Assembly: GCF_007197755.1 (NCBI RefSeq)
Contig: NZ_CP041636.1
Span: 4,066,001 to 4,130,000, forward strand
Source of the DNA: Ferrovibrio terrae
GTDB lineage: Bacteria; Pseudomonadota; Alphaproteobacteria; Ferrovibrionales; Ferrovibrionaceae
Reading direction: 5' to 3'
Length of the DNA: 64,000 bases
Shown: positions 1 through 64,000 of the stretch, one piece after another
Layout: every line of letters starts with the position of its first letter
Numbering within the stretch: the stretch's first letter is position 1
Notes under the pieces: model-generated
What the model saw: only the letters and a program-made list of their open reading frames with translations
Told to the model about the DNA's origin: nothing
Database searches by the model: none
Position numbers and translations under genes: made by a program

Positions 1-4
1 GAAC

Positions 5-391
5 TCAGAACGCCCCCAGGACCGCCGACAGTTTTGCCTTCAGGCCAGTGCGGTCGAAGGGTTTGACCAGATAGCCGTCGACACCCAACCGGCGGGCCTC
101 CAGCACATTCTCCGGCCGGCTTTCGGCCGTGACCAGAATGAAGGGTGTGGCGGCATAAAGCGGGTCGCGCCGCAGGTTTTCCAGCAGGGCGATGCCGCTC
201 ATCGGCTCCATATTCCAGTCGGACAGGATCAGGCGGTAGCGCCGCTGTGCCAGCATGGTCAGCGCAGTGACCGCATCACCCGCGGTATCGACGCTGTGAA
301 AGCCGAGATCGCGCAACTGGTGCGCGACGATCGCCTGCATGGTGCGATGGTCGTCGACGACGAGAATCGGCATGGACCAGTCGATGGCCAT
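5..391 (-). CDS. CheY-like single-domain response regulator
   Basis: A 128-residue stand-alone receiver domain. Acidic pocket D13-D14, phospho-acceptor D58 in LSDWNMEPMSG, switch T88 and K110 in VKPF are all present, so it should be phosphorylatable. There is no output domain, so it acts by protein contact, as CheY does on FliM. It lies 31 bp after the DUF1217 gene, at the end of the flagellar minus-strand genes, which supports a chemotaxis role. No clear Shine-Dalgarno sequence precedes this ATG; Met7 (position 373) is an alternative start. The orthology to cheY itself is inferred from context. Confidence 0.85.
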   Translation of the reverse strand: MAIDWSMPILVVDDHRTMQAIVAHQLRDLGFHSVDTAGDAVTALTMLAQRRYRLILSDWNMEPMSGIALLENLRRDPLYAATPFILVTAESRPENVLEARRLGVDGYLVKPFDRTGLKAKLSAVLGAF

Positions 392-422
392 GCCGATATT
401 TAACGCAGATTTGGCGGAAAAC

Positions 423-1868
423 CTAGCCGAACAGGTTGGTCAGGTAGCTTTTCGAGGATGCAGCCGTGTAACCGCCATCCTTGAAGGTCAGATAGCGCAT
501 GACCATTTTTTCTCGCTCATTCTGGTCGCTCTTGAGCGAATTCAGATCGACCTTGCGCTCCACCGCCGTCACCTGGCTCTCGACTTCCTGGTAGGCGATT
601 TCCTTCGGGATGTTGTTCGCCACCGTCACCACTTCGCGCAGCACGTTGTCGCCCAACAGCTGGGCGGTCAGGGTGACGTCCTTGATGCGCCGGTTGAACT
701 CGATGGCGGCGCGCACGCCGGGCGCTTGCTCATCCAGATGCTTTTCGTAAGCGACGCGTTCGTAGCGCGAGGTCAGGTCCTGGATGGTGCTGCCGAGCTG
801 CAGCTTGGTCACGCCCATGAAGTTGAGGTTGAGATCCTTGGTCAACTGCAGGAAACGCGGATCCTTGAAGCGGTTCGCCAGCGAGTCGATGTCGGTCAGA
901 TCGCTTTCGAGAATCTTGCGGATCTTGCCCGGATACTGCGCTTCACTCTCGAGATCGTAGGCGGAGAGCACGAATTTCAGCAAACGGTGGTTCTGATTCT
1001 CGAAGAGTTCATCGACCGACTTGATCGTGCCGATATTCTCCTTGAAGTACTCGATGTCCTTCTGGACGTCCTTGCGCTCGCGGAATTTCTGGAATTCGGT
1101 GCCTTCGAATTCATAGACCGCGCTGACGCTCGACTTCTCCGGCGCAACCTTCTCCTGCAGCAGCGCCTTGGTCTCCTTGCGGGTATAGGTGGTGACATCG
1201 CTGGCCGACGGGCCGAGCGTACGTACCAGCTGGGAGGGCGCATCAGCCGTCGCCGGAGTTACCGCGGCATTGCCGGCGTAGTCGACAACCAGCCCCTTCA
1301 TGCGGGCGAGTCCGGCCGGCAGCGCCGTGCCATCGCCGGACACGTTCACCACGCCACCGGCGCTGACCGAAATCGGATTGCCTTCGGTGTCGTACTGATC
1401 GCCCGTGGCGCCGAAATTGTATTTCTGCGCGAGCTCGAGCTCCTTCAGCGTGCCGGTGCGCGCGACAGAGCTCGGATCGTTGACGTCGCTGCGCAGGATG
1501 TCGCGCAGGCGCTGACGATCGTGGAGATACATGTCATCGAAGCCGTTGGCGGAGGCCAGCACTCTCAGGAAACGGTCGTCGTTGATCAGTTCGTCGACGG
1601 TGGTCGCAGTGGCAACGCGGTTCTTGTAGAACATCGCGTCGTCCTGGACCTGCACATTCTGCAGCTTGTATTGCTTGTTGCGCACGCGGATGGCGGCGTT
1701 GTCGATTTCGCGCGTAGCCGCGTCGGCCTTTTCCTTGGCCTGCTCAATGTCACTGGCGCCGGAATTCTCTTCGGCGAGCTTCTGCAGCTTCTTGTACATC
1801 GCCATAGGCGACACGGTCGACACAGTTGTCGACGCGCCCGAGATCAGTACAGACAGATCAATAGCCAT
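423..1868 (-). CDS. DUF1217-family flagellar-cluster protein
   Basis: A 481-residue protein starting MAIDLSVLISG. The start at 1868 is chosen because AGGAGG lies 9-14 bases upstream; a longer in-frame start exists at 1928 but has an Arg-rich, unconvincing N-terminus. The family is common in alphaproteobacterial flagellar loci and its function is not known. There is no signal peptide. Residues about 80-155 and 285-365 resemble each other: both carry a (T/S)VDEL motif, then RFL or RLLKFVL, then an R(L/K)R or KIR segment with ILxSDLxD. This suggests an internal duplication. A CtrA-type box at 2007-2021 sits 139 bp upstream and probably drives this gene together with the downstream receiver. Confidence 0.75.
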   Translation of the reverse strand: MAIDLSVLISGASTTVSTVSPMAMYKKLQKLAEENSGASDIEQAKEKADAATREIDNAAIRVRNKQYKLQNVQVQDDAMFYKNRVATATTVDELINDDRFLRVLASANGFDDMYLHDRQRLRDILRSDVNDPSSVARTGTLKELELAQKYNFGATGDQYDTEGNPISVSAGGVVNVSGDGTALPAGLARMKGLVVDYAGNAAVTPATADAPSQLVRTLGPSASDVTTYTRKETKALLQEKVAPEKSSVSAVYEFEGTEFQKFRERKDVQKDIEYFKENIGTIKSVDELFENQNHRLLKFVLSAYDLESEAQYPGKIRKILESDLTDIDSLANRFKDPRFLQLTKDLNLNFMGVTKLQLGSTIQDLTSRYERVAYEKHLDEQAPGVRAAIEFNRRIKDVTLTAQLLGDNVLREVVTVANNIPKEIAYQEVESQVTAVERKVDLNSLKSDQNEREKMVMRYLTFKDGGYTAASSKSYLTNLFG

Positions 1869-2006
1869 CCTTGCTCGCCTCCTGCGGCAGTGACGCTGGG
1901 GCACCTGCCCTTTTCTGGGCTGGCGCACTGGACCAGATGTCCGACGCGGATTTTACCACGGATACGGATCACGGCAACACCGGCTTTTCTTAGCCGGAAC
2001 AACGCA

Positions 2007-2021
2007 TTAACCTATGATTAA
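2007..2021 (-). promoter_or_regulatory. CtrA-type binding box
   Basis: TTAACCTATGATTAA is an exact TTAA-N7-TTAA match to the alphaproteobacterial CtrA consensus. It lies between the end of the motE-like gene and the start of the DUF1217 gene, both on the minus strand, so it is placed to control the DUF1217-receiver pair. The sequence match is direct; binding by CtrA is inferred. Confidence 0.6.
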
Positions 2022-2029
2022 CCGTGTTT

Positions 2030-2998
2030 TCAGCCGCCAGCCGCCGGGCGCTGGCCCGGAGCGGCACCGGCAGGAGGCTGAGTCGCCTGCGGCTGGGCGG
2101 GGGCAACCGGCACCCGCTGGGCCGGCGATACACCGCCGGCAGGCGCAGCTGCGGCGGGCGCCAACTGGGATTCCACGCCGGCGCGCACGCTGGGCGGAAT
2201 CTGCTTGCGGGTCGCCAGACGGACAGTGAGGTCCTGTGCGGTGGTCGGATTCATCTCGGCCAGCAGGGCGGCAAGCTTCGCCTCCTTCATGCGCTCGACC
2301 ACGCCGAGCAAAACGTTGGGCTCCAGCTTCTCGAAGATGCGCGCGGCGTCCTTCGGCTTCATGTTTTCGTAGACCTTCACCAGGCCCTGCAGGTTCTGCT
2401 CTTCCTGCTTGTCGTACTGCTGCACGATCTGCTTGACGCTGGCTTCCAGCTTCTTGATCTCGGCAATGCGGTCGTCCAGCCGCTTCTCGGCGGCGGCCAG
2501 CAGGCTTTCGCGCAGGTCGACTTCACGCGCCCGCTGCTCGATCTGGTCGCGGCGCTGCGCCAGGTTGGCCAGCAGATCGATTTCGGCGCGAGTAAAGGTG
2601 GTGGGATCTTTCTCGGCCAGCGACTGGACACTGGAAGACGGGCGCGTGGCCGACTGACCGGCCGGCTGCTGCGCTGCCGCAGGAGCGGCAGCGGACGGCG
2701 CGGTCTGTGCCGTTTGCGCCGGGGCGGGAGTCAGCGGCGTCGGCGCCTGTTGTGCCGGGGGCTGTTGCGCGGATGCCCGCTGCGCCTGGGCCTGGGCCTG
2801 TTGCATCGGCGTCTGCGTCGGCTGGCCCTGCTGCGCGCCGGCCGGCGTGACGAAAAGCTCCGCCCTGCCCTGCCACAACGCGCCGATCTTCAGCCCAAGC
2901 AGCAGCGCGACCGCGAGAATGGTCAGCGGCAGAATACGGACGCGGCTGGCGAGCGAGCGCCGCGTCGCTGTCACAGATATCTGTGCCGCAGCACTCAT
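2030..2998 (-). CDS. MotE-like protein (MgtE-N-type domain), flagellar
   Basis: A 322-residue protein with one N-terminal membrane segment (about residues 24-45). It continues with a Gln/Pro/Ala-rich linker (about 50-125), a charged coiled coil (about 130-210), an MgtE-N-like helical region (about 210-275, with MKPKDAARIFEKL) and a Pro/Ala/Gln-rich tail. This layout matches the MotE family, whose rhizobial member is a periplasmic chaperone for MotC. The start overlaps the stop of the DUF6468 gene by 3 bases (ATGA), so translation is probably coupled. The place after fliM supports a motor role. The exact partner is unknown. Confidence 0.7.
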   Translation of the reverse strand: MSAAAQISVTATRRSLASRVRILPLTILAVALLLGLKIGALWQGRAELFVTPAGAQQGQPTQTPMQQAQAQAQRASAQQPPAQQAPTPLTPAPAQTAQTAPSAAAPAAAQQPAGQSATRPSSSVQSLAEKDPTTFTRAEIDLLANLAQRRDQIEQRAREVDLRESLLAAAEKRLDDRIAEIKKLEASVKQIVQQYDKQEEQNLQGLVKVYENMKPKDAARIFEKLEPNVLLGVVERMKEAKLAALLAEMNPTTAQDLTVRLATRKQIPPSVRAGVESQLAPAAAAPAGGVSPAQRVPVAPAQPQATQPPAGAAPGQRPAAGG

Positions 2999-3591
2999 CG
3001 TGCCTGCCTCAGGGCCATCAACAGTTCACGCTCCGCTTCAGAGCGCGGCTCGATCTTGAAATCGCGGCCGCTGCCACCAGCCGGTGCGATCGACGGCTTC
3101 TTCGGCGGGAACGGCGTGACCGGGCCGCCGGCGCCAGGGTGAGCACCACTGCGCGGGTCGGAGCGCATCGGCTCGGGACGTTCCATCGCCGCACGCTCCA
3201 GCACGCGTTCCATGCCGGCGCGATCGGCGACCATACGTTCGGCGGCCGCCGGGCGATCCTGACGCGCCGCGCGATTGCCGCTGGCTTCGCCGGCCAGACG
3301 ATCCGCGAGACGATCCCCGGTCTCGATCATGAAACCGAGTTCATCCCGCAGCGCCTTGGCCGCCTTCAGACGCTCTTCATGCGCGGTGTCGGCGGTGGCC
3401 GACGCGGTCTTCAGTTCGCTCAAGCCCTGGCGGGCCTTGGTCAGGGCCTTGTCGAAATCGCCGATCAGGCGGCGCATCTCGTCCTGGTTGGCGCGCAGGT
3501 TGCCCAGTCGCCGGTTCAGCACCAGTGAAATGGCGAGCGTGACAAGCAGCAACACGGCGACAACGATCTCGACCATAAGGGTCAGCGTCAT
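2995..3591 (-). CDS. DUF6468-family membrane-anchored protein
   Basis: A 198-residue protein with an N-terminal hydrophobic helix (about residues 5-25), a coiled-coil region (about 30-105) and a low-complexity tail. It matches the DUF6468 type found beside fliM in alphaproteobacteria; its function is not established. I chose the ATG at 3591 over the adjacent in-frame GTG at 3594 because GGGAGG lies 6 bases before the ATG. The start shares one base with the fliM stop (TGATG), and its stop overlaps the motE-like start, so fliL-fliM-this gene-motE appear to be one transcript. Confidence 0.7.
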   Translation of the reverse strand: MTLTLMVEIVVAVLLLVTLAISLVLNRRLGNLRANQDEMRRLIGDFDKALTKARQGLSELKTASATADTAHEERLKAAKALRDELGFMIETGDRLADRLAGEASGNRAARQDRPAAAERMVADRAGMERVLERAAMERPEPMRSDPRSGAHPGAGGPVTPFPPKKPSIAPAGGSGRDFKIEPRSEAERELLMALRQAR

Positions 3592-4622
3592 CACACACCT
3601 CCCAGGTTCTTCAGAGTTCGGTCGATCTTGACAGCGATATTGTTGCCCATGCGCCCCATGCGACCTTCCACCATGGAAATGCCGCCGCAGCGCATCATGA
3701 TCACGGACTCTGGCGTCGCATTGAACATAATGGTTTTACCCACCTCCAGGTTCATCACCTGGCCGAGAGTCATGACCTGTTCGTCCAGCACAGCTTCGAT
3801 TTCCACGTCGGTTGACCACAATTCGGTCGCAAGGTGGTTTTCCCAGATCGAGTCACGGCCGAACTTTTCGCCCATGAACATCTGGAGCAGCAGTTCGCGG
3901 ACCGGCTCCAGGGTGGCATAGGGCAGCAGCAGTTCGAGGCGGCCGCCGCGGTCTTCCATGTCCACACGCAGGCGGGCAAGAATTGCCGCATTGGCCGGGC
4001 GGGCGATGGTGGCGAAGCGCGGGTTGGTCTCGATGCGGTCGTAGGAGAAGTTGACCGGCGCCAGCGGCTCGAAGGCGGCACGCATGTCGTCGAGCACGAC
4101 ATTGACCATGCGTTCGACGAGGTTACGTTCGATGGTTGTATACGGACGTCCCTCGATACGCATCGCGGCCGTGCCGCGGCGACCACCGAGCAGCACGTCG
4201 ACGATGGAATAGATGAGCGAGCTGTCGACGGTGAGCAGCCCGTAGTTATCCCACTCCACCGCGCGGAACACGCTCAGGATAGCCGGCAGCGGGATCGAGT
4301 TCAGGTAATCGCCGAAACGGATCGAGGTAATATTGTCCAGCGAGACTTCGACGTTGTCCGAGGTGAAGTTACGCAACGAGGTCGTCATCAGACGCACGAG
4401 ACGGTCGAACACCACCTCAAGCATCGGCAGACGTTCGTAGGAGACCAGCGCGCTGTTGATGATCGCGCGAATGCCGGCTTTGTCGGCGTCTTCCTCTACA
4501 CTGGCGTCAAAGCCAAGAAGACTGTCGATTTCGTCCTGATTCAGAATCCGGGTGGAGCCGCCGGCTTCATCGCCGCCGTCGCCGCCGGCCCAGGCCGCGC
4601 CGTCTTCGGTATTATCCGCCAT
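3591..4622 (-). CDS. fliM: Flagellar motor switch protein FliM
   Basis: A 343-residue C-ring protein that binds phosphorylated CheY and sets rotation direction. The N-terminal CheY-binding motif is visible as ILNQDEIDSLLGF (residues 26-38). A CheC-like middle domain and the C-terminal SpoA/FliN-like domain (with VEIEAVLDEQ and LEVGKTIMF) follow. The length is normal for the family. It starts 15 bp after the fliL stop and its stop overlaps the next gene by one base, so it is co-transcribed with fliL and the DUF6468 gene. Confidence 0.97.
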   Translation of the reverse strand: MADNTEDGAAWAGGDGGDEAGGSTRILNQDEIDSLLGFDASVEEDADKAGIRAIINSALVSYERLPMLEVVFDRLVRLMTTSLRNFTSDNVEVSLDNITSIRFGDYLNSIPLPAILSVFRAVEWDNYGLLTVDSSLIYSIVDVLLGGRRGTAAMRIEGRPYTTIERNLVERMVNVVLDDMRAAFEPLAPVNFSYDRIETNPRFATIARPANAAILARLRVDMEDRGGRLELLLPYATLEPVRELLLQMFMGEKFGRDSIWENHLATELWSTDVEIEAVLDEQVMTLGQVMNLEVGKTIMFNATPESVIMMRCGGISMVEGRMGRMGNNIAVKIDRTLKNLGGV

Positions 4623-4637
4623 ACGCGCCTCGCCTGG

Positions 4638-5135
4638 TCACTGGATCAACATTTCCTTGAACAGCACGTCATTGATCTTCAGCGGGGCCACCGCCTGGTT
4701 GACGCGGATCAAAAGCTCTTCCTTGAGACGGTACAGACCGGCCGAGCCGACCAGATCATCCGGGCGCAGCTCGCGCAGATAGATCTGGAAGTTATCGACA
4801 ACGCGGGGCAGCAGTTCGTTCAGCTTCGGCGTCGAGAGCGGGTCGTTATGCTCCAGCGACACCTTCAGCTTGAGATAGGAGGCCTGCCGGCCAGTCGAGT
4901 TCAGGTTTACCAGAATGTCGGGCAGATCATAGAAGACCGTGACCTTGGGAGCTTCGGGCTTGACCTCAGCCTCTTCATGCTTGTTGGCGAACAGGAAGAA
5001 ATAGGCTGCGCCGCCGCCGCCCACGAGCAGCAACAGCACGACAACGACCGCAATAATGACTATGGCCCGCTTGCCGCGCTTCTTGGGTGCGCCGTCGCCC
5101 TCGCCATCAACCTGGCCGTCAGTCTCGTCACTCAT
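4638..5135 (-). CDS. fliL: Flagellar basal-body-associated protein FliL
   Basis: A 165-residue inner-membrane protein that surrounds the stator and supports torque. A charged cytoplasmic N-terminus (KKRGKR) is followed by one membrane helix (about residues 24-50) and a periplasmic domain containing FYDLPDILVNL, the typical FliL region, ending in FKEMLIQ. It is the first gene of the minus-strand fliL-fliM operon. It is divergent from flgF across 248 bp. Confidence 0.95.
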   Translation of the reverse strand: MSDETDGQVDGEGDGAPKKRGKRAIVIIAVVVVLLLLVGGGGAAYFFLFANKHEEAEVKPEAPKVTVFYDLPDILVNLNSTGRQASYLKLKVSLEHNDPLSTPKLNELLPRVVDNFQIYLRELRPDDLVGSAGLYRLKEELLIRVNQAVAPLKINDVLFKEMLIQ

Positions 5136-5207
5136 GCCTGTACATCCCTGGCGCCAGGACTCGCCGGCGCATCCGGTTCACTCCAGATGCGATTCCTAAG
5201 GTGCGTC

Positions 5208-5222
5208 AGTTAACACTTTGTC
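5208..5222. promoter_or_regulatory. Possible degenerate CtrA box
   Basis: TTAACACTTTGTCAA matches TTAA-N7-TTAA with one mismatch. It lies in the 248-bp divergent region between fliL and flgF, nearer to fliL. A single mismatch in an AT-poor genome is suggestive only. Confidence 0.25.
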
Positions 5223-5328
5223 AAAGGGCGGCAGTTTTTGCCGGGTTTGATCCGGCCCGCACTGGTCAAAAACCGCCTGGCGAGCATAAATCGAACATAT
5301 ATTCTCAGTTTTCCGCCAAAAAATAAAC

Positions 5329-5344
5329 TGGCACGCCGCCTGCA
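5329..5344 (+). promoter_or_regulatory. Sigma-54-type promoter for flgF operon
   Basis: TGGCACGCCGCCTGCA carries the -24 GG (5330-5331) and -12 GC (5342-5343) separated by exactly 10 bases. It matches TGGCAC-N5-TTGCA with a single mismatch. It lies 40 bp before the flgF ATG, giving a leader of roughly 30 bases. Sigma-54 control of rod and ring genes is known in Caulobacter. Transcription from here is inferred. Confidence 0.7.
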
Positions 5345-5383
5345 ACAGATTGGCCAGCAACAGCTAACCACGGTTTTGGTGTC

Positions 5384-6109
5384 ATGGAAAACACGACTTA
5401 CATCGGCCTGTCCCGCCTTTCGGCCATGCGGCGTGAAATGGACGTCATCGCCAACAACATGGCGAACATGAACTCGAACGCCTACAAGGGCGAGCGGGTC
5501 ATGTTTGAGGAATTCCTCAAGGGTCCGAACCAGCAGCAGAAGTCCAGCTTCGTTCAGGACTGGGGCGTTCTGCGCGATTTCCGCACCGGCAAGCTTGAGC
5601 AGACCGGCAACACCTTCGATTTCGCCATCAACGGCAGCGGTTACCTGACGGTCGATACCCCGCAAGGCCGCCGCTACACCCGCGACGGCCACCTCCGCAT
5701 GGACGGCGATCGCCGCCTGGTCACCTCGGGTGGCCATCCGGTGCTCGACACCCGCGGCCGCGACATCGTGATCCCCGAAGGCCTCGGCACTCCCGCTGTT
5801 TCCGTCGATGGCACGATCAATGTCGGCCAGGAGCAGGTCGCCAAGATCGACCTCGTCCATTTCGAAAATGAGCAGGAACTGCGCAAGACCGCCAACGGCC
5901 TGTTCGCCACCGCCCAGGACACGGTCCCGGCGCCGCCCACCACCACGCTGATACAGGGCATGGTGGAAGCCTCGAACATCGAGCCGATCCTGGAGATGAC
6001 CAACATGATCGAATTGATGCGGCAGTATCAAAGCACCCAGGGCCTGATCGACAGCGAGAATGACCGTCTGAAAATGGCCATCCAGCGGCTCGGCCGCGCT
6101 TCGAATTAA
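5384..6109 (+). CDS. flgF: Flagellar basal-body rod protein FlgF
   Basis: A 241-residue proximal rod protein. The N-terminal rod motif is visible as MDVIANNMANMNSNAYK, the central hook/rod core carries FDFAINGSGYL, and the C-terminal rod helix carries EASNIEPILEMTNMIEL. The shorter length and the place directly before flgG separate FlgF from FlgG. It is the first gene of flgF-flgG-flgA-flgH and is preceded by a good sigma-54 site. No strong Shine-Dalgarno sequence precedes the ATG. Confidence 0.95.
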   Translation: MENTTYIGLSRLSAMRREMDVIANNMANMNSNAYKGERVMFEEFLKGPNQQQKSSFVQDWGVLRDFRTGKLEQTGNTFDFAINGSGYLTVDTPQGRRYTRDGHLRMDGDRRLVTSGGHPVLDTRGRDIVIPEGLGTPAVSVDGTINVGQEQVAKIDLVHFENEQELRKTANGLFATAQDTVPAPPTTTLIQGMVEASNIEPILEMTNMIELMRQYQSTQGLIDSENDRLKMAIQRLGRASN

Positions 6110-6138
6110 CTGAATTGACGGACCAGGAGACCTAGATC

Positions 6139-6924
6139 ATGCGTTCGCTCAGCACCGGTGCCACCGGCATGATGGCGCAACAGCTCAATGTTGAAGTCAT
6201 CTCGAACAATATCGCCAACATGAGCACGACCGCTTTCAAGCGGCAGCGTGCCGAGTTCCAGGATCTGCTGTACCAGAACATGCGCCGTCCGGGCTCGACC
6301 TCGTCGGATGCCAATACCATCGTGCCCTCGGGCATCCAGGTCGGTGTCGGTGTGCGCACCGCGGGCGTGTACCGCATCAACGAACAGGGCAACCTGAACA
6401 GCACCGGCAACACCTACGATCTCGCGATCAGCGGCAAGGGTTACTTCCAGATCACCCTGCCCTCGGGCGAAACCTCCTACACCCGCGCCGGCTCGTTCCA
6501 GATCAACGCCCAGGGCCAGATCGTCACCGTCGACGGCTACCAGATCAGTCCGGCGATCACCGTGCCGCAAGGCGCGCTCTCGGTGAACATCGATGCCACC
6601 GGCGTCGTCGAGGCGCGGATCGCCGGCCAGACCAACGCTCAGAACCTCGGCCAGATCCAGCTCGCCACCTTCGTGAACGAGGCGGGCCTGGAAGCGACCG
6701 GCGACAACCTGTTCCTCGAAACCGCCGCTTCGGGCCAGGCCACCGTGGGCAACCCCAACGCGGTCGGCTTCGGCGTGCTGCGCCAGGGTTACGTCGAAAC
6801 CTCGAACGTCAACCCGGTGCAGGAAATCACCAATCTGATCACCGCCCAGCGCGCTTACGAAATGAATTCGAAGATCATCACCGCGTCGGACGAAATGCTG
6901 CAGACCGCAACCCGCCTGCGCTAA
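6139..6924 (+). CDS. flgG: Flagellar distal rod protein FlgG
   Basis: A 261-residue distal rod protein, the family's normal length. It has the N-terminal VEVISNNIANMSTTAFK rod motif, the core motif YDLAISGKGYFQI, and a C-terminal ETSNVNPVQEITNLI segment with the conserved QRAYEMNSK. AGGAGA precedes the ATG. It starts 29 bp after flgF and is followed by flgA 32 bp later, in one operon. Confidence 0.97.
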   Translation: MRSLSTGATGMMAQQLNVEVISNNIANMSTTAFKRQRAEFQDLLYQNMRRPGSTSSDANTIVPSGIQVGVGVRTAGVYRINEQGNLNSTGNTYDLAISGKGYFQITLPSGETSYTRAGSFQINAQGQIVTVDGYQISPAITVPQGALSVNIDATGVVEARIAGQTNAQNLGQIQLATFVNEAGLEATGDNLFLETAASGQATVGNPNAVGFGVLRQGYVETSNVNPVQEITNLITAQRAYEMNSKIITASDEMLQTATRLR

Positions 6925-6956
6925 CGCCCTCGCATCTGGATTTACGGAGACCGACC

Positions 6957-7718
6957 ATGGCTTCGCTTCGCACACTTCTTCTCGCCGGTATCGCCTGCAC
7001 CACGCTGGCGGCGCCCGTTGTCTTCGCGCAGCCCGCCGCGGCGCAGACCCAGGTGGCCAGCGCCACTGCTGCCACGCGCTTCATCGGCGAACGCGAAATC
7101 AGCCGTCGCATCGCCGATATGGTGAAGCAGCGCAATGGTGGCCGGCCGGTGGAAATCAACTTCCACGGCATGGGCAACGAACTCGAGGTACCGGCCGGCA
7201 CGGCCGCTTTCCAGATCGACGAATTCAGCTACGACTCGCGCAGCGGCCGCTTCTACGGCACCGTCGCCAGCGCCACCGCCAGCATCAAGGTCAGCGGTCG
7301 CGCCCAGGTCGTCGAGGCGATCCCGGTGTTGAAGGGCCGCATTACCGCCGGCCAGGTGATCACGCGCAACGATGTCGAATGGCTGCAGGTGCCCGCCAAC
7401 CGTTACGGCGCCGGCTTTATCGACCGCTTCGACGATCTGATCGGCCAGACGCCGCGCCGGCCACTGGCCGCCGGCATGCCGATCCGCACGTCCGATATCG
7501 GCAAGCCCGAAGCCATTGCCAAGAACAGCCTGGTCACCATGGTGGCCCAGGCTCCCGGTCTCACCATCACGACCACCGGCCGCGCCATGGAATCGGGCAG
7601 CATCGGCGACGTGGTGCAGGTCCTGAACATGCAGAGCAAGCGGGCCATTCAGGCGACCGTGACCGGAATGAACCTGGTCCAGGTCATCACTGCCCCCAAC
7701 ATCATCGCGTCGAACTAA
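6957..7718 (+). CDS. flgA: Flagellar P-ring assembly chaperone FlgA
   Basis: A 253-residue periplasmic chaperone for assembly of the FlgI P ring. An N-terminal Sec signal peptide (about residues 1-30, ending in an Ala-rich stretch) precedes a middle region and a C-terminal SAF domain that carries GRITAGQVITRNDVEW and RRPLAAGMPIRTSDI, typical of FlgA. The family is variable in sequence, but the SAF motifs and the flgG-flgA-flgH order make the call firm. GGAG precedes the ATG. Confidence 0.93.
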   Translation: MASLRTLLLAGIACTTLAAPVVFAQPAAAQTQVASATAATRFIGEREISRRIADMVKQRNGGRPVEINFHGMGNELEVPAGTAAFQIDEFSYDSRSGRFYGTVASATASIKVSGRAQVVEAIPVLKGRITAGQVITRNDVEWLQVPANRYGAGFIDRFDDLIGQTPRRPLAAGMPIRTSDIGKPEAIAKNSLVTMVAQAPGLTITTTGRAMESGSIGDVVQVLNMQSKRAIQATVTGMNLVQVITAPNIIASN

Positions 7719-7742
7719 GAGCCGAGCGGAAGGATTATCATC

Positions 7743-8558
7743 ATGACTCGTTTTACCCATCCCACGCTCGCCGGCATGCTGCGAATTGCCGCCGCCGCCG
7801 GCCTTGCTGTCACTCTCGGCGCCTGCGGTAACCTTAACCGCCTCGGCGATATTGGCAGCGCGCCGGCCATGACCGGCATCGACAACCCGACCGAGAAACG
7901 CGACTACCGCCCGGTCAGCCTGCCGATGCCGGCGCCGGAAGTGGCACCGCGTCATGCCAATTCGCTGTGGCGTCCCGGTGCGCGCCAGTTCTTCAAGGAT
8001 CCGCGCGCCACCAGGGTCGGCGACATCCTGACAGTGAACATCAACATCCGGGAAAATGCGCAGCTGCAGAACAATACCACCACCTCGCGTGACAACAGCG
8101 AAGGCCAGGGCCTGCCGAACTTCCTCGGCTGGGAGTCGGCGCGCGACGGTGCCGGTGGCGTAATCACCCAGCCGGGTGCGCCCTCGGCGCTGAACAAGAT
8201 CTTCCGCAACGTCGATCCGGAAAACATGGTCACCATGAACTCGCAGTCGAGCGTGCAGGGCCAGGGCCAGGTGATCCGCCGTGAAGAAGTCACCCTGAAC
8301 GTCGCCGCGCTGGTGACGCAGGTGCTGCCGAACGGCAACCTCGTGGTGCAGGGCCGCCAGGAAGTGCGGGTGAACAACGAAGTGCGCGAACTGCTGATCC
8401 AGGGCATCGTGCGGCCGGAAGACATCACCGCGACCAACACGATCGTGCACACCCAGATGGCCGAAGCGCGCATCTCCTACGGCGGCCGCGGTCAGCTGAC
8501 CGATGTGCAGCAGGGCCGCTGGGGCCAGCAGGTCTACGACATCCTCTTCCCCTTCTAA
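7743..8558 (+). CDS. flgH: Flagellar L-ring lipoprotein FlgH
   Basis: A 271-residue outer-membrane lipoprotein that forms the L ring. The signal peptide ends in the lipobox LGAC with lipid-bearing Cys28. Later motifs include SLWRPGARQFF, VGDILTVNINI and GNLVVQGRQEV with VNNE, followed by the RPEDI region, all diagnostic of FlgH. It is the last gene of the flgFGAH operon; a strong intrinsic terminator follows at 8667-8701. Confidence 0.97.
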   Translation: MTRFTHPTLAGMLRIAAAAGLAVTLGACGNLNRLGDIGSAPAMTGIDNPTEKRDYRPVSLPMPAPEVAPRHANSLWRPGARQFFKDPRATRVGDILTVNINIRENAQLQNNTTTSRDNSEGQGLPNFLGWESARDGAGGVITQPGAPSALNKIFRNVDPENMVTMNSQSSVQGQGQVIRREEVTLNVAALVTQVLPNGNLVVQGRQEVRVNNEVRELLIQGIVRPEDITATNTIVHTQMAEARISYGGRGQLTDVQQGRWGQQVYDILFPF

Positions 8559-8570
8559 GAACGAGAAGGA

Positions 8571-8701
8571 TTTCGCCCAGCCTGAAAATTCAGGCACGTC
8601 AGAAGGTGCGTAAGGACCGCAGAATGCGGACCGCGGCAAAAAAGCCAGGGCGAGAGAGTAAAACGCAAAAGGCCGGTCAGAAGACCGGCCTTTTCGTTTT
8701 T
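8571..8701 (+). ncRNA. Candidate structured RNA or structured flgH 3' UTR
   Basis: After the flgH stop, TCGCCC (8573-8578) can pair with GGGCGA (8648-8653). Inside this closing stem are short hairpins: CCTGA/TCAGG (8581-8594), GCAC/GTGC (8594-8609), CCGCA/TGCGG (8617-8629) and GGC/GCC around an A run (8635-8646). A strong intrinsic terminator follows. The fold was derived by eye and I do not recognise the family. It could be a 3'-UTR-derived small RNA or only a structured tail. Confidence 0.3.
8667..8701 (+). terminator. Intrinsic terminator after flgH
   Basis: AAAAGGCCGGTC, loop AGAA, then GACCGGCCTTTT gives a perfect 12-bp stem, followed by CG and a further T run. The A/T flanks let it also work on the opposite strand, at the end of the convergent dksA-like gene. 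Confidence 0.9.
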
Positions 8702-8739
8702 CAGTTCAGCACTTCAAGCGACGAAGATATCGCCCCGGT

Positions 8740-9159
8740 CTATGTATCGTCCCGGTGCGTGCGCTCGCGGCGCTCGTGACGCTCCTGCGCTTCGATCGAC
8801 AGCGTGGCAATCGGGCGGGCTTCCAGGCGCTTGAGCGAGATCGGTTCGCCGGTCTCCTCGCAATAGCCGTAGGAACCATCGTCGATCCGCTTCATCGCGG
8901 CGTCGATCTTGGCGATCAGCTTGCGCTGGCGGTCGCGCGTGCGCAGCTCGAGAGAACGGTCAGTCTCGGTCGAGGCGCGATCAGCAATGTCGGGCTCCTG
9001 CGAGGTGTCTTCCTGCAGGTGCTGCAATGTCTGGTTCGATTCCCGCAGGATGTCTTCCTTCCAGGCCGTCAGCTTGCGGCGGAAGTATTCCTTCATGCGC
9101 GGGTTCATGAAGGGCTCACTCTCGGTCGGCTTATAATTCGCCTTCAATTGGATACCCAT
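8740..9159 (-). CDS. dksA: DksA/TraR-family RNA polymerase-binding regulator
   Basis: A 139-residue DksA-type protein: N-terminal coiled coil (about residues 20-105) and a C-terminal globular domain with YGYCEETGEPISLKRLEARP. Only one of the four usual zinc cysteines remains; the others are Thr, Ser and Ala (CEET and LSIEA), as in zinc-independent family members. It would act with ppGpp in the RNA polymerase secondary channel. GGAGGG lies 8 bases before the ATG. A possible promoter (TTGCCC at 9306-9311 and TAATTA at 9283-9288, 17 bp apart) faces it. It follows fliX on the same strand with a 157-bp gap and converges with flgH. Confidence 0.88.
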   Translation of the reverse strand: MGIQLKANYKPTESEPFMNPRMKEYFRRKLTAWKEDILRESNQTLQHLQEDTSQEPDIADRASTETDRSLELRTRDRQRKLIAKIDAAMKRIDDGSYGYCEETGEPISLKRLEARPIATLSIEAQERHERRERTHRDDT

Positions 9160-9316
9160 GTCAGAGACCCTCCAGGCGCCGTGGCGACTCCGATACCCCG
9201 GCCACGGCGCGCGGGAGTATATGAATCGGCCCGCCGCCGGGCAAGGCTGTCGATTGGCCGGGAAGTCGTTGATTTTATGATATAATTATGAATGGCCCAG
9301 CTTGTGGGCAATAAAA

Positions 9317-9748
9317 TTACAATCCGAGCTTGGCTAACTCGACCTCGCAGCGCAGCTCGATCTCGGCCATCACCTCGGCCAGCCTGGGGTCCAGCACCAT
9401 CAGTTTTTCGGCGCGCAACGTCTGCGCCAGCCTCTGCAGGCGGTCGGCCGGAATTGAGCCCATCAGCAGCCCATGGCGGATTTCCTCCAGCCGTTCGATC
9501 AGGGTCGAACCGCGCTGATAGGCGCGCTGCCGGTTCTGCCGGCCACCGGCCTGCTCGTCGACAGCCTGGATGGTCAGCATGGCGTCCAGCGCCGCAACCG
9601 GGGCAGCCTGCCCGACCTGGCCGGCAGGCTTTTCTGCGCCCTTCAGCATGCTGGCAAAGCTCGGCCCCCCGGCGCTGCTGCTGCCGGTCGAACGTTTGGG
9701 GCTGCCGGGCGCAATGCCTCCCGGACCGCGGATTTTGTCGATGCTCAT
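9317..9748 (-). CDS. fliX: Flagellar assembly regulator FliX
   Basis: A 143-residue protein with a flexible Gly/Ser-rich N-terminus and a helical C-terminal part (residues 75-143) containing RLEEIRHGLLMG and EVMAEIELRCEVEL, typical of FliX. In Caulobacter, FliX couples early flagellar assembly to the sigma-54 activator FlbD. The divergent place beside flgI is the same as in Caulobacter. It probably reads from the 192-bp fliX-flgI intergenic region. Confidence 0.9.
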   Translation of the reverse strand: MSIDKIRGPGGIAPGSPKRSTGSSSAGGPSFASMLKGAEKPAGQVGQAAPVAALDAMLTIQAVDEQAGGRQNRQRAYQRGSTLIERLEEIRHGLLMGSIPADRLQRLAQTLRAEKLMVLDPRLAEVMAEIELRCEVELAKLGL

Positions 9749-9873
9749 GGGAAATAATATCTCTTAACCGGGCGCATGGTGCCCGATAAGACTGACCGGG
9801 TAAAGACGGCATTTTTTGCCGGGCGGGGCCGGTTTTTCACTCCAACTGTCATATAATTCAACGAGTTAACCAT

Positions 9874-9889
9874 TGGCACGACAATCGCA
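9874..9889 (+). promoter_or_regulatory. Sigma-54-type promoter for flgI operon
   Basis: TGGCACGACAATCGCA has GG (9875-9876) and GC (9887-9888) exactly 10 bases apart and matches TGGCAC-N5-TTGCA with one mismatch. It lies 51 bp before the first flgI ATG. It is the second such site in the window upstream of a flagellar operon, which strengthens both calls. Confidence 0.7.
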
Positions 9890-9940
9890 TTAATAGGCAC
9901 GACAGAACCGGCATCCGTGGCCGGCTTTGCGTAGAGGAAG

Positions 9941-11263
9941 ATGACGATGACCCGTTTCGCCAAGGATACGTTCCGCCGCCTGCTCCAGGCCGCCGTCGCA
10001 GTGGCGCTGCTCGCCCTGCCGCTGCAGGCCCAGGCTGGCTCGCGCATCAAGGACATCGCCGATTTCGAAGGCATCCGCGACAACATGCTGGTCGGTTATG
10101 GCCTGGTGGTCGGTCTGGATGGCACCGGCGACAGCCTCACCAACTCGCCTTTCACCCGTCAGAGCCTGCAGGCCATGCTGGAGCGCTTCGGCGTCAATAT
10201 CCGCGACGCCGCCAACTTCCGTACGGCCAATCTTGCCGCGGTGATGGTCACCGCCACCCTGCCCCCCTTCGCCCGCCATGGCAGCCGCCTCGACGTCACC
10301 ATCTCCACGATGGGCGATGCCAAGAGCCTGCAGGGCGGCACGCTGCTGGTCACCCCGCTGCTCGGCGCCGATGGCGAAGTGTACAGCGTTGCCCAGGGCG
10401 CCGTTGCGATCAGCGGTTTCCGCGCTCAGGGCGCGGCCGCCCAGATCACCCGCGGCACGCCCACCTCGGGCCGCATTGCCAATGGCGCCATCGTTGAGCG
10501 CGAGGTCGGTTTCGAACTGACGTCGTTGCCGGTGCTGCGCCTGTCCCTGAAGAATCCTGACCTGACCACCGCGCGCCGCGTGAGCCAGGCCGTCTCCACC
10601 CTGGCCGGCATGCCGACCGCGCGCGCGCTGGACCCCTCCACCGTGCATATCGACATCCCGGAACGCTTCCGTCGTGACGTCGTCGGTTTCATGACCGAAG
10701 TCGAACAGCTGCAGGTCGAGACCGACCAGATGGCCCGCGTCGTGATCGACGAACGCTCCGGCACCATCGTGATGGGCCCGAATGTGCGCATCGACACCGT
10801 TGCGATCGCCCAGGGCTCGCTCACCGTCCGCATCACAGAAACCCCGCAGGTATCGCAGCCGCTGCCCTTCTCGCCGGCCGCCACCGCCATCCCGGGCATT
10901 GCCGGCTCCTCGGCCGCGACCGGCACCATCCAGGTGCCGCGCATCGGTCCCGACGGCCAGCCGGTTCGCAACGCGCAGGGCAACTTCGTGTTCGATACCA
11001 TCACCCAGGCTGTTCCCGGCACTGGCACTCCGACGATCCCCGGCGCCGCCGCCGGTGGCGCCCAGACCGTGGTTGTTCCGCGCACCGATATCCAGGTGGA
11101 CGACCAGAACCAGCGTCGCCTCGGTCTGCTGCCGCGCGGTGTGTCGCTGCAGGAACTGGTGGATGGCCTGAATGCGCTGGGCGTCGGTCCGCGCGACATG
11201 ATCACCATCCTGCAGGCGATCAAGGCCGCAGGCGCCCTGCAAGCCGAAATCCAGGTGATGTGA
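9941..11263 (+). CDS. flgI: Flagellar P-ring protein FlgI
   Basis: A 440-residue periplasmic ring protein with a Sec signal peptide (about residues 1-28, ending LQAQAG). Diagnostic motifs are SRIKDIADFEGIRDNML, LVVGLDGTGDS and the C-terminal VVVPRTDIQV. It is longer than usual (about 370 residues): between TETPQVSQPLPF near residue 305 and VVVPRTD near residue 375 there is an extra Pro/Gly/Ala-rich stretch of about 60 residues. An ATG at 9947 has better spacing from GAGG than the ATG at 9941, so the start is uncertain by two residues. It heads flgI-flgJ-flgN, under the sigma-54 site at 9874. Confidence 0.95.
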   Translation: MTMTRFAKDTFRRLLQAAVAVALLALPLQAQAGSRIKDIADFEGIRDNMLVGYGLVVGLDGTGDSLTNSPFTRQSLQAMLERFGVNIRDAANFRTANLAAVMVTATLPPFARHGSRLDVTISTMGDAKSLQGGTLLVTPLLGADGEVYSVAQGAVAISGFRAQGAAAQITRGTPTSGRIANGAIVEREVGFELTSLPVLRLSLKNPDLTTARRVSQAVSTLAGMPTARALDPSTVHIDIPERFRRDVVGFMTEVEQLQVETDQMARVVIDERSGTIVMGPNVRIDTVAIAQGSLTVRITETPQVSQPLPFSPAATAIPGIAGSSAATGTIQVPRIGPDGQPVRNAQGNFVFDTITQAVPGTGTPTIPGAAAGGAQTVVVPRTDIQVDDQNQRRLGLLPRGVSLQELVDGLNALGVGPRDMITILQAIKAAGALQAEIQVM

Positions 11264-11270
11264 GGCCATC

Positions 11271-11600
11271 ATGTCCGCAGCTATCGCTTCTCCCGCCATC
11301 AACACCTTCGGCCTCGAGCAGGCCCAGGCCGACCGCTCGAAGCTGAACAAGCTCGGCAACGCGAAGGACGATCCGCGCAAGACCGCGCAGGAATTCGAAG
11401 CCTTCTTCCTGTCGCAGATGTTTGAAGTGATGTCGGCCGGCGTGAAGACCGACGGCCCGATGGGCGGCGGCCAGGCCGAAGGCAAATGGCGTTCGTTCCT
11501 CAACGACGAGTACGGCAAGACGATGTCCAAGGGTCGCGGCATCGGTATCGCCAACATGGTCTATGACCAGATGATCAAGATGCAGGAGGCCCAGCCGTGA
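11271..11600 (+). CDS. flgJ: Rod-binding protein (FlgJ N-terminal type)
   Basis: A 109-residue protein equal to the rod-capping half of FlgJ, with the conserved AQEFEAFFLSQMFEVM and the C-terminal GIGIANMVYDQM. The muramidase domain of enterobacterial FlgJ is absent, as is usual in alphaproteobacteria, where a separate hydrolase is used. It starts 7 bp after flgI, and its stop overlaps the next gene by 4 bases. Confidence 0.9.
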   Translation: MSAAIASPAINTFGLEQAQADRSKLNKLGNAKDDPRKTAQEFEAFFLSQMFEVMSAGVKTDGPMGGGQAEGKWRSFLNDEYGKTMSKGRGIGIANMVYDQMIKMQEAQP

Positions 11601-12148
11601 ACCAGAAGCAGCAGCCGCAGCCGGCCCGCCAACCGCTCTCTCCCCGCGCTGCCCAGCGTCTGGGCGTCGACACGCCCCGGATGATGGACAATATCGGCCA
11701 GGGCGCCGTGCCACCCACCGTAGCGGAACTGAGCGATCTGGTGATCCAGCTCAAGGATGTCATGCAGGAAGAAACCGCGGCGCTGGAACGCTTTTCCTAT
11801 GACGGGTTGGAGCGCTCGACCGAGCAAAAGCGCATCATCTCGGGCCTGTTGCGCGACAAGCAGAAGGTTTTGCGCAAGCATCCCGATGCACTGGCCAGCG
11901 CACCGGAAGGTGAGCGCAAGCAGCTTGAAAAGCTGCTGGGCGAAATGCAGACCGTCGGCAAGCGCAATGAAATTCTCGTGCGCACGGCGCGCGACGCCAA
12001 TCAGAAACTGCTGAACGCCGTGATCCGTGGCGCCACCAAGCAGAACCAGCTTGGTACCGGCTACGGCAAGTCCGGCGCGATGACCGCGCTGACCGCCAAT
12101 TACGGCTCGCGCCAGCCGGTGTCGCTGTTCAGCAACGAGACCTGCTGA
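11597..12148 (+). CDS. FlgN-like export chaperone candidate
   Basis: A 183-residue, mainly helical protein with a GTG start that overlaps the rod-binding gene's stop (GTGA). The central part (about residues 45-150) is helical and charged, with DLVIQLKDVMQEETAAL and later KQKVLRKHP, resembling FlgN-type chaperones for hook-filament junction proteins. The tail (TANYGSRQPVSLFSNETC) is disordered. The family call rests on weak similarity and on the common flgI-flgJ-flgN order in alphaproteobacteria. Confidence 0.6.
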   Translation: MNQKQQPQPARQPLSPRAAQRLGVDTPRMMDNIGQGAVPPTVAELSDLVIQLKDVMQEETAALERFSYDGLERSTEQKRIISGLLRDKQKVLRKHPDALASAPEGERKQLEKLLGEMQTVGKRNEILVRTARDANQKLLNAVIRGATKQNQLGTGYGKSGAMTALTANYGSRQPVSLFSNETC

Positions 12149-12183
12149 ACATTTCCACCGTTCCCCCCCGCCAGTACCCACTT

Positions 12184-12217
12184 GCCCCGCCCGGAGAACC
12201 GGACGGGGCCTTCTTTT
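12184..12217 (+). terminator. Intrinsic terminator after flgN-like gene
   Basis: GCCCCG pairs with CGGGGC and, past one mismatch, CCGG pairs with CCGG around an AGAA loop; CTTCTTTT follows. It closes the flgI operon and lies just before the convergent PRC-barrel gene. Confidence 0.85.
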
Positions 12218-12229
12218 AGCGCGTTGCCG

Positions 12230-12781
12230 CTAATTGGTTGGCGGCGCCGGCCGGATCGGCCGAGAGGTATCCAGCGGCCCCTGTATAGGTGCTGCATTGT
12301 TGCCGGCGCGGTTCTGCCCAGTGCTATTCTGATCTGCCGGTGCGCGGCTGGGGCCCGGTTGCTGGTCGCTTGAGGCACGGCTGGGATCGCGATATTCCGG
12401 CATGGCGTTCAGCGTCTCGCGGCTGACATCTGTCTTCACCACGAGATCGCTGCCCTGGCTGCTGAAGCGCAAACGCTCAAATGGCAACACGACCTTGCGT
12501 TCGCCCATCCCCAGCACGCCGCCCATCGCAACGACAACGGCATTGACGCGACCGTCGGTCGTGACCAGCACCTCATCGACGTCACCAAGCTTGTCGTTCA
12601 CGGAATTCACGACATCAGCGCCGATCAGGCGTGCGCCCTTCACTTCCGCCGTTCCCGTGCCCGGGATCGGGACGATCGTATCTGACTTCGTTTTCGATTT
12701 TCCGGCATCCTGCGCCACGGCGAACCCAGACAGCGCCAGCAGCAAAGCGACGGCGGAAACAGCAGCGAGATTGCGTTTCAT
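12230..12781 (-). CDS. Exported PRC-barrel domain protein
   Basis: A 183-residue protein with a Sec signal peptide (about residues 1-23, ending AVAQ). A PRC-barrel-like domain follows (about residues 48-125, with VKGARLIGADVVNS and then VDEVLV, VNAVVVAMGGVLG and VVLPFERLRF), then a Pro/Gln/Asn-rich disordered tail. Exported PRC-barrel proteins of this size are common in alphaproteobacteria; their role is not established. It is a single gene, convergent with the flgI operon. Confidence 0.75.
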   Translation of the reverse strand: MKRNLAAVSAVALLLALSGFAVAQDAGKSKTKSDTIVPIPGTGTAEVKGARLIGADVVNSVNDKLGDVDEVLVTTDGRVNAVVVAMGGVLGMGERKVVLPFERLRFSSQGSDLVVKTDVSRETLNAMPEYRDPSRASSDQQPGPSRAPADQNSTGQNRAGNNAAPIQGPLDTSRPIRPAPPTN

Positions 12782-12916
12782 GGCATCCTCTTTCGTCTGT
12801 TTTCCCAGTCTTTAGATATAGGGCGCACGGCTCCGCCCGCCGTGGGATCAGGCCGATAATGCTGCAATATAGCTGTGATACTGAGCCGTTTAGCGGAACC
12901 CGAACGCAAAGCCTCG

Positions 12917-14749
12917 CTAGGCCGCGCGATCGTCCTCATGCGCCAGCACAACGTCGAGAAACGCCTGGCCGAACCGCTCCAGCTTGGCTTGGCCAATACC
13001 GTGAATGTCGGTCAGGCGATACAGGCTGGTCGGGCGTTTCGCGGCCAGCTCCAGCAAAGTGCGATCGGAAAAAATCACATAGGCCGGCTGCTGCAACTCG
13101 GCGGCAAGCTGGCGCCGCAGATTCTTCAGCGCCGACAGAAGACGCTGATCGGAGGGTTGCAGCGCAGTCTCCGCCATCGACGATCCGCTGCGCCGGCTGC
13201 GGTCGCGCTTTGCTGACAGGGATTCCTGCCGCATCTCGACTTTGCTCTGACCGCGTAGGACCAGGCGTCCGGCATCGGTGATGAACCAGCCGCCATGGCC
13301 CGCGATATCCAGCTCGATCAGACCGGCGCCATAAAGCTGGCGGAAGATCGAGCGCCAGCTGTTGGCATCGCGATCCTTGCCGACACCGAAGGTCGGCAGG
13401 CGATCATGCTCGCTGCGCAGAATGGCGTCGGTGGTGTTGCCCAGCAGGATCTGCACCAGATGCTCGGTGCCATACCGCTGGCCGGTGCGCATCATGGCCG
13501 AGAGTGCCTTCTGTGCTTCTGTGGTGCCATCGAACCGCGCCACGCCGTCCTGGCAGAGATCGCAATGGCCGCAGGGTTCGGAGCTTTCGCCGAAATAGGC
13601 CAGCAGCGTCTGGCGACGACAGCGCGGCGACTCACACAGCGCGATCAATGCATTAAAGCGCTGGCGCTCAATGCGCTTGCGTTCGTCCGAGGCCTCACCT
13701 TCCTCGATCTGCAGCCGGCGCAGACGCATGTCATCGAGGCCGTAGAGCGTCATGGTCTCGGCCGGCAGGCCATCGCGACCGGCGCGGCCGATTTCCTGAT
13801 AATAGGCCTCCACATTGCGTGGCATGTCGGCATGGCAGACAAATCGCACATCCGGCTTGTCGATCCCCATGCCAAACGCCACGGTCGCCACCATCACCAC
13901 ACCGTCTTCACGCAGGAAAGTATCCTGGTTGGCATCGCGCAGGCGTTGCTCCATGCCGGCATGGTAGGCCAGCGCGGTATGGCCCATGGCATTGAGCCCG
14001 GCGGCCAGATCTTCCGTGCGCTTGCGCGAAGAACAGTAAACGATGCCGCTCATGCCCCGGCGTGCGGCGATAAAGTCGCCGATCTGCTTTTTCGCGCTCG
14101 CCTTGGGCAGCATCATCAGATGCAGGTTCGGACGGTCGAAGCTGCGAATGAAGGTGCGCGGAGACGTCGCGAACAGCTTCTGCACGATATCGGCGCGGGT
14201 CGGCGCATCGGCCGTGGCCGTCAGCGCGATGGTGGTGATGTCGCCCAGCTCGGCCCGAATCTGCCCGAGCGCAAGGTATTCAGGCCGGAAATCATGCCCC
14301 CATTGCGACACGCAATGCGCCTCGTCAATCGCCAGCAGGTTGGCGCCGGAGCGCTTCAGCAATGCCACCGTGTCGGACCGCACCAGCCGTTCCGGCGCGA
14401 CATAGAGCAATCGCAATGTGCCTTCGCGCAAGTCGCGATAGACGCGCTGGTTCTCGGCCTCGTCATTGGCCGAGTTCAGACTCGCGGCATTGACGCCAAA
14501 GCCCTGCAACTGCCGCACCTGATCGCGCATCAGTGCAATCAGCGGCGACACCACCACAGTGAGACCGTTACTCAGGATCGCCGGCAATTGGTAGCAGAGC
14601 GACTTGCCGCTGCCGGTCGGCATCACGGCCAGCACATCCTCGCCCTCCAGCAGCACCTGCACGATTTCGGCCTGCCCGGCGCGAAAGCGCTCGAAGCCGA
14701 AAACCCTGTGCAGTGTCGATTCTGCCGCGTCTAGAGAGGACGATCCCAT
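12917..14749 (-). CDS. recQ: ATP-dependent DNA helicase RecQ
   Basis: A 610-residue 3'-5' superfamily 2 helicase. Walker A is TGSGKS (residues 45-50). The DEAH box lies in LAIDEAHCVSQWGHDF, motif VI in QEIGRAGRDG, the four-cysteine zinc site in CESPRCRRQ and CGHCDLC, then a winged-helix RQC region, then a C-terminal HRDC domain (about residues 525-600). The ATG at 14749 is preferred over a longer start at 14797 because AGGTGA precedes it and the extra residues have no similarity to RecQ. It stands alone between the PRC-barrel gene and the catabolic operon. Confidence 0.97.
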   Translation of the reverse strand: MGSSSLDAAESTLHRVFGFERFRAGQAEIVQVLLEGEDVLAVMPTGSGKSLCYQLPAILSNGLTVVVSPLIALMRDQVRQLQGFGVNAASLNSANDEAENQRVYRDLREGTLRLLYVAPERLVRSDTVALLKRSGANLLAIDEAHCVSQWGHDFRPEYLALGQIRAELGDITTIALTATADAPTRADIVQKLFATSPRTFIRSFDRPNLHLMMLPKASAKKQIGDFIAARRGMSGIVYCSSRKRTEDLAAGLNAMGHTALAYHAGMEQRLRDANQDTFLREDGVVMVATVAFGMGIDKPDVRFVCHADMPRNVEAYYQEIGRAGRDGLPAETMTLYGLDDMRLRRLQIEEGEASDERKRIERQRFNALIALCESPRCRRQTLLAYFGESSEPCGHCDLCQDGVARFDGTTEAQKALSAMMRTGQRYGTEHLVQILLGNTTDAILRSEHDRLPTFGVGKDRDANSWRSIFRQLYGAGLIELDIAGHGGWFITDAGRLVLRGQSKVEMRQESLSAKRDRSRRSGSSMAETALQPSDQRLLSALKNLRRQLAAELQQPAYVIFSDRTLLELAAKRPTSLYRLTDIHGIGQAKLERFGQAFLDVVLAHEDDRAA

Positions 14750-14855
14750 GTCACCTGCTGTGCGACGGCACCGATTCGCCGCCTGCACCACCGGCATAGC
14801 AAAGCAGGGGACGAGCCGCGAGGCCTACCGCGCCCGCCTGTGCAGGATTGGTGGT

Positions 14856-15413
14856 TTATCGCCGCACAGCGTCGAGATCGTTCCACACCTTCTGGTCGAC
14901 CAGTAGGCCGCCGCGCACCGTGAACCGGTCGATGAAGCGGATGCCGGAAAAAGCCGAACCGTCCGGCCACACGCCTTCCAGCGTGCCGAAACAGTAGACC
15001 ACGGCGCTTTCCATGCCCGGCACGGTGTCGAAACGCTCATAGGCCTTGCCGATCCGCTGGTAGCGCGGCCGGGCCCAGTCGATCAGTTCCTCGAGCTTCG
15101 CGAAACTCGCGCCGCCCGGAAAGGTCATGGCGAAATCCGCTGCCAGCATGGTTTTGGCGGCCGCGAGGTCGCGACGTTCCATGGCACCGAGGAAATCGCG
15201 CACGATCTGTTCCGGTGCTGGTGGCGGAGCCTTCGGGTTTTTTCGCTGGTTGCCGCGCCGGTAATTGCTCTGCTTCACTTCCTCGATCGCGATGGTAATA
15301 CCGTCCGGAATGGCTTCCAGCACCGTGCGGGTCACTGCGCTGTAGCCTTCGAGCAGACGATCGCGTACCGCCTCGTCGTAGCCTTCGATCAGTGTCACGC
15401 GGATCACCGGCAT
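14856..15413 (-). CDS. Tautomerase-SnoaL/NTF2-like fusion protein
   Basis: A 185-residue two-domain protein. Residues 1-62 look like a 4-oxalocrotonate tautomerase subunit: MPVIRVTLIEGY with Pro2 (the N-terminal base after Met removal), and later ITIAIEEVKQSNYRRG. Residues about 66-185 look like a SnoaL/NTF2-fold domain (AMERRDLAAAKTMLAADF, then VVYCFGTLEGVW). The two parts suggest a keto-enol tautomerisation with a small-molecule pocket. It is the last gene of the 15-gene operon, one base after the FAD-oxidoreductase stop. Substrate unknown. Confidence 0.7.
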   Translation of the reverse strand: MPVIRVTLIEGYDEAVRDRLLEGYSAVTRTVLEAIPDGITIAIEEVKQSNYRRGNQRKNPKAPPPAPEQIVRDFLGAMERRDLAAAKTMLAADFAMTFPGGASFAKLEELIDWARPRYQRIGKAYERFDTVPGMESAVVYCFGTLEGVWPDGSAFSGIRFIDRFTVRGGLLVDQKVWNDLDAVRR

Positions 15414-15414
15414 G

Positions 15415-16821
15415 TCAGCCTCCGTGTTTGATAAGCGTGGCAGCGGTACGTCCGGCTTTGGCGCCCAGTACGGTGGCCATCAGCAGACCATTGCCCGAAA
15501 GGTATCCATCGCGCCCCTGCCCCGAGAGGCCGCAGGCCGCACCGCCACCGGCGAGAAGATTCGGCAGTGGCGCGCCGTTCGCACGCAGCACACGGGCATC
15601 GCTGTCGACCCGCAGGCCGCCCTGCGTGTGGAACAGCGCGCCGGTCACTTTCACAGCATAGAAAGCACCTGCCAGTGCCGGCTTGCCGGTGAAATCACGA
15701 CCGAACCGGTCACTGCCCCGTCCCGCAGCCAGTTGCTGCGTCTCGGCCAGTGTCGCGGCCAGCGTCGCTGCCGGCAGGCCGCAGAGTTCGGCGAGCGCCC
15801 CGATACTGTCGGCCGAGCGGATCGCGCCAGCCTTCAGTGCCTCGCGGTAGTCCTCGAATTCAAGGCCGAGCTTGTGCAGGCGTTCGTCATAGATATTCCA
15901 GGCGATGGCTCCGGGCTGGGCAATGACGCGCATCGCCTGTTCGGAATAGCCGTCATGCTCGCAGGAAAATCGCTCGGCCTTCGCGTTGACCTGAAAGCCG
16001 CCTTCCATCATCAGCGCCCAGGAAATCAGGATGGCATGCGGCATCGCCAGCGAGCCATGGCCCTGATAGGCGCCGAGATGCCGTGTCGCTGCCCCGAGTT
16101 GCTCACCCCAGAGCAGCGCGTCGCCACGATTGCCGGTATGGCCGTAGTACATCGCGCCTTTCAGCTCGGGGATATGGCGCGCCAGGAGTTCGGCATTGCC
16201 GCCGAAGCCCGAACAGGCCAGCACCAGCGCTGTGCAGCCGATGCGTTCCGCGGCACCATCAGGCCGCTGCAGTTCGACGCCGCGCACGCGACCATCGGGA
16301 TCGGCAAACAATGTCGTGACCGAAGCATTGCAGACGATATCGATGCCGGCAGTGTTGGCCGCGGCCAGAAGACCGGCCACCAGATCGGCACCGCTGCGCG
16401 AAGCCGGCGCATGCATGCGCGGCTGGCTGTGGCCGGGATAGAGAAAACCTTCGACAAGCCTCAGCGGCACGTGATGCTGCTGCACCAGCCAGTCAATCAC
16501 AGGCCCGGAGGCAGCGCAGATGGCATCCACCATGACCGGATCGTTCTCGCCATGCGCCTTGGCCTGGATATCGGCCGAGAAGATGGCTGGCATATCGGTG
16601 ACGCCACGCGTTTTCTGCAGGGCCGTACCGGCGCCTGGAATCATGCCAGACGACATCGCCGTCGAGCCGCTGGGCGAGGCATCGCGCTCCAGCACCAGCA
16701 CATCAGCGCCAGCGTCGTGCGCTGCCAGCGCGGCAACCAGCCCGCAGGCGCCACCGCCGATCACCAGCACCGGCACGTCGAGCGGGAAGTCGATCCCCGC
16801 AGCCGGCAGGACCCTGCTCAT
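15415..16821 (-). CDS. FAD-dependent oxidoreductase, fumarate-reductase/KSTD type
   Basis: A 468-residue flavoprotein. The dinucleotide motif is VLVIGGGACGLVAALAA (GGGACG at residues 22-27) with an acidic partner ending VLVLERD. The C-terminal half carries LFHTQGGLRVD and later YLSGNGLLMATV, typical of the FAD_binding_2 family (fumarate reductase, 3-ketosteroid dehydrogenase). These enzymes add or remove hydrogen across a carbon-carbon double bond next to a carbonyl. It overlaps the upstream hydrolase by 4 bases. The substrate is not predictable; context suggests an unsaturated acid or a cyclic amide. Confidence 0.8.
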   Translation of the reverse strand: MSRVLPAAGIDFPLDVPVLVIGGGACGLVAALAAHDAGADVLVLERDASPSGSTAMSSGMIPGAGTALQKTRGVTDMPAIFSADIQAKAHGENDPVMVDAICAASGPVIDWLVQQHHVPLRLVEGFLYPGHSQPRMHAPASRSGADLVAGLLAAANTAGIDIVCNASVTTLFADPDGRVRGVELQRPDGAAERIGCTALVLACSGFGGNAELLARHIPELKGAMYYGHTGNRGDALLWGEQLGAATRHLGAYQGHGSLAMPHAILISWALMMEGGFQVNAKAERFSCEHDGYSEQAMRVIAQPGAIAWNIYDERLHKLGLEFEDYREALKAGAIRSADSIGALAELCGLPAATLAATLAETQQLAAGRGSDRFGRDFTGKPALAGAFYAVKVTGALFHTQGGLRVDSDARVLRANGAPLPNLLAGGGAACGLSGQGRDGYLSGNGLLMATVLGAKAGRTAATLIKHGG

Positions 16822-17432
16822 GCGGCCTGGATCAGTTTCACGGCTTCGGCGCAGGTCAGTTTCGGCGCCACGGTACCGAGCGAAGCAATGCTGGCTTCAT
16901 GGGCCTCGCGGCTGAAGGCAGCACAGCCATCGGTCAGTAGCATGGCATGAATGTCGCGCACATGAGCATCGCGCAGCGTGCTGGCGACGCCGCCATTGGT
17001 GACGATGCCGCCGATCAGCAGCGTCTCGATGCCCACCTTGCGCAGCACGAATTCCAGCCGTGTCATATAGAAGGCCGAATAGGCCACCTTCTCGATCACG
17101 AAATCCGCCGGTGCCAGTTCATCGATCAGGCTGTGGCCCCAGCCGCCGGGCTGGAAATCGCCCTTACGCAGGAATGGCCGCAGTTGCTGCAGATGCGGAC
17201 TGATCAACGGCTCACCGCCACGCCCTGGCACCAGGGTAAACTGCGTCGAGATGATCAAACCGCCGGCCGACCGCATCGTGTCTGTCACCGACTTCATATT
17301 GGCGATCAGCGCGGTAGTCCCCGGCAGGCTGGCGCCGCCCCGCGCATAGGCGCCTTTTTCGTGCAGGAAATCATTCTGCAGATCGACGATCAGCAGCGCG
17401 GTGCGCTTGAGATCCAGCTGGGTTGCGCTCAT
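16818..17432 (-). CDS. Isochorismatase-fold hydrolase lacking the catalytic Cys
   Basis: A 204-residue protein of the isochorismatase/nicotinamidase family. Asp17 (LLIVDLQNDF) and Lys114 (VIEKVAYSAF) match the catalytic Asp and Lys. The motif that normally reads T-(N/D)-x-C-V reads TNGGV here, with Gly147 where the nucleophilic Cys is expected. Isochorismatases also lack this Cys, so a non-amidase activity is possible. The start shares one base with the HyuA stop (TGATG), and the stop overlaps the FAD-oxidoreductase start. The function remains open. Confidence 0.8.
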   Translation of the reverse strand: MSATQLDLKRTALLIVDLQNDFLHEKGAYARGGASLPGTTALIANMKSVTDTMRSAGGLIISTQFTLVPGRGGEPLISPHLQQLRPFLRKGDFQPGGWGHSLIDELAPADFVIEKVAYSAFYMTRLEFVLRKVGIETLLIGGIVTNGGVASTLRDAHVRDIHAMLLTDGCAAFSREAHEASIASLGTVAPKLTCAEAVKLIQAA

Positions 17433-19519
17433 CAGGCTTTCCGCCTCACGATCAGGTTGCCGAATTTGTCGACCTCGCCGACCAGATCGGCTTCGATCAG
17501 GATCGTCGTGTCGGGCTGTTCCAGAATGGCCGGACCGGGAACCACCGCGCCCAGCGGCAGTTCCAGCCGGCGGAAGATGCCGGCCTCGTGCCAGGCGCCA
17601 TCGATCCAGACTTTCCGGGTTGTCCGCTTCGCGGCCTCAACCGAGCCTTCAGACGGCGGTGCCAGCAGCGCGAGATCGAATTTTTTGCGCCGGCCGATGA
17701 CGGCGACCCGCAGGTTCAGCACCCGGATGCCGATATTCTCCAGCACACGGCCAAAGGCTGCGGCATAAGCCGCCTCAAAGGCCGTCTTGATGCCAGCACG
17801 TGACAGTTTTGCCGGCTGGGTGAAATCACCCGGCAGCGGCACGGCCACGGTATGGGTCTGACCGAGATAGGACATGTCGAGCTCGACCGAGATCGTGCGG
17901 CCCTCGAAAGCGATACCAGCCTGATCCAGCAGACGCAGGCCCTCGCCGGCGGCCTCGGCAATCGCGGTGTCCAGAACGGACGGATCGGTATCGTCCAGCG
18001 TCTTGTTCACCGTACGCACGAAGTCATGCCGCATGTCGGCAATCACGCAGCCGAGCGCCGACGTGACGCCTGGAAAGCGCGGCACCAGCGCCGAGGCCAG
18101 GCCGACTTCCTTGATGAGCGCGCCGACATGCAGCGCGCCGCCACCGCCAAACGGCATGGCGGCGAAATCGCGCGGATTGTGGCCGCGCTCAATAGAAACC
18201 AGGCGGATGGCGCCGGCCATGCGTGAATTCGCCACCTTGATGATGGCTTCGGCCGCCGCCATGACATCAAGGCCGAGCGGCTCGGCAATGTGTTCCGCGA
18301 TGGCGGCCTTCGCGGCCTCGACATCGAGCCGCTTGAGCTTGCCACCAATCGGGCGTTCGGCATCGATACGGCCCATCACCACATTGGCGTCGGTCACGGT
18401 CGGCCGGTCGTTGCCCAGACCATAGGCCACCGGGCCGGGATCGGAGCCGGCGCTTTCCGGGCCGATCTGCAGGATGCCACCACGGTCGATCCAGGCGATC
18501 GAACCACCGCCAGCGCCGATGGTGGTGATCTCGACCATAGGCGCGCGCACCACCATGCCGAAATCGATGGCGGTCTGTGCGCTCATGGCCGGTGCGCCAT
18601 CAGCGATCAGCGACACGTCGAAACTGGTGCCGCCCATGTCGCAGGTCACGACATTGGGGAATCCGGCCGCCACCGCGATATGCTGACAGGCGATCACGCC
18701 GGCAGCGGGACCGGACAAAGCCGTGCGCACCGGCCGGCTCGCGGCGCTGTCTACGCTCATCACGCCGCCGTTGGACTGCACGATCAGCAGCTGGCCTGCG
18801 AAACCGTCGCCCTGCAGGCGGCTTTCCAGCTTGCGCAGATAGCTGCCGACCGGCGGCTGCAGATAGGCATTCAGCGCCGCCGTGGAGGTGCGCTCGAATT
18901 CACGAATTTCGGGCAGGATATCGGAAGATGCGGTCACATAAGCATTCGGCCAGACGTCTTTCACTGCCGCCAGCGCCACGCGCTCGTTGCCCGGGTTGGC
19001 ATAGGCGTTGATGAAAACCACGGCGACCGCTTCGGCACCGCGCGCCAGCAACTCGCGTGCGGCCTGCTTCACCTCTTCGGCATCAACGGTTTCCCGAATG
19101 CTGCCATCGGCCAGCACGCGCTCAGCAACTTCCAGCCGCAGATCGCGCGGCACCACCGGCGTGAACTGGCCCCAGAGGCCCCAGGTGGTCGGCCGGTCGC
19201 GCCGGCGCATTTCCAGCACATCGCGGAAGCCGCGCGTGGTGATAATGCCGGTCCGCGCACCCTTGCGCTCCAGCAGCGCGTTGGTCCCCACGGTGGTGCC
19301 ATGCACCACCGTGGCGATCTGCTTCAGCTCGGCCTTGCTGCGCAGGCCCTCGATGAAGCCCGCCGCCTGGTCGCCACGGGTCGACGGCACCTTGGCAACG
19401 TCGATGTGGCCATTGGCTTCGTCGAGGAAAAAGACATCCGTGAAGGTGCCGCCGACATCGACGCCCACGGCCAAACGCGGGGCCAGCCGACCTGCCTCAA
19501 TCTGTTGTGATGTTGGCAT
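17432..19519 (-). CDS. Hydantoinase/oxoprolinase HyuA-type subunit
   Basis: A 695-residue ATP-dependent subunit of the hydantoinase/5-oxoprolinase family, which also includes N-methylhydantoinase and acetone or acetophenone carboxylases. The N-terminal phosphate-binding motif is VGVDVGGTFTDVF, the central domain carries VVHGTTVGTNALLERKG, and NVVTCDMGGTSFDVSL is the second ATPase motif. It pairs with HyuB, but the two genes are separated by a binding-protein gene. The start overlaps that gene by 23 bases. Related enzymes open cyclic amides or imides, or carboxylate ketones, using ATP. Confidence 0.88.
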   Translation of the reverse strand: MPTSQQIEAGRLAPRLAVGVDVGGTFTDVFFLDEANGHIDVAKVPSTRGDQAAGFIEGLRSKAELKQIATVVHGTTVGTNALLERKGARTGIITTRGFRDVLEMRRRDRPTTWGLWGQFTPVVPRDLRLEVAERVLADGSIRETVDAEEVKQAARELLARGAEAVAVVFINAYANPGNERVALAAVKDVWPNAYVTASSDILPEIREFERTSTAALNAYLQPPVGSYLRKLESRLQGDGFAGQLLIVQSNGGVMSVDSAASRPVRTALSGPAAGVIACQHIAVAAGFPNVVTCDMGGTSFDVSLIADGAPAMSAQTAIDFGMVVRAPMVEITTIGAGGGSIAWIDRGGILQIGPESAGSDPGPVAYGLGNDRPTVTDANVVMGRIDAERPIGGKLKRLDVEAAKAAIAEHIAEPLGLDVMAAAEAIIKVANSRMAGAIRLVSIERGHNPRDFAAMPFGGGGALHVGALIKEVGLASALVPRFPGVTSALGCVIADMRHDFVRTVNKTLDDTDPSVLDTAIAEAAGEGLRLLDQAGIAFEGRTISVELDMSYLGQTHTVAVPLPGDFTQPAKLSRAGIKTAFEAAYAAAFGRVLENIGIRVLNLRVAVIGRRKKFDLALLAPPSEGSVEAAKRTTRKVWIDGAWHEAGIFRRLELPLGAVVPGPAILEQPDTTILIEADLVGEVDKFGNLIVRRKA

Positions 19520-20459
19520 CTTTAATAACTTTCTCCCACTTCACCGTTTCGTCGGCAATGAACTTGCCCAGCACACCGGGCGCGCCACCAACAACCTCAA
19601 AACTCAGCTCTTCCAGCCGGGTACGGATACCGGCATCGGCCAGAACCGCACTGGTGGCTTTGTTCAGCTTTGCAATGATATCTGGCGGCGTCTTGGCCGG
19701 CGCCAGGATGCTGAACCAGGTATAGACTTCGACGCCGTTCACTCCGGCTTCGGCGAAGGTCGGCACATCCGGCAGGGTCTTCAGGCGCTGTCCCGAAGTG
19801 ACCGCCAGTGGGCGCACACGGCCTTCGCGGATATTGCCCAGCGAGGCTGCCGGCGCCTCGAACAGCGCCTGCACATGACCGGCCAGCAGATCCTGCGAGG
19901 CCGGCGCATTGCCGCGATAGGGCACATGCGTGATGTCGATGCCAGCACGGGATTTGAATAATTCACCAGAAAGGTGACTGGTGTTGCCTTTGCCAGCCGA
20001 GGCGAAATTCAGCTTGCCCGGCTGCTGCTTGGCCAATGCTACGAATTCGGCAACGGTTTTCGCCGGCACACCGGGATTGACCACCAGCACATTCGGTCCG
20101 CGCACCAGCAGCGAGATCGGTGCGAAATCCCTGGCGGGGTCATAGGCAATCTGCTTGGTGAGGAACTGCGCCGTCACCTGGTCAGGCGGCGTGCCCAGCA
20201 ACAGCGTGTAGCCATCCGGTGCAGCCTTCGTCACGAAACCTGCGCCGATTGTACCGCCAGCACCGGCACGATTTTCGATCACGATGGGCTGGCCAATCTG
20301 CTCCGAAATCTTGGGCGCAACCAGGCGTGCAACGATATCGGTGGTGCCGCCCGGCGGATACGGCACGACGAGCGTGACCGGTCGTGACGGATAGGCCTGC
20401 GCCAGAACTGCCGATGGCAGCAGGGCGAGACTGAACAGGGCGATCAGCAGTTTCTGCAT
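19497..20459 (-). CDS. Bug-type (TctC) periplasmic substrate-binding protein
   Basis: A 320-residue protein with a Sec signal peptide (residues 1-20, ending VLAQA) followed by YPSRPVTLVVPYPPGG and DIVARLVAPKISEQIGQP, the hallmark start of Bug/TctC proteins. These bind carboxylates or amides for tripartite tricarboxylate transporters. No tctA or tctB membrane gene is in the window, so it is an orphan here. It lies between HyuB (18-bp gap) and HyuA (23-base overlap), which suggests a ligand related to the HyuAB substrate. Confidence 0.9.
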   Translation of the reverse strand: MQKLLIALFSLALLPSAVLAQAYPSRPVTLVVPYPPGGTTDIVARLVAPKISEQIGQPIVIENRAGAGGTIGAGFVTKAAPDGYTLLLGTPPDQVTAQFLTKQIAYDPARDFAPISLLVRGPNVLVVNPGVPAKTVAEFVALAKQQPGKLNFASAGKGNTSHLSGELFKSRAGIDITHVPYRGNAPASQDLLAGHVQALFEAPAASLGNIREGRVRPLAVTSGQRLKTLPDVPTFAEAGVNGVEVYTWFSILAPAKTPPDIIAKLNKATSAVLADAGIRTRLEELSFEVVGGAPGVLGKFIADETVKWEKVIKDANITTD

Positions 20460-20477
20460 GGCGTTTCCTCTCGCATG

Positions 20478-22166
20478 TTACGGTACCTGCTTCATGGCGG
20501 CAGGTTTTCTATAGTTGCGGGCAACCCCTTCTTCGGTAACGTAACCCAGACGCAGGTCCTCGGTGATGGCCTCCTGCCTGCGCTCGGCCGCCGGGCCGTA
20601 GCCGCCGCCACCGGGCGTCTCGAGCCGGATCCGGTCACCCTTCTTCAGCTTGGCGTCATGCAGCTTCGACACCATGGCGGGTTCGGTGGGCTTGCCATCT
20701 TTGGGATAGGTGAAACGGTTACGAAGTGCGGCTTGCCCTCCGAGCACACCTGCCGGCGCATATTTGCCGCGCTCGCCGAACAGGAAAAGATCAGCCTCTT
20801 CCTCGAGCAGTTCGATCTCGTAGATCGCACCCAGCCCGCCGCGATGTTTGCCGGCGCCGCCACTGTCGGCGCGCAGACTCCATTCGGTGAAGGCCACGGG
20901 GTAGGCGGCCTCAAGGATTTCCAGCGGCGGAATCGTCGCCATCGAGATCGGTGCGTTGCCGTGATTGAGGCCGTCTCCATTGGGATGGCCGCCATGACCG
21001 CCGCCGAAGAAGCTGAACATCACCCAGCGCCGGCCGTCCTTGCGATGACCGGCCAGCGACAGTGCATTGATCGTGCCATAGGCACAGCCATTGACGCGAT
21101 CCGGTGCGATCTGCGCAAAGGCTGAGAAGATCACGTCGATCACACGCAGGATCGTCTCGGTATAACCGCCGACCGGCTTGGGCGCGCGCACGCTGATCAG
21201 GCTGGTTTCGGGGATGACGAATCTCACCGGCTCCAGTACGCCTGAATTGGCGGGGACATCCGGGAAGATATGCTTGATCGCCACGTAGCAGGCAGCAATG
21301 GCGGTTGAGCGCGCGATATTCACCGGGCCGGCGCAGGCCGGCGAGGTGCGGGTGAAATCCAGCGTCAGGCTTTCGCCCTGGATCACGACCTCCAGACCGA
21401 TGCGCAGTGCCTCGTCACGGATGCCGTCATTGTCGAGGAAGTCTTCCGCGGCATAGCGGCCATCGGGCAGGTCACGGATCAGGCTGCGGAACTGCAGTGC
21501 GGCGCGGGCTTTCAACTCGGCCAGCGCCTCGGCCACCGTAGCATCGGTGTATTCGTCCAGCAGGGCATGCAGCCGCTTGGCTCCGAGATCCAGCGCATTC
21601 ACCTGGCCGTTCATGTCGCCATAGAGACTGTCGGGCAGGCGCGTGTTGGCGCGCAGGATATCCACCACATCCTGTCGCAGCTTGCCCGCCGCGTAGAGTC
21701 GCACCGGCGGAATCATCATGCCTTCCTGGAAGCATTCGGTGGCGACCGGGTTGTAGTTGCCCGGTACATTGCCGCCGACATCGTGCCAGTGGCCCACGGA
21801 GGCGAGGTAGCAGAAGACCTTGCCGTTGCGGAAAAACGGCCGCACCAGCTTGAAGTCGCTTAAATGCGTGCCGCCATCGTAAGGATCGTTGAAGATATAG
21901 ACATCGCCGTCGGTGAGATCGCCGTCTTTGGCAGCCTTGTCGATCACGGCTTTGACCGCAAAGGCCATAGCGCCGACAAAGATCGGCAGGCCGGACTTGC
22001 CCTGCACCAGCGTTTCGCCAGTGACGGCATGATAGAGGCCGTGGCTGGCGTCATGCGCCTCGGCGATGATCGGGTTGAAGGCCGAGCGGAACAGCGTCGC
22101 ATCCATCTCGTCGGCGACCTGTTCGAGCCGGCCTTTCAGTACGGCCAGGGTAATTGGATCGATCAT
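20478..22166 (-). CDS. Hydantoinase/oxoprolinase HyuB-type subunit
   Basis: A 562-residue HyuB-family subunit. MIDPITLAVLKGRLEQVADEM is the standard N-terminus (only part quoted as evidence), followed by YHAVTGETLVQG, VYIFNDPYDGGTHLSD and, near the C-terminus, LETPGGGGYGP. The ATG at 22166 fits the family start; the reading frame is open further upstream but only as a shadow of the lyase gene. The start overlaps the lyase stop by 4 bases (ATGA). Confidence 0.88.
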   Translation of the reverse strand: MIDPITLAVLKGRLEQVADEMDATLFRSAFNPIIAEAHDASHGLYHAVTGETLVQGKSGLPIFVGAMAFAVKAVIDKAAKDGDLTDGDVYIFNDPYDGGTHLSDFKLVRPFFRNGKVFCYLASVGHWHDVGGNVPGNYNPVATECFQEGMMIPPVRLYAAGKLRQDVVDILRANTRLPDSLYGDMNGQVNALDLGAKRLHALLDEYTDATVAEALAELKARAALQFRSLIRDLPDGRYAAEDFLDNDGIRDEALRIGLEVVIQGESLTLDFTRTSPACAGPVNIARSTAIAACYVAIKHIFPDVPANSGVLEPVRFVIPETSLISVRAPKPVGGYTETILRVIDVIFSAFAQIAPDRVNGCAYGTINALSLAGHRKDGRRWVMFSFFGGGHGGHPNGDGLNHGNAPISMATIPPLEILEAAYPVAFTEWSLRADSGGAGKHRGGLGAIYEIELLEEEADLFLFGERGKYAPAGVLGGQAALRNRFTYPKDGKPTEPAMVSKLHDAKLKKGDRIRLETPGGGGYGPAAERRQEAITEDLRLGYVTEEGVARNYRKPAAMKQVP

Positions 22167-23044
22167 GAGCGGCTCTCGTGACGGGAGGGATCGTATTTGC
22201 GGCCCTCTTCCAGCAGCTCCGGGGTGCCGATCAGGGCATTGAGCGCCGAGAAATCCAGCATGCGGTCGCGGAATGGCGCCGTGGTGCCATGCTGTTGCAG
22301 CGAGGCGAAATAGGCCTGCATGCAATGCGCCAGCGCGCGCGTCAGGCCGCCGGGAAAAATCGCCAGCCGGTAGCCGATCCGGGCCAGTTCGGCCGAGGAC
22401 AGCAGCGGCGTCTTGCCGCCTTCCACCATATTGGCCATCAGCGGCACGCGATTGCCGAAGCGGCTGATGATGCTGCGCATCTCGTCCACGCTCTGCGGCG
22501 CCTCGACGAACAGTACGTCGCAGCCGGCCTCGATATAGCGATCGGCACGCTCCATCGCAGCGGCAATGCCTTCGACCGCGATGGCGTCGGTGCGCGCCAC
22601 GATCAGCGTGTCTTCCGATTTGCGTGCGTCCAGCGCCGCCTTGATCTTGCCGATCATCTCTCCGGTCGAGACCAGCGTCTTGCCGTCCAGATGGCCGCAA
22701 CGTTTCGGCGTCGACTGGTCTTCCAGCTGGATGCCGGCGGCGCCGTTGCGCTCGAACAGCTTCACCGTGCGCTGCACGTTCAGGGCATTGCCGAAGCCGG
22801 TATCGGCATCGACGATGATCGGCGTCTCGACGCGTTCGCAGATCGCGCCCAGCGTATCGGCCACCTCGCTCATCGAGACAAGCCCAATATCGGAGCGGCC
22901 AAACCGTGTATAGGCGATGCTGGCGCCCGAGAGATACAGCGCCTCGAAACCGGCCTGCGTCGCGACCAGCGCGCTCAGGCCATCGTAGACGCCGGGCGCC
23001 ACGATGATATCGCCGCGATCGAGACGTTCGCGCAGCTCAGTCAT
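22163..23044 (-). CDS. PEP mutase/isocitrate lyase-family C-C lyase
   Basis: A 293-residue TIM-barrel enzyme. DADTGFG (residues 79-85) supplies metal ligands, LEDQ (107-110) follows, and KRCGH (114-118) carries the lyase Cys116. This Cys marks lyases such as 2-methylisocitrate lyase and 2,3-dimethylmalate lyase, as opposed to PEP mutases. The expected reaction is retro-aldol cleavage of a 2-hydroxy diacid to a 2-oxoacid and a carboxylate. It overlaps LeuD-like and HyuB genes by 4 bases each. The neighbouring LeuCD-like hydratase favours a dimethylmalate-lyase-like role; the substrate is inferred. Confidence 0.85.
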   Translation of the reverse strand: MTELRERLDRGDIIVAPGVYDGLSALVATQAGFEALYLSGASIAYTRFGRSDIGLVSMSEVADTLGAICERVETPIIVDADTGFGNALNVQRTVKLFERNGAAGIQLEDQSTPKRCGHLDGKTLVSTGEMIGKIKAALDARKSEDTLIVARTDAIAVEGIAAAMERADRYIEAGCDVLFVEAPQSVDEMRSIISRFGNRVPLMANMVEGGKTPLLSSAELARIGYRLAIFPGGLTRALAHCMQAYFASLQQHGTTAPFRDRMLDFSALNALIGTPELLEEGRKYDPSRHESRS

Positions 23045-23559
23045 GCCTGCGCCTCCTTTGAGCGTTGAATTTTGAGTTTCTTTTCCAGATTTGGCAGCAG
23101 GCCGCCATCGGCGATCATCTGCAGTAGATGCGCCGGCAGCGGTTCGCAGGCATACCGTTTACCGGTATCGAGGTCGCGCAGCTCGGCATTCGCCGCATCG
23201 ACTGACAACACCGCATCGGCGCGGATCTGGCCGGCATCGGCACAGACCAGCGCCAACAGGCCGAGATTGAGTGCGTTGCGATAGAAGATGCCCGCGAAGC
23301 CGGGCGCTACCACGGCGCCGACCCCGAGTTCGCGCAGGGCCATCACCGCCTGCTCGCGCGACGACCCCATGCCGAAATTACGGCCGCCGACCACGATATC
23401 ACCGGGCCTGACCTCTTTGGCGAAACGCGGCTCGACCGCTTCGAGGCAGTGTTTCGCCAGTTCGGCCAGCGGACTTTTCATGTAGAGGCCCGGCGCCAGC
23501 ACGTCGGTGTCGATATTGTCGCCGAATTTCCAGACCCGGCCGGTCGGTGTCGCGGTCAT
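23041..23559 (-). CDS. LeuD-like aconitase-family small subunit
   Basis: A 172-residue small subunit of the aconitase superfamily, with the swivel domain. The motif VGGRNFGMGSSREQAV matches the substrate-recognition loop of LeuD and related hydratases, and GFAGIFYRNALNLGL follows. Together with the large subunit it would hydrate or dehydrate a dicarboxylic acid. It lies in a catabolic operon rather than with leuA or leuB, which favours a role such as dimethylmaleate, citraconate or maleate hydratase over leucine biosynthesis. It overlaps its neighbours by 4 bases on both sides. Confidence 0.85.
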   Translation of the reverse strand: MTATPTGRVWKFGDNIDTDVLAPGLYMKSPLAELAKHCLEAVEPRFAKEVRPGDIVVGGRNFGMGSSREQAVMALRELGVGAVVAPGFAGIFYRNALNLGLLALVCADAGQIRADAVLSVDAANAELRDLDTGKRYACEPLPAHLLQMIADGGLLPNLEKKLKIQRSKEAQA

Positions 23560-24839
23560 GCCAGCAACTCCCGGGGATCAACGATATGGCCGGCGACGGC
23601 GGTGGCTGCCACGGTATAGGGCGAGCCGAGATAAACTTTCGACGAGCCCGCCCCCATACGGCCTTTGAAGTTACGTGCTGTCGAGGCAATGCAGGTTTCG
23701 TTTTCGGCCAGCACGCCCGCACCATAGCCGGCACAGGCACCGCAGCCCGATGACAGCAAGATGGCGCCGGCTTCGGTGAGTGTCGCCAGCGTACCGTCGG
23801 CAGCAGCCTCAGCCGTGGTGCGCGCCGAGGCCGGTGCGATCAGCAGCCGTGTGCCGCTGGCCACCTTGCGGCCTTTCAAAACGCTGGCCGCCATGCGCAG
23901 ATCGTTGATCTTGGCACCGGTGCAGGCACCAATGTATGCCTGCTCAATCACTATCCCGCGATGCTCAGCAACGGCGGCACTGTTGGCCGGGCTGTGCGGC
24001 GCCGCTACCATGGGCGACAGCGTGGCGGCATCGAAATCGTGGCGCTCGGCCACTTTGGCATCGGCGTCCGTCTGCCAGCTCGCAATGTCGATCTCGCCCG
24101 CCGACACGCCAACCGCCTGCAGGTAGTCGCGTGTTATGGTATCCGGCGCGATCAGGCCGGTCTGCGCGCCGAGCTCTGCCGCCATGTTTGACAGTGTCAT
24201 GCGTTCCTGCATTGACAGCCCGGCCAGCGTGTCGCCGGCATACTGGATCGCTTGATAACGTCCGCCATCCATGCCGAGTTTGGCGCACATGGCCAGGATC
24301 ATGTCCTTGGCTGCCACACCGGGGCCGAGCTGGCCGGTCCAGTGCAGCAGGATGGTTTCGGGCACGCGCAGCCAGATCTCGCCAGTGACCAGCACGCCGC
24401 ACATTTCGGTAGCGCCGACGCCGAACATATAGGTGCCGAAGGCACCGCCGGTGGGTGAATGGCTGTCGCCGCCGACGACAAACAGGCCCGGGCGCAGATG
24501 GCCCCGTTCAGGCAGCACGACATGGCAGATACCCTGCATGTCGTGGAATTTGGTCACGCCGGCCGCCTTCACCCATTTGCGGGTGAGATCGAGAATGCCG
24601 GCGCTCTCGGCATCCACCGCCGGCACGTAGTGATCGGAAATCACCACCACCTTGTCTGGGTCCCAGAGCTTCGCCTGCAGCCGTTCCAGCATCGGGGCCA
24701 CGCGGCGCGGCCCGCCGGAATCATGCATCATGGCAAGATCGACTTGGGCGGTGATCACCTCGCCCGGCCGCACCACATCCCGCCCGGCGGCGCGCGCCAC
24801 CAGTTTCTCAGCCAGGGTCATCGGGGTTTTCTGCGCCAT
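23556..24839 (-). CDS. LeuC-like aconitase-family large subunit, [4Fe-4S]
   Basis: A 427-residue large subunit. The cluster ligands are Cys306 (GACTG) and Cys366 and Cys369 (GCGACAG). Other motifs are VVISDHYVPA and VVGGDSHSPTGGAFGTY. I start at the MAQKT ATG (24839); an ATG two codons earlier (24845) overlaps the ATPase stop and is also possible. With the LeuD-like subunit it forms a hydro-lyase. The operon includes a lyase that could cleave the hydrated product, which parallels dimethylmaleate hydratase (DmdAB) and its lyase. The homology is clear; the substrate is inferred. Confidence 0.87.
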   Translation of the reverse strand: MAQKTPMTLAEKLVARAAGRDVVRPGEVITAQVDLAMMHDSGGPRRVAPMLERLQAKLWDPDKVVVISDHYVPAVDAESAGILDLTRKWVKAAGVTKFHDMQGICHVVLPERGHLRPGLFVVGGDSHSPTGGAFGTYMFGVGATEMCGVLVTGEIWLRVPETILLHWTGQLGPGVAAKDMILAMCAKLGMDGGRYQAIQYAGDTLAGLSMQERMTLSNMAAELGAQTGLIAPDTITRDYLQAVGVSAGEIDIASWQTDADAKVAERHDFDAATLSPMVAAPHSPANSAAVAEHRGIVIEQAYIGACTGAKINDLRMAASVLKGRKVASGTRLLIAPASARTTAEAAADGTLATLTEAGAILLSSGCGACAGYGAGVLAENETCIASTARNFKGRMGAGSSKVYLGSPYTVAATAVAGHIVDPRELLA

Positions 24840-24841
24840 GA

Positions 24842-25543
24842 TCATATCCCCAGATACGAGGCCTTCAGCCCCGGATCGTTCAGCAACTCGGCTGCGAGGC
24901 CAGACATCGCAATCACGCCATGCTCCAGCACGAAGGCGCGATGCGCGATGGCCAGCGACTGCACGACATTCTGTTCGACCAGCAGGATCGACAGCCCGTC
25001 GCGGTTCAGCGACTGGATCAGGCTGAACATTTCCTCCACCAGCAACGGCGACAGGCCCAGTGAAGGTTCATCCAGCACCAAAAGCTCAGGCTGGGCCATC
25101 AGGCCGCGTCCGATGGCCAGCATCTGCTGCTCGCCGCCTGACAGCGTGCCGGCAAGCTGGGTCACACGCTCCTTCAGGCGGGGAAAGATTGTGTAGACCC
25201 GTTCGAGATTGAAACTGCGCTGCGCGCGGCCACGGCGGTAACTGCCAAGCTCGAGATTTTCCTGCACCGTCAGATTCGGAAAGACCCGACGGCCTTCCGG
25301 CACCTGGATCAGGCCAGCATCGACGATGGCATCCGTGCCCATGCCGGCGATATCGCGGCCCATGAAGCGGATCTGCCCGGCAAACGGTCGATAGATACCG
25401 GAGAGATTGTTGTTCAGTGTCGATTTGCCGACGCCATTGGCGCCGAGCAGCGCGACGATCTCGCCCTTGCCGACATCGAGGTCGATACCGCGCAGGACCG
25501 CCACTTCGCCATAGCCGGCGTGAAGTCCGCGCACTTCAAGCAT
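24842..25543 (-). CDS. Branched-chain-type ABC transporter ATPase LivF (importer 1)
   Basis: A 233-residue ABC ATPase of the LivF subfamily. Walker A is LLGANGVGKST, the signature LSGGEQQMLAIGRGL, Walker B LLVLDEPSLGLSP, and the His loop LLVEQN. It powers import with LivG, LivH and LivM encoded upstream. The start overlaps LivG by 8 bases and the stop overlaps the LeuC-like gene, so transport and metabolism are tied in one transcript. The substrate class (amino acid, amide or carboxylate) cannot be read from sequence. Confidence 0.93.
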   Translation of the reverse strand: MLEVRGLHAGYGEVAVLRGIDLDVGKGEIVALLGANGVGKSTLNNNLSGIYRPFAGQIRFMGRDIAGMGTDAIVDAGLIQVPEGRRVFPNLTVQENLELGSYRRGRAQRSFNLERVYTIFPRLKERVTQLAGTLSGGEQQMLAIGRGLMAQPELLVLDEPSLGLSPLLVEEMFSLIQSLNRDGLSILLVEQNVVQSLAIAHRAFVLEHGVIAMSGLAAELLNDPGLKASYLGI

Positions 25544-26312
25544 GCGGCGCCTCCTGCCCGGTCAGAACCTGGGCCTGGATTTTGGCCTGCTGCATGCGTT
25601 CGGCCGCGCCATGGCCGAGATAAGCCTCGATCACCTGCGGGTCGGCAGCGATCTGCGCCGGCGTGCCACTGGCGATCAGGCTGCCGTTGTTCAGCACCCA
25701 GGCGTGATCCGACAGGTTCATCACTGCACGCATCACATGCTCAATCAGCAGGATGGTAATGCCCGACTGGCGGATGCCGCGGATGATCGGAATGATTTCA
25801 TCGATCTCGGCCGGATTAAGCCCCGCCATCACCTCATCCAGCAGCAACAGCCTGGGATCGGTCGCCAGCGCCTTGGCCAGCTCCAACCGCTTGCGGCCGG
25901 CGACCGTGAGCGCCGCCGCCGGCTTGTCGAGCTGCGGAGCGAGGCCGACGCGCTGCGCCACAGCTTCGGCATGATCCAGTGCCGTCTTGCGCGCCGCACG
26001 ATGCAGATAGGCGCCCACGGCGATATTTTCACGGACCGTCAGTCCGGCGAAGGGTTGCACGATCTGGAAAGTACGCGCGATGCCCAGCATGCAGATTCGC
26101 TCCGGCGTCAGACCGAGCAACGAACTGCCCTCGAAGCGGATGTCGCCTTCATCGGGTCGGTGGAAGCCTGAAATCTGCGCGAAGATGGTGGTCTTGCCAG
26201 CACCATTCGGGCCGATCAGCGCCGAGATACTGCCGGGCTGCACGGTGAAGCTGACATTATTGGTCGCGACCAGACCGCCGAAGCGCTTGGAGAGTTTTGT
26301 CACCTCAAGCAT
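25536..26312 (-). CDS. Branched-chain-type ABC transporter ATPase LivG (importer 1)
   Basis: A 258-residue LivG-type ATPase starting MLEVTKLSKRFGG at 26312. Walker A is IGPNGAGKTT and Walker B LLLLDEVMAGLNP, typical of LivG with its extended region before Walker B. The signature reads LTVAGRKRLELAKAL, a common LivG variant of LSxGQ. The longer open frame up to 26378 is overlap with LivM. It overlaps LivM by 8 bases and LivF by 8. Confidence 0.92.
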   Translation of the reverse strand: MLEVTKLSKRFGGLVATNNVSFTVQPGSISALIGPNGAGKTTIFAQISGFHRPDEGDIRFEGSSLLGLTPERICMLGIARTFQIVQPFAGLTVRENIAVGAYLHRAARKTALDHAEAVAQRVGLAPQLDKPAAALTVAGRKRLELAKALATDPRLLLLDEVMAGLNPAEIDEIIPIIRGIRQSGITILLIEHVMRAVMNLSDHAWVLNNGSLIASGTPAQIAADPQVIEAYLGHGAAERMQQAKIQAQVLTGQEAPHA

Positions 26313-27279
26313 GGGTCCCTCCCCGCTTGAAGCGGCGCTGCAGGCCGAAACCGAACCGGCCAAGGCCGAACAAGCCATTGGGCAGGAACAGCACCATCAG
26401 CACCAGCAACACGCCATACAGCACCAGATTGAGACCCGGCGCCTCGCCGAAGACCAGCCGACCGATCTCGGCAATTGCATGCAGCGCGAAAGCACCCAGC
26501 ACCGGACCGAAAACGGTACCCAGACCACCGATGATCGGCACCAGCAGCGCCTCGACCGACATGGACGGGCCGTAAGCAATGCCGGGATCGACATAGAGGA
26601 AGAGCTGCACATAGACCGCGCCGGCCGTGCCGGCGATGGCGCCCGACGCGATGATGGCGAGCAGTTTGGTGTTGAAGGGATCGACGCCGAGCGCGCGTGC
26701 AGCGTCTTCATTTTCGCGCACCGCCATCAGGCGAGCGCCAAAGCGGGCATTTTGCAGCCACCAGGTGAACAGCAGGCAGGCAACGACCAGGGCCAGCAGC
26801 AACCAGAAGAAGCCGGCCTTGGTTTCGAACTGCATCTGCCAGGCGCCGGGCTTCAGCGGCACCAGCAGGCCGACGCCGGCGCCGGTGAAGGCGAAGCTAT
26901 TGGCGAGGATGCGGAAGACCTCGGCAAAGGCGAGCGTGACCAGGGCGAAGTATGAGCCGCGCAGGCCATAGCGGAAGACCAGCCAGCCAGTGGCGGCGCC
27001 GACGAGACCGGCAGCCACCGCAGCCAGCACGAAGCCGGCCCAGGCATTGATGCCAAACTGGATCTGCAGTACCGCCGTGCAATAGGCGCCAGTGCCGAAG
27101 AACAGCGCATGGCCGAAGGAGAACTGCCCGCCGTAGCCGCCCAGCAGATTCCAAGCCTGCCCGAGATAGGCATAGAACAGCGCGAGCGTGAGCCAGGTCA
27201 GCCAGAATTCCGACCGTATCAGCAGCGGCAGCGGCAGTAGCACCAGCGCGAAAATCAGAATTACCCACGGCGTACGCAT
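26305..27279 (-). CDS. Branched-chain-type ABC permease LivM (importer 1)
   Basis: A 324-residue integral membrane protein with about 8-10 hydrophobic helices. The LivM-type motifs are LGGYGGQFSFGHALFFGTGAY and GLVGAATGWLVFRYGLRGSYF (short parts), and the ATPase-contact loop RENEDAARALGVD. The MRTPW start at 27279 is chosen because it follows the LivH stop by one base. It forms the channel with LivH. Confidence 0.92.
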   Translation of the reverse strand: MRTPWVILIFALVLLPLPLLIRSEFWLTWLTLALFYAYLGQAWNLLGGYGGQFSFGHALFFGTGAYCTAVLQIQFGINAWAGFVLAAVAAGLVGAATGWLVFRYGLRGSYFALVTLAFAEVFRILANSFAFTGAGVGLLVPLKPGAWQMQFETKAGFFWLLLALVVACLLFTWWLQNARFGARLMAVRENEDAARALGVDPFNTKLLAIIASGAIAGTAGAVYVQLFLYVDPGIAYGPSMSVEALLVPIIGGLGTVFGPVLGAFALHAIAEIGRLVFGEAPGLNLVLYGVLLVLMVLFLPNGLFGLGRFGFGLQRRFKRGGTHA

Positions 27280-27280
27280 G

Positions 27281-28153
27281 TCAGGCCTTCTGGCCCAGCA
27301 GTCCGGTCGGCCGGAACAGCAGGACAATGATGAAGATCAGGAAGATGCCCAGCTGGCCGAGGCTTTCGCCGAGGAACAGGCCGCCAAGGCTCTCGGTGAC
27401 GCCGATGATCAGCCCCCCCAGCAATGCGCCGACAAAGCTGCCCATGCCACCGAGCACGACAACGGTGAAGGCGACCAGCACGAAGGCATGGCCGACCTGC
27501 GGACTGACATAGAAGCTAGGCAGCAACAGGCAGGCGGCGACGCCAAGACAGGCGCAGCCGATGCCGAACGACATGGCAAAGATATGCTCGACGTTGATAC
27601 CGACCAGCCGGGCGCCCTGGCGCTCCCTGGCCAGCGCACGGATGGCGCGGCCGAGATCGGTACGGGTCATCAGTAGCCACAGCAGGGCTGCCACCAGCAG
27701 CGCGCCGACAAAGGCGACGGCCTTGGGCACCGGAATGAAGGCGACGCCGAAATCCAGCACCTCGAAGGAATACGGCGTCTCGATGGTGCGGGTGTCGGAG
27801 CGCCACAGATAGAGCGCGAGATTCTCGATGATCACCGACAGGCCGAGGGTGACCAGCAGGATATTCTCGTCCTTGCCATGGCTGGCACGGCCGATAATGA
27901 AGCGCTGCAGTCCATATCCGATACCGAACAGCGCGACAGCAGCCACTGGCAGCGCCAGATAGGGATCGATGCCGAACAGGCTGTGCAGGAAGAACACGCC
28001 ATAGAGCGCCAGCATCAGCAGGCTGCCATGGGCGAAGTTGATGATATGCAGAACACCGTAGATCAGCGTCAGACCCAGCGCGATCAGGGCATAGATCGCG
28101 CCGATGGTGAGGCCGTTCAGGATCGCCGGCAAGAGGATGGAAAACTCAAGCAT
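27281..28153 (-). CDS. Branched-chain-type ABC permease LivH (importer 1)
   Basis: A 290-residue membrane protein with about 8 helices. It starts LLPAILNGLTIGAIYALIALG after a short leader and contains NFAHGSLLMLALYG and GINVEHIFAMSFGIG, typical of LivH. It is separated from the binding-protein gene by 59 bp that hold a GC-rich hairpin at 28173-28202. Confidence 0.93.
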   Translation of the reverse strand: MLEFSILLPAILNGLTIGAIYALIALGLTLIYGVLHIINFAHGSLLMLALYGVFFLHSLFGIDPYLALPVAAVALFGIGYGLQRFIIGRASHGKDENILLVTLGLSVIIENLALYLWRSDTRTIETPYSFEVLDFGVAFIPVPKAVAFVGALLVAALLWLLMTRTDLGRAIRALARERQGARLVGINVEHIFAMSFGIGCACLGVAACLLLPSFYVSPQVGHAFVLVAFTVVVLGGMGSFVGALLGGLIIGVTESLGGLFLGESLGQLGIFLIFIIVLLFRPTGLLGQKA

Positions 28154-28172
28154 GGATCACGCCGCAAAGAGG

Positions 28173-28202
28173 GTGGCGGAGCCGACTGCCCGGCTCCGCC
28201 AC
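28173..28202 (-). terminator. GC-rich hairpin between binding protein and LivH (importer 1)
   Basis: GTGGCGGAGCCG and CGGCTCCGCCAC form a perfect 12-bp stem with a 6-base loop. On the coding strand only three T follow, so it may be a partial terminator or an RNA-processing and stability element that raises binding-protein expression above the permease genes. Confidence 0.6.
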
Positions 28203-28212
28203 AAGACTGAAC

Positions 28213-29433
28213 TTAAGCTCGCGGTGCCGGGAATACCGGCTTGGCATTGGCGAAGTCCTTCGGGAAGATCACCTTGATGTCCTTCTGCAGGATCTGGGTG
28301 TTCACCGGAGCCGCGCCTTCATTCTGGCCGTTGACGAATTTGGTCGGGCCATAGGGCATGAAGTGGTTGCTCCAGCCCGACGAGGCCAGCGCATGGGTGA
28401 TAGCGGCGCGGTCAGACGACTTGGCGCGCTCCAGCGCATCGGCCAGCAAGCGCACGCATTCGTAGTTGAGGAACACTTCGTAGGAGAAGAAAGCTTTCTC
28501 GGCTTCCACCTTTTTCTTCAGTTCCAGCGCCACCGGGTTGCGCGGATCGAACCAGTGATTGCAGTCCATGATGAATTCCGCCGCATCGGGGAATTCCTGC
28601 ACGAAGCGATACTGCGAGGCCGCGCCGCCGAGGATGGAATAGATCGCCTTCGGGCGGATCTTCTGCTGGCGCAGCGTGCGGGCCAGCAGCACGAATTCGT
28701 TGTAGTAGTTCGACGGGATCAGCAGGTCCGGGTTGCGGCCCTTGATCTTGAGCGCGATGTTGTTGAAATCGCGCGTCGGATTGGCATGCGCGATGGTCTC
28801 CAGCACCTCGAAGCCCATACCCGGCAGCTTTTCGTTCAGCGTCTTGGCCATGCCGGCGCCGAAGGCGGATTCTTCGTGCACGATCATTACGGTCTTGGCC
28901 GGCTTGCCGGCCTGGGTGTTCAGCGCGACCAGATTTTGGATCGCGCTATCGACAATCTTGTTCAGACCCGGCCCGAAACGGAAAGTGTTGGTAAGGCCGC
29001 GGGTGACCACCTGGTCGACGACGCCGACATCCACGATATGCGGAATGCCGTGCTTGGCGGCGGCCTGCGTGGTGGCCAGCGCGATGCCGGAGGCGAACGG
29101 CCCGATGATGGCGGTGGCGCCGGCCTCATTCAACTTCTCGACCTCGGCAGCGCCGACATCGGGCTTGGACTGCGCATCGGCATAGATCGGTTCCAGCTTG
29201 GCACCGCCCATCGAGGCGATTCCGCCATTAGCGTTGATCGTGTCGATCGCCAGCTTGGCGCCGAGGCGACACTGCTGGCCCGACGGTGCCAGCGGACCGG
29301 TCACCGGGTGCAGGATGCCGACCTTGATAGTGCGCGGCTGCGCCTTGAGGATGGCCGGAAAACCGGCCATGCCGGCGGCAACGGCCGTCCCGGCGAGGAA
29401 ATGTCTACGGGATACGCGCGGTGTCTTGATCAT
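28213..29433 (-). CDS. ABC transporter periplasmic substrate-binding protein, Tat signal (importer 1)
   Basis: A 406-residue Leu/Ile/Val-binding-protein-type receptor. The N-terminus VSRRHFLAGTAVAAG is a twin-arginine signal, ending near ILKAQ. The mature part begins IKVGILHPVTGPLAPSGQQ, typical of type I periplasmic binding proteins. The ATG at 29433 shares a base with the GntR stop (TGATG), and GGGAG precedes it. The family binds amino acids, amides, short carboxylates or aromatics; the operon suggests the import substrate feeds the HyuAB and hydratase pathway. Confidence 0.92.
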   Translation of the reverse strand: MIKTPRVSRRHFLAGTAVAAGMAGFPAILKAQPRTIKVGILHPVTGPLAPSGQQCRLGAKLAIDTINANGGIASMGGAKLEPIYADAQSKPDVGAAEVEKLNEAGATAIIGPFASGIALATTQAAAKHGIPHIVDVGVVDQVVTRGLTNTFRFGPGLNKIVDSAIQNLVALNTQAGKPAKTVMIVHEESAFGAGMAKTLNEKLPGMGFEVLETIAHANPTRDFNNIALKIKGRNPDLLIPSNYYNEFVLLARTLRQQKIRPKAIYSILGGAASQYRFVQEFPDAAEFIMDCNHWFDPRNPVALELKKKVEAEKAFFSYEVFLNYECVRLLADALERAKSSDRAAITHALASSGWSNHFMPYGPTKFVNGQNEGAAPVNTQILQKDIKVIFPKDFANAKPVFPAPRA

Positions 29434-30263
29434 CACTTTTTCTCCCTGTTTCTGGATCGTGGCGCAGCGCTGGGTTCCCCGGTCGCCGGCGCCACGCTGG
29501 CCGACCAAGTATTGCGATCCTCGCCACGTACACGGTCGAGGCTCATACGGAACTGATAGCGGTCCGGGCGATACAGCCCGACGATATATTCCACCGGACG
29601 GCCGCTGCGGTCTTGTACGATGCGGCTGATGCGCAGCAGCGGCGCACCGATAACGGTTTTCAATGCCGGTGCCACGCGCGTATCTGCCAGTGTGGCGGAC
29701 AGCGTCTGTTCAGCGCTGTCAATCACCACGCCGGATTTTTCCAGCAGGCCAAGCAGCGGCTCGCGCCCCAGTTCCTTGCGGCCGAACTTGCGGCCGATAT
29801 CGGCAGGCACATAGGTGGTGAGATAGGAAAACGGGCCGTCCACGAGCGAGCGCACGCGCACGGAGCGTTGCACTTCTTCGCCCGGCGCAATCCGCAAGGC
29901 GGCAGCTACGTCCGGCGCCGCGGCCTCATAGCTGAAATCGAGCAGTTCGACCTGGGTCTTCAGGCCCATCGCCATCAGGTTTTCGATCAGGCCTTCGACG
30001 CCGCCATGCACGGGCGGCGGCTCGTGGTCGCGGGCTGCGACATGCGTGCCGCGGCCCCGGCCGCGCGTGACCAGGCCTTCGGCGGCGAGTTCCGCCAACG
30101 CACGCCGGGCGGTGATGCGCGAGACATTGAACTGGCGGGCGAGTTCTTCTTCGCCGGGCACCTGAGCGCCGGGTTTCAGTCGCCCTTCGACGATCTGACC
30201 GCGCAGGATCAGGAAAATCTGGTGATAGAGCGGCGTCGGAATACGCGCATCGACTGCTTTCAC
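29433..30263 (-). CDS. GntR/HutC-family transcriptional regulator
   Basis: A 276-residue regulator: GntR winged helix (about residues 10-75, with EEELARQFNVSRITARRAL) and a UTRA ligand domain (about 90-245, with RIVQDRSGRPVEYIVGLY). The GTG start at 30263 is supported by AGGAGGG just upstream. It is the first gene of the 15-gene operon. A palindrome (30292-30309) overlaps its probable promoter, so autoregulation and control of the whole operon by a pathway metabolite is likely. Confidence 0.93.
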   Translation of the reverse strand: MKAVDARIPTPLYHQIFLILRGQIVEGRLKPGAQVPGEEELARQFNVSRITARRALAELAAEGLVTRGRGRGTHVAARDHEPPPVHGGVEGLIENLMAMGLKTQVELLDFSYEAAAPDVAAALRIAPGEEVQRSVRVRSLVDGPFSYLTTYVPADIGRKFGRKELGREPLLGLLEKSGVVIDSAEQTLSATLADTRVAPALKTVIGAPLLRISRIVQDRSGRPVEYIVGLYRPDRYQFRMSLDRVRGEDRNTWSASVAPATGEPSAAPRSRNREKK

Positions 30264-30291
30264 CGCTCCCTCCTGCTATCATCTCACCTAT

Positions 30292-30325
30292 TGTTATACT
30301 GATAGAACATTTGATCGCGAGTCAA
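30292..30325 (-). promoter_or_regulatory. Probable promoter and GntR operator of the 15-gene operon
   Basis: On the minus strand TTGACT (30325-30320) resembles a -35 element and is followed by an AT-rich -10 region. TGTTATACTGATAGAACA (30292-30309, plus-strand reading) is an imperfect palindrome with 6 of 9 symmetric pairs and covers that -10 region, 29 bp before the gntR start. HutC-type regulators bind sites of this size. The element positions are inferred. Confidence 0.45.
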
Positions 30326-30384
30326 TGCCGGAATCCAGCGACCAGGCTGCGCTTCAATGGTTCAGCTGAAGGTTCGCTGCCGCG

Positions 30385-31137
30385 TCAGCGGGCGGGCTGC
30401 AATCCGCCGCCGAGGAATAATTGTGCGATACGCGGATCGGCCAGGATCGTGCTGGCGGTATCCTCGATTCGCGTCTGGCCCAGTTCCAGCACTAGGCCAT
30501 AGTCGGACATCTGCAGCGCCTGTTTGGCATTCTGCTCGATCAGCAGAATGGTGACGCCGCTGTCGCGTAAGCCTTTCAGAATGCCGAACACCTCCTGCAC
30601 CATCAGCGGCGACAGGCCGATCGACGGCTCGTCGATCAGGATCAGTTTGGGATCAAGCAGCAGCCCGCGCGCCACTTCCAGCAGCTTCTGCTGCCCGCCC
30701 GACAGCGTGGAGGCCTGACTGCTGGCCTTCTCGGCCAGGACAGGAAAGTGCTTCAGCATGGCGGCGACGCGATCCGGCAGACCAGACTGATCCTTCAGCG
30801 CTACGCCGCCGAGCTCGAGGTTGTGCCGCACCGACAGCTCGGGAAAGATATTCCGGCCCTGTGGCACATAGCAGACGCCGGCATCCAGCATCATGCGCGG
30901 CGTATGGCCGGAGACATCCCTGCCCTCGAACAGGATGCGGCCGGACCGCAGGCCGAGCAGGCCGAAGATCGCCTTGAACATGGTCGACTTGCCGGCGCCG
31001 TTCGGGCCGATCACCGTGGTGATCTTGGCGCGGCGGATACTGGCCGTGGTGCCATTGAGAATGGTCATCTTGCCGTAGCCCCCGACCACGCCGTCGAGCT
31101 GCAGGATGCCGTCACTTATCGCAGGCTTAGTGTCCAA
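30385..31137 (-). CDS. Branched-chain-type ABC transporter ATPase LivF (importer 2)
   Basis: A 250-residue LivF-type ATPase: Walker A IGPNGAGKST, signature LSGGQQKLLEVARGLL, Walker B LILIDEPSIGLSP, His loop LLIEQN. It is the last gene of the second importer operon and overlaps LivG by 11 bases. The 121-bp gap to the gntR start holds that operon's promoter, so the two importers are probably separate transcripts. Confidence 0.93.
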   Translation of the reverse strand: MDTKPAISDGILQLDGVVGGYGKMTILNGTTASIRRAKITTVIGPNGAGKSTMFKAIFGLLGLRSGRILFEGRDVSGHTPRMMLDAGVCYVPQGRNIFPELSVRHNLELGGVALKDQSGLPDRVAAMLKHFPVLAEKASSQASTLSGGQQKLLEVARGLLLDPKLILIDEPSIGLSPLMVQEVFGILKGLRDSGVTILLIEQNAKQALQMSDYGLVLELGQTRIEDTASTILADPRIAQLFLGGGLQPAR

Positions 31138-31870
31138 GATAGGCCTCGATCACATCCGGGTTGCTGCGGATATCGGCCGGCGTGCCTGCCGCGATCAGGC
31201 GGCCTTCGGCGAGAACCAGAATCCGCGTGCACAGCGACATGACGAATTCCATATTGTGTTCGATCACCACGAAGGTGGCGCGGGTTTCGGCGTTGATCGC
31301 CTGCAGCCGTTCTTTCAGGCTCGCCAGCATAGTCAGGTTGACACCGCCGGCCGGCTCGTCCAGCAGCACCAGACGCGGGCCGGCCATGAAGGCCATCGCA
31401 GCGTCGAGCAGCTTCTGCTGACCATAGGAAAGCCCGCCGGCTTTTTCCTCGGCGAGATGACCGAGGCGGAAGAAATCAATCATGCGGTTGGCGTCGGTTG
31501 TGAGACCCGCATCGCGCGGCCCGAACAGGCGTTTCAGCCGTGAGCCGCGATGCTCCTGCCCAGCCAGAATCAGGTTCTCGCGCACGCTGAGCTGCGGAAA
31601 GACCTGCAGCAACTGGAACGTACGGCTGACACCACGGCGATTGAGCTGCGACGGGCGCAGGCCGGTCACCACTTCGCCATCGATGCGGACTTCGCCATCG
31701 TCCGGCACCAGCTGGCCAAGAATACAGTTGAACAGGGTTGACTTGCCCGAGCCGTTCGGACCGATGATGCCGAGGATTTCGCCCTCCTGCACGTCGAAGC
31801 TGACATCGCGCACGGCCTGCAGGCCGCCGAAGGCGCGAGACAGGTTCTTGACGTCGAGAACGCTGGTCAT
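31127..31870 (-). CDS. Branched-chain-type ABC transporter ATPase LivG (importer 2)
   Basis: A 247-residue LivG-type ATPase: Walker A IGPNGSGKST, signature LSYGQQKLLDAAMAF, Walker B LVLLDEPAGGVNL, His loop FVVIEHNMEFVM. The start overlaps LivM by 4 bases. Typical length and order. Confidence 0.93.
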   Translation of the reverse strand: MTSVLDVKNLSRAFGGLQAVRDVSFDVQEGEILGIIGPNGSGKSTLFNCILGQLVPDDGEVRIDGEVVTGLRPSQLNRRGVSRTFQLLQVFPQLSVRENLILAGQEHRGSRLKRLFGPRDAGLTTDANRMIDFFRLGHLAEEKAGGLSYGQQKLLDAAMAFMAGPRLVLLDEPAGGVNLTMLASLKERLQAINAETRATFVVIEHNMEFVMSLCTRILVLAEGRLIAAGTPADIRSNPDVIEAYLGH

Positions 31871-32859
31871 GGCCGCACCTTGCCGGTCTGCGGCAGCAGC
31901 AGGGCCTTAAGCCGCAGCACCAATGCCACGACACCGCCCGGGCAGAAGGCCATCAGCACCATGACCAGGAAGGCATAGATCAGCAGGTACCAGGTTTCGG
32001 TGAAACGCAGCCATTCTGGCAGCAGCACGGCGATGGCCGCGCCCACGAACGGCCCGAGGAAAGACCCGGCGCCGCCGACGACAACCATCAGCAGGTAGAG
32101 GAAGGACTGGCTAAGCGCGAACGGGCTCGGATCGATGAACTCGACCAGCGGCGCATAGAGCGCGCCGGCAAAGCCGCCATAGGCCGAGCCGATCGCGAAC
32201 GTGAGCAGCTTGTAGAGCCGCACGTCGATACCGAGGCTTTCGGCACGCACCGGGTTTTCCCGCAGTGCCGTGAAGGCGCGGCCCCAGGGCGAGCGCAGGA
32301 TCCACCACATGCAGAAGGTCAGGATCGCCGTCACCGCCAGCACGAACCAGTAGAACGTGAGGAATGGCCGCGTGTTGATGCCGAACACGACGGGGCGTTT
32401 GATGCCCGACAGGCCCATCACACCGCCGGTGAGCCACTGTTCATTGCGGAAAACCAGCCAGGCCATCACCGCAAAAGCCAGGGTCACGAACGCGAGGTAA
32501 TGCTTCTGCACCCGCAGCGCCGGGATGCCGAGCAGAATGCCGACAACGAACGCCAGCAGGCCGGACGCGGCAAAGGCCATACCATACGGAATGCCGGCTT
32601 TGGTCAGCAGCGCCGTGGTATAGGCGCCGATACCGAGAAACGCGGCCTGGGCCAGCGTCTCCTGCCCGGAATAGCCGACAATCAGGTTGACACCCATCGC
32701 AGCAACCGCGGTCACCAGCCACAGCGTCATGATATAGGCGCCGTAGCGCTTCAACCCCGGATACGGCACGCCGTAGTCGGTCAGGTTGACCGGCACGAAA
32801 ACCAGCACCAGCCCGAGCAGTACAAGGCCGAGCGACCAACGCAGCGCAGACCAACTCAT
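31867..32859 (-). CDS. Branched-chain-type ABC permease LivM (importer 2)
   Basis: A 330-residue polytopic protein with LivM motifs VGYSGQETLAQAAFLGIGAY, GIPALRVQKHYLAFVTLAFA (parts) and the coupling loop RENPVRAESLGID. It overlaps LivH by 4 bases and LivG by 4 bases, in one operon. Confidence 0.92.
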   Translation of the reverse strand: MSWSALRWSLGLVLLGLVLVFVPVNLTDYGVPYPGLKRYGAYIMTLWLVTAVAAMGVNLIVGYSGQETLAQAAFLGIGAYTTALLTKAGIPYGMAFAASGLLAFVVGILLGIPALRVQKHYLAFVTLAFAVMAWLVFRNEQWLTGGVMGLSGIKRPVVFGINTRPFLTFYWFVLAVTAILTFCMWWILRSPWGRAFTALRENPVRAESLGIDVRLYKLLTFAIGSAYGGFAGALYAPLVEFIDPSPFALSQSFLYLLMVVVGGAGSFLGPFVGAAIAVLLPEWLRFTETWYLLIYAFLVMVLMAFCPGGVVALVLRLKALLLPQTGKVRP

Positions 32860-33734
32860 ATCGCGCGCTCCTCGCGCCGGCCGAGCAGGCCCTGCGGCCG
32901 GAACAGGATGAACAGCACCAGCAGGATCAGCGGCACCGACTGGCGATAGCCGGTCGAGACATAAGCTGCTGCCAGATTGTCGATCACGCCGACGAGAAGC
33001 CCGCCGGCAATGGCGCCGCGCACCTGGTTGAAGCCGCCGACGATGGCGGCGACGAAAGCCGCAAGGCCGAGATGTTCGCCATTGGAGAATTTCGCCAGAT
33101 AGATCGGCGAGATCAGCAGCGATGCCATGGCGGCCAATGCTGCGTTGATGATGAAGGTGTACATGATCATTCGCTCGACCGGTACACCGAGGATGCGGGC
33201 CACGGTCGGGTTCTGCGCGGTCGCCTGCATCTGACGGCCGGTGCGAGTACGCGACAGGAAGAGCTGCAGTGCGGCAATCACGCAGAGCGCGATCAGCAGC
33301 ACGCCGATCTGCGACAGCGACAGCTGCACGCCCAGCACGCTGACCTGGCGATCCGGGAAGATATACGGGAAAGGTTGTGCCTCCGCGCTGTAGAAATCCT
33401 TGGCGCCTTCACGCAGCAGCATGCCCAGCGCGATGGTCGAGATGACCAGCGGCAGCACGCCCTGCTTCAGCATCGGATCGACCACGATCACCTTAAAGAC
33501 CACGCCGAGCAGCAGGATCGACACCAGGATGGCGACGAGGCAGGACAACCAAAATGGCCAACCAAGCCAGTTCATTGCCACCAGCGCGAAGAAGGCCGGC
33601 AGCATGACGAATTCACCCTGAGCGAAATTGATCGTCTGCGATGTTTGCCAGAGCAAAGTGAAACCGATTGCTGCAAGAGCATAGATCGCGCCGGTCGCCA
33701 GACCCGCGATCACCAGCTGGAGTATTTCGGCCAT
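32856..33734 (-). CDS. Branched-chain-type ABC permease LivH (importer 2)
   Basis: A 292-residue polytopic protein. LVIAGLATGAIYALAAIGFT at the N-terminus, INFAQGEFVMLPAFFA and VARILGVPVERMIMYTFI are LivH motifs. The 86-bp gap to the binding-protein gene holds a perfect 12-bp hairpin at 33781-33814. Confidence 0.92.
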   Translation of the reverse strand: MAEILQLVIAGLATGAIYALAAIGFTLLWQTSQTINFAQGEFVMLPAFFALVAMNWLGWPFWLSCLVAILVSILLLGVVFKVIVVDPMLKQGVLPLVISTIALGMLLREGAKDFYSAEAQPFPYIFPDRQVSVLGVQLSLSQIGVLLIALCVIAALQLFLSRTRTGRQMQATAQNPTVARILGVPVERMIMYTFIINAALAAMASLLISPIYLAKFSNGEHLGLAAFVAAIVGGFNQVRGAIAGGLLVGVIDNLAAAYVSTGYRQSVPLILLVLFILFRPQGLLGRREERAI

Positions 33735-33780
33735 TTAGCTGTGGTCCTGAACATGTGCGCGGATGTCCCGCGCGATAAAA

Positions 33781-33814
33781 GCGCTCCGGCCGGCTTCATG
33801 CACGGCCGGAGCGC
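33781..33814 (-). terminator. Strong hairpin between binding protein and LivH (importer 2)
   Basis: GCGCTCCGGCCG and CGGCCGGAGCGC form a perfect 12-bp stem with a 10-base loop. On the coding strand TTTT follows directly, so it can act as an intrinsic terminator with read-through into livH. Confidence 0.75.
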
Positions 33815-33820
33815 GGGACT

Positions 33821-34963
33821 TCAGTTCTTCAGCTTCGGCAGGGTCTGCGTGATCACCTGCTTGCCGTCCTTCACTTCAGCCAGGAAGCTGATGCGGTCGA
33901 TTTCACCGGTATTGTCCCAACTGGCTTCCATCAGGATGCCGGGCATCTTGTCCGGCGAGATGGTCAGGCCATGCAGGGCGGCGGCAATCGCCTTGGGATC
34001 GAGCTTGCCGGCCTTCTCTGCCGCAGCCTTTACCATATAGACCGAAATATAACCCTTCAGGCCGTTATGGTCCGGCTTGTAGTTGAACTTGGCCTGGAAT
34101 TTCCTGCCGAATTCCTGTACGGCCGGGATCGGGGCATCAACGGTGAGGCCGACATGGCCCTTCACGCCGTTGGCCGCATCGCCCGCAAGATCAATCACCT
34201 TCTGGCCCAGTAGCGTAGTCTCACCGATCATCGGCTTGTTGAGACCCTGCTTCTTGGCCTCGCGCAGGAAGCGCGCACTCTCTTCCTCGTTGAGGTAGAT
34301 GAAGATGGCGTCGGCATTGGCGCTTTTGAGCTTGATCACGTCGGCTGCGAAATCGGCCTGGCCGGCTTCGGTCGAAAGATCCGCCACCACCTTGATGTTG
34401 CGGCTGTTCAGTTCCTTGATGATGGCGTCGCGGCCACCCTTGCCGAAATCGTTGTTCACGAAGACCACCGCCACCGACTTGGCCTTTTCGCCGTCGCGGA
34501 GATAGTTGGCCAGCTTCGGCATCGAGATATTCTGGCCGAACGAGGTGCGGAAGATGTATTTCGAACCCTGCGCAGTCAGATCGCCGGCCTCGCCGCCCAT
34601 GATCTGCGGCACTTCGGCATCGGCGGTCAGCTGCATACTGGCCTTGACCGAGCCCGAATAGATCGGGCCAAGGATTGCCACCGGCTTGTCGTCCAGCGCA
34701 CGCTGGATCGCGGCGCGGGCAACGCCCGGATTGGTCTGCGTGTCGACGGCCGGAATCTCGACCTTCTTGCCCAGGATGCCGCCGGCGGCATTCACTTCGG
34801 CAGCGGCAAGCTCGACGCCGTTTTTCCAGTTATTGCCGACCGTGGCGCCACCGCCCGAGAGTTCGATGATCACGGGCAGAAGCACGCTGTTCTGCGCGAA
34901 GGCCGGGCTGCCCAGCACCATGGCGGCTGCGGCGGCTGTGACAGCCAGTTTTGAGAATTGCAT
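33821..34963 (-). CDS. ABC transporter periplasmic substrate-binding protein (importer 2)
   Basis: A 380-residue type I binding protein with a Sec signal peptide (residues 1-23, ending SPAFAQN). The mature part has VIIELSGGGATVGNNWKNG, VDTQTNPGVARAAIQ and IYSGSVKASMQL, fitting the Leu/Ile/Val-binding family. GGAGG precedes the ATG. Unlike the other two binding proteins in the window it lacks a twin-arginine motif. The ligand is unknown. Confidence 0.92.
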   Translation of the reverse strand: MQFSKLAVTAAAAAMVLGSPAFAQNSVLLPVIIELSGGGATVGNNWKNGVELAAAEVNAAGGILGKKVEIPAVDTQTNPGVARAAIQRALDDKPVAILGPIYSGSVKASMQLTADAEVPQIMGGEAGDLTAQGSKYIFRTSFGQNISMPKLANYLRDGEKAKSVAVVFVNNDFGKGGRDAIIKELNSRNIKVVADLSTEAGQADFAADVIKLKSANADAIFIYLNEEESARFLREAKKQGLNKPMIGETTLLGQKVIDLAGDAANGVKGHVGLTVDAPIPAVQEFGRKFQAKFNYKPDHNGLKGYISVYMVKAAAEKAGKLDPKAIAAALHGLTISPDKMPGILMEASWDNTGEIDRISFLAEVKDGKQVITQTLPKLKN

Positions 34964-35122
34964 TGTTTCCTCCGCTGAATTTTCTTGTTCGCCGCGTCAC
35001 ACCTGCTGTTCGCGGCGGCGGAGATTTTGGAGGTGCTGCAATTTAACGTCAATTACCCCGCCGCCGCCTTCTCGCAGTGCGGTTCCCTGTCGCCGATTGT
35101 GCAGCGCAGCAACGAGCCCTGG

Positions 35123-35275
35123 TCAGCTGGCCGGCTTATCTTCTTCATAGAGAATACGCTCGGCCGCGCCATCGAGATCCTGATACTGGCCCGCACGCAG
35201 CGACCACAGGAACAGGCCCAGCCCGACAATGCCCAGCACCAGCGACAGCGGCACGAGATAGATGAACTCGTCCAT
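35123..35275 (-). CDS. ccoS: cbb3 oxidase maturation protein CcoS
   Basis: A 50-residue protein found by direct translation of the minus strand. It starts MDEFIYLVPLSLVLGIVG, has one membrane helix (about residues 5-25) followed by FLWSLRAGQYQDLDGAAERIL, the CcoS hallmark, and ends EEDKPAS. The family is needed for cofactor insertion into cbb3 oxidase. The start shares one base with the ccoI stop (TGATG). It is the last gene of the cco locus. Confidence 0.93.
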   Translation of the reverse strand: MDEFIYLVPLSLVLGIVGLGLFLWSLRAGQYQDLDGAAERILYEEDKPAS

Positions 35276-37536
35276 CACTCGGCTCCTTCCGGCAATGCGT
35301 TTGGCAAATTGTCCTTCCGCGCAGTGCGGACACCGCGCAGCGGGGTCAGCCGCAGCGCATTGCCTACCACGATCATCGATGACGACGACATCACCAAGGC
35401 GGCGATCAGTGGCGTGATGTAACCAGCGATAGCAAACGGCAGCGCGACGGCATTATAGCCAAGCGACAGCACAAAATTCTGCCGGATCAGCTTGCCGGCC
35501 TGACGCGCCACATCCATCGCCTGCGGCACGGCGGCAAGGCTGTCGCGCAGGAAGACAAAATCGGCGGCGTTGCGCCCGATATCGGCAGCCGTTGCCGGCG
35601 CCATCGAGGCATGTGCCGCTGCCAGCGCCGGCGCATCATTCAGTCCGTCGCCCACCATCAGCACCTTGCGGCCTTCTGCAGCCAGCGCGGCCAGGCGCGC
35701 GGCCTTGCCACCCGGCAGCATGGCAGTCTGATAGTCCGCAACACCGACCTGCCGCGCGATGGCCGCCACAGCCTCTGGGCGGTCCCCGGACAGAATTTCG
35801 ACATGCAGGCCATGCTGCAGCAGTTGCGTCACGACGTGGCGCGCATCGGGGCGCAGCCGGTCGTCGAAGCGGAAAGTGGCCAGCAGTGCGCCATCCTTCA
35901 CCAGCGCCGTGCCGACGGTTTCGCCCTCGCTGCCCAGAGCCCAGCCGGCGCGACCCAGCCGATAGACGCTGCCAAGCGCTTCGGCCTCAAGGCCAAGGCC
36001 GGGATGTTCCTCGATCCGAGCAAACGGCAGTGCGGTGCCGATGGCCGCAGCGGACAGTGCGCGTGACTGCGGATGCCGCGAATGCACCGCCATCGCGGCC
36101 GCAATCGCCAGATGCTGCGGATCGATCTCGGCACGGTTGGACAGCATGAGCTGGCCCAACGTCAGCGTGCCGGTCTTGTCGAACACCACCGTGTCGATCT
36201 GGGCGAGCCGTTCCAGCGCCGCGCCATCCTTCACCATGATGCCGGCCTCGAAGAGCCGGCGCGCCGCCACCACCTGCACCATCGGCACGGCCAGTGCCAG
36301 CGCGCAGGGACAGGTGATGATCAACACGGCGACCGCAATGGTGAGCGCGCGATGCACGTCACCCATCGCCAGCATCCAGCCAACAAAGCTGACGAAAGCG
36401 GCAATATGCACGACCGGTGCGTAAAGCTGGGCGGCGCGGTCGGCGATGCGACGATAGCCGGCGCGACCGGATTCGGCGGCCTCCATCAGGCGCAACATTT
36501 CGGCCAGGAAAGAACTCTGCACCGTCGCCGTCGCCTGCATGGTCAGCGGAGCAGTCAGATTCAGTGTCCCTGCCTGCAACTCGGTGCCAATGCCGGCGGC
36601 CTGTGGCAGGCTTTCGCCATTGACCAGCGCACAGTCGATGTCGGAGACGCCGGAAATCACCCGGCCATCGACCGGCACGCGCTCACCGGCCGCAAGGATG
36701 ATCTGCATGCCCGGTTGCAATTCGCTGACTGGCAGATAGTCGTGACTGCCATCCGACCGGCGCACCACGGCCCCGCGCGCCGCCATGCGCTGCAGACCCT
36801 TCACCGCCTGGCGGGCGCGTTCGCGCATCATATGATCGAGCACACGGCCGATGAGCAGGAAGAACAGCAGCGAGATGGCGGCATCAAAATAGGCGTATTC
36901 GCCGTGCGTCACCGTGTCGTACATGCTCATGCCGAAGGCGAGCAGCACGCCGATCGAGATCGGCACGTCCATATTGGTCTGCCCGCGTCGCAGTGCGTGC
37001 CAGGCCGAGCGAAAGAACACCTGGCCGGAATAAGCCGCAGCCGGCAGCGACACCAGCGCCGATAGCCAGTGGAACAGGTCGCGAGAGGCCGGATCGGCGC
37101 CGGCCCAGATCGACATCGAGAACAGCATCACGTTGCCGGCGGCGAAGCCGGAGATGGCCAACGCGCGCAGCAGCTGGGTCAGCACAGGGTCCTTCTCGTT
37201 TTCAACCGGGTCATGCAGATGCGCGGGATAACCGAGACGGTCGAGCGTGGTGAACAGCGGCGGCGGCACGGCTTCCTGCCACTGCACGGTGACGCGCCTG
37301 GTAGAAAGATTGACGCGCGCCCGGACGACGCCGGGCAGACCGCCGAGACCCTGTTCGATGGTGCGGATGCAGCCACCGCAATGGATCGTCGGAACGGAGA
37401 TTTCGGTCTGCTGCAGGCCCTCGCCCACGGAATGGCTTGCCAGCAGGATTTCCTGCTGCGCAGGACCCACCAACCATTCCTGGCCGGCCTCCGGCGACCG
37501 GGCGGCCGGCAAGTTCCCGGGCAGACAGCAACTCAT
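35275..37536 (-). CDS. ccoI: Copper-transporting P-type ATPase CcoI (FixI)
   Basis: A 753-residue P1B-type ATPase that supplies copper for cbb3 oxidase assembly. An N-terminal metal-binding domain carries CGGC (Cys53, Cys56). The membrane metal site is ITCPCALALAVP, the phosphorylation motif VFDKTGTLTLG, and the hinge motif MVGDGLNDAPAL. The place between ccoNOQP and ccoS separates it from general copper-export pumps. The start overlaps the DUF2189 gene by 4 bases. Confidence 0.95.
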   Translation of the reverse strand: MSCCLPGNLPAARSPEAGQEWLVGPAQQEILLASHSVGEGLQQTEISVPTIHCGGCIRTIEQGLGGLPGVVRARVNLSTRRVTVQWQEAVPPPLFTTLDRLGYPAHLHDPVENEKDPVLTQLLRALAISGFAAGNVMLFSMSIWAGADPASRDLFHWLSALVSLPAAAYSGQVFFRSAWHALRRGQTNMDVPISIGVLLAFGMSMYDTVTHGEYAYFDAAISLLFFLLIGRVLDHMMRERARQAVKGLQRMAARGAVVRRSDGSHDYLPVSELQPGMQIILAAGERVPVDGRVISGVSDIDCALVNGESLPQAAGIGTELQAGTLNLTAPLTMQATATVQSSFLAEMLRLMEAAESGRAGYRRIADRAAQLYAPVVHIAAFVSFVGWMLAMGDVHRALTIAVAVLIITCPCALALAVPMVQVVAARRLFEAGIMVKDGAALERLAQIDTVVFDKTGTLTLGQLMLSNRAEIDPQHLAIAAAMAVHSRHPQSRALSAAAIGTALPFARIEEHPGLGLEAEALGSVYRLGRAGWALGSEGETVGTALVKDGALLATFRFDDRLRPDARHVVTQLLQHGLHVEILSGDRPEAVAAIARQVGVADYQTAMLPGGKAARLAALAAEGRKVLMVGDGLNDAPALAAAHASMAPATAADIGRNAADFVFLRDSLAAVPQAMDVARQAGKLIRQNFVLSLGYNAVALPFAIAGYITPLIAALVMSSSSMIVVGNALRLTPLRGVRTARKDNLPNALPEGAE

Positions 37537-38324
37537 GCAGGAGTCCGGATGGCCTTGTAGGCATGCCAGGTGGCATGACCGACCATCGGGAATACGAGCA
37601 CCAGGCCGAGCGTACCGCTGATCAGGCTGAGCAGAAACAGCGTCAGCACGATGGCGCCCCAGGTCAGCATGACAGCAATGTTATTCCAGACCAGCGCCAT
37701 GCTGGTGCCCATGGCAGTGAAGGCATCGACATCCTCGTTCAGCAGCATCGGGATCGAAAACACGCTGATGGCAAAAGAGAATGCCGCAAACAACCCGCCG
37801 ACGGCACCGCCGACCAGCAGCATCGCCCAGCCGAGCGGCGTGGTGAACAGCATGGGGGCGATATGCTCCAGTCCCGGGAACGGCGTCAGGCCGAAGAACA
37901 GCGCGTAGACGATCACGGCAGCCCGGTTCCAGAGCAGCATCAGCAGGCAGAGAATGGCGCCGATGAACAGGATCTGTGCGCCCGCCCTGGACTTCACGAA
38001 CAGGATTTCACCGAACATCACCGGTTCGCCAGCGGTGAGCCGGCGGCTTTTTTCATACAGACCAACGGCCAGAGCCGGACCGAGCACCATGAAGCCCGAC
38101 AATGCAGGAAACAGGATGTAGTCGAGTTCGAGCCGGAACAGGCCGATGACGATGATCAGCGACGCGATGAAGACACCGACGCCGTAAAACAGGCTGATAC
38201 CGGGTTTGACCCAGAGGTCGCGCCATCCGGCGCTCAGCCAGGCAAAGGCCGCGCGGGGCGCCAGATTGCGGTTGTAGGTCTTTTCGCGCGGCAGCGGCGG
38301 AACAATGGCCGGAATCGTCGTCAT
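37533..38324 (-). CDS. DUF2189-family integral membrane protein
   Basis: A 263-residue protein with a short N-terminal soluble part and about six membrane helices, matching the DUF2189 family. Family members occur near cytochrome oxidase genes in alphaproteobacteria, with no proven function. It lies between the small membrane protein and ccoI, in the place where ccoG and ccoH stand in many cco clusters. It overlaps ccoI by 4 bases. Confidence 0.8.
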   Translation of the reverse strand: MTTIPAIVPPLPREKTYNRNLAPRAAFAWLSAGWRDLWVKPGISLFYGVGVFIASLIIVIGLFRLELDYILFPALSGFMVLGPALAVGLYEKSRRLTAGEPVMFGEILFVKSRAGAQILFIGAILCLLMLLWNRAAVIVYALFFGLTPFPGLEHIAPMLFTTPLGWAMLLVGGAVGGLFAAFSFAISVFSIPMLLNEDVDAFTAMGTSMALVWNNIAVMLTWGAIVLTLFLLSLISGTLGLVLVFPMVGHATWHAYKAIRTPA

Positions 38325-38337
38325 GGCAATCTCTCCG

Positions 38338-38520
38338 TCAGCAGGACGACCGCGCGGCCCGGAAGTTTCCGGTCGCTTCGCCGGATCCCTTCAAATGGGT
38401 CACGCAGTCGGGCTGCGATGTGATGGCGACATAGACCAGATGCGCATTGGCCAGCACCAGCAGCAGCACCGCGGCGACGATGCTGGTGTAGATGGCCAGT
38501 CTGCTGCGCTTCATGGTCAT
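38338..38520 (-). CDS. Small single-helix membrane protein of the cco locus
   Basis: A 60-residue protein with a basic start (MTMKRSR), one membrane helix (about residues 8-31, ending NAHLVYVA) and a short outer tail with TSQPDCVTHLK and two Cys. It lies 3 bp after ccoP and 13 bp before the DUF2189 gene, with correct polarity, which supports it being real. I do not recognise a named family. It could stand in for CcoH, which is missing. Confidence 0.7.
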   Translation of the reverse strand: MTMKRSRLAIYTSIVAAVLLLVLANAHLVYVAITSQPDCVTHLKGSGEATGNFRAARSSC

Positions 38521-38523
38521 GTC

Positions 38524-39393
38524 TCAGCTCTTCTTACGCAGGTCGAGCAGGTACAGCGTCAGGATTTTGCGTTCCAGCGGCGACAGGCGGTTTTCCCAAC
38601 CCGGCATCTGACCCTGACGGCCGTCGTATATCGTGCTGTAGATCCCCTGCAGATCGCTGCCATAAATCCAGAAAGCATCAGTCAGGTCGGGCGCACCGAC
38701 ATCGCGCTTGCCTTTGGCGTCATCGCCATGGCAGGCGACGCAGTTGGCGTCGAACACGACCTTGCCCTCCTGCAGCGTGGCGGCAGACGCATCTGTCTTC
38801 TGTGACAGCGAATGCACATAGGCGGCGACCTTGAGCAGATCAGGACGTTCCAGGACCTTGTCGCGGCCAAAGGCCATCATCTGCGACACGCGGGTATCCG
38901 GATGCGTGGCATTGATGCCGACACGGATGGTCTCGGCCAAGGTTTCCGGCTCACCACCCCATAGCCACGGCGCTTTGGCAATCGCCGGGTAGCCCTTGCC
39001 GCCCTGGCCCTGCTGGCCATGGCAGACCGCACAGTTGTCGCCGAACAGCGTATGGCCGGTCTGGCGCACGGTGCGCATCAGCACAGTATCGGCCTGAATG
39101 GCGGCATAGTCGCCATCGCTGACCTTCTGTGCCCAGCCGGCACGGCCCTGCGCAGCAGCCGCCATGCTTTCGGCCACCGTCGTGCGCTGGTCGATGCCCA
39201 GCAGGCCCCGGGTATAGGCGACACCCGTCGGCCAGGCCGGCATCAGAATCCAGTAGCCCAGCGAGAAGAGGAAAGTGACGGCAAGGAAGAACAGCACTGC
39301 CTTTGGCACCGGCGCATTCAGCTCTTTGATACCGTTCCACTCATGCCCGGTCGTCATATGGCCGGTGTAGGGATCGCGCTCGCCTACCGACAT
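38524..39393 (-). CDS. ccoP: cbb3 cytochrome c oxidase subunit III, di-haem CcoP
   Basis: A 289-residue membrane-bound cytochrome. An N-terminal helix (about residues 31-52) anchors it, and two haem c sites follow: CAVCH (Cys121-His125) and CVACH (Cys218-His222), the second with KGKRDVGAPDL. It transfers electrons to CcoO and CcoN. The start lies inside the end of ccoQ (10-base overlap). Confidence 0.97.
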   Translation of the reverse strand: MSVGERDPYTGHMTTGHEWNGIKELNAPVPKAVLFFLAVTFLFSLGYWILMPAWPTGVAYTRGLLGIDQRTTVAESMAAAAQGRAGWAQKVSDGDYAAIQADTVLMRTVRQTGHTLFGDNCAVCHGQQGQGGKGYPAIAKAPWLWGGEPETLAETIRVGINATHPDTRVSQMMAFGRDKVLERPDLLKVAAYVHSLSQKTDASAATLQEGKVVFDANCVACHGDDAKGKRDVGAPDLTDAFWIYGSDLQGIYSTIYDGRQGQMPGWENRLSPLERKILTLYLLDLRKKS

Positions 39394-39557
39394 GGCTTGT
39401 CCTCGTCGTGAATGATGTTGCGGGCCGCATCTTCGAAACGCTGTTTGTTGGATGGCCAGTAGGCATAGATCAGCACACCGACCGACAGCGCGATCAGATA
39501 GAATAGCCCGAAGGATTTCGCGAAGGCGACGACACTGCCGTGATCGAAGTCGAACAT
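39384..39557 (-). CDS. ccoQ: cbb3 oxidase subunit CcoQ
   Basis: A 57-residue protein found by direct translation of the minus strand between ccoO and ccoP. It begins MFDFDHGSVVAFAKSFG, has one membrane helix ending IYAYWPSNKQRFEDAA, and ends in a charged DEDKP tail, all typical of CcoQ/FixQ. It starts 4 bp after ccoO. CcoQ stabilises the complex. Confidence 0.93.
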   Translation of the reverse strand: MFDFDHGSVVAFAKSFGLFYLIALSVGVLIYAYWPSNKQRFEDAARNIIHDEDKPCR

Positions 39558-39561
39558 GGCC

Positions 39562-40296
39562 TTACTCCGTCTTCATCGGCGTCTTGTGCGCCGCGTCGGT
39601 CAGGCGGCCGAGAATCTGCAGATAGGCCACCACCGCATCCATCTCGGTCACCGTGCCGGGCACGCCGTCGAAGGCGCGCACATTGGTCGCCTCGCCATAG
39701 CGCTCGGATACGCCGGCGGCGGCATCGCTGTCGGGCGAGGCCTGGCCGATTGCATCCTTGGTCGCATTGGCGATCTGCGCGTCGGTATAGGGCACACCGA
39801 CCTTGCGCATGGCCTTGAGGTGCAGGCCAAGGTCATCGACGCGTAGCGTATCGCGCATCAGCCAGCCGTAGTTCGGCATCTTCGATTCCGCCACCACATC
39901 GCGCGGATTGATCAGATGGGCCACATGCCACTGGTCGGAATACTTGCCACCGAGGCGGGCGATATCCGGACCGGTGCGCTTGGATCCCCAGAGCATCGGG
40001 TGATCATACTTCGATTCCACCGCGAGCGAATAAGGCCCATAGCGTTCCACTTCGTCACGCAGCGTGCGGATCATCTGTGAATGGCAGGCATAACAGCCTT
40101 CGCGGATATAGATGTTGCGTCCGGCCAGTTCCAGAGGCGTGTAGACGCGCATGTCGGGCGCCGCCTCCACCGTCTCGTCGATGGTGAACAGCGGCGCGAT
40201 CTCAACAAAACCACCGATGCTGGCCATCGCAATGACGGCAAGGGTGAAACCGATGGCGTTACGTTCCAGCTTGTAGTGGAAACCAAAGATCGACAT
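39562..40296 (-). CDS. ccoO: cbb3 cytochrome c oxidase subunit II, mono-haem CcoO
   Basis: A 244-residue membrane-anchored cytochrome c. An N-terminal helix (about residues 13-36) precedes the haem site CYACH (Cys68, Cys71, His72) with REG before it, and VAHLINPRDVV follows. The C-terminal Met-containing helices are normal for CcoO. It starts 5 bp after ccoN. Confidence 0.97.
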   Translation of the reverse strand: MSIFGFHYKLERNAIGFTLAVIAMASIGGFVEIAPLFTIDETVEAAPDMRVYTPLELAGRNIYIREGCYACHSQMIRTLRDEVERYGPYSLAVESKYDHPMLWGSKRTGPDIARLGGKYSDQWHVAHLINPRDVVAESKMPNYGWLMRDTLRVDDLGLHLKAMRKVGVPYTDAQIANATKDAIGQASPDSDAAAGVSERYGEATNVRAFDGVPGTVTEMDAVVAYLQILGRLTDAAHKTPMKTE

Positions 40297-40301
40297 GGCG
40301 C

Positions 40302-41942
40302 TTACTCCCCAGCCGCGGCAGCATCGCCGATCGCAGCCTCGTTGCTGGTCTCGGTATTTGCCGCCATGCGGATGGTCATCCAGATATTGTAGCTGCCGAT
40401 GATGGCGCCGATCAGGAAGAGCAGACCGCCGACAGCGCGGGCGAAGTAGTAGGGATGCATCGCCACCAGCGAGTCGATGAAGGAATAGGACAGCGTGCCG
40501 CTTTCGTTATAGGTGCGCCACATCAGGCCCTGGATCACGCCCGAGTTCCACATCGAGAAGACATAAACCAGGGTACCGGCCATCGCGAGCCAGAAATGCC
40601 ACTCGATCAGTTTTGCCGAATACATGCGCGGCTGCTTCCACAGCCAGGGCACGACGGCGTAGATCGAGCCAAAGGTGATCAGCGCCACCCAGCCGAGTGC
40701 GCCGGCATGCACATGGCCGACAGTCCAGTCGGTGTAATGCGACAGCGAATTCACGGCACGGATCGCCATGAATGAGCCTTCAAAGGTGGACAGGCCGTAG
40801 AAGATCGCCGCCATCATCATGAAGCGTAAAGTGGCGTCATCCCGCACCTTGTGCCAGGCGCCGTTCAGCGTTAGCAGCGCGTTGGCGGCAGAGGCCCAAC
40901 TCGGTACCAGCAGCATCACCGAGAAGGTCATGCCCAGCGTCTGCACCCAGTGCGGCAACGCCGTGTAATGCAGATGATGCGAGCCGGCCCACATATACAT
41001 GAAGGTGATGCCCCAGAAGCTGATGATCGACAGCCGATACGAGAAGATCGGCCGGCCGGCACGCTTGGGCAGGTAGTAATACATCATGCCAAGGAAGCCC
41101 GCGGTGAGGAAGAAAGCGACGGCGTTGTGGCCGTACCACCACTGCGTCATCGCATCCTGCACGCCCGCAAAAGCCGAATAGCTCTTGGCCGAGCCGAACG
41201 AGATCGGCATGGCCAGGTTATTGACGATATGCAGGATCGCTACCACCAGGATGAAGGCCATGTAATACCAGTTGGCCACGTATATATGCGGTTCGCGGCG
41301 ACGCAGCAGTGTACGCAGGTAAATCAGGAAATAGGTGACCCATACGATCACCAACCAGAAATCGGCATACCATTCCGGCTCGGCATATTCTTTCGACTGG
41401 GTGATGCCCATGAAGTAGCCCGTCGCGGCAACCAGGCAGAACAGGTTGTAGCCCAGCAGCACGAACCACGGGCTCAGCTGATCAGGCAGGCGCGCGCGAG
41501 TTGTACGCTGCAGCACATGGAAGGAGGTGGCGATCAGCGCATTGCCGCCGAAGCCAAAGATCACGCCCGACGTATGCACGGGACGCAGTCGACCGAAGCT
41601 GGCCCAGCCGGCATCGAAGGTGAGTTCGGGGTACACCAGCAGCCACGCGACCCAGTCGCCGATGAACATGCCGATGACGGCCCAGATCATCGCCAGCACG
41701 ATGCCGACCTTGCTCGGATCGTCGTAGTAATGCGCAAGCCTGGCTTCACTCGGCTCCGGCGCGAAGTAGCCGTTCGCCAGCACGAAGATCATCACGACCG
41801 AGCAGACGACAACCAGCCAGCCATGCATGCCGATCGGGTCATGTTGCCCGACCGCCGCCATCACAAGGCCAAGGCATCCAAGCGCGATCAGAATGACCAG
41901 GCCGAAGAACCGTTCATTCTGAGTGAGCTGCGCAACCATCAT
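40302..41942 (-). CDS. ccoN: cbb3 cytochrome c oxidase catalytic subunit CcoN
   Basis: A 546-residue haem-copper oxidase subunit with about 12 helices. Visible ligand regions include HTSGVIFGFGGNALIATSFH, GHNAVAFFLTAGFLG and WAGSHHLHYTALPHW (Cu-B His-His). It reduces oxygen with high affinity under microaerobic conditions. I start at ATG 41942; a TTG at 41960 would add six residues. An FNR/FixK-type box lies 140 bp upstream. It is the first gene of the cco locus. Confidence 0.96.
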   Translation of the reverse strand: MMVAQLTQNERFFGLVILIALGCLGLVMAAVGQHDPIGMHGWLVVVCSVVMIFVLANGYFAPEPSEARLAHYYDDPSKVGIVLAMIWAVIGMFIGDWVAWLLVYPELTFDAGWASFGRLRPVHTSGVIFGFGGNALIATSFHVLQRTTRARLPDQLSPWFVLLGYNLFCLVAATGYFMGITQSKEYAEPEWYADFWLVIVWVTYFLIYLRTLLRRREPHIYVANWYYMAFILVVAILHIVNNLAMPISFGSAKSYSAFAGVQDAMTQWWYGHNAVAFFLTAGFLGMMYYYLPKRAGRPIFSYRLSIISFWGITFMYMWAGSHHLHYTALPHWVQTLGMTFSVMLLVPSWASAANALLTLNGAWHKVRDDATLRFMMMAAIFYGLSTFEGSFMAIRAVNSLSHYTDWTVGHVHAGALGWVALITFGSIYAVVPWLWKQPRMYSAKLIEWHFWLAMAGTLVYVFSMWNSGVIQGLMWRTYNESGTLSYSFIDSLVAMHPYYFARAVGGLLFLIGAIIGSYNIWMTIRMAANTETSNEAAIGDAAAAGE

Positions 41943-42081
41943 TGTCTTCCCACCGAGCAATTTCTTTTAAGCAGACCGTAACGCCAGATCCCGACGCGCG
42001 ATACTTCAAAAATCGTGAGATGTATCGCCGCAAAGCCCAGTCGTACTTTCGAGTCCATACAGCGGTGCGCAGGCAACATCC

Positions 42082-42095
42082 TTGATCCAGATCAA
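42082..42095 (-). promoter_or_regulatory. FNR/FixK-type box for the cco operon
   Basis: TTGATCCAGATCAA is a perfect TTGAT-N4-ATCAA site. On the minus strand a TATGGA-like -10 element (42059-42054) is placed so that the box centre lies about 41.5 bp before the predicted start of transcription, the normal class II activator distance. It should switch ccoNOQP on at low oxygen. Confidence 0.8.
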
Positions 42096-42132
42096 CACCA
42101 GCGATCCGCTCTCCCGGCCCGCGGCAGCGGCA

Positions 42133-42831
42133 TTACACTGCAAGTGCCTGTAACCAATCGGAAATCATGCTGACGGCACCATGGCGCAGTTCGCCACCGA
42201 AGCGCGCGGCATCCCGCCGCAGGGCTCGGACATCAATGCTGGCCTCTGCTAACTCCACAGCATGGCCGACCAGCCAACGCTCGAATTCGGAGCCGGTCAC
42301 GGCTTCGGGGTGAAACTGCAGGGCGAGAACATTGGTGTCGATGGCGAAGGCTTGCTGCGCGACCAGGTTTGTCGATGCCAGATGCGTGGCTCCGCGCGGC
42401 AGGTTATAGGTATCGCCATGCCAGTGCAGCACAGGCAGATCCTGCAGATGGCGCAGCGGGCTGTTGCGACCCGCGTCGTTCAGCATAATTGGTGCGAAGC
42501 CGATCTCCTTCACATCTGAAGGATAGACTGCAGCACCGGATGCGGCCGCGATCAACTGCGCGCCGAGACAGATTCCCAGCGTCGGTCGCCCCGCCTTCAG
42601 GCGTTCGGCAATCAGCCTGATCTCCTGTGTCAGGAAGGGATAAGCCCCGGCCTCGTAAACACCGATCGGCCCGCCCAGCACAACCAGCAGATCCGGCTCG
42701 ACCGCGGTAAAGGCGGTAAAGTCCGGATCGTCGGCGTTGCGATATTCGACATCATAGCCGGCTGCCGCGATTGGCGCGGCAAAACTGCCCAGATCCTCGA
42801 AATGGACGTGCCGAAGCGCGACAGCCTTCAT
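42133..42831 (-). CDS. Class I glutamine amidotransferase-like protein
   Basis: A 232-residue protein with the class I triad: Cys88 in GICLGAQ, His174 and Glu176 in LQFHPE. It has no synthase partner domain, so it resembles stand-alone GMP-synthase-type or gamma-glutamyl hydrolase-like proteins (gamma-Glu-X hydrolysis). It overlaps the redoxin gene by 4 bases, which suggests co-expression. No substrate can be assigned. Confidence 0.85.
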   Translation of the reverse strand: MKAVALRHVHFEDLGSFAAPIAAAGYDVEYRNADDPDFTAFTAVEPDLLVVLGGPIGVYEAGAYPFLTQEIRLIAERLKAGRPTLGICLGAQLIAAASGAAVYPSDVKEIGFAPIMLNDAGRNSPLRHLQDLPVLHWHGDTYNLPRGATHLASTNLVAQQAFAIDTNVLALQFHPEAVTGSEFERWLVGHAVELAEASIDVRALRRDAARFGGELRHGAVSMISDWLQALAV

Positions 42832-43364
42832 GCGGGCACCGCGCAGAAACCATCAGCGCACCCATCTGCCGGCTCCTGCGGTGCGGTTTCGACCACCGGC
42901 ACCGGCATCGACAGTGCGCTGGCGATGCGTGCGCCGACGATCATGTCATCTTCCGCACCGAACTTGTGATGCAGCATGCTGCCGTCCCGACCGATGATCA
43001 CCGCGCTCGGCGTACCCTGGAACTGGAAACGCTCCATCGTCACCGGCAGCAGGCCCTCACCCGGCTGGTCGACACCAACCGGATGCGTAATGCGATATTC
43101 ATGCAGGAAGGCCTGCAGCGCTACCGGCGTCATGGCGGCATGATGCTCGAACACCGTGTGCAGACCGATCACCTGCAGGTCGGAATTGCGGAACACCTGC
43201 TCGATCTTCTGGGCCTGAGGAATAGCGAGCGAGACACAGCCTGGGCACAGCATCTGGAAGCTGTGCAGAAACACCACGCGACCGCGCAAGCTGGCGAGCA
43301 TGAGCGGGTTGTCGGTGTTGAACCACTGGCTGACGGCCAGTTCTGGAGCAATCCTCTTCAACAT
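42828..43364 (-). CDS. Redoxin/AhpC-TSA-type thiol protein
   Basis: A 178-residue thioredoxin-fold protein. The motif MLCPGCVSLAIPQAQ holds Cys40 and Cys43 and a cis-Pro region follows at FQGTPSAVIIGRDG. It fits redoxin/TlpA-like or peroxiredoxin-like proteins without a signal peptide. The tail has a further CADGFC pair. It lies between an AhpD-like gene and the amidotransferase-like gene, in a peroxide-defence region. Confidence 0.82.
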   Translation of the reverse strand: MLKRIAPELAVSQWFNTDNPLMLASLRGRVVFLHSFQMLCPGCVSLAIPQAQKIEQVFRNSDLQVIGLHTVFEHHAAMTPVALQAFLHEYRITHPVGVDQPGEGLLPVTMERFQFQGTPSAVIIGRDGSMLHHKFGAEDDMIVGARIASALSMPVPVVETAPQEPADGCADGFCAVPA

Positions 43365-43442
43365 GATCCTATCCTCCGGACAGATCGGGACGGGTCCCCA
43401 GCCAATAAGACCGGCCCGCCCCGCTGTCGTTCCTGCGCTTTG

Positions 43443-43988
43443 TTACGCCGCCCGCGACAGCTTCACGCCCGGGAAATCGACCGGCACATCGAAGCCGACG
43501 TTGACGTAGTTGGTGAAGAGGTTGAGTGCGATATGCGCCATCACCTCGACAACATCCTGGTCATCCAGGCCGACATTGCGCAAAGCCTGCACATCGACGG
43601 CCGAGATTTCCGCCCGACTCTCCACCACCTTCTGCACGAAGGCGAGAATGGCGGCGGTCTTCGGGTCAGCCGACTGCCCCTTCTGCGCCGCCGTCATCTC
43701 GGCGGTAGTGGCGCCGGCCTTCTTGCCCAGCATGGTGTGGGCGGCGAGGCAGTAGTTGCAGTTGTTGCGGTCGGCGACCGCGACGGCAATCTGCTCGCCC
43801 AGCTTGGCGCCCAGCCGGCCCTGCGACAGGGCGCCAAACGAGCCCCACATGCTGGCCAGCGCGGCCGGCGAATTGGCCGCGACCTTGAACATATTCGGCA
43901 CCATGCCGAAAGCACCCTTGATCTGCGCCAGGTGTTCGACAGTCGTGCCGGTTGCGGTGTTGGGGTCAACGAGATTAACGTAAGCCAT
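43443..43988 (-). CDS. Carboxymuconolactone decarboxylase-family (AhpD-like) protein
   Basis: A 181-residue helical protein with the AhpD active-site pattern NCNYCLAAH (Cys77, Cys80, His84). Such proteins act as peroxidase reductants or peroxidase-related oxidoreductases rather than as decarboxylases. It precedes the redoxin gene on the same strand by 78 bp, which suggests a thiol-based peroxide system. Confidence 0.88.
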   Translation of the reverse strand: MAYVNLVDPNTATGTTVEHLAQIKGAFGMVPNMFKVAANSPAALASMWGSFGALSQGRLGAKLGEQIAVAVADRNNCNYCLAAHTMLGKKAGATTAEMTAAQKGQSADPKTAAILAFVQKVVESRAEISAVDVQALRNVGLDDQDVVEVMAHIALNLFTNYVNVGFDVPVDFPGVKLSRAA

Positions 43989-44028
43989 GATCAGTTTTCC
44001 TTCTCTGTTTGCTCGGAGGGGGAGAAAC

Positions 44029-44060
44029 GCCGGTCTGTCGATGGCAGTCGGCAGACCGGC
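44029..44060 (-). terminator. Hairpin after exported protein gene
   Basis: GCCGGTCTG (44029-44037) and CAGACCGGC (44052-44060) form a perfect 9-bp stem with a 14-base loop. On the minus strand GTTTCTC follows, so termination is plausible but the T tract is weak. Confidence 0.5.
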
Positions 44061-44087
44061 AACTTTTACTCAACGCAAGCCGCCAAC

Positions 44088-44807
44088 TTACTTGGCCGGG
44101 GCGACCTTTCCGGGAAGACTAAGGTTGCCCGAGGCAACCTTGAACACATTTGACACGCAGAGCAGCGGAGCATGCAGGTTGCCATTGACCTTCAGGCCAC
44201 TGGTGACGCCGTCATAAGACGCGCCCTTGATGCCACCGAGCAGCTTGAGCGGAATCTCCACGTTGACGACATTGCCCTTGAACCCCGTCGGATATTCCGG
44301 GCTGTCGATCAGCAGCGGCACATTCGGCCAGGTCGGTGGCACCTTGGGCGTTGAGCCCTTGGGGATGTCAGTCACTTTCAGACCTGCACCACAGGCCTTG
44401 TCCTCGTTCAGCACCACCCAGTGGGGATGCCACTTATGCCGGTTCTTGCCGCCATAGGCTGCATCGTCGAAATCCGGGTGGAAGGTGACGGCTAGCGCCA
44501 CGATGCCCTGATCCTTCTCGAAGCCGATCTCGGCGCTGTTCAGCGAGGTCGGCCAGACATAGGCATAGACCTCGGAGCCTTCGAACTTGCCGGTGGCCGT
44601 CGGCATATCCACGCCGGCCTTGCCGCGCACGCGCGTCGAGAACACCACTGCGTCCTTCCTGGTAACGACCTTCGTTTCGACAATGTCGAACGAGGCCAGC
44701 ACGGTATCCGATGGCTGGGCGGTAATGGGCTGCGACAAAGCGGCCGTCGCAAGGCAAAGCGAGAGCGTTGCGGCAACAGCAGTGCCGCTCAACCAGGTCC
44801 TGGACAT
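44088..44807 (-). CDS. Exported protein of unknown function
   Basis: A 239-residue protein with a Sec signal peptide (about residues 1-25, ending AALSQP). The mature part is beta-rich in appearance, with SEVYAYVWPTSLN, HPDFDDAAYGGKNRHKW and NVPLLIDSPEYPTGF. I do not recognise the family. The frame is open further upstream to 44954, but the signal peptide fixes the start at 44807. It lies 43 bp after marR on the same strand, so it may be a target of that regulator. Confidence 0.7.
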   Translation of the reverse strand: MSRTWLSGTAVAATLSLCLATAALSQPITAQPSDTVLASFDIVETKVVTRKDAVVFSTRVRGKAGVDMPTATGKFEGSEVYAYVWPTSLNSAEIGFEKDQGIVALAVTFHPDFDDAAYGGKNRHKWHPHWVVLNEDKACGAGLKVTDIPKGSTPKVPPTWPNVPLLIDSPEYPTGFKGNVVNVEIPLKLLGGIKGASYDGVTSGLKVNGNLHAPLLCVSNVFKVASGNLSLPGKVAPAK

Positions 44808-44850
44808 GAGAATCTTCCTTCTTGTCTGTACTCGGCTCGGAGGGTCTCGC

Positions 44851-45495
44851 CTATCCCGTTTGGAGTGACCCCCAGGTGGCAGCCCGGGTGTCGGGATCGG
44901 CGATTTCGTGTTCGCGACAGTCGACGCGGAAATCCCGTCGTCGCAATGGCGCATTCACAAAATGGCAGTGATGCGGGCCCTGCTTGCCCGCATGGCGATG
45001 TGGTTCGAAATACTTGCAGGTGACGCACATGCGCTGCACCGGCACGGCACCGGCTTCCTGCAGCGTGTTGATCACCCGGACCAGCGACACCAGCAGTTCT
45101 TCCTGCTCCGCCGCCGGCAACTCCTCGACTGCGTCACGCGTGGCATTCTCGGCCCTGCCCGCCTGCCGCAACGCCTTGCGACCTTCCACGGTCAGGACCA
45201 GCAGGCTCGACCGCCGGTCGACTCCGGCCACCTTCTCGACATAGCCCTTGCGCAACAGCGCAGTGGCGGAGTCGGTCGCGGTGGGCTGGCTGACGCCGAG
45301 ATGGGCAGCGATCTCGGTGACCCGCAGCCCCCTCATCCGGCCTTCCAACACGTTCAGGATCTGCAACTGCGTGGGCGTAATGCTCATCGCTTGCGCAGTA
45401 CTCCATTCGTCCGACCGCATAACCGCGGCAACCCGCTTCAGCCCGTCGGTGATGCGGTCGGCAATGGCGTTGGTGTCTGGCAGGTCCTTTGTCAT
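44851..45495 (-). CDS. MarR-family regulator with Cys/His-rich tail
   Basis: A 214-residue regulator. Residues about 10-150 form a MarR winged helix (VTEIAAHLGVSQPTATDSATALL, read in parts; wing GVDRRSSLLVLT). Residues 157-197 add an unusual cluster: Cys157, Cys160, His166, His168, His175, His176, Cys177, His178, Cys193, His196, likely a metal site. No Shine-Dalgarno sequence precedes the ATG and the -10 element lies only about 10 bases away, so the mRNA may be leaderless. It lies between catalase and the AhpD-like genes, suggesting redox control. Confidence 0.85.
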   Translation of the reverse strand: MTKDLPDTNAIADRITDGLKRVAAVMRSDEWSTAQAMSITPTQLQILNVLEGRMRGLRVTEIAAHLGVSQPTATDSATALLRKGYVEKVAGVDRRSSLLVLTVEGRKALRQAGRAENATRDAVEELPAAEQEELLVSLVRVINTLQEAGAVPVQRMCVTCKYFEPHRHAGKQGPHHCHFVNAPLRRRDFRVDCREHEIADPDTRAATWGSLQTG

Positions 45496-45504
45496 GGGAG
45501 AAAT

Positions 45505-45530
45505 AATTATAGGAATCCTATGCATTGTCA
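45505..45530 (-). promoter_or_regulatory. marR promoter with overlapping palindromic operator
   Basis: On the minus strand, consensus TTGACA and TATAAT elements are separated by only 14 bp. The spacer holds the palindrome ATAGGATTCCTAT (45509-45521), symmetric except at its central base. A MarR dimer there would block transcription. The short spacer suggests a promoter that needs distortion or activation. Confidence 0.6.
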
Positions 45531-45614
45531 ATGCCGGATTCACCGGCCCGGCAAAAGTGTGACGGTGCGCAATCATTTGCCCATCCCCCTCCTGCCCGAC
45601 ACCTGCCTGACCGC

Positions 45615-47084
45615 TTACTCGGCAGCCGCCAGGGCGTCCGCCGCCTGCAGCGCTTTGGCGACGCCGGCGCCATAGGCCGGATCGGCCTTGGTGCAGTTGT
45701 TGATATGGCGCTGCTTGATCTCGGGTGCGGCATCGCCCATGGCGCGGGCGGTATTCTCGAACAACACCTGCTGCTGGGCCGGCGTCATCAGGCGGAACAG
45801 GTCGCCGGGCTGCGAGTAATAGTCGTCGTCCAAGCGATGGTCCCAGTGCCAGGCATCGCCGCGCAGTGCCAGCGGCTTTTCATTCAGCTCCGGCCTGTCC
45901 TGCCATTCCTTGTAGCTGTTCGGCACATAGCCGATCCGGGCGCCGTGGTTGCCATCGGTGCGCATGGCGCCATCGCGATGGTAGCTGTGGAACGGGCATT
46001 TCGGTGCGTTGACCGGAATGGTGTTGAAATTGACGCCAAGGCGATAACGCTGGGCATCACCATAGGAGAACAGCCGCGCCTGCAGCATCTTGTCCGGTGA
46101 GAAGCCGATGCCGGGCACCACATTGGCCGGGGAAAACCCGGCCTGCTCCACTTCAGCAAAAACATTCTCGGGATTGCGGTTCAATTCCAGCACGCCGACC
46201 TCGATCAGCGGGTAGTCCTTGTGCGGCCAGACTTTGGTGAGATCGAAAGGATTGAGCGGATAGGTGACGGCATCCACTTCCGGCATGATCTGCACGTAAA
46301 GGGTCCAGCGCGGGAAGTCGCCCTTGTCGATACTGGTCAGCAGATCGCGCTGGTGGCTTTCACGGTCGCCGCCGATCAGGGCTGCAGACTCGGCATCGGT
46401 CAGATTCTCGATACCTTGATGGGTCTTGAGCGTGAACTTGACCCAGAATCGCTCGTCCTGGGCATTGATGAAGCTGAAGGTGTGGCTGCCAAAGCCATGC
46501 ATATGGCGATAGCTCTTCGGGATACCGCGATCGCTCATCACGATGGTGACCTGGTGCAGCGCTTCGGGCAGCAATGTCCAGAAATCCCAGTTGTTGTTGG
46601 CGCTGCGCATGCCGGTGCGCGGATCGCGCTTCACGGCATGATTCAGATCGGGGAAACGCAGCGGATCGCGCAGGAAGAAGACCGGCGTGTTGTTGCCAAC
46701 CAGGTCCCAGTTGCCTTCCTCGGTGTAGAACTTGATGGCAAAGCCGCGAATGTCGCGCTCGGCATCGGCGGCGCCACGCTCGCCGGCCACGGTGGAAAAG
46801 CGCACGAAAAGGTCGGTCTGCTTGCCGATCTCTGAGAAAATCTTGGCCTTGGAGTATTGCGTGATGTCTTTCGTGACCGTGAAGCTGCCGTAGGCGCCCG
46901 AACCCTTGGCATGCATGCGACGCTCGGGGATCACCTCGCGGTCGAAATGCGCCAGCTTTTCGAGCAACCAGATATCCTGCAGCAGCGCCGGACCGCGCGG
47001 CCCCGCCGTCATGATGTTGAAGTTGTCAGTCACCGGCGCGCCATTGGCATGCGTCAGGTTTTTCGGCTTCGCACTGTCGGTCAT
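45615..47084 (-). CDS. Monofunctional haem catalase
   Basis: A 489-residue clade 3-like small-subunit catalase. The distal His58 lies in [10 protein letters not shown], the distal Asn in [11 protein letters not shown], and the proximal Tyr in [13 protein letters not shown]. The length is normal. The start at 47084 is taken because AAGGA precedes it; the frame is open to 47129. It is the main hydrogen peroxide sink in a cluster with marR, AhpD-like and redoxin genes. Confidence 0.96.
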
Positions 47085-47116
47085 GATGCAGGTCCTTGCG
47101 TGGAGGATGTCGGGAT

Positions 47117-47153
47117 GGCCGCCACTCACCGGGGAGGGGCATGAGTGGCGGCC
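47117..47153 (-). repeat. Perfect 12-bp inverted repeat between hydrolase and catalase
   Basis: GGCCGCCACTCA and TGAGTGGCGGCC surround a 13-base loop, followed by a second stem GTGACCT/AGGTCAC at 47162-47184. No T tract follows. It may be an mRNA stability or terminator element after the alpha/beta hydrolase gene. Confidence 0.5.
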
Positions 47154-47199
47154 GGGCCGGTGTGACCTGAGGGGCTTAGGTCACCGGGGGAAGCGAAGC

Positions 47200-48189
47200 T
47201 CAGGCCTTGAAGAAGGCGAGCAAATCTTCGTTGACCAGATCCGCGTTGATGGTCGCGATACCGTGGCCAAGTCCCTTATAAACCTTCAGCGTGCCCTTCT
47301 TGAGCAGCTTGATGGAAAGATGGGCCGAGGCACCGATCGGCACGATCTGATCGTCATCGCCATGCATCACCAGCACCGGCACGTCGATCTGCTTCAGGTC
47401 TTCGGTAAAGTCGGTTTCCGAGAAGGCCTTGATGCAATCGAGCTGCGCCTTGGTGCCGCCCATCATGCCCTGGCGCCACCAATTCTGGATGATGCCCTGC
47501 GACGGCTTGGCGTCCGGGCGGTTGAAACCAAAGAAGGGCCCCGCCGCGACATCCAGGAAGAACTGCGCGCGATTGGCGACATGGGCGGCGCGGAAACCGT
47601 CGAACACCTCAAGCGGCAGGCCGCCCGGATTCTTGTCCGACTTCACCATCACGGGTGGCACGGCGCCGATCAGCACCGCCTTGGCCACCCGGCCCTTTTC
47701 AGCACGGGCGACATAGCGCGCGACCTCGCCGCCGCCGGTGGAATGGCCGACATGGATGGCGTTCTTCAGGTCCAGCGCCCGCGCCAGTTCGATCACATCG
47801 GCGGCGTAGGTGTCCATCTCGTTGCCGGTATAGGTCTGGGTCGAGCGGCCATGGCCACGGCGATCATGTGCGATCACCCGATAACCCTTGGCGTAGAAGA
47901 AGAGCATCTGGTTGTCCCAGTCGTCGGCACTGAGCGGCCAGCCATGATGGAAGACAACCGGCTGCGCATCGCGCGAACCCCAATCCTTGTAGAAGATCTT
48001 CGTGCCGTCCTTGGTGGTGATCGTGTCCATGATCTGGATATCCTTGGCTGAGGGAGTGAGAGTGACAGGTGCCGACTGGGCAAAGGCGACGGCAGGCAGC
48101 GCGGCCATGGCAGCCACGCCCATTCCGCACTTGAGAACGGTGCGGCGCGAGGTGGAGAATGTGTTGTTCATGGTCATCGGGCTGTCCAT
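47200..48189 (-). CDS. Tat-exported alpha/beta hydrolase (haloperoxidase-like)
   Basis: A 329-residue alpha/beta hydrolase with a twin-arginine signal [15 protein letters not shown] ending AVAFAQ. The triad is Ser in GHSTGGG, Asp in [10 protein letters not shown] and His in GLGHGI. It resembles non-haem chloroperoxidases and arylesterases, most of which are cytoplasmic. Catalase lies 115 bp downstream on the same strand. Start codons at 48177 and 48171 are also possible. Reaction unknown. Confidence 0.88.
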
Positions 48190-48385
48190 CGTCTGGTCGC
48201 CGTTATCGGCGAAGTTTGTTTCGACATGATGAGACTGCCTGAACCCGGGCAGAGCTGAAATCAGACGAAGGGTGTGCAACCCCATATCTTGGTATGAGTC
48301 GGGTAACCGGCTGTCATGAGGCCGGCCGCAAACGAAAACGGCCGGGCTGTGAACCCGGCTATCTCAAATCAGTTGCGTGTATGTC

Positions 48386-50134
48386 TCAGGCGATCGGCAG
48401 TGTGAAGGAAAAGCGTGCGCCCCCGCTGGCGCCAGGCTCAACCCAGATTTCTCCACCATGCCGTTCGATGATCGAGCGGCAGATCGGCAGGCCCATGCCC
48501 ATGCCGTCCGGCTTGGTCGTGTAGAAGCTGTCGAACAGCTTGCCGCGCTCGTCCTTGGGCACGCCCGGCCCGCTGTCGTCCACCGATATCCGCAGTATCT
48601 GGCTGTCGGTTAGCTGGCTCGAAACCCGGATAACCCGGCTTTCGGCGCCGGCATGCGACATGGCCTGAATGGCATTCATGGCCAGATTGACGACCACCTG
48701 CTGCAGTTGCGTGCGGTCGCCCGGCACGGTCGGGATATCCTTGTCGAGATCCATGGCGACCGTGACGCCCTGCGCCTGCATCTCGTGGCGCAGGAAGAGA
48801 ATCGCTTCCTCGATCAGGCTGTTGACCGGCACGGACGATTTCTCCGGCGACTGTCGCGAGGCCATCAGACGGATGCGTGAGATGATCTCCCCGGCCCGCT
48901 GCGCATCGGCCGCCATTCGCCTGGTGATCGCGGTGATCTCGGGCATGTCGGGCTCGGGCCGCGACAGCCAGCGCAGACCGGCCGCAGCATTCGCGGAAAT
49001 GGCAGCCAGCGGCTGGTTGATTTCATGGGCCAGCGATGCCGTCAGCTCCCCCAGCATTGAGATGCGGGCGGCATGGGCGAATTCATTCTGCACCTTCTCG
49101 AGCGCCGACTGCGCCTGCACGCGCGCGGTGATGTCAACCATGCTGACCAGAACGAAGCCAGCCTCGCGCATTGTCGGAGCAGCCGCGACGGTGAAAAGGA
49201 CGTCGATCTTGCGACCATCCAGCGTCCGGTGCCGGGTTTCCGTTTCAAATCGCGGATTACCGGCGTAGCCAGACGCCAGCGACTGCTTGAAACCGTCACA
49301 ATCATCCTCGATCCAGAAGCGCGTTACCGGACCCAATACCTCTTCGCGGTTTTTGGCACCCATGAAGGCAACGACACTGTCATTCACATCCACGATGATG
49401 GTGGCATCCATGGCCTGCCTGACGAAGCCCGGATTCTCCTCCATATACGCGGCCAGGTCAGTGACGCCCTGGCTGATCAATGGCTCGTAAAGTTTTTTCA
49501 GGCCCCGGATGTCGAGCTGATAACAGGTGACGCCCATTGAGTTGAACAGGTTGCGGTAGCGTGTCTCGCTCCGTTCCAGATCGGCAAAGGCCTTCTTGCG
49601 TTCGCTGATGTCGATGACGCCGATCAGCAGCGTGCCCCTGGTCACCGATTCCGCCGGAAAGCAGGCGGTGAACAGCGCGTCGAAGACTTCACCATTCGAC
49701 TTTTTCAGGCGAGTTTCGGTTGAGAAATTTGGCTGCTTCGAGATGGCGGCCAACACGCTTTCGGCATAGACGCCGGTGCTTTCCTCGGGCCAGAAGGCAT
49801 CGAGCGGTAACCGGTTCATCACTTCCCGGTCGCCGTCGGCAAAGAGAGCAAGCGTCTGGTCATTCACATCAATGATGCGACTGGCACGCATCATCTCGCG
49901 TACGAAGGCCGGGTTGTCGCGGAAATGCTGCCGGAAGTCCCTGACGCCCTGCTCCTTGAGCTGCCGCAGCATGGCGCCGACCGGCGTGAAATCGATCTCC
50001 CAGAACGACGCGGCCATCGCCTGGAACAGGTTGCGGTAACGGTATTCGCTGGCCTTCAGCGCCTCGTCATGCGCGACCGAGTCGGCGGGGACACCGGATC
50101 CCACGGCCATATCGGGCTGAATGACGCTGCTCAT
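48386..50134 (-). CDS. Cytosolic PAS-domain sensor histidine kinase
   Basis: A 582-residue kinase without membrane helices. Two related PAS repeats (about residues 29-185 and 188-345) both start YRNLF and hold QGVxD, NPxFVR and DVND motifs. The kinase core has the H box SLAHEINQPLAAI, the N box NLAMNAIQAM, the G1 box DSGPGVP and FDSFYTTKPDGMGMGL. It lies 24 bp after the single-domain receiver and after the FixJ-type regulator, so the three form one operon. The signal sensed is unknown. Confidence 0.93.
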   Translation of the reverse strand: MSSVIQPDMAVGSGVPADSVAHDEALKASEYRYRNLFQAMAASFWEIDFTPVGAMLRQLKEQGVRDFRQHFRDNPAFVREMMRASRIIDVNDQTLALFADGDREVMNRLPLDAFWPEESTGVYAESVLAAISKQPNFSTETRLKKSNGEVFDALFTACFPAESVTRGTLLIGVIDISERKKAFADLERSETRYRNLFNSMGVTCYQLDIRGLKKLYEPLISQGVTDLAAYMEENPGFVRQAMDATIIVDVNDSVVAFMGAKNREEVLGPVTRFWIEDDCDGFKQSLASGYAGNPRFETETRHRTLDGRKIDVLFTVAAAPTMREAGFVLVSMVDITARVQAQSALEKVQNEFAHAARISMLGELTASLAHEINQPLAAISANAAAGLRWLSRPEPDMPEITAITRRMAADAQRAGEIISRIRLMASRQSPEKSSVPVNSLIEEAILFLRHEMQAQGVTVAMDLDKDIPTVPGDRTQLQQVVVNLAMNAIQAMSHAGAESRVIRVSSQLTDSQILRISVDDSGPGVPKDERGKLFDSFYTTKPDGMGMGLPICRSIIERHGGEIWVEPGASGGARFSFTLPIA

Positions 50135-50158
50135 GCTTCCCCACAGTTTCGGCTGGCG

Positions 50159-50623
50159 CTAGGCCAACGCCTGTTCGATACAGTTTGCCAGCACATCGGC
50201 CTCGAAGGGCTTGCGGAGTACAAACATCGCGCCGCTGGCCAGGGCCTTTTCCTGCAAACCGGATTCCGTCCGTGCAGTGATCATTATAACAGGCAACTCG
50301 ATGCCGCGTTCAGTCAACTTTCGTCTGAGATCGATACCGCTCATGCCCGGCATCTGGATGTCGGTGACGAGGCAATTGGTGGACTGCAGTTCCGGGGCCG
50401 CCAGGAAATCTTCGGCCGAGGCGAAGGCGGTGGTCTGGAATCCCATCGATCGCACGAGGGCGGCAAGAGCATGCCGCAGCGATTCGTCATCGTCGACTAC
50501 CGAGATATGGGGGATAGCTGTCACGCGGGTACGCCGACCTTCTATGCCGGAGCACGCCCGACACACTGGGAACTGATCGACCCGAATATAGGGATGCCAG
50601 CCGAGATCGGCATTCATACTCAC
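50159..50623 (-). CDS. Single-domain response regulator
   Basis: A receiver protein with HISVVDDDESLR, the phospho-acceptor Asp in CLVTDIQMPGMSG, Thr in MITA and Lys in LRKPFEAD. No output domain. The open frame gives 154 residues from a GTG at 50623, but the first about 33 residues are unlike a receiver; a GTG at 50524 would give a compact 121-residue protein. Neither has a good Shine-Dalgarno sequence. It sits between the FixJ-type regulator and the kinase, so it may be a phosphate sink or a relay. Confidence 0.85.
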   Translation of the reverse strand: MSMNADLGWHPYIRVDQFPVCRACSGIEGRRTRVTAIPHISVVDDDESLRHALAALVRSMGFQTTAFASAEDFLAAPELQSTNCLVTDIQMPGMSGIDLRRKLTERGIELPVIMITARTESGLQEKALASGAMFVLRKPFEADVLANCIEQALA

Positions 50624-50641
50624 GTATAGGGTTACCGGGGA

Positions 50642-51301
50642 TTAATGGGTGGGCTGTTTATGAGCAGACTGGCCCAGCGCTTCGGCCATCCGCACCAGGT
50701 CCGCCAGGCTCCTGGCCGCCATTTTCCGCATCACCGAGCCGCGGTGGATCTTGACCGTAATCTCGCTCAGGTTCAGGTCCGCGGCGACCTGCTTGTTCAT
50801 CTTGCCTGCCGTCACCAGCACCAGAACCTGCTGCTCGCGCGGGGTCAGCGTCTCGTATTTGGCCCGCAAGGCAGCCGCGCCCTGATCGCCCTCGCGGCGG
50901 CGGCGGTCCTTTTCGATGGCGGCCGTCACCGCGTCCAGCATGTCCTGGTCGCGGAAGGGTTTGGTCAGGAAGTCGATGGCGCCGGCCTTCATGGCCCGCA
51001 CCGTCATCGGGATATCGCCATGCCCGGTCATCATGATGGCGGGCATATGGACATTGTGTTCGGCCAGGTTGGTCTGGAAATCCAACCCGCTCATGCCGGG
51101 CAGCCGCACATCCAGCAGCAGGCAGCCCGGAACGTCAGGATGCTTATCCGACAGAAACGACTGCACGCTGCCATAGGCACGGGTCTTGAGACCGACGGAG
51201 CGCAACAGGCTGTCGATCGCATCGCGCAGCGATGCGTCATCTTCGATGATATGGACAACCGCCGTATCCAGCACCTGCATCCTCCGGTTACCGAAGGCCA
51301 T
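50642..51301 (-). CDS. FixJ-family response regulator (receiver + LuxR HTH)
   Basis: A 219-residue regulator. The receiver has VVHIIEDDASLR, the phospho-acceptor in LLLDVRLPGMSGL and DFLTKPFRDQD. The LuxR-type helix-turn-helix is LTPREQQVLVLVTAGKMNKQ with SEITVKIHRG after it. The ATG at 51301 has GGAG four bases upstream; a GTG at 51274 with GGAGG six bases upstream is an alternative. It is the first gene of a regulator-receiver-kinase operon and is probably the transcriptional output of the PAS kinase. Confidence 0.92.
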   Translation of the reverse strand: MAFGNRRMQVLDTAVVHIIEDDASLRDAIDSLLRSVGLKTRAYGSVQSFLSDKHPDVPGCLLLDVRLPGMSGLDFQTNLAEHNVHMPAIMMTGHGDIPMTVRAMKAGAIDFLTKPFRDQDMLDAVTAAIEKDRRRREGDQGAAALRAKYETLTPREQQVLVLVTAGKMNKQVAADLNLSEITVKIHRGSVMRKMAARSLADLVRMAEALGQSAHKQPTH

Positions 51302-51500
51302 ATTACTCCGGAATTGTCCTAATTTTGGCATCTATACATTGGTATGATCAATGGGGCTGAACCTGCCCTCGGATGCATAATTTTTGGGCGGCTGCCTACA
51401 GCGGTCTTTTTAGGTAATGATAGTTTCAGCATCAGCGGTCTGCCGTGCCCTGTCCGAATCACATCTTTATCAATCCTCGTTGCATATGAGACGCGCATCC

Positions 51501-52517
51501 ATGAAAAAGATCGGCTTTCTCTCCTTTGGGCATTGGTCGGCGTCACCGCAGTCAGAAGCCCGGTCGGCGCAAGACGTTCTTCTGCAATCCATCGATCTGG
51601 CGGTTGCCGCTGAAGAGCTTGGCGCCGATGGCGCATATTTCCGTGTCCATCATTTCGCTCGCCAGCTCGCCTCGCCCTTCCCGCTCCTCGCCGCAGTCGG
51701 AGCCAGGACAGACCGGATCGAGATCGGCACCGCGGTCATCGACATGCGGTATGAGAATCCCCTCTACATGGTCGAGGATGCCGGCGCCGCCGACCTGATC
51801 GCCGGAGGACGTCTGCAGCTCGGTATAAGCCGCGGTTCGCCCGAGCAAGTAATCGATGGCTGGCGCCATTTCGGTTACGCACCGGCCGAAGGCGAGAGCG
51901 ATGCCGATATGGGACGCCGGCATGGCGAGGTTTTTTTATCGCTGCTGACGGGCAAGGGCTTTGCCCGACCCAACCCGAACCCCATGTTCACCAACCCGCC
52001 CGGACTGCTGCGCCTTGAACCTCATTCGGAAGGGCTGCGCGATCGCATCTGGTGGGGCTCCGCCTCTGACGCCACCGCCGTTTGGGCGGCGCAGCAGGGC
52101 ATGAACCTGCAGAGTTCGACCCTGAAAGCTGACGAAACCGGTGAGCCTTTCCACATCCAGCAGGCCAGACAGATCCGCCGCTATCGCGAAGCCTGGACGG
52201 CGGCGGGACACAAGCGTACGCCACGCGTGTCGGTTTCGCGCTCCATCTTTGCGCTGGTCAATGATCGCGATCGCGCCTATTTCGGCCGCGACACCAGCGG
52301 CGACCAGGTTGGCGTCATTGACAATATGCGGGCTATATTTGGTCGCTCCTACGCTGCCGAGCCGGAACGGCTGATCGAGGCACTCAAGGGCGACGAAGCG
52401 ATCGCCGAGGCCGATACGCTGTTGCTGACCGTGCCCAATCAGCTGGGTGTTGCCTATAACGCCCATGTCATTGAGACCATTCTCACCCAGATTGCGCCAG
52501 CCCTCGGCTGGCGTTGA
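51501..52517 (+). CDS. LLM-class flavin-dependent oxidoreductase
   Basis: A 338-residue luciferase-like monooxygenase. MKKIGFLSFGHW at the start, GADGAYFRVHHFARQLASPF, and RIEIGTAVIDMRYENPLYMVEDAG are typical of the bacterial luciferase family; GGRLQLGISRGSPEQV marks the flavin-binding barrel. The ATG at 51501 is chosen at the conserved N-terminus; the frame is open to 51417. It reads away from the FixJ-type operon across about 200 bp. Substrate unknown. Confidence 0.9.
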   Translation: MKKIGFLSFGHWSASPQSEARSAQDVLLQSIDLAVAAEELGADGAYFRVHHFARQLASPFPLLAAVGARTDRIEIGTAVIDMRYENPLYMVEDAGAADLIAGGRLQLGISRGSPEQVIDGWRHFGYAPAEGESDADMGRRHGEVFLSLLTGKGFARPNPNPMFTNPPGLLRLEPHSEGLRDRIWWGSASDATAVWAAQQGMNLQSSTLKADETGEPFHIQQARQIRRYREAWTAAGHKRTPRVSVSRSIFALVNDRDRAYFGRDTSGDQVGVIDNMRAIFGRSYAAEPERLIEALKGDEAIAEADTLLLTVPNQLGVAYNAHVIETILTQIAPALGWR

Positions 52518-52532
52518 CGTCAAAGGAGCACC

Positions 52533-52748
52533 ATGGCTGACGATACTGTCTCGACGCGCATCACCGCACTCGAAGAGCGCATCGCATACCAGGATGAGAC
52601 AATCGAGGCTCTCAATCAGACCATTACGAAACAGTGGGCGCAGATAGATAAGCTGACACGACTGGCCGAAACACTGACCGACCGATTGCGCGACATCGAG
52701 GCAAAGGCGGCCCAGGGTCCTGCGGCCGAACGCCCGCCGCATTACTGA
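52533..52748 (+). CDS. slyX: SlyX family protein
   Basis: A 71-residue coiled-coil protein: TRITALEERIAYQDETIEAL with later LTDRLRD, and the C-terminal ERPPHY signature of SlyX. The role is unknown. GGAG precedes the ATG. It follows the luciferase-like gene by 15 bp and converges with the aldolase gene, 16 bp away. Confidence 0.92.
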   Translation: MADDTVSTRITALEERIAYQDETIEALNQTITKQWAQIDKLTRLAETLTDRLRDIEAKAAQGPAAERPPHY

Positions 52749-52764
52749 TCAGACGCGGAAATGC

Positions 52765-53586
52765 CTATCGCGCTGGCAGCAGCCTGGGGTTCACCTTTAA
52801 CTCGGGGAGGCATGCCTCACCGCAGGCAGAGCGAAACGCTGTAACCGCCTGTCGTGCGCCCGCCTCCAGGAATCTTGCGTCGGAACCGACCGTCATCAGG
52901 GAAAAGCCATACTCTGCCATGCGCGCGGCATAGGATGCCGTGCCGCAGTGGATTCCGCACGGTATCCCCGCCTGTCGGCTCCGTTGCAGGATATCTTTCA
53001 GCAGCGCCAGCATTTCCGGTTCTTCGCGATCGAAGCCCGGCGCATATCCATAGGCCAGAGACAGGTCTGCCGGGCCGATATAGAGGCTGCCGATCCCCTC
53101 GGTCGCCAGAATGGCGTCGAGATTCTCAACAGCATCACGCGTCTCGATCATCGCGAAGGGGACAATCTCCGCATTCGCCTTGTCGAAATAAGTCTCACCG
53201 CAGGCAAGTCGAGCGCGGATCGGACCAAAGCTGCGCGTCCCTTGCGGTGGATAAAGACACGCGGCGACAAGTCGCCTGGCATCCTCAGCGGTATTGATCA
53301 TGGGTGCGATGATCCCCAGCGCGCCAGCATCAAGCGCGCGCATGATGGCGGCCTCATCCAGCCAGGGAACCCGAACGATCGGCGCAGCACCGGCCTTTTC
53401 GATGATCGGAAACAACGACAGCAGATCGGCATAGTCGGCCGTGCCATGCTGCAGGTCGATGGTGATACTGTCCCAGCTGGCCCGCGCGAGCGCTTCCGCC
53501 GCCAGTGGCGACGGCAAAGCCACCCAGCCGTTCAGAACCTTTCCGCCGATGCCCCAGATTTTCCGGATCGGATTCCTGAAGGCCAT
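52765..53586 (-). CDS. HpcH/HpaI-family class II aldolase
   Basis: A 273-residue TIM-barrel lyase. Catalytic residues are visible: Asp44 and His47 (ITIDLQHGTADY), Arg72 (VRVPW), metal ligands Glu148 (AMIETR) and Asp174 (GPADLSL). The family cleaves 2-keto-3-deoxy or 4-hydroxy-2-oxo acids to pyruvate and an aldehyde. The aldehyde dehydrogenase just upstream (3-bp gap) would oxidise the aldehyde. Last gene of the 11-gene operon. Confidence 0.92.
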   Translation of the reverse strand: MAFRNPIRKIWGIGGKVLNGWVALPSPLAAEALARASWDSITIDLQHGTADYADLLSLFPIIEKAGAAPIVRVPWLDEAAIMRALDAGALGIIAPMINTAEDARRLVAACLYPPQGTRSFGPIRARLACGETYFDKANAEIVPFAMIETRDAVENLDAILATEGIGSLYIGPADLSLAYGYAPGFDREEPEMLALLKDILQRSRQAGIPCGIHCGTASYAARMAEYGFSLMTVGSDARFLEAGARQAVTAFRSACGEACLPELKVNPRLLPAR

Positions 53587-53589
53587 GCT

Positions 53590-55029
53590 TTACGCCCAGG
53601 TCATGTTGGTCAGCTTGATGTTCTGATAGTCCTGAATGGCCTGTCGCCCGCCCTCGCGTCCCATGCCGGAATGATCCACGCCGCCGAACGGCGTCTCGGC
53701 ATGCGCGATCAGGAAGGAATTGATGCCGACCATCCCGGCACGCAGGCCGGCAGAGAGCTTCTCCGCCTTGGCCGCACTGCCGGTAAAGGCGTAAGCCGCC
53801 AGACCGTAAGGCGTACTGTTGGCGCGAGCGATAGCATCGTCGAGTGTCCTGAAGGTCGTCACCGGCGCCACGGGGCCGAAAGGCTCTTCGATCATGATGC
53901 GGGCGTCGTCCGGCACATTCGACAGCACCGTCGGCTCGAGGAAAAAGCCCTTGTTCCGGTCTTCCGGGCGGCCACCGCCCGTCTCGATCCGCGCACCACG
54001 CTGCACCGCATCCGCAATCAGGCCCTCGACCTTGTTGCGCCCCGACGCGAGCGTCAGCGGTCCCATCGTGGTGTCCGGATCGCGGCTGTCGCCGAGTTTC
54101 AGCGCCCTGGCCTCTGCAACCATCTTCTCGAGGAATTTCCCGACCACACTTTCCTCGACGTAGAAGCGGTTCGGCGCGATGCAGACCTGGCCGGCATTGC
54201 GGAACTTGAAAGTCGCGCATTGCACGGCTGCGGCTTCCACATCGGAGTCGGCACACACCACCACCGGTGAATGGCCGCCCAGCTCCATCGAGCAGCGCTT
54301 CACTGTTTCGGCAGCCTGGGCCAGCAGCATCTTGCCGACCGGCGTCGATCCGGTCAGGGAGATTTTCCTGACTTCTTCCGCCCGCATCAGATGCGGCACA
54401 ATATCATTGGCGCGGCCGGTCAGCACCTGCAGCACGCCGGCGGGAACACCGGCGGAGACGCAGGCTTCCGCGATCAGCGTCGTCGTCAGCGGCACCTGTT
54501 CAGACGGCCTGACGATGACCGGGCAGCCCGCCGCCAGCGCCGGCGCAATTTTGCGCGCCGGCAAGTTGACCGGGAAATTCCAGGCCGAGAAGGCCGCGAC
54601 GATCCCGACGGGTTCCGGCGTCACGATCAGGCGTCCGCCCTGGCGCGAGCGAATCGTTTCGCCGAACAGGCGCTCGGCCTCGCCGGCAAACCAGTCGAAC
54701 TGTTCGATGGCAGCATTGACCTCGCCCTCGGATTGCGAAATCGGACGCCCGATCTCAGCCGACAGCGCACGCGCAATGGCGGAGCGACGCGCCTCCATCT
54801 CGCGGGCGATGCGGCGCAGGATTTTGCCGCGCTCCCAGCCATGCACCGCAGACCAGGCTGGCAAAGCCGCGCGCGCATATTCCAACGCCTCCTCGACTTC
54901 GGCCGCACCGCAGGCAGGCTGCAGCCACAGCACTTCCTCGGTGCAAGGATCGATCACCGGCAGTGATTCCTGCTGGGTCTTTTTACGGAATGCGCCACCA
55001 ATCAGCGCGTAGGGCTGGTCCACAGACAT
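53590..55029 (-). CDS. NAD(P)-dependent aldehyde dehydrogenase
   Basis: A 479-residue ALDH. Glu in MELGGHSPVV and the catalytic Cys in FRNAGQVCIAPNRFYV are present, with NFPVNLPARKIAPALAAG as the cofactor-binding segment. It resembles succinate-semialdehyde/lactaldehyde-type dehydrogenases. It lies 41 bp after the SDR and just before the aldolase, so it probably oxidises the aldehyde released by that enzyme. Confidence 0.93.
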   Translation of the reverse strand: MSVDQPYALIGGAFRKKTQQESLPVIDPCTEEVLWLQPACGAAEVEEALEYARAALPAWSAVHGWERGKILRRIAREMEARRSAIARALSAEIGRPISQSEGEVNAAIEQFDWFAGEAERLFGETIRSRQGGRLIVTPEPVGIVAAFSAWNFPVNLPARKIAPALAAGCPVIVRPSEQVPLTTTLIAEACVSAGVPAGVLQVLTGRANDIVPHLMRAEEVRKISLTGSTPVGKMLLAQAAETVKRCSMELGGHSPVVVCADSDVEAAAVQCATFKFRNAGQVCIAPNRFYVEESVVGKFLEKMVAEARALKLGDSRDPDTTMGPLTLASGRNKVEGLIADAVQRGARIETGGGRPEDRNKGFFLEPTVLSNVPDDARIMIEEPFGPVAPVTTFRTLDDAIARANSTPYGLAAYAFTGSAAKAEKLSAGLRAGMVGINSFLIAHAETPFGGVDHSGMGREGGRQAIQDYQNIKLTNMTWA

Positions 55030-55070
55030 GCTTGTGTCCTCTTTGAGTCTGACGAGATGCGGTGCTTCGG

Positions 55071-55892
55071 TTACTGCGACGCCGTCACGCCGCCATCGAT
55101 GTAGACGACTTGTCCGGTCATGTAGCTTCCGGCCGCCGAGGCAAAGGTGATGATCTGTCCGACGACTTCGACGGGCTCGCCAATCCGTCCGAGCGGATTG
55201 CGCTCAAGGATGAAGTTCCTGAAGGCCGGCTTTTCGAGATGCGGCCGGATGCGGTCTGACTGGATGAAGGTTGGCGCGACGCCATTCACGGTGATGTTAT
55301 GCGGCGCAAGCTCCATGGCATGCTGCTTGACCAGCATGACCAAGGCGCCCTTGGTCGCGCAATAGGCCGAATAGCCGCGTCCACGCAGCGCGAGCTGCGA
55401 GCGCACCGACAGAAGATGGATGTGGCGCCCACCCTGACCGCGTTCGATCTGGTCACGCGCCACAGCCTGCCCCAGGAACATGGCCGAGCGCAGGTTGGTG
55501 GCATAGACCTCGTCGAAAGTGTCCGGCGTGACATCAAGAATGGTCTGCTCGCGCTGGATACCGACGCAATTGACCAGAATATCAATGCCGCCCATGCGCT
55601 TCGCAGCGTCCGCCGTGGCAGTGAAAATCGATTGCTCCTTCCGGGCATCGAGCACCAGGCCGAATGCCCGGCCGCCGGTAGATGTGATGCGCTGTGCCAG
55701 GGCTTCTGCCTTGCCCAGACTGGGCCCGGCGATACAGACCTCAGCCCCCAGCCTGGCCATGCCAATCGCAATCGCCTCTCCGATGGCACCATAGCCACCG
55801 GGAATGAAGGCGCGCCGACCATGGATATTGAACAGATTGTCAATCAGGCCCAGATCGATAGCCGGGGTGAGGGTCTCGGACTGAATGTTCAT
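55071..55892 (-). CDS. SDR-family oxidoreductase
   Basis: A 273-residue short-chain dehydrogenase. The cofactor motif is PGGYGAIGEAIA, and the active site has Ser in LLSVRSQ and Tyr-x3-Lys in YCATKGALVML, followed by NITVNGVAPTFI. The C-terminus has TGQVVYIDGGVTAS. The family oxidises a sugar or sugar-acid hydroxyl in comparable operons. It overlaps the Gfo/Idh/MocA gene by 4 bases. Confidence 0.92.
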   Translation of the reverse strand: MNIQSETLTPAIDLGLIDNLFNIHGRRAFIPGGYGAIGEAIAIGMARLGAEVCIAGPSLGKAEALAQRITSTGGRAFGLVLDARKEQSIFTATADAAKRMGGIDILVNCVGIQREQTILDVTPDTFDEVYATNLRSAMFLGQAVARDQIERGQGGRHIHLLSVRSQLALRGRGYSAYCATKGALVMLVKQHAMELAPHNITVNGVAPTFIQSDRIRPHLEKPAFRNFILERNPLGRIGEPVEVVGQIITFASAAGSYMTGQVVYIDGGVTASQ

Positions 55893-56896
55893 GGATTCAT
55901 CTCCACCCCGGCAGCCCGGTAAACACTTTCCATCAACTCCAGCGTCTCCAGATTATCGAGCCGGTCGGTTTCAAATGGAGCATCGTGATTGAGGCCGGTC
56001 ATGAAGGCGCGGATGACGGTGTCGAAACATTCCTGATAGCGCCCCAGCAGATCGACCTCCTCGACCGTCTCGTCTTCCCGGCCGACAAGATAAATACGGT
56101 TCAGCTCCATCACGATGGTGCCGAGTGTTCCGATCACTTCGAGGCGGTCACCATGCAGTTGCGGATAGCCCGGCGCACATAGGCTGCCGTCCGCTGTCGC
56201 GATCAGGCCGTCCTCGCCTTCCATCAGGATGGCCGCAGTGTCCTCCCCCGGCAGCCCCTCGGCCAGACGGCCCAGCCGTGCCGCGACCACGCGCAGCGGC
56301 CCCACCAGGCAGCGCAGCACGTCCAGATGATGGATCATGGTCTCGAAGACGAGATTGCGGTTGAACCACTTCAGATATGGCTGCCGCTCTATCAGGAAGG
56401 GCACAGTGCCCTCGCGCTCACAAAGACCCGAGCCACGGCAGGAAATCGCCGCATGGCGAATGCGGCCGATGCGACCCTCATCCACCCAGCGGCGGACTGT
56501 CATGTAATGCGGCCGGAAGCGATAATTCTCATGCACCATGAAGCGGACGCGGTCGCCGACGTCTGCAATCAGTGCCTTGGCCTCCGCGACTGTCGCACAC
56601 ATGGGCTTCTGGACCATGATATGAACGCCGGCATTGGCCGCGAGGCGTGCCATCGGCGCATGTGCATTCACCGATGCCGCAATATCCACGACATCGAAAC
56701 CGCCCTGCGCGAACATGTCGATGGCATTGCCATAGACGCGTGCCACATCGAACTCTTTGGCCCTGGCTTCAGCCCTGGAGCGATCGGTGTCGCAGACCGC
56801 GACCACCTCGGCGCCGGCGGCCTGCCAGGCGCGCAGATGATAAAGGCTGATCAGACCACAGCCGATGAGCGCGACACGAAGCTTACGCTCTGCCAT
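55889..56896 (-). CDS. Gfo/Idh/MocA-family oxidoreductase
   Basis: A 335-residue dehydrogenase. VALIGCGLISLYHLRAW is the Rossmann motif and MVQKPMCATVAEA carries the conserved Lys-Pro (EKP-like) motif; HENYRFRPHY lies in the substrate domain. These enzymes oxidise a secondary hydroxyl of a sugar or inositol. I start at 56896; 56917 is possible. It overlaps the cupin gene by 14 bases. Confidence 0.9.
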   Translation of the reverse strand: MAERKLRVALIGCGLISLYHLRAWQAAGAEVVAVCDTDRSRAEARAKEFDVARVYGNAIDMFAQGGFDVVDIAASVNAHAPMARLAANAGVHIMVQKPMCATVAEAKALIADVGDRVRFMVHENYRFRPHYMTVRRWVDEGRIGRIRHAAISCRGSGLCEREGTVPFLIERQPYLKWFNRNLVFETMIHHLDVLRCLVGPLRVVAARLGRLAEGLPGEDTAAILMEGEDGLIATADGSLCAPGYPQLHGDRLEVIGTLGTIVMELNRIYLVGREDETVEEVDLLGRYQECFDTVIRAFMTGLNHDAPFETDRLDNLETLELMESVYRAAGVEMNP

Positions 56897-57206
56897 GTCG
56901 GCCCCCAAATTTTCCATATCCGTAATACCAGACGCTGCCGGCATCCTTGCTGGTGCGCAGCGTGTGCCGGACGCCAGCCGGAATGCTTACCAACGCACCA
57001 GGCATACAGAGCCTGCGCTCACCTGCCACTTCGATCTCGACCTGGCCTTCCGCGACCACGACGAATTCATCTATGTCATGAATGAAATCGGCCCAAACCT
57101 GGCCCGGTGGATCACGATAGGTATCAAAGCTGAAACCCGGAAAGTCGGCCTGCACAGTCGCCGGTACAACTGGAACGTCATAGGCATTGAGACGGAACGC
57201 ACTCAT
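56883..57206 (-). CDS. Small cupin-fold protein
   Basis: A 107-residue single-cupin protein. FIHDIDEFVVVAEGQVEIEV and PGALVSIPAGVRHTL carry the two cupin motifs with plausible metal ligands His, Glu and His. It may be an isomerase or epimerase, or a ligand sensor. It overlaps the atypical ABC ATPase by 4 bases and the Gfo/Idh/MocA gene by 14. Confidence 0.85.
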   Translation of the reverse strand: MSAFRLNAYDVPVVPATVQADFPGFSFDTYRDPPGQVWADFIHDIDEFVVVAEGQVEIEVAGERRLCMPGALVSIPAGVRHTLRTSKDAGSVWYYGYGKFGGRHGRA

Positions 57207-57826
57207 GCCGCACGATCCGTCAGCAGGCCGCCCAGATAAGCCCGCGCCGGCTCGAAAGCCATCAGAGCATCAAAATCCGGAATGGGCGTCACAGCTCCCT
57301 TCTGGACGAAAATGAACTGTTCGCAGATCTCCTGCAAAATTTCGAGATGGAATCTCTCGTTCGGATGAACACAGAGAAACACCAGCCGGCCTTCTGAACG
57401 CAGGCGACGGAAAAAGTCGAGCATGAAGCCGATATAGCCATCCTGCGTGTTGAACTGCGGTTCGTCGAACAGATGCACCATCGGGTAGTCCGAGCCGGCC
57501 GGTTCCAGCAGGGCATTCGGTGTCCAGGACCGGAAATGCCGCACCTGGTAGGACTGGTGGTAATGAATCGCCAGCCTGTCGCGCTGGTCTGTGCGAACGC
57601 GATGTATATTGCGACCCATTACGCGCACTTCCCCCGAGGTGGGAGCATTCGAGCCGGTCACCAGTTCAAACAAAGTAGTCTTGCCCGACCCATTCGGCCC
57701 CATCATCCCGACCACCGATGGCTTCTCAATGGCGAGGTTGGCGGTCAGGCGGAAAGTCGGCGTGCGGTCGAACCGGCTTTTGCAGTAAATCTTTTCAAGG
57801 GATTGCACTTCCAGCATCGCCGTCAT
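57203..57826 (-). CDS. Atypical ABC ATPase lacking the LSGGQ signature
   Basis: A 207-residue ABC-type domain. Walker A GPNGSGKTT (43-51), a Q-loop-like Gln (91 or 94), Walker B VHLFDEP (117-123) and a His-loop residue His154 (CVHPNERF) are present. No signature motif is visible, and only about 25 residues separate the Q loop from Walker B, where normal domains have about 70-80; the helical subdomain seems deleted. The frame is intact and tightly packed (4-base overlap with cupin, 3-bp gap to LivF). Its role beside complete LivF and LivG is unknown. Confidence 0.8.
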   Translation of the reverse strand: MTAMLEVQSLEKIYCKSRFDRTPTFRLTANLAIEKPSVVGMMGPNGSGKTTLFELVTGSNAPTSGEVRVMGRNIHRVRTDQRDRLAIHYHQSYQVRHFRSWTPNALLEPAGSDYPMVHLFDEPQFNTQDGYIGFMLDFFRRLRSEGRLVFLCVHPNERFHLEILQEICEQFIFVQKGAVTPIPDFDALMAFEPARAYLGGLLTDRAA

Positions 57827-57829
57827 GGT

Positions 57830-58525
57830 TCACACTCCGATCAGGCGGCGGCGCAGCACCGGGTTGTCCAGCAGCTCCTGTGCGCGACCTTCGTATTCGA
57901 TCCGGCCGCGATCCATCACATAGGTACGGTCCGAGACTTCCAGCGCGGCCAGCGCATTCTGTTCGACCACCAGCACCGAGATGCCTTCGCTCTTCAGGCG
58001 TTTGATGGTGCGCATCACGCCCTGCACGATGTTGGGGGCCAGCCCCTGACTGGGCTCGTCGAACAGCACCAGGCCAGGCGAAGCCAACAAGGCGCGGGAA
58101 ATCGCCACCATCTGCATCTCGCCGCCCGACATGTTTTCGCATTCCCGGCGCATCAGATGTTCCAGCGCCGAAAAAATCCCGAACATCTCGTCCTGGCACC
58201 AGGACCGGAACCGCGTCTTGCGCGTGCCGAGCCGCAGGTTGCGCGCACCGGTCAGGGTCGGGAAAACACGACGGTCATCCGGCACCCAGGAAATCCCGAG
58301 TCGCGAAATGCGATGCGTCGGCATGCCTGTGATGTCGTGATTGTCGAAACTGATCTGACCTCGGCGCGGCGGCGACAGGCCAAGGATCGAGCGGATCGTC
58401 GTGGTCTTGCCCGCACCGTTCGGGCCCAGCAGCGCCACCACTTCGCCCGGACCGACCTCGAGCGACACGCCAAACAAGGCCTGGGTTTCGCCATAGAAGG
58501 TTTCAATTCCCGACAGATGCAGCAT
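57830..58525 (-). CDS. Branched-chain-type ABC transporter ATPase LivF (importer 3)
   Basis: A 231-residue LivF-type ATPase. Walker A LLGPNGAGKTT, signature MSGGEMQMVAISRALL, Walker B LVLFDEPSQGLAP, His loop LVVEQN. The MLHLSGIETFYG start at 58525 shares a base with the LivG stop (TGATG), and GGGGGAGG precedes it. It completes the third importer in the window. Confidence 0.93.
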   Translation of the reverse strand: MLHLSGIETFYGETQALFGVSLEVGPGEVVALLGPNGAGKTTTIRSILGLSPPRRGQISFDNHDITGMPTHRISRLGISWVPDDRRVFPTLTGARNLRLGTRKTRFRSWCQDEMFGIFSALEHLMRRECENMSGGEMQMVAISRALLASPGLVLFDEPSQGLAPNIVQGVMRTIKRLKSEGISVLVVEQNALAALEVSDRTYVMDRGRIEYEGRAQELLDNPVLRRRLIGV

Positions 58526-59271
58526 CAGGCGACCTCCCCCAGCGCTGACCGGGCGACCCATTTGTTGGCCTTGAGTGCAGCCGGCGTGCCTTCAGCGATC
58601 ACCTGCCCCCAATGGATGACCGAGATGCGGTCCGCCAGTTCAAACAGGAATCTCATATCGTGCTCGATCAAACAGATGGTGTAGCGCTTGCGGAGCTGCT
58701 GGATCAGCTGCGCCAGATTCTGCGTGGCCTTGGCGCCCAGGCCGGCGGTCGGTTCATCCAGGAACAGGATGCGCGGCTCAGCGGCCAGCGCCACGGCAAT
58801 CTCCAGCGCGCGGCGGTCCCCATAGCTCAGCTCTTTCGCCTTTTCCCAGGCACGGCCTGCCAATCCAACCTGCTCCAGAACCGCCAGGGCAGCCTTGATC
58901 AGCCCGGTGTCGCCAAAGGTCGTGCGGAACGGGCTGCTGCCAACGGCGCGGAAACCTGGCAGCGCCAACATCACATTCTCGATGACCACTGCATCGTCGA
59001 ACAGGTTCATCAGCTGAAACGAGCGCGATACGCCCTTGCGGGCAATGATATGCGGCTTCAGCCCGGTGATGTCCTGGCCATCGAACAGGATGCGGCCGGC
59101 ATCCGGCGCGTGATGTCCGGTCAGCACATGGAAACAAGTGGTCTTGCCTGCGCCGTTCGGCCCCATGATGCCGTGCACGGTGCCGGCCTCGATCGAGAGC
59201 GAGATGTTTTCCAGCACCACGCGGGCACCGAACCGCTTCTGGATATTCTGCGCCTGGAAGAGAACCATCAT
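58525..59271 (-). CDS. Branched-chain-type ABC transporter ATPase LivG (importer 3)
   Basis: A 248-residue LivG-type ATPase. Walker A MGPNGAGKTT, signature LSYGDRRALEIAVAL, Walker B ILFLDEPTAGLGA, His loop CLIEHDMRFLF. The MMVLFQ start at 59271 overlaps the LivM stop; the longer open frame is a shadow of LivM. Confidence 0.93.
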   Translation of the reverse strand: MMVLFQAQNIQKRFGARVVLENISLSIEAGTVHGIMGPNGAGKTTCFHVLTGHHAPDAGRILFDGQDITGLKPHIIARKGVSRSFQLMNLFDDAVVIENVMLALPGFRAVGSSPFRTTFGDTGLIKAALAVLEQVGLAGRAWEKAKELSYGDRRALEIAVALAAEPRILFLDEPTAGLGAKATQNLAQLIQQLRKRYTICLIEHDMRFLFELADRISVIHWGQVIAEGTPAALKANKWVARSALGEVA

Positions 59272-60284
59272 GCTTTCTCCGGCTTGGCGGCGGGCACCGG
59301 TGTCGGACCGCGCTGAACGGCGGTGTGAATCAGCCCGGCCAGGCCTTCCGGTCGCACCATCACCATGATGACGAAGATCAGGCCGTACCAGAGCAGCCAG
59401 GCTTCTGTCAGGCCGCCCAGCACGTCGCGCGCAATGAAATACAGTACGACACCCAGCACTGGCCCCCAGAAGCTGACAAGACCGCCACCCACCAGCACCA
59501 TCATCACGATGATGCCGGACTGGTGCAGGCTCATGACATCCGGATAGGCACTCTGCTGAGCCATGGCGAAAAGCCCCCCGGCCAATCCGGCTACCGCTGC
59601 TGAAATCGTGAAGGCCAGCCACTTCCAGCGCCAGACATCATAGCCAACGAAACGCGCCCGGGTTTCATTCTGCCGGATCGCCTGCAGGATGCGGCCCATC
59701 GGTGCATTCACGATGCGCCACATGAGAATCACCGCCACCACGGTGATCGCAGCAACGAACCAGTAGAAGGCCGCATTGTCGTTCAGGTCGACGCGCCACG
59801 GGCCGATCACCAGATCCGGGCGCGGGATATTCAGCAAGCCGTCTTCACCGCCGGTCAGCCAGTGCAGCTTCATCGCCGTGAACCAGAAGACCTGGCCGAA
59901 TCCGATGGTGAGCAGCGCGTAGTAGATGCCGCGGCGGTGCGACAGGAAGGCGCCGACAATCGCCCCCGCCAGGGTCGCGGCCAGGATCGCGGCCAGCAAC
60001 CCGCCCCACAGGCTGACCGCGACGCTATGCTGGAACAGGCCGAAGCCATAGGCGCCGATGCCGAGATAGGCGCCATGACCGAAGGAATGCAGCCCGGTAT
60101 AGCCGAACAGCAGGTTGAAGCCCATGGCGAAGAGAATCCAGATGGCAATCTCGACACCGAGATACTGGTAGAGGCCGACATGCCCCAGCCAGAGCGGCGC
60201 GGTCGCCAGGACCGCCACGAACACTCCCATCGACGGGGTGAGAGGCACTCCGCCGCGAGCCGGAATATCGGATAGCGTCATCAT
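59268..60284 (-). CDS. Branched-chain-type ABC permease LivM (importer 3)
   Basis: A 338-residue polytopic protein with LivM motifs FGYTGLHSFGHGAYLGIGAY, LSHRRGIYYALLTIGFGQVF and the coupling loop RQNETRARFVGYD. It starts 3 bp after LivH and overlaps LivG by 4 bases. Confidence 0.92.
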   Translation of the reverse strand: MMTLSDIPARGGVPLTPSMGVFVAVLATAPLWLGHVGLYQYLGVEIAIWILFAMGFNLLFGYTGLHSFGHGAYLGIGAYGFGLFQHSVAVSLWGGLLAAILAATLAGAIVGAFLSHRRGIYYALLTIGFGQVFWFTAMKLHWLTGGEDGLLNIPRPDLVIGPWRVDLNDNAAFYWFVAAITVVAVILMWRIVNAPMGRILQAIRQNETRARFVGYDVWRWKWLAFTISAAVAGLAGGLFAMAQQSAYPDVMSLHQSGIIVMMVLVGGGLVSFWGPVLGVVLYFIARDVLGGLTEAWLLWYGLIFVIMVMVRPEGLAGLIHTAVQRGPTPVPAAKPEKA

Positions 60285-60287
60285 CGT

Positions 60288-61208
60288 TCAGTTCTCCAGC
60301 GCACTTCTGCGTCCCAGCAGGCCACGCGCGCGGAAACCGACGATCGCGATCAACAGGATATACATCGACATCAGCGACCAGGCCGGCGCATAGGCGCCGG
60401 TGATGCCGGTGGCCAGTCCGACCAGAATGGCGGCTGCCACCGCGCCCCAGAAACTGCCGACGCCGCCGATGACGATGATGAGGAAGGCCGGGATCACGAC
60501 GTCGATGCCGAGATGCGGACGCAATCCCCAGATCGGCGCCATCACCATGCCGGCCATGCCGGCCAGCGCCGAGCCGAAACCGAAGACGATCAGGCGCAGG
60601 CGCGCGAGGTCGTAGCCCAACGCCCGCACCATCTCGCTGTCATGCGCGCCGGCCTTGATGATCGCACCATAGGGCGTGCGTTCGAGAAACAGCCAGACCA
60701 GCAGGATCGCCACGATGGCGAAGCCGGCGGCGTAGAACTTGTAGGTCGAGAAGATCAGCCCGCCCATCAGGAAGGCGCCGCTGATCATCTGCGGTACCGG
60801 CATGCTCTGCTCGCCTGTGCCCCAGCCGAGCCGGATCACTTCCTCGATCACGAGGGCCGCACCAAACGTCAGCAGCAAACCATAGAGCGGCGCCTTGCCG
60901 TAGGTCGGCCGCAGGCAGAGTTCGAGCAGCATGCCGGCAAGTCCGGCCAGCACCGGCCCAAGGGCCAGACCGATGAAATACCGGCTGGCCATCGGCAGCT
61001 CCAGCCACCACGTCCCGAATGGTGTGCCGGCAAACCAGCCGGCGCCAATCGTTGAGAGCGCCAGATACGCACCGAGCGTGAAGAGCGAGCCGTGCGCCAG
61101 GTTGATCACCTCCATCACGCCGACAATCAGGGTGAAACCCAGGGCGATCAGGGCGAACAGCAGGCCCAACGTAAGGCCGTTGACGAGATGCGGAATAAGA
61201 CTGGTCAT
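60288..61208 (-). CDS. Branched-chain-type ABC permease LivH (importer 3)
   Basis: A 306-residue polytopic protein: LVNGLTLGLLFALIALGFTL, EVINLAHGSLFTLGAY and the coupling region HDSEMVRALGYDLARLR. It is separated from the binding-protein gene by 70 bp with a hairpin at 61245-61268. Confidence 0.93.
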   Translation of the reverse strand: MTSLIPHLVNGLTLGLLFALIALGFTLIVGVMEVINLAHGSLFTLGAYLALSTIGAGWFAGTPFGTWWLELPMASRYFIGLALGPVLAGLAGMLLELCLRPTYGKAPLYGLLLTFGAALVIEEVIRLGWGTGEQSMPVPQMISGAFLMGGLIFSTYKFYAAGFAIVAILLVWLFLERTPYGAIIKAGAHDSEMVRALGYDLARLRLIVFGFGSALAGMAGMVMAPIWGLRPHLGIDVVIPAFLIIVIGGVGSFWGAVAAAILVGLATGITGAYAPAWSLMSMYILLIAIVGFRARGLLGRRSALEN

Positions 61209-61237
61209 ATCTACTAATCAGAGGTTCGACGAGGACG

Positions 61238-61268
61238 AAAAAGCGCGGGCGGCGTTGCCACCGCCCGC
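61238..61268 (-). terminator. Hairpin and T run between binding protein and LivH (importer 3)
   Basis: GCGGGCGG (61245-61252) and CCGCCCGC (61261-61268) form a perfect 8-bp stem with an 8-base loop. On the coding strand GC and TTTTT follow, so it resembles an intrinsic terminator that must be partly read through. Confidence 0.7.
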
Positions 61269-61278
61269 AGTTTCAGGG

Positions 61279-62568
61279 TTACGCGTCAAACGTTGGCGTG
61301 GACTCGTAGGATTCCAGCTTGCAGGCCCCCTTCGCGTCCGAGTCCATCACTTCCTGCGGCGACGAGTTGCCGAGGACCTTGAACATGTCGTCCTTGTCCT
61401 TGGTGCCGATATTGGCCGTGCAGAGGTAGATGCTCTGCTGCATCTGGTGTGTGTTGGGATCCATCCAGGCATCGTGATGTTGCATGCGGTCGCGCGCCGA
61501 TGTCTTGAGGTTTTCCAGCTCCTTGATCACTTTGATATTATTGGTGGAGCCGGCGCGCTCGATGGCGGCGAACAGTTCACGGGTTGCCCAGTAGCCGTTG
61601 TAGAACACGTTGCCGGGCACGCGGATAAAGGTATCCGGGAACATCGCCTGATAACGCTTCACGAAATCGGACACGCCCGGCAGATCGAGATTGTAGTACC
61701 AGGTGGTGCCGAATACGCCGAACAGGTTGTCGAGCGGCAGGCCATAGACGTCCGGCCAGTCCTGCTGGTTGTTGATCCAGGCCGGCTTGTCGCCCATGCC
61801 AAGCTGCGCGATCTGCTGGCGCATGGCCTTCTGATCGTCGCCGCCGATCGCCGCTGCAACCGCGCCCGGCTTGAGTTGCTGGATCTTGAGCAGTTGCGAG
61901 GAGAAATCACGCGTGCCCTGCGGCACCAGGATTTCCTCCACCATCTCGCCGCCGAACTGCTTCAGCAGTGCTTTGGTCGCCGCTGCGGTGGAATGCCCCC
62001 AGACATAATCATTGGTCAGCAACACCCATTTCTTGCCGAATTTCTCGATGGAGGCCTGCACGGCGGCCTTGGCGAAGTTGCTGCCGTTGGCGTCGAAGAC
62101 GAACTTGACGCGATGGCAGTTCTGTCCCGCCTCCGAAGGCGCGCTCGAATTGGTGTTCAGATAGATGACGCCGTATTTCTGCGCCACCTGGCTGATCGCG
62201 TTGGCAACGCCGGAATGGATCGCGCCGATCAGGAAGCCGCAATTCTCGCGCGTGATCATGCGCTCGGCCACGCGGCTGCCGGTGGCGGGCGTGGTCTCGG
62301 TATCGAGATGGAAGGTTTCGATCTTGCGGCCCAGCACGCCGCCTTTGGCGTTTGCTTCGGCGATGGCCATCTGCATGCCGCGGCGATCTTCGGCGCCAGA
62401 GTTGGCGTACTGACCGCTGGCATCCGACGTGATGCCGAGCCTGATCGGCTTGGCGGCACCCTGGGCATAAACACGGGTGTGCTTCCACGGTCCCATGAAA
62501 GCCAGGCCGCTTGTGGCAGCGGCTGCCGTGGTCAGTAGACGACGACGGCTAATCTTGGACTGAGCCAT
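61279..62568 (-). CDS. ABC transporter periplasmic substrate-binding protein, Tat signal (importer 3)
   Basis: A 429-residue type I binding protein. ISRRRLLTTAAAATSG is a twin-arginine signal, cleaved near VYAQG. The mature start KPIRLGITSDASGQYANSG resembles urea, amide or Leu/Ile/Val receptors. The first gene of the 11-gene operon, it is divergent from a RpiR-type regulator across 179 bp with three palindromes. Confidence 0.92.
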   Translation of the reverse strand: MAQSKISRRRLLTTAAAATSGLAFMGPWKHTRVYAQGAAKPIRLGITSDASGQYANSGAEDRRGMQMAIAEANAKGGVLGRKIETFHLDTETTPATGSRVAERMITRENCGFLIGAIHSGVANAISQVAQKYGVIYLNTNSSAPSEAGQNCHRVKFVFDANGSNFAKAAVQASIEKFGKKWVLLTNDYVWGHSTAAATKALLKQFGGEMVEEILVPQGTRDFSSQLLKIQQLKPGAVAAAIGGDDQKAMRQQIAQLGMGDKPAWINNQQDWPDVYGLPLDNLFGVFGTTWYYNLDLPGVSDFVKRYQAMFPDTFIRVPGNVFYNGYWATRELFAAIERAGSTNNIKVIKELENLKTSARDRMQHHDAWMDPNTHQMQQSIYLCTANIGTKDKDDMFKVLGNSSPQEVMDSDAKGACKLESYESTPTFDA

Positions 62569-62646
62569 GCTGTTTCCTCCCTGTTTGGCACTCTTTACGG
62601 GCCTGTTCGGCGTTCCGGCGGTGCGCCGAACGTCCTTTCAAGGAGA

Positions 62647-62702
62647 TTGAATATAAATTCAATTTCCGTCAATGAATATTTATTCGATTGAATTGAATAT
62701 TC
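62647..62702. promoter_or_regulatory. Three AT-rich palindromes, probable RpiR operators
   Basis: TTGAATATAAATTCAA (62647-62662), GAATATTTATTC (62674-62685) and GAATATTC (62695-62702) lie between the divergent binding-protein and rpiR-type genes. They share GAAT and ATTC arms, and their centres are about 25 and 19 bp apart. The RpiR/MurR regulator encoded next to them is the natural candidate to bind. Confidence 0.6.
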
Positions 62703-62747
62703 TGTTCCGTGATGGAATCAGCTGCTAAAATGCTGTAAAGGCTAGAT

Positions 62748-63623
62748 ATGAGTGACACGCCCTCCCAGAAATCTGGCCAGATTTCGACCGAAATCACCCG
62801 GCCGCCGGTCGACGCCGAGACCTTTGATGGCCTCCGGCAGCGAATCCGGGACCGCTTTTCGACCCTCAGCCCGCATCTCCAGCGGATCGCGAGGTCCTCG
62901 CTGGAGGAACCAAACAGTTTTGCCCTGAACACCACGGCCAAGATTGCCGCCGACCTCGATATCCAGCCGTCCACGCTGATCAGGTTTGCCAAGGAATTCG
63001 GCTATTCAGGCTTTTCCGACTTGCAGCGGGTCTTCCGGCAGCGCCTGATCGAAGGCGAACCGACCGTGCGCGAGCGCGTCTATTCGGAAGAAACCGCGCG
63101 GCCGGAGCCGCCGAATGTGCGGGAACTGCTCCAGACCTGCGTCGCGGCGCATGTGGCGGCGCTGAACGACCTGGTGAAGACCTGCGATACCGACAGCCTC
63201 GCCAGGGCGGTCGAAATGCTGCGCGGTGCGCGGCATGTCTATATCGCCGGTCTGCGCCGCTCCCGCCCGATCGCAGCTTACCTTGCTTATGCCCTGACGC
63301 GCTCGGAGCGTGCCAGCAGCCTGCTCGACTTTGCCGGCGGCATGGCCGGCCCGCAGATAGCCACGATCGGTCCGGACGACGTTCTGGTCGCAATCGCCTT
63401 CCCGCCGTATTCGCGACCTGTCGTCGATATCGTGCTCGATGCCTATGTCAGCGGCCGCAAGGTGCTGGCCATCACCGATGGCCCGGGCAGCCCGCTGGCC
63501 AGCAACTCGCAGCTACAGCTTTACGTCGATGCTGGCGCGGCGTCGGCCTTCCAGCCCATCTCGGGCGCCATCGGTCTGGTGCAGACGGTCATTACGGCGT
63601 TGAACTGGAGCAAGGCGGGTTAG
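62748..63623 (+). CDS. MurR/RpiR-family transcriptional regulator (HTH + SIS)
   Basis: A 291-residue regulator. An N-terminal HTH_6 domain (about residues 25-105, with TTAKIAADLDIQPSTLIRFAKEFG, shown in part) and a C-terminal SIS sugar-phosphate-type domain (about 125-270, with GARHVYIAGLRRSRPIA) are clear. It is divergent from the 11-gene operon and probably controls it through the palindromes at 62647-62702. SIS ligands are usually phosphorylated sugars or related acids, consistent with a sugar-acid pathway. Confidence 0.93.
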   Translation: MSDTPSQKSGQISTEITRPPVDAETFDGLRQRIRDRFSTLSPHLQRIARSSLEEPNSFALNTTAKIAADLDIQPSTLIRFAKEFGYSGFSDLQRVFRQRLIEGEPTVRERVYSEETARPEPPNVRELLQTCVAAHVAALNDLVKTCDTDSLARAVEMLRGARHVYIAGLRRSRPIAAYLAYALTRSERASSLLDFAGGMAGPQIATIGPDDVLVAIAFPPYSRPVVDIVLDAYVSGRKVLAITDGPGSPLASNSQLQLYVDAGAASAFQPISGAIGLVQTVITALNWSKAG

Positions 63624-63670
63624 GAAAGTCCCAGACAGGGACTGATGCACCGTTTGGTGCGGATGAAATG

Positions 63671-63709
63671 AAAAGGCCGGCCGCCACTTAAGTGACTGAC
63701 CGGCCTTTT
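63671..63709. terminator. Bidirectional intrinsic terminator between rpiR-type gene and tRNA
   Basis: AAAAGGCCGG (63671-63680) and CCGGCCTTTT (63700-63709) form a perfect 10-bp stem; the loop holds an inner palindrome CACTTAAGTG. A and T flanks let it serve both the plus-strand regulator gene and the minus-strand tRNA. Confidence 0.85.
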
Positions 63710-63716
63710 AAAAGAA

Positions 63717-63793
63717 TGGTGCGCTCGAAGAGATTCGAACTCCTGACCCCCAGATTCGTAGTCTGGTGCTCTATCCAGCTGAGCTACGAGCGC
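63717..63793 (-). tRNA. tRNA-Arg (anticodon ACG)
   Basis: A 77-base cloverleaf on the minus strand. Acceptor arm GCGCTCG (63793-63787 read on plus as CGAGCGC) pairs with CGAGCGC, followed by encoded ACCA. The anticodon arm is CCAGA, loop CTACGAA, TCTGG, giving ACG, which is read as ICG after deamination. The T arm holds GTTCGAATC. A terminator follows at 63671-63709. Confidence 0.97.
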
Positions 63794-64000
63794 GCACGTC
63801 GCGGTACCGCGACGGGGGCGGAACCTACTCAATTCACCGGGACCGCGCAAGGCCCAAGCCCGGAATACTGCCCTGCCGTGCAAGCCTCGGATTCTACAGG
63901 CAGATGACGCTTGCGGGCAGGTATGCCGACCCCTAGAATGTCACGGTCTGCAGAAGGTCCGCCACGGCAGTTCCCGTCAGGCTGACTCATGCAGCGGGGG
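63794..64000. other. Intergenic end of window, no supported feature
   Basis: No open reading frame with a credible start, signal or family similarity is visible. A short in-frame stretch near 63933-63985 on the minus strand could be the end of a gene lying past the window, but it is broken by a stop and cannot be supported. Confidence 0.5.

Follow-up and report, generated by a model that had tools for sequence, protein, structure and literature searches.

The textbook ABC transporter possesses two nucleotide-binding domains (NBDs), each of which contributes a signature motif that completes the ATP site of its partner and a helical subdomain that grips the permease. The NBD groove for the coupling helix of the permease involves this helical subdomain. 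For the NBD LptB of Escherichia coli, the portions of the published account drawn on here describe a C-terminal motif, Y234-L235-G236, in which Y234 touches G36 and P37 of Walker A within the monomer; exchange of Y234 for alanine abolishes function, and the C-terminal domain is located at the dimer interface (PMC6703430). In the same portions, the role of the Y234 helix is termed essential but unknown, the next loop is described as acting in ATPase dimerisation and turnover, and partial conservation of the motif in LivF and LivG is noted (PMC6703430). For PhnL on PhnK, both ATPases are stated to be needed in the sections of the source used, and its authors suggest that PhnL may steady the D-loop of PhnK (PMC9947105). 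No account of an extra ATPase in liv systems, whether a third one or one that lacks the signature, was found among the matches listed from open-licence PMC titles and the first parts of abstracts.

The locus described here is located in a window of 64,000 nucleotides of Ferrovibrio terrae (contig NZ_CP041636.1, positions 4,066,001 to 4,130,000), and positions are given within this window. On its minus strand lies an operon that begins with a substrate-binding protein (SBP; Peripla_BP_6, 61279..62568), followed by the permeases LivH (60288..61208) and LivM (59268..60284), both named from operon order and ORF reading without a family library, and by LivG (58525..59271) and LivF (57830..58525), which were identified as full NBDs by family match and motifs. 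Directly downstream of LivF is a third ATP-binding protein, here called P3 (57203..57826), and after it come a small cupin (family match, 56883..57206), a Gfo/Idh/MocA oxidoreductase, an SDR, an aldehyde dehydrogenase and an HpaI/GarL-like aldolase, the last three being named from scores that fall short of the curated cut-offs in the NCBIfam models listed. An RpiR-type regulator (HTH_6 and SIS family matches, 62748..63623) is encoded divergently on the plus strand. Overlaps of 4 nt (LivM-LivG), 1 nt (LivG-LivF) and 4 nt (P3-cupin) and a gap of 3 nt (LivF-P3) separate the genes, so that the tight packing and intact frame of P3 reported in the initial annotation, and its remark that the operon already holds complete LivF and LivG, agree with what was found.

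Other features of this region were recorded as well. A strong hairpin of 11 pairs (9 of them G-C) with a loop of 4, followed by a T-rich stretch, lies between SBP and LivH (61244-61269, minus strand); as a candidate only, it may allow more of the binding protein to be produced than of the other proteins. Over the entire scan, 7 terminator-like sites were counted against 6.1 in shuffles, i.e. no more than expected from these. A tRNA-Arg (acg; 63717-63793, minus strand) adjoins the RpiR gene, and the ORF at 63620-63883 is probably this tRNA read as protein. The tRNA-Ala (cgc) placed by ARAGORN at 56413-56492 (minus strand), inside the ORF of the Gfo/Idh/MocA oxidoreductase, is probably a false call.

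P3 is a putative ABC-type ATPase of 207 aa, read from ATG to TGA on the minus strand without an internal stop. Walker A (residues 43-51, GPNGSGKTT; 57674..57700), the Q-loop glutamine Q91 in HYHQSYQVR (57554..57556), Walker B with the catalytic glutamate and the D-loop (residues 118-129, HLFDEPQFNTQD; 57440..57475) and the His-loop residue H154 (57365..57367) were all identified on that strand, with Walker B reading HLFD121 and E122 following as the catalytic residue. Q91 rather than Q94 was assigned as the Q-loop residue from an alignment made by eye. Y14, which we take from the alignment and general knowledge of these motifs to be the A-loop tyrosine, D129, presumably the D-loop aspartate, and K49, T50, Q91, D121, E122 and H154, assigned on the same footing, are each present in 85 of 85 rows (81 distinct, 4 being duplicates). 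The four motifs listed in the initial annotation (Walker A, Q loop, Walker B and His loop) are thus present and invariant. H88, H90, H118 and C152 are likewise found in 85/85 rows, and a C-terminal YLG motif (residues 197-199, 57230..57238, minus strand) in 79/79.

What sets P3 apart lies between these motifs. At the place of the helical subdomain and signature it has only a short linker (residues 92-117; 57476..57553, minus strand), and the spacing from Q91 to D121 is 30 residues, in comparison with 73 in LivF and 86 in LivG of the same operon; the figure of about 25 residues between Q loop and Walker B given previously was slightly low. The distance of 30 is identical in 79/79 aligned P3 sequences. 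A signature-like motif between the Q-loop and Walker B was found in none of the 79 homologues, in line with the earlier report that no LSGGQ-like motif exists. PSAG[RQK] strings, which occur in 11/79 homologues, were considered as a signature and rejected on account of their position before the Q-loop (string index 61-66). Profile comparison showed no counterpart in P3 of the helical subdomain and signature of LivF, and the Pfam model ABC_tran covers only residues 29-91 of P3 (profile positions 4-67 of 137), whereas it covers LivF and LivG nearly end to end.

Structure prediction of P3 alone, which the initial annotation had proposed as a check, was made with AlphaFold2 on the family alignment and gave a pLDDT of 90.8 and a pTM of 0.87; confidence is lowest directly behind the Q-loop, in residues 91-100 (mean 60). 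In this model the alpha-helical subdomain is absent, the short stretch 91-130 having no helix of at least 4 residues. Comparison with solved NBDs gave Z scores of 17.8-19.6 over 164-187 residues (50 matches listed), the highest being for MetN (6cvl_D; Z 19.6, 180 residues), and Foldseek returned E-values down to 3.4e-12. The predicted fold of P3 is that of the catalytic core of an NBD without the helical subdomain.

Relatives of P3 were counted at 195 loci in a scan of one genome per species (84,980 species), and the best 80 of these were used for locus work. According to the record titles, the hosts include Alpha-, Beta- and Gammaproteobacteria, Desulfosarcina, other delta-type MAGs and one Candidatus Binatia MAG. 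Identity to the P3 of the window is 57-89% in these best 80, and 78 other loci show the same architecture at 56-89% identity. The 79-row alignment leaves out L048 (the same protein as L047), L026 (contig end), L081 (the window itself), L082, L083 and L085 (duplicates of L001, L002 and L066) and L084, a distinct sequence from the same genus. It contains 61 invariant columns, among them Q124-F125-N126 and G130-Y131-I132-G133-F134-M135-L136. Five comparisons gave dN/dS values of 0.045, 0.084, 0.068, 0.062 and 0.112, which are rough (dS 0.94-2.19); in 4 of the 5 the ratio for P3 was the lowest among the operon genes compared, as far as ratios with dS near or above 1 allow. P3 is a conserved family under purifying selection with an invariant ATP site.

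These data bear on the suspicion that the short form arose recently. Homologues that occupy this place and have a complete helical subdomain, which the initial annotation had named as a refuting result that would mean a recent deletion, number 0 of 79, and a recent deletion, frameshift, pseudogene or sequencing error is excluded by the same architecture in 78 other loci together with the low dN/dS. That P3 is what is left of a degenerating third NBD, or that it arose by a recent deletion, might be thought from its want of two defining parts of an ABC NBD, but is scarcely credible against 195 relatives, a spacing fixed in 79/79, dN/dS of 0.045-0.112 and 61 invariant columns.

The family is sharply bounded: 6 of 397 genomes of the phylum match at E ≤ 1.8e-96, the next best match being at 6.4e-15. 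Within the genus, P3 was found in 3/9 other genomes, some of the nine being incomplete, and no P3 match was found in plasmids at 1e-20. In a tree of 185 columns with midpoint root, 15 P3 rows form one group (support 0.999), and no sister group of P3 within the ABC ATPases was resolved in it. P3 is easily overlooked because family libraries see only a generic ABC_tran protein. At E ≤ 0.001, all 79 P3 sequences match only ABC_tran in Pfam, 66 of them AAA_23 too. The best NCBIfam score of the window's P3 among the best 25 of 151 matches listed is 48.9 bits (TIGR04406, cut-off 240); it scores 40.9 of the 362 bits of NF008449 (LivG) and 44.2 of the 285.8 bits of UrtE, and the LivF model is absent from these best 25 of 151. 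Sequence searches of solved structures gave generic NBD matches, nearly all of those listed being to the Walker A half only, and PHROGs and PADLOC gave generic P-loop matches. Among the curated families, structure matches and literature listings checked, none described P3 specifically, and no experiment on it was found there.

The loci of P3 were compared for their neighbouring genes. Relatives were counted anywhere in the locus at an identity of at least 45% (at least 30% for RpiR and cupin), several loci being truncated; script-made gene calls, which recovered P3 in 67/80 loci, entered no count. A LivF relative is found in 79/80 loci, LivG and LivM in 78/80 each, SBP in 73/80 and LivH in 67/80; the sole locus without a LivF relative (L026) is ended by a contig end. 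In some Burkholderiales, SBP and, where present, LivH are encoded on the other strand. RpiR (65/80), SDR (55/80) and cupin (24/80) relatives were also counted. Of the liv and cupin neighbours foreseen in the initial annotation, liv stands (LivF 79/80) and cupin does not, and the cupin was rejected as a general partner of P3.

Linkage to the transporter was also observed in genome samples. In a draw of 386 genomes, P3 is present in 9, and an SBP at an identity of at least 60% in exactly the same 9, the next SBP being at 40%; in a draw of 397 genomes, both are present in the same 6. The two draws share the genome of the window, giving 14 distinct P3-positive genomes, and the searches scored at most 4 to 8 candidates per genome. 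Among 23 chosen genomes, a set that overlaps the draws, SBP was found in 16/16 P3-positive and 0/7 P3-negative genomes, and the 16 P3-linked LivF score 274-507 bits as opposed to 212 or less for other LivF. Between P3 and the liv genes or SBP, protein distances are correlated at r 0.63-0.70, roughly as they are between the NBD genes and SBP; the value for LivH with LivM is higher (0.89). In the sampled genomes, P3 is strictly linked to one group of SBP-LivHMGF systems.

The SBP relative of 40% identity (L175, in genome G060, without P3) was examined as a counter-example and rejected, the ORF list of its 4.2 kb stretch holding no Liv-type ATPase or P3. There it stands beside a HAMP-PAS-HisKA sensor kinase, a gene with a CheZ domain and a BPD_transp_1 permease, and has possibly been recruited for signalling.

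The initial annotation had also offered P3 as an ATP-binding sensor unrelated to transport, a proposal now disfavoured as P3 follows the transporter and not the catabolic genes (cupin 24/80). Another possibility is that P3 arose from an ABC NBD but now works in solution, as an ATP-dependent enzyme or a signalling ATPase, and touches neither LivF nor LivG; it might, for example, phosphorylate the imported compound and so provide a signal for the RpiR regulator to sense. The SIS domain of RpiR-type proteins binds sugar phosphates in known cases, and the presence of such a regulator in 65/80 loci would suit this proposal. So would the sugar-type enzymes that adjoin P3 in the window, L045, L061 and L078; in the few loci examined, the neighbours include SDRs, aldolases, a transketolase and a transaldolase-family protein, which look sugar-like and give no single substrate. 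The extreme invariance around the ATP site, which extends beyond the ATPase motifs (H88, H90, H118, C152 and D129, 85/85; also Q124-F125-N126 and G130 to L136 in the 79-row alignment), would fit a catalytic pocket as much as an interface, and adenylate kinase activity has been reported for the ABC exporter MsbA in the part of the source consulted (PMC5192220). However, the downstream enzymes vary by lineage while P3 stays with the transporter, and the catalytic glutamate of Walker B and the His-loop of ATP hydrolysis are retained. We regard a soluble enzyme of this kind as rather unlikely, yet as the main rival of the subunit reading given below.

Within these operons P3 follows LivF directly. 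The LivF stop and the P3 start are -11 to +26 nt apart in the 78 loci with both genes placed, on an automatic choice of starts in which the value of -11 rests on a doubtful one. In L061, about 465 nt without an evident gene (7524-7988) separate LivF and P3, the only gap of more than 26 nt. The LivF next to P3 is interrupted in its N-terminal part in L044, where LivG and LivM were not found, and the LivF frame next to P3 in L050 holds stops; assembly error or real decay may lie behind either case. Natural LivF-P3 fusions were rejected: 15 loci, of which one is a duplicate, hold stop-to-stop frames longer than 300 aa, and by eye these were judged to be out-of-frame LivF before P3. An alignment of the LivF-P3 read-through contained 27 read-through rows with 18/52 LivF-only and 18/50 P3-only rows. 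A model of the read-through had good local confidence and a pTM of 0.56, thus leaving the relative placement of the halves unfixed. The LivF half of the read-through model of L025 gave a Z of 33.1 to 1ji0, and structural matches were to the LivF half with a few weak extensions.

Such close packing would also suit P3 as an assembly factor or chaperone for LivF and LivG or the membrane complex, using ATP binding only as a switch and being absent from the working pump. LivF directly adjacent at very short gaps fits co-translational assembly, and P3 has neither the coupling groove nor the helical subdomain that a motor would carry. Other liv systems nevertheless lack P3: in the 9 P3-positive genomes of the 386 draw there is one P3 per genome, as against 3 to 11 LivF matches at 1e-50 in P3-positive genomes (10 in the window's own genome). 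The catalytic residues of P3 are, moreover, fully retained, and an assembly factor is considered improbable.

The LivF and LivG that accompany P3 were compared with ordinary members of their families. Comparison sets consisted of near-full-length tblastn matches with identical proteins merged, and 'P3-linked' denotes an identity to the window's protein of at least 57% (LivF) or at least 54% (LivG), such matches lying in 112 loci, every one of them in a P3-positive genome. In trees with 88 P3-linked rows each, P3-linked LivF form a group without ordinary members (support 0.87), and LivG do likewise at low support (0.29). An ordinary LivF of the window itself (24845-25543, minus strand, the position being converted from genome coordinates) is 43% identical to the P3-linked LivF. 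All 87 distinct P3-linked LivF possess the signature [LM]SGGE and the Walker B DEP, and 86 the Walker A lysine; their His-loop place reads EQN in 83, EQH in 2 and EHN in 2, giving glutamine in 85/87. Glutamine at this place is also the consensus of ordinary LivF, and P3 and LivG carry histidine there. All 87 P3-linked LivG have the signature [LM][SPA]YG, DEP and EH. Judged by their motifs, the P3-linked LivF and LivG look as able as ordinary ones, and P3 does not look like a stand-in for a broken motor: because LivF and LivG keep their own motifs, there is nothing obvious left for P3 to replace, a point against its being a third subunit.

The C-terminal motif is distributed differently. Among ordinary proteins, the tyrosine of YLG is present in 31/31 LivG and in 33/44 LivF (the others having 4 Phe, 3 His, 3 Leu and 1 Trp). 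It is present in none of the 86 readable P3-linked LivF (of 87), which have Leu or Met instead, and in 0/87 P3-linked LivG, which have Asn, Ala or others. P3 itself keeps YLG in 79/79. As a clue, this pattern suggests that the motors of P3 systems gave up a brace that their relatives kept, while the third protein kept it. It is a clue rather than proof, because the losses fall in two groups and amount to about two evolutionary events, which may be unrelated to P3. Further positions are invariant in these groups only, among them Q160 beside Walker B in LivF and G179 in the D-loop region in LivG; these group-specific positions could reflect the permeases.

Taken with the linkage, these features led us to a reading, held at even confidence, in which a distinct Liv-type (HAAT) importer has P3 as a dedicated ATP-binding subunit, its third, whose part is to regulate or assist the pair of LivF and LivG. 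P3 would be an ABC NBD fold whose helical subdomain was lost together with the signature and the coupling-helix groove. Its retained ATPase residues suggest that it binds and probably hydrolyses ATP. With no signature, P3 cannot complete the site of a partner, and with no helical subdomain it cannot hold the coupling helix in the usual way, so that the usual drive of the permease would be out of its reach. Contact with the LivF-LivG pair could take two forms. The signature of LivF or LivG may complete the ATP site of P3 while the motor pair is open, or P3 may be stacked onto the pair at its C-terminal face by analogy with PhnL on PhnK. Under either mode of contact P3 would be a regulator of the LivF-LivG cycle that responds to ATP or cell state by adjusting the closure of the dimer, its turnover or how the pump is assembled. 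The regulatory subunit pairing with LivG or LivF that the initial annotation had put forward is thus partly supported: the strict liv linkage, the retained catalytic residues and the changes at the C-termini of both motors fit it, with physical pairing as its inferred part.

A more specific version appears doubtful, if possible. According to it, a whole group of Liv-type importers has three kinds of ATP-binding subunit; P3 would use the signature of LivF or LivG while the motor pair is open and, as an ATP-driven clutch, time the closure of the two, and the tyrosine bracing Walker A would have been given up by both motors and kept only in the clutch. If P3 is indeed a third subunit, the ABC fold would prove usable within an importer as a regulator or helper. 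In the two draws, each genome that contains P3 or this importer group contains both, and P3 offers a compact test case for the roles of the helical subdomain and the YLG tail.

Of the described proteins, the NBDs LivF and LivG of HAAT importers share with P3 the core fold, the ATP-site motifs, the YLG of their ordinary members and the operon itself (hhalign of P3 with LivF: probability 98.5, 26% identity). Unlike them, P3 has no helical subdomain and no signature, its D-loop region is altered (QFNTQD), it is a third gene beside both, and it has histidine in the His-loop where P3-linked LivF have glutamine (85/87). P3 is not filed as LivF or LivG on these sequence grounds, because two defining NBD features are missing and the curated LivG score is failed. 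In degenerate-site NBDs, the helical subdomain is kept, and such a domain forms half of the motor pair instead of being added to it as a third. Their asymmetric use of ATP sites in heterodimeric ABC transporters, as set out in the portion of the source consulted, resembles that proposed for P3 (PMC7756269). LptB resembles P3 in its YLG C-terminal motif and aligns with the model (6mbn_A; Z 18.8, 171 residues, rmsd 2.4), but is a full NBD of 241 residues, and P3 reaches 48.9 bits against the TIGR04406 cut-off of 240. PhnK and PhnL of C-P lyase provide a likeness in arrangement, with an ABC ATPase of a second kind in the operon; in the available sections of the report, the activity of PhnL is needed and it sits on the C-terminal region of the PhnK dimer (PMC9947105). 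PhnL differs in belonging to a non-transporter, in having no conserved C-terminal domain and in its added beta hairpin, as those sections describe it (PMC9947105), whereas P3 is distinguished by the absence of the helical subdomain.
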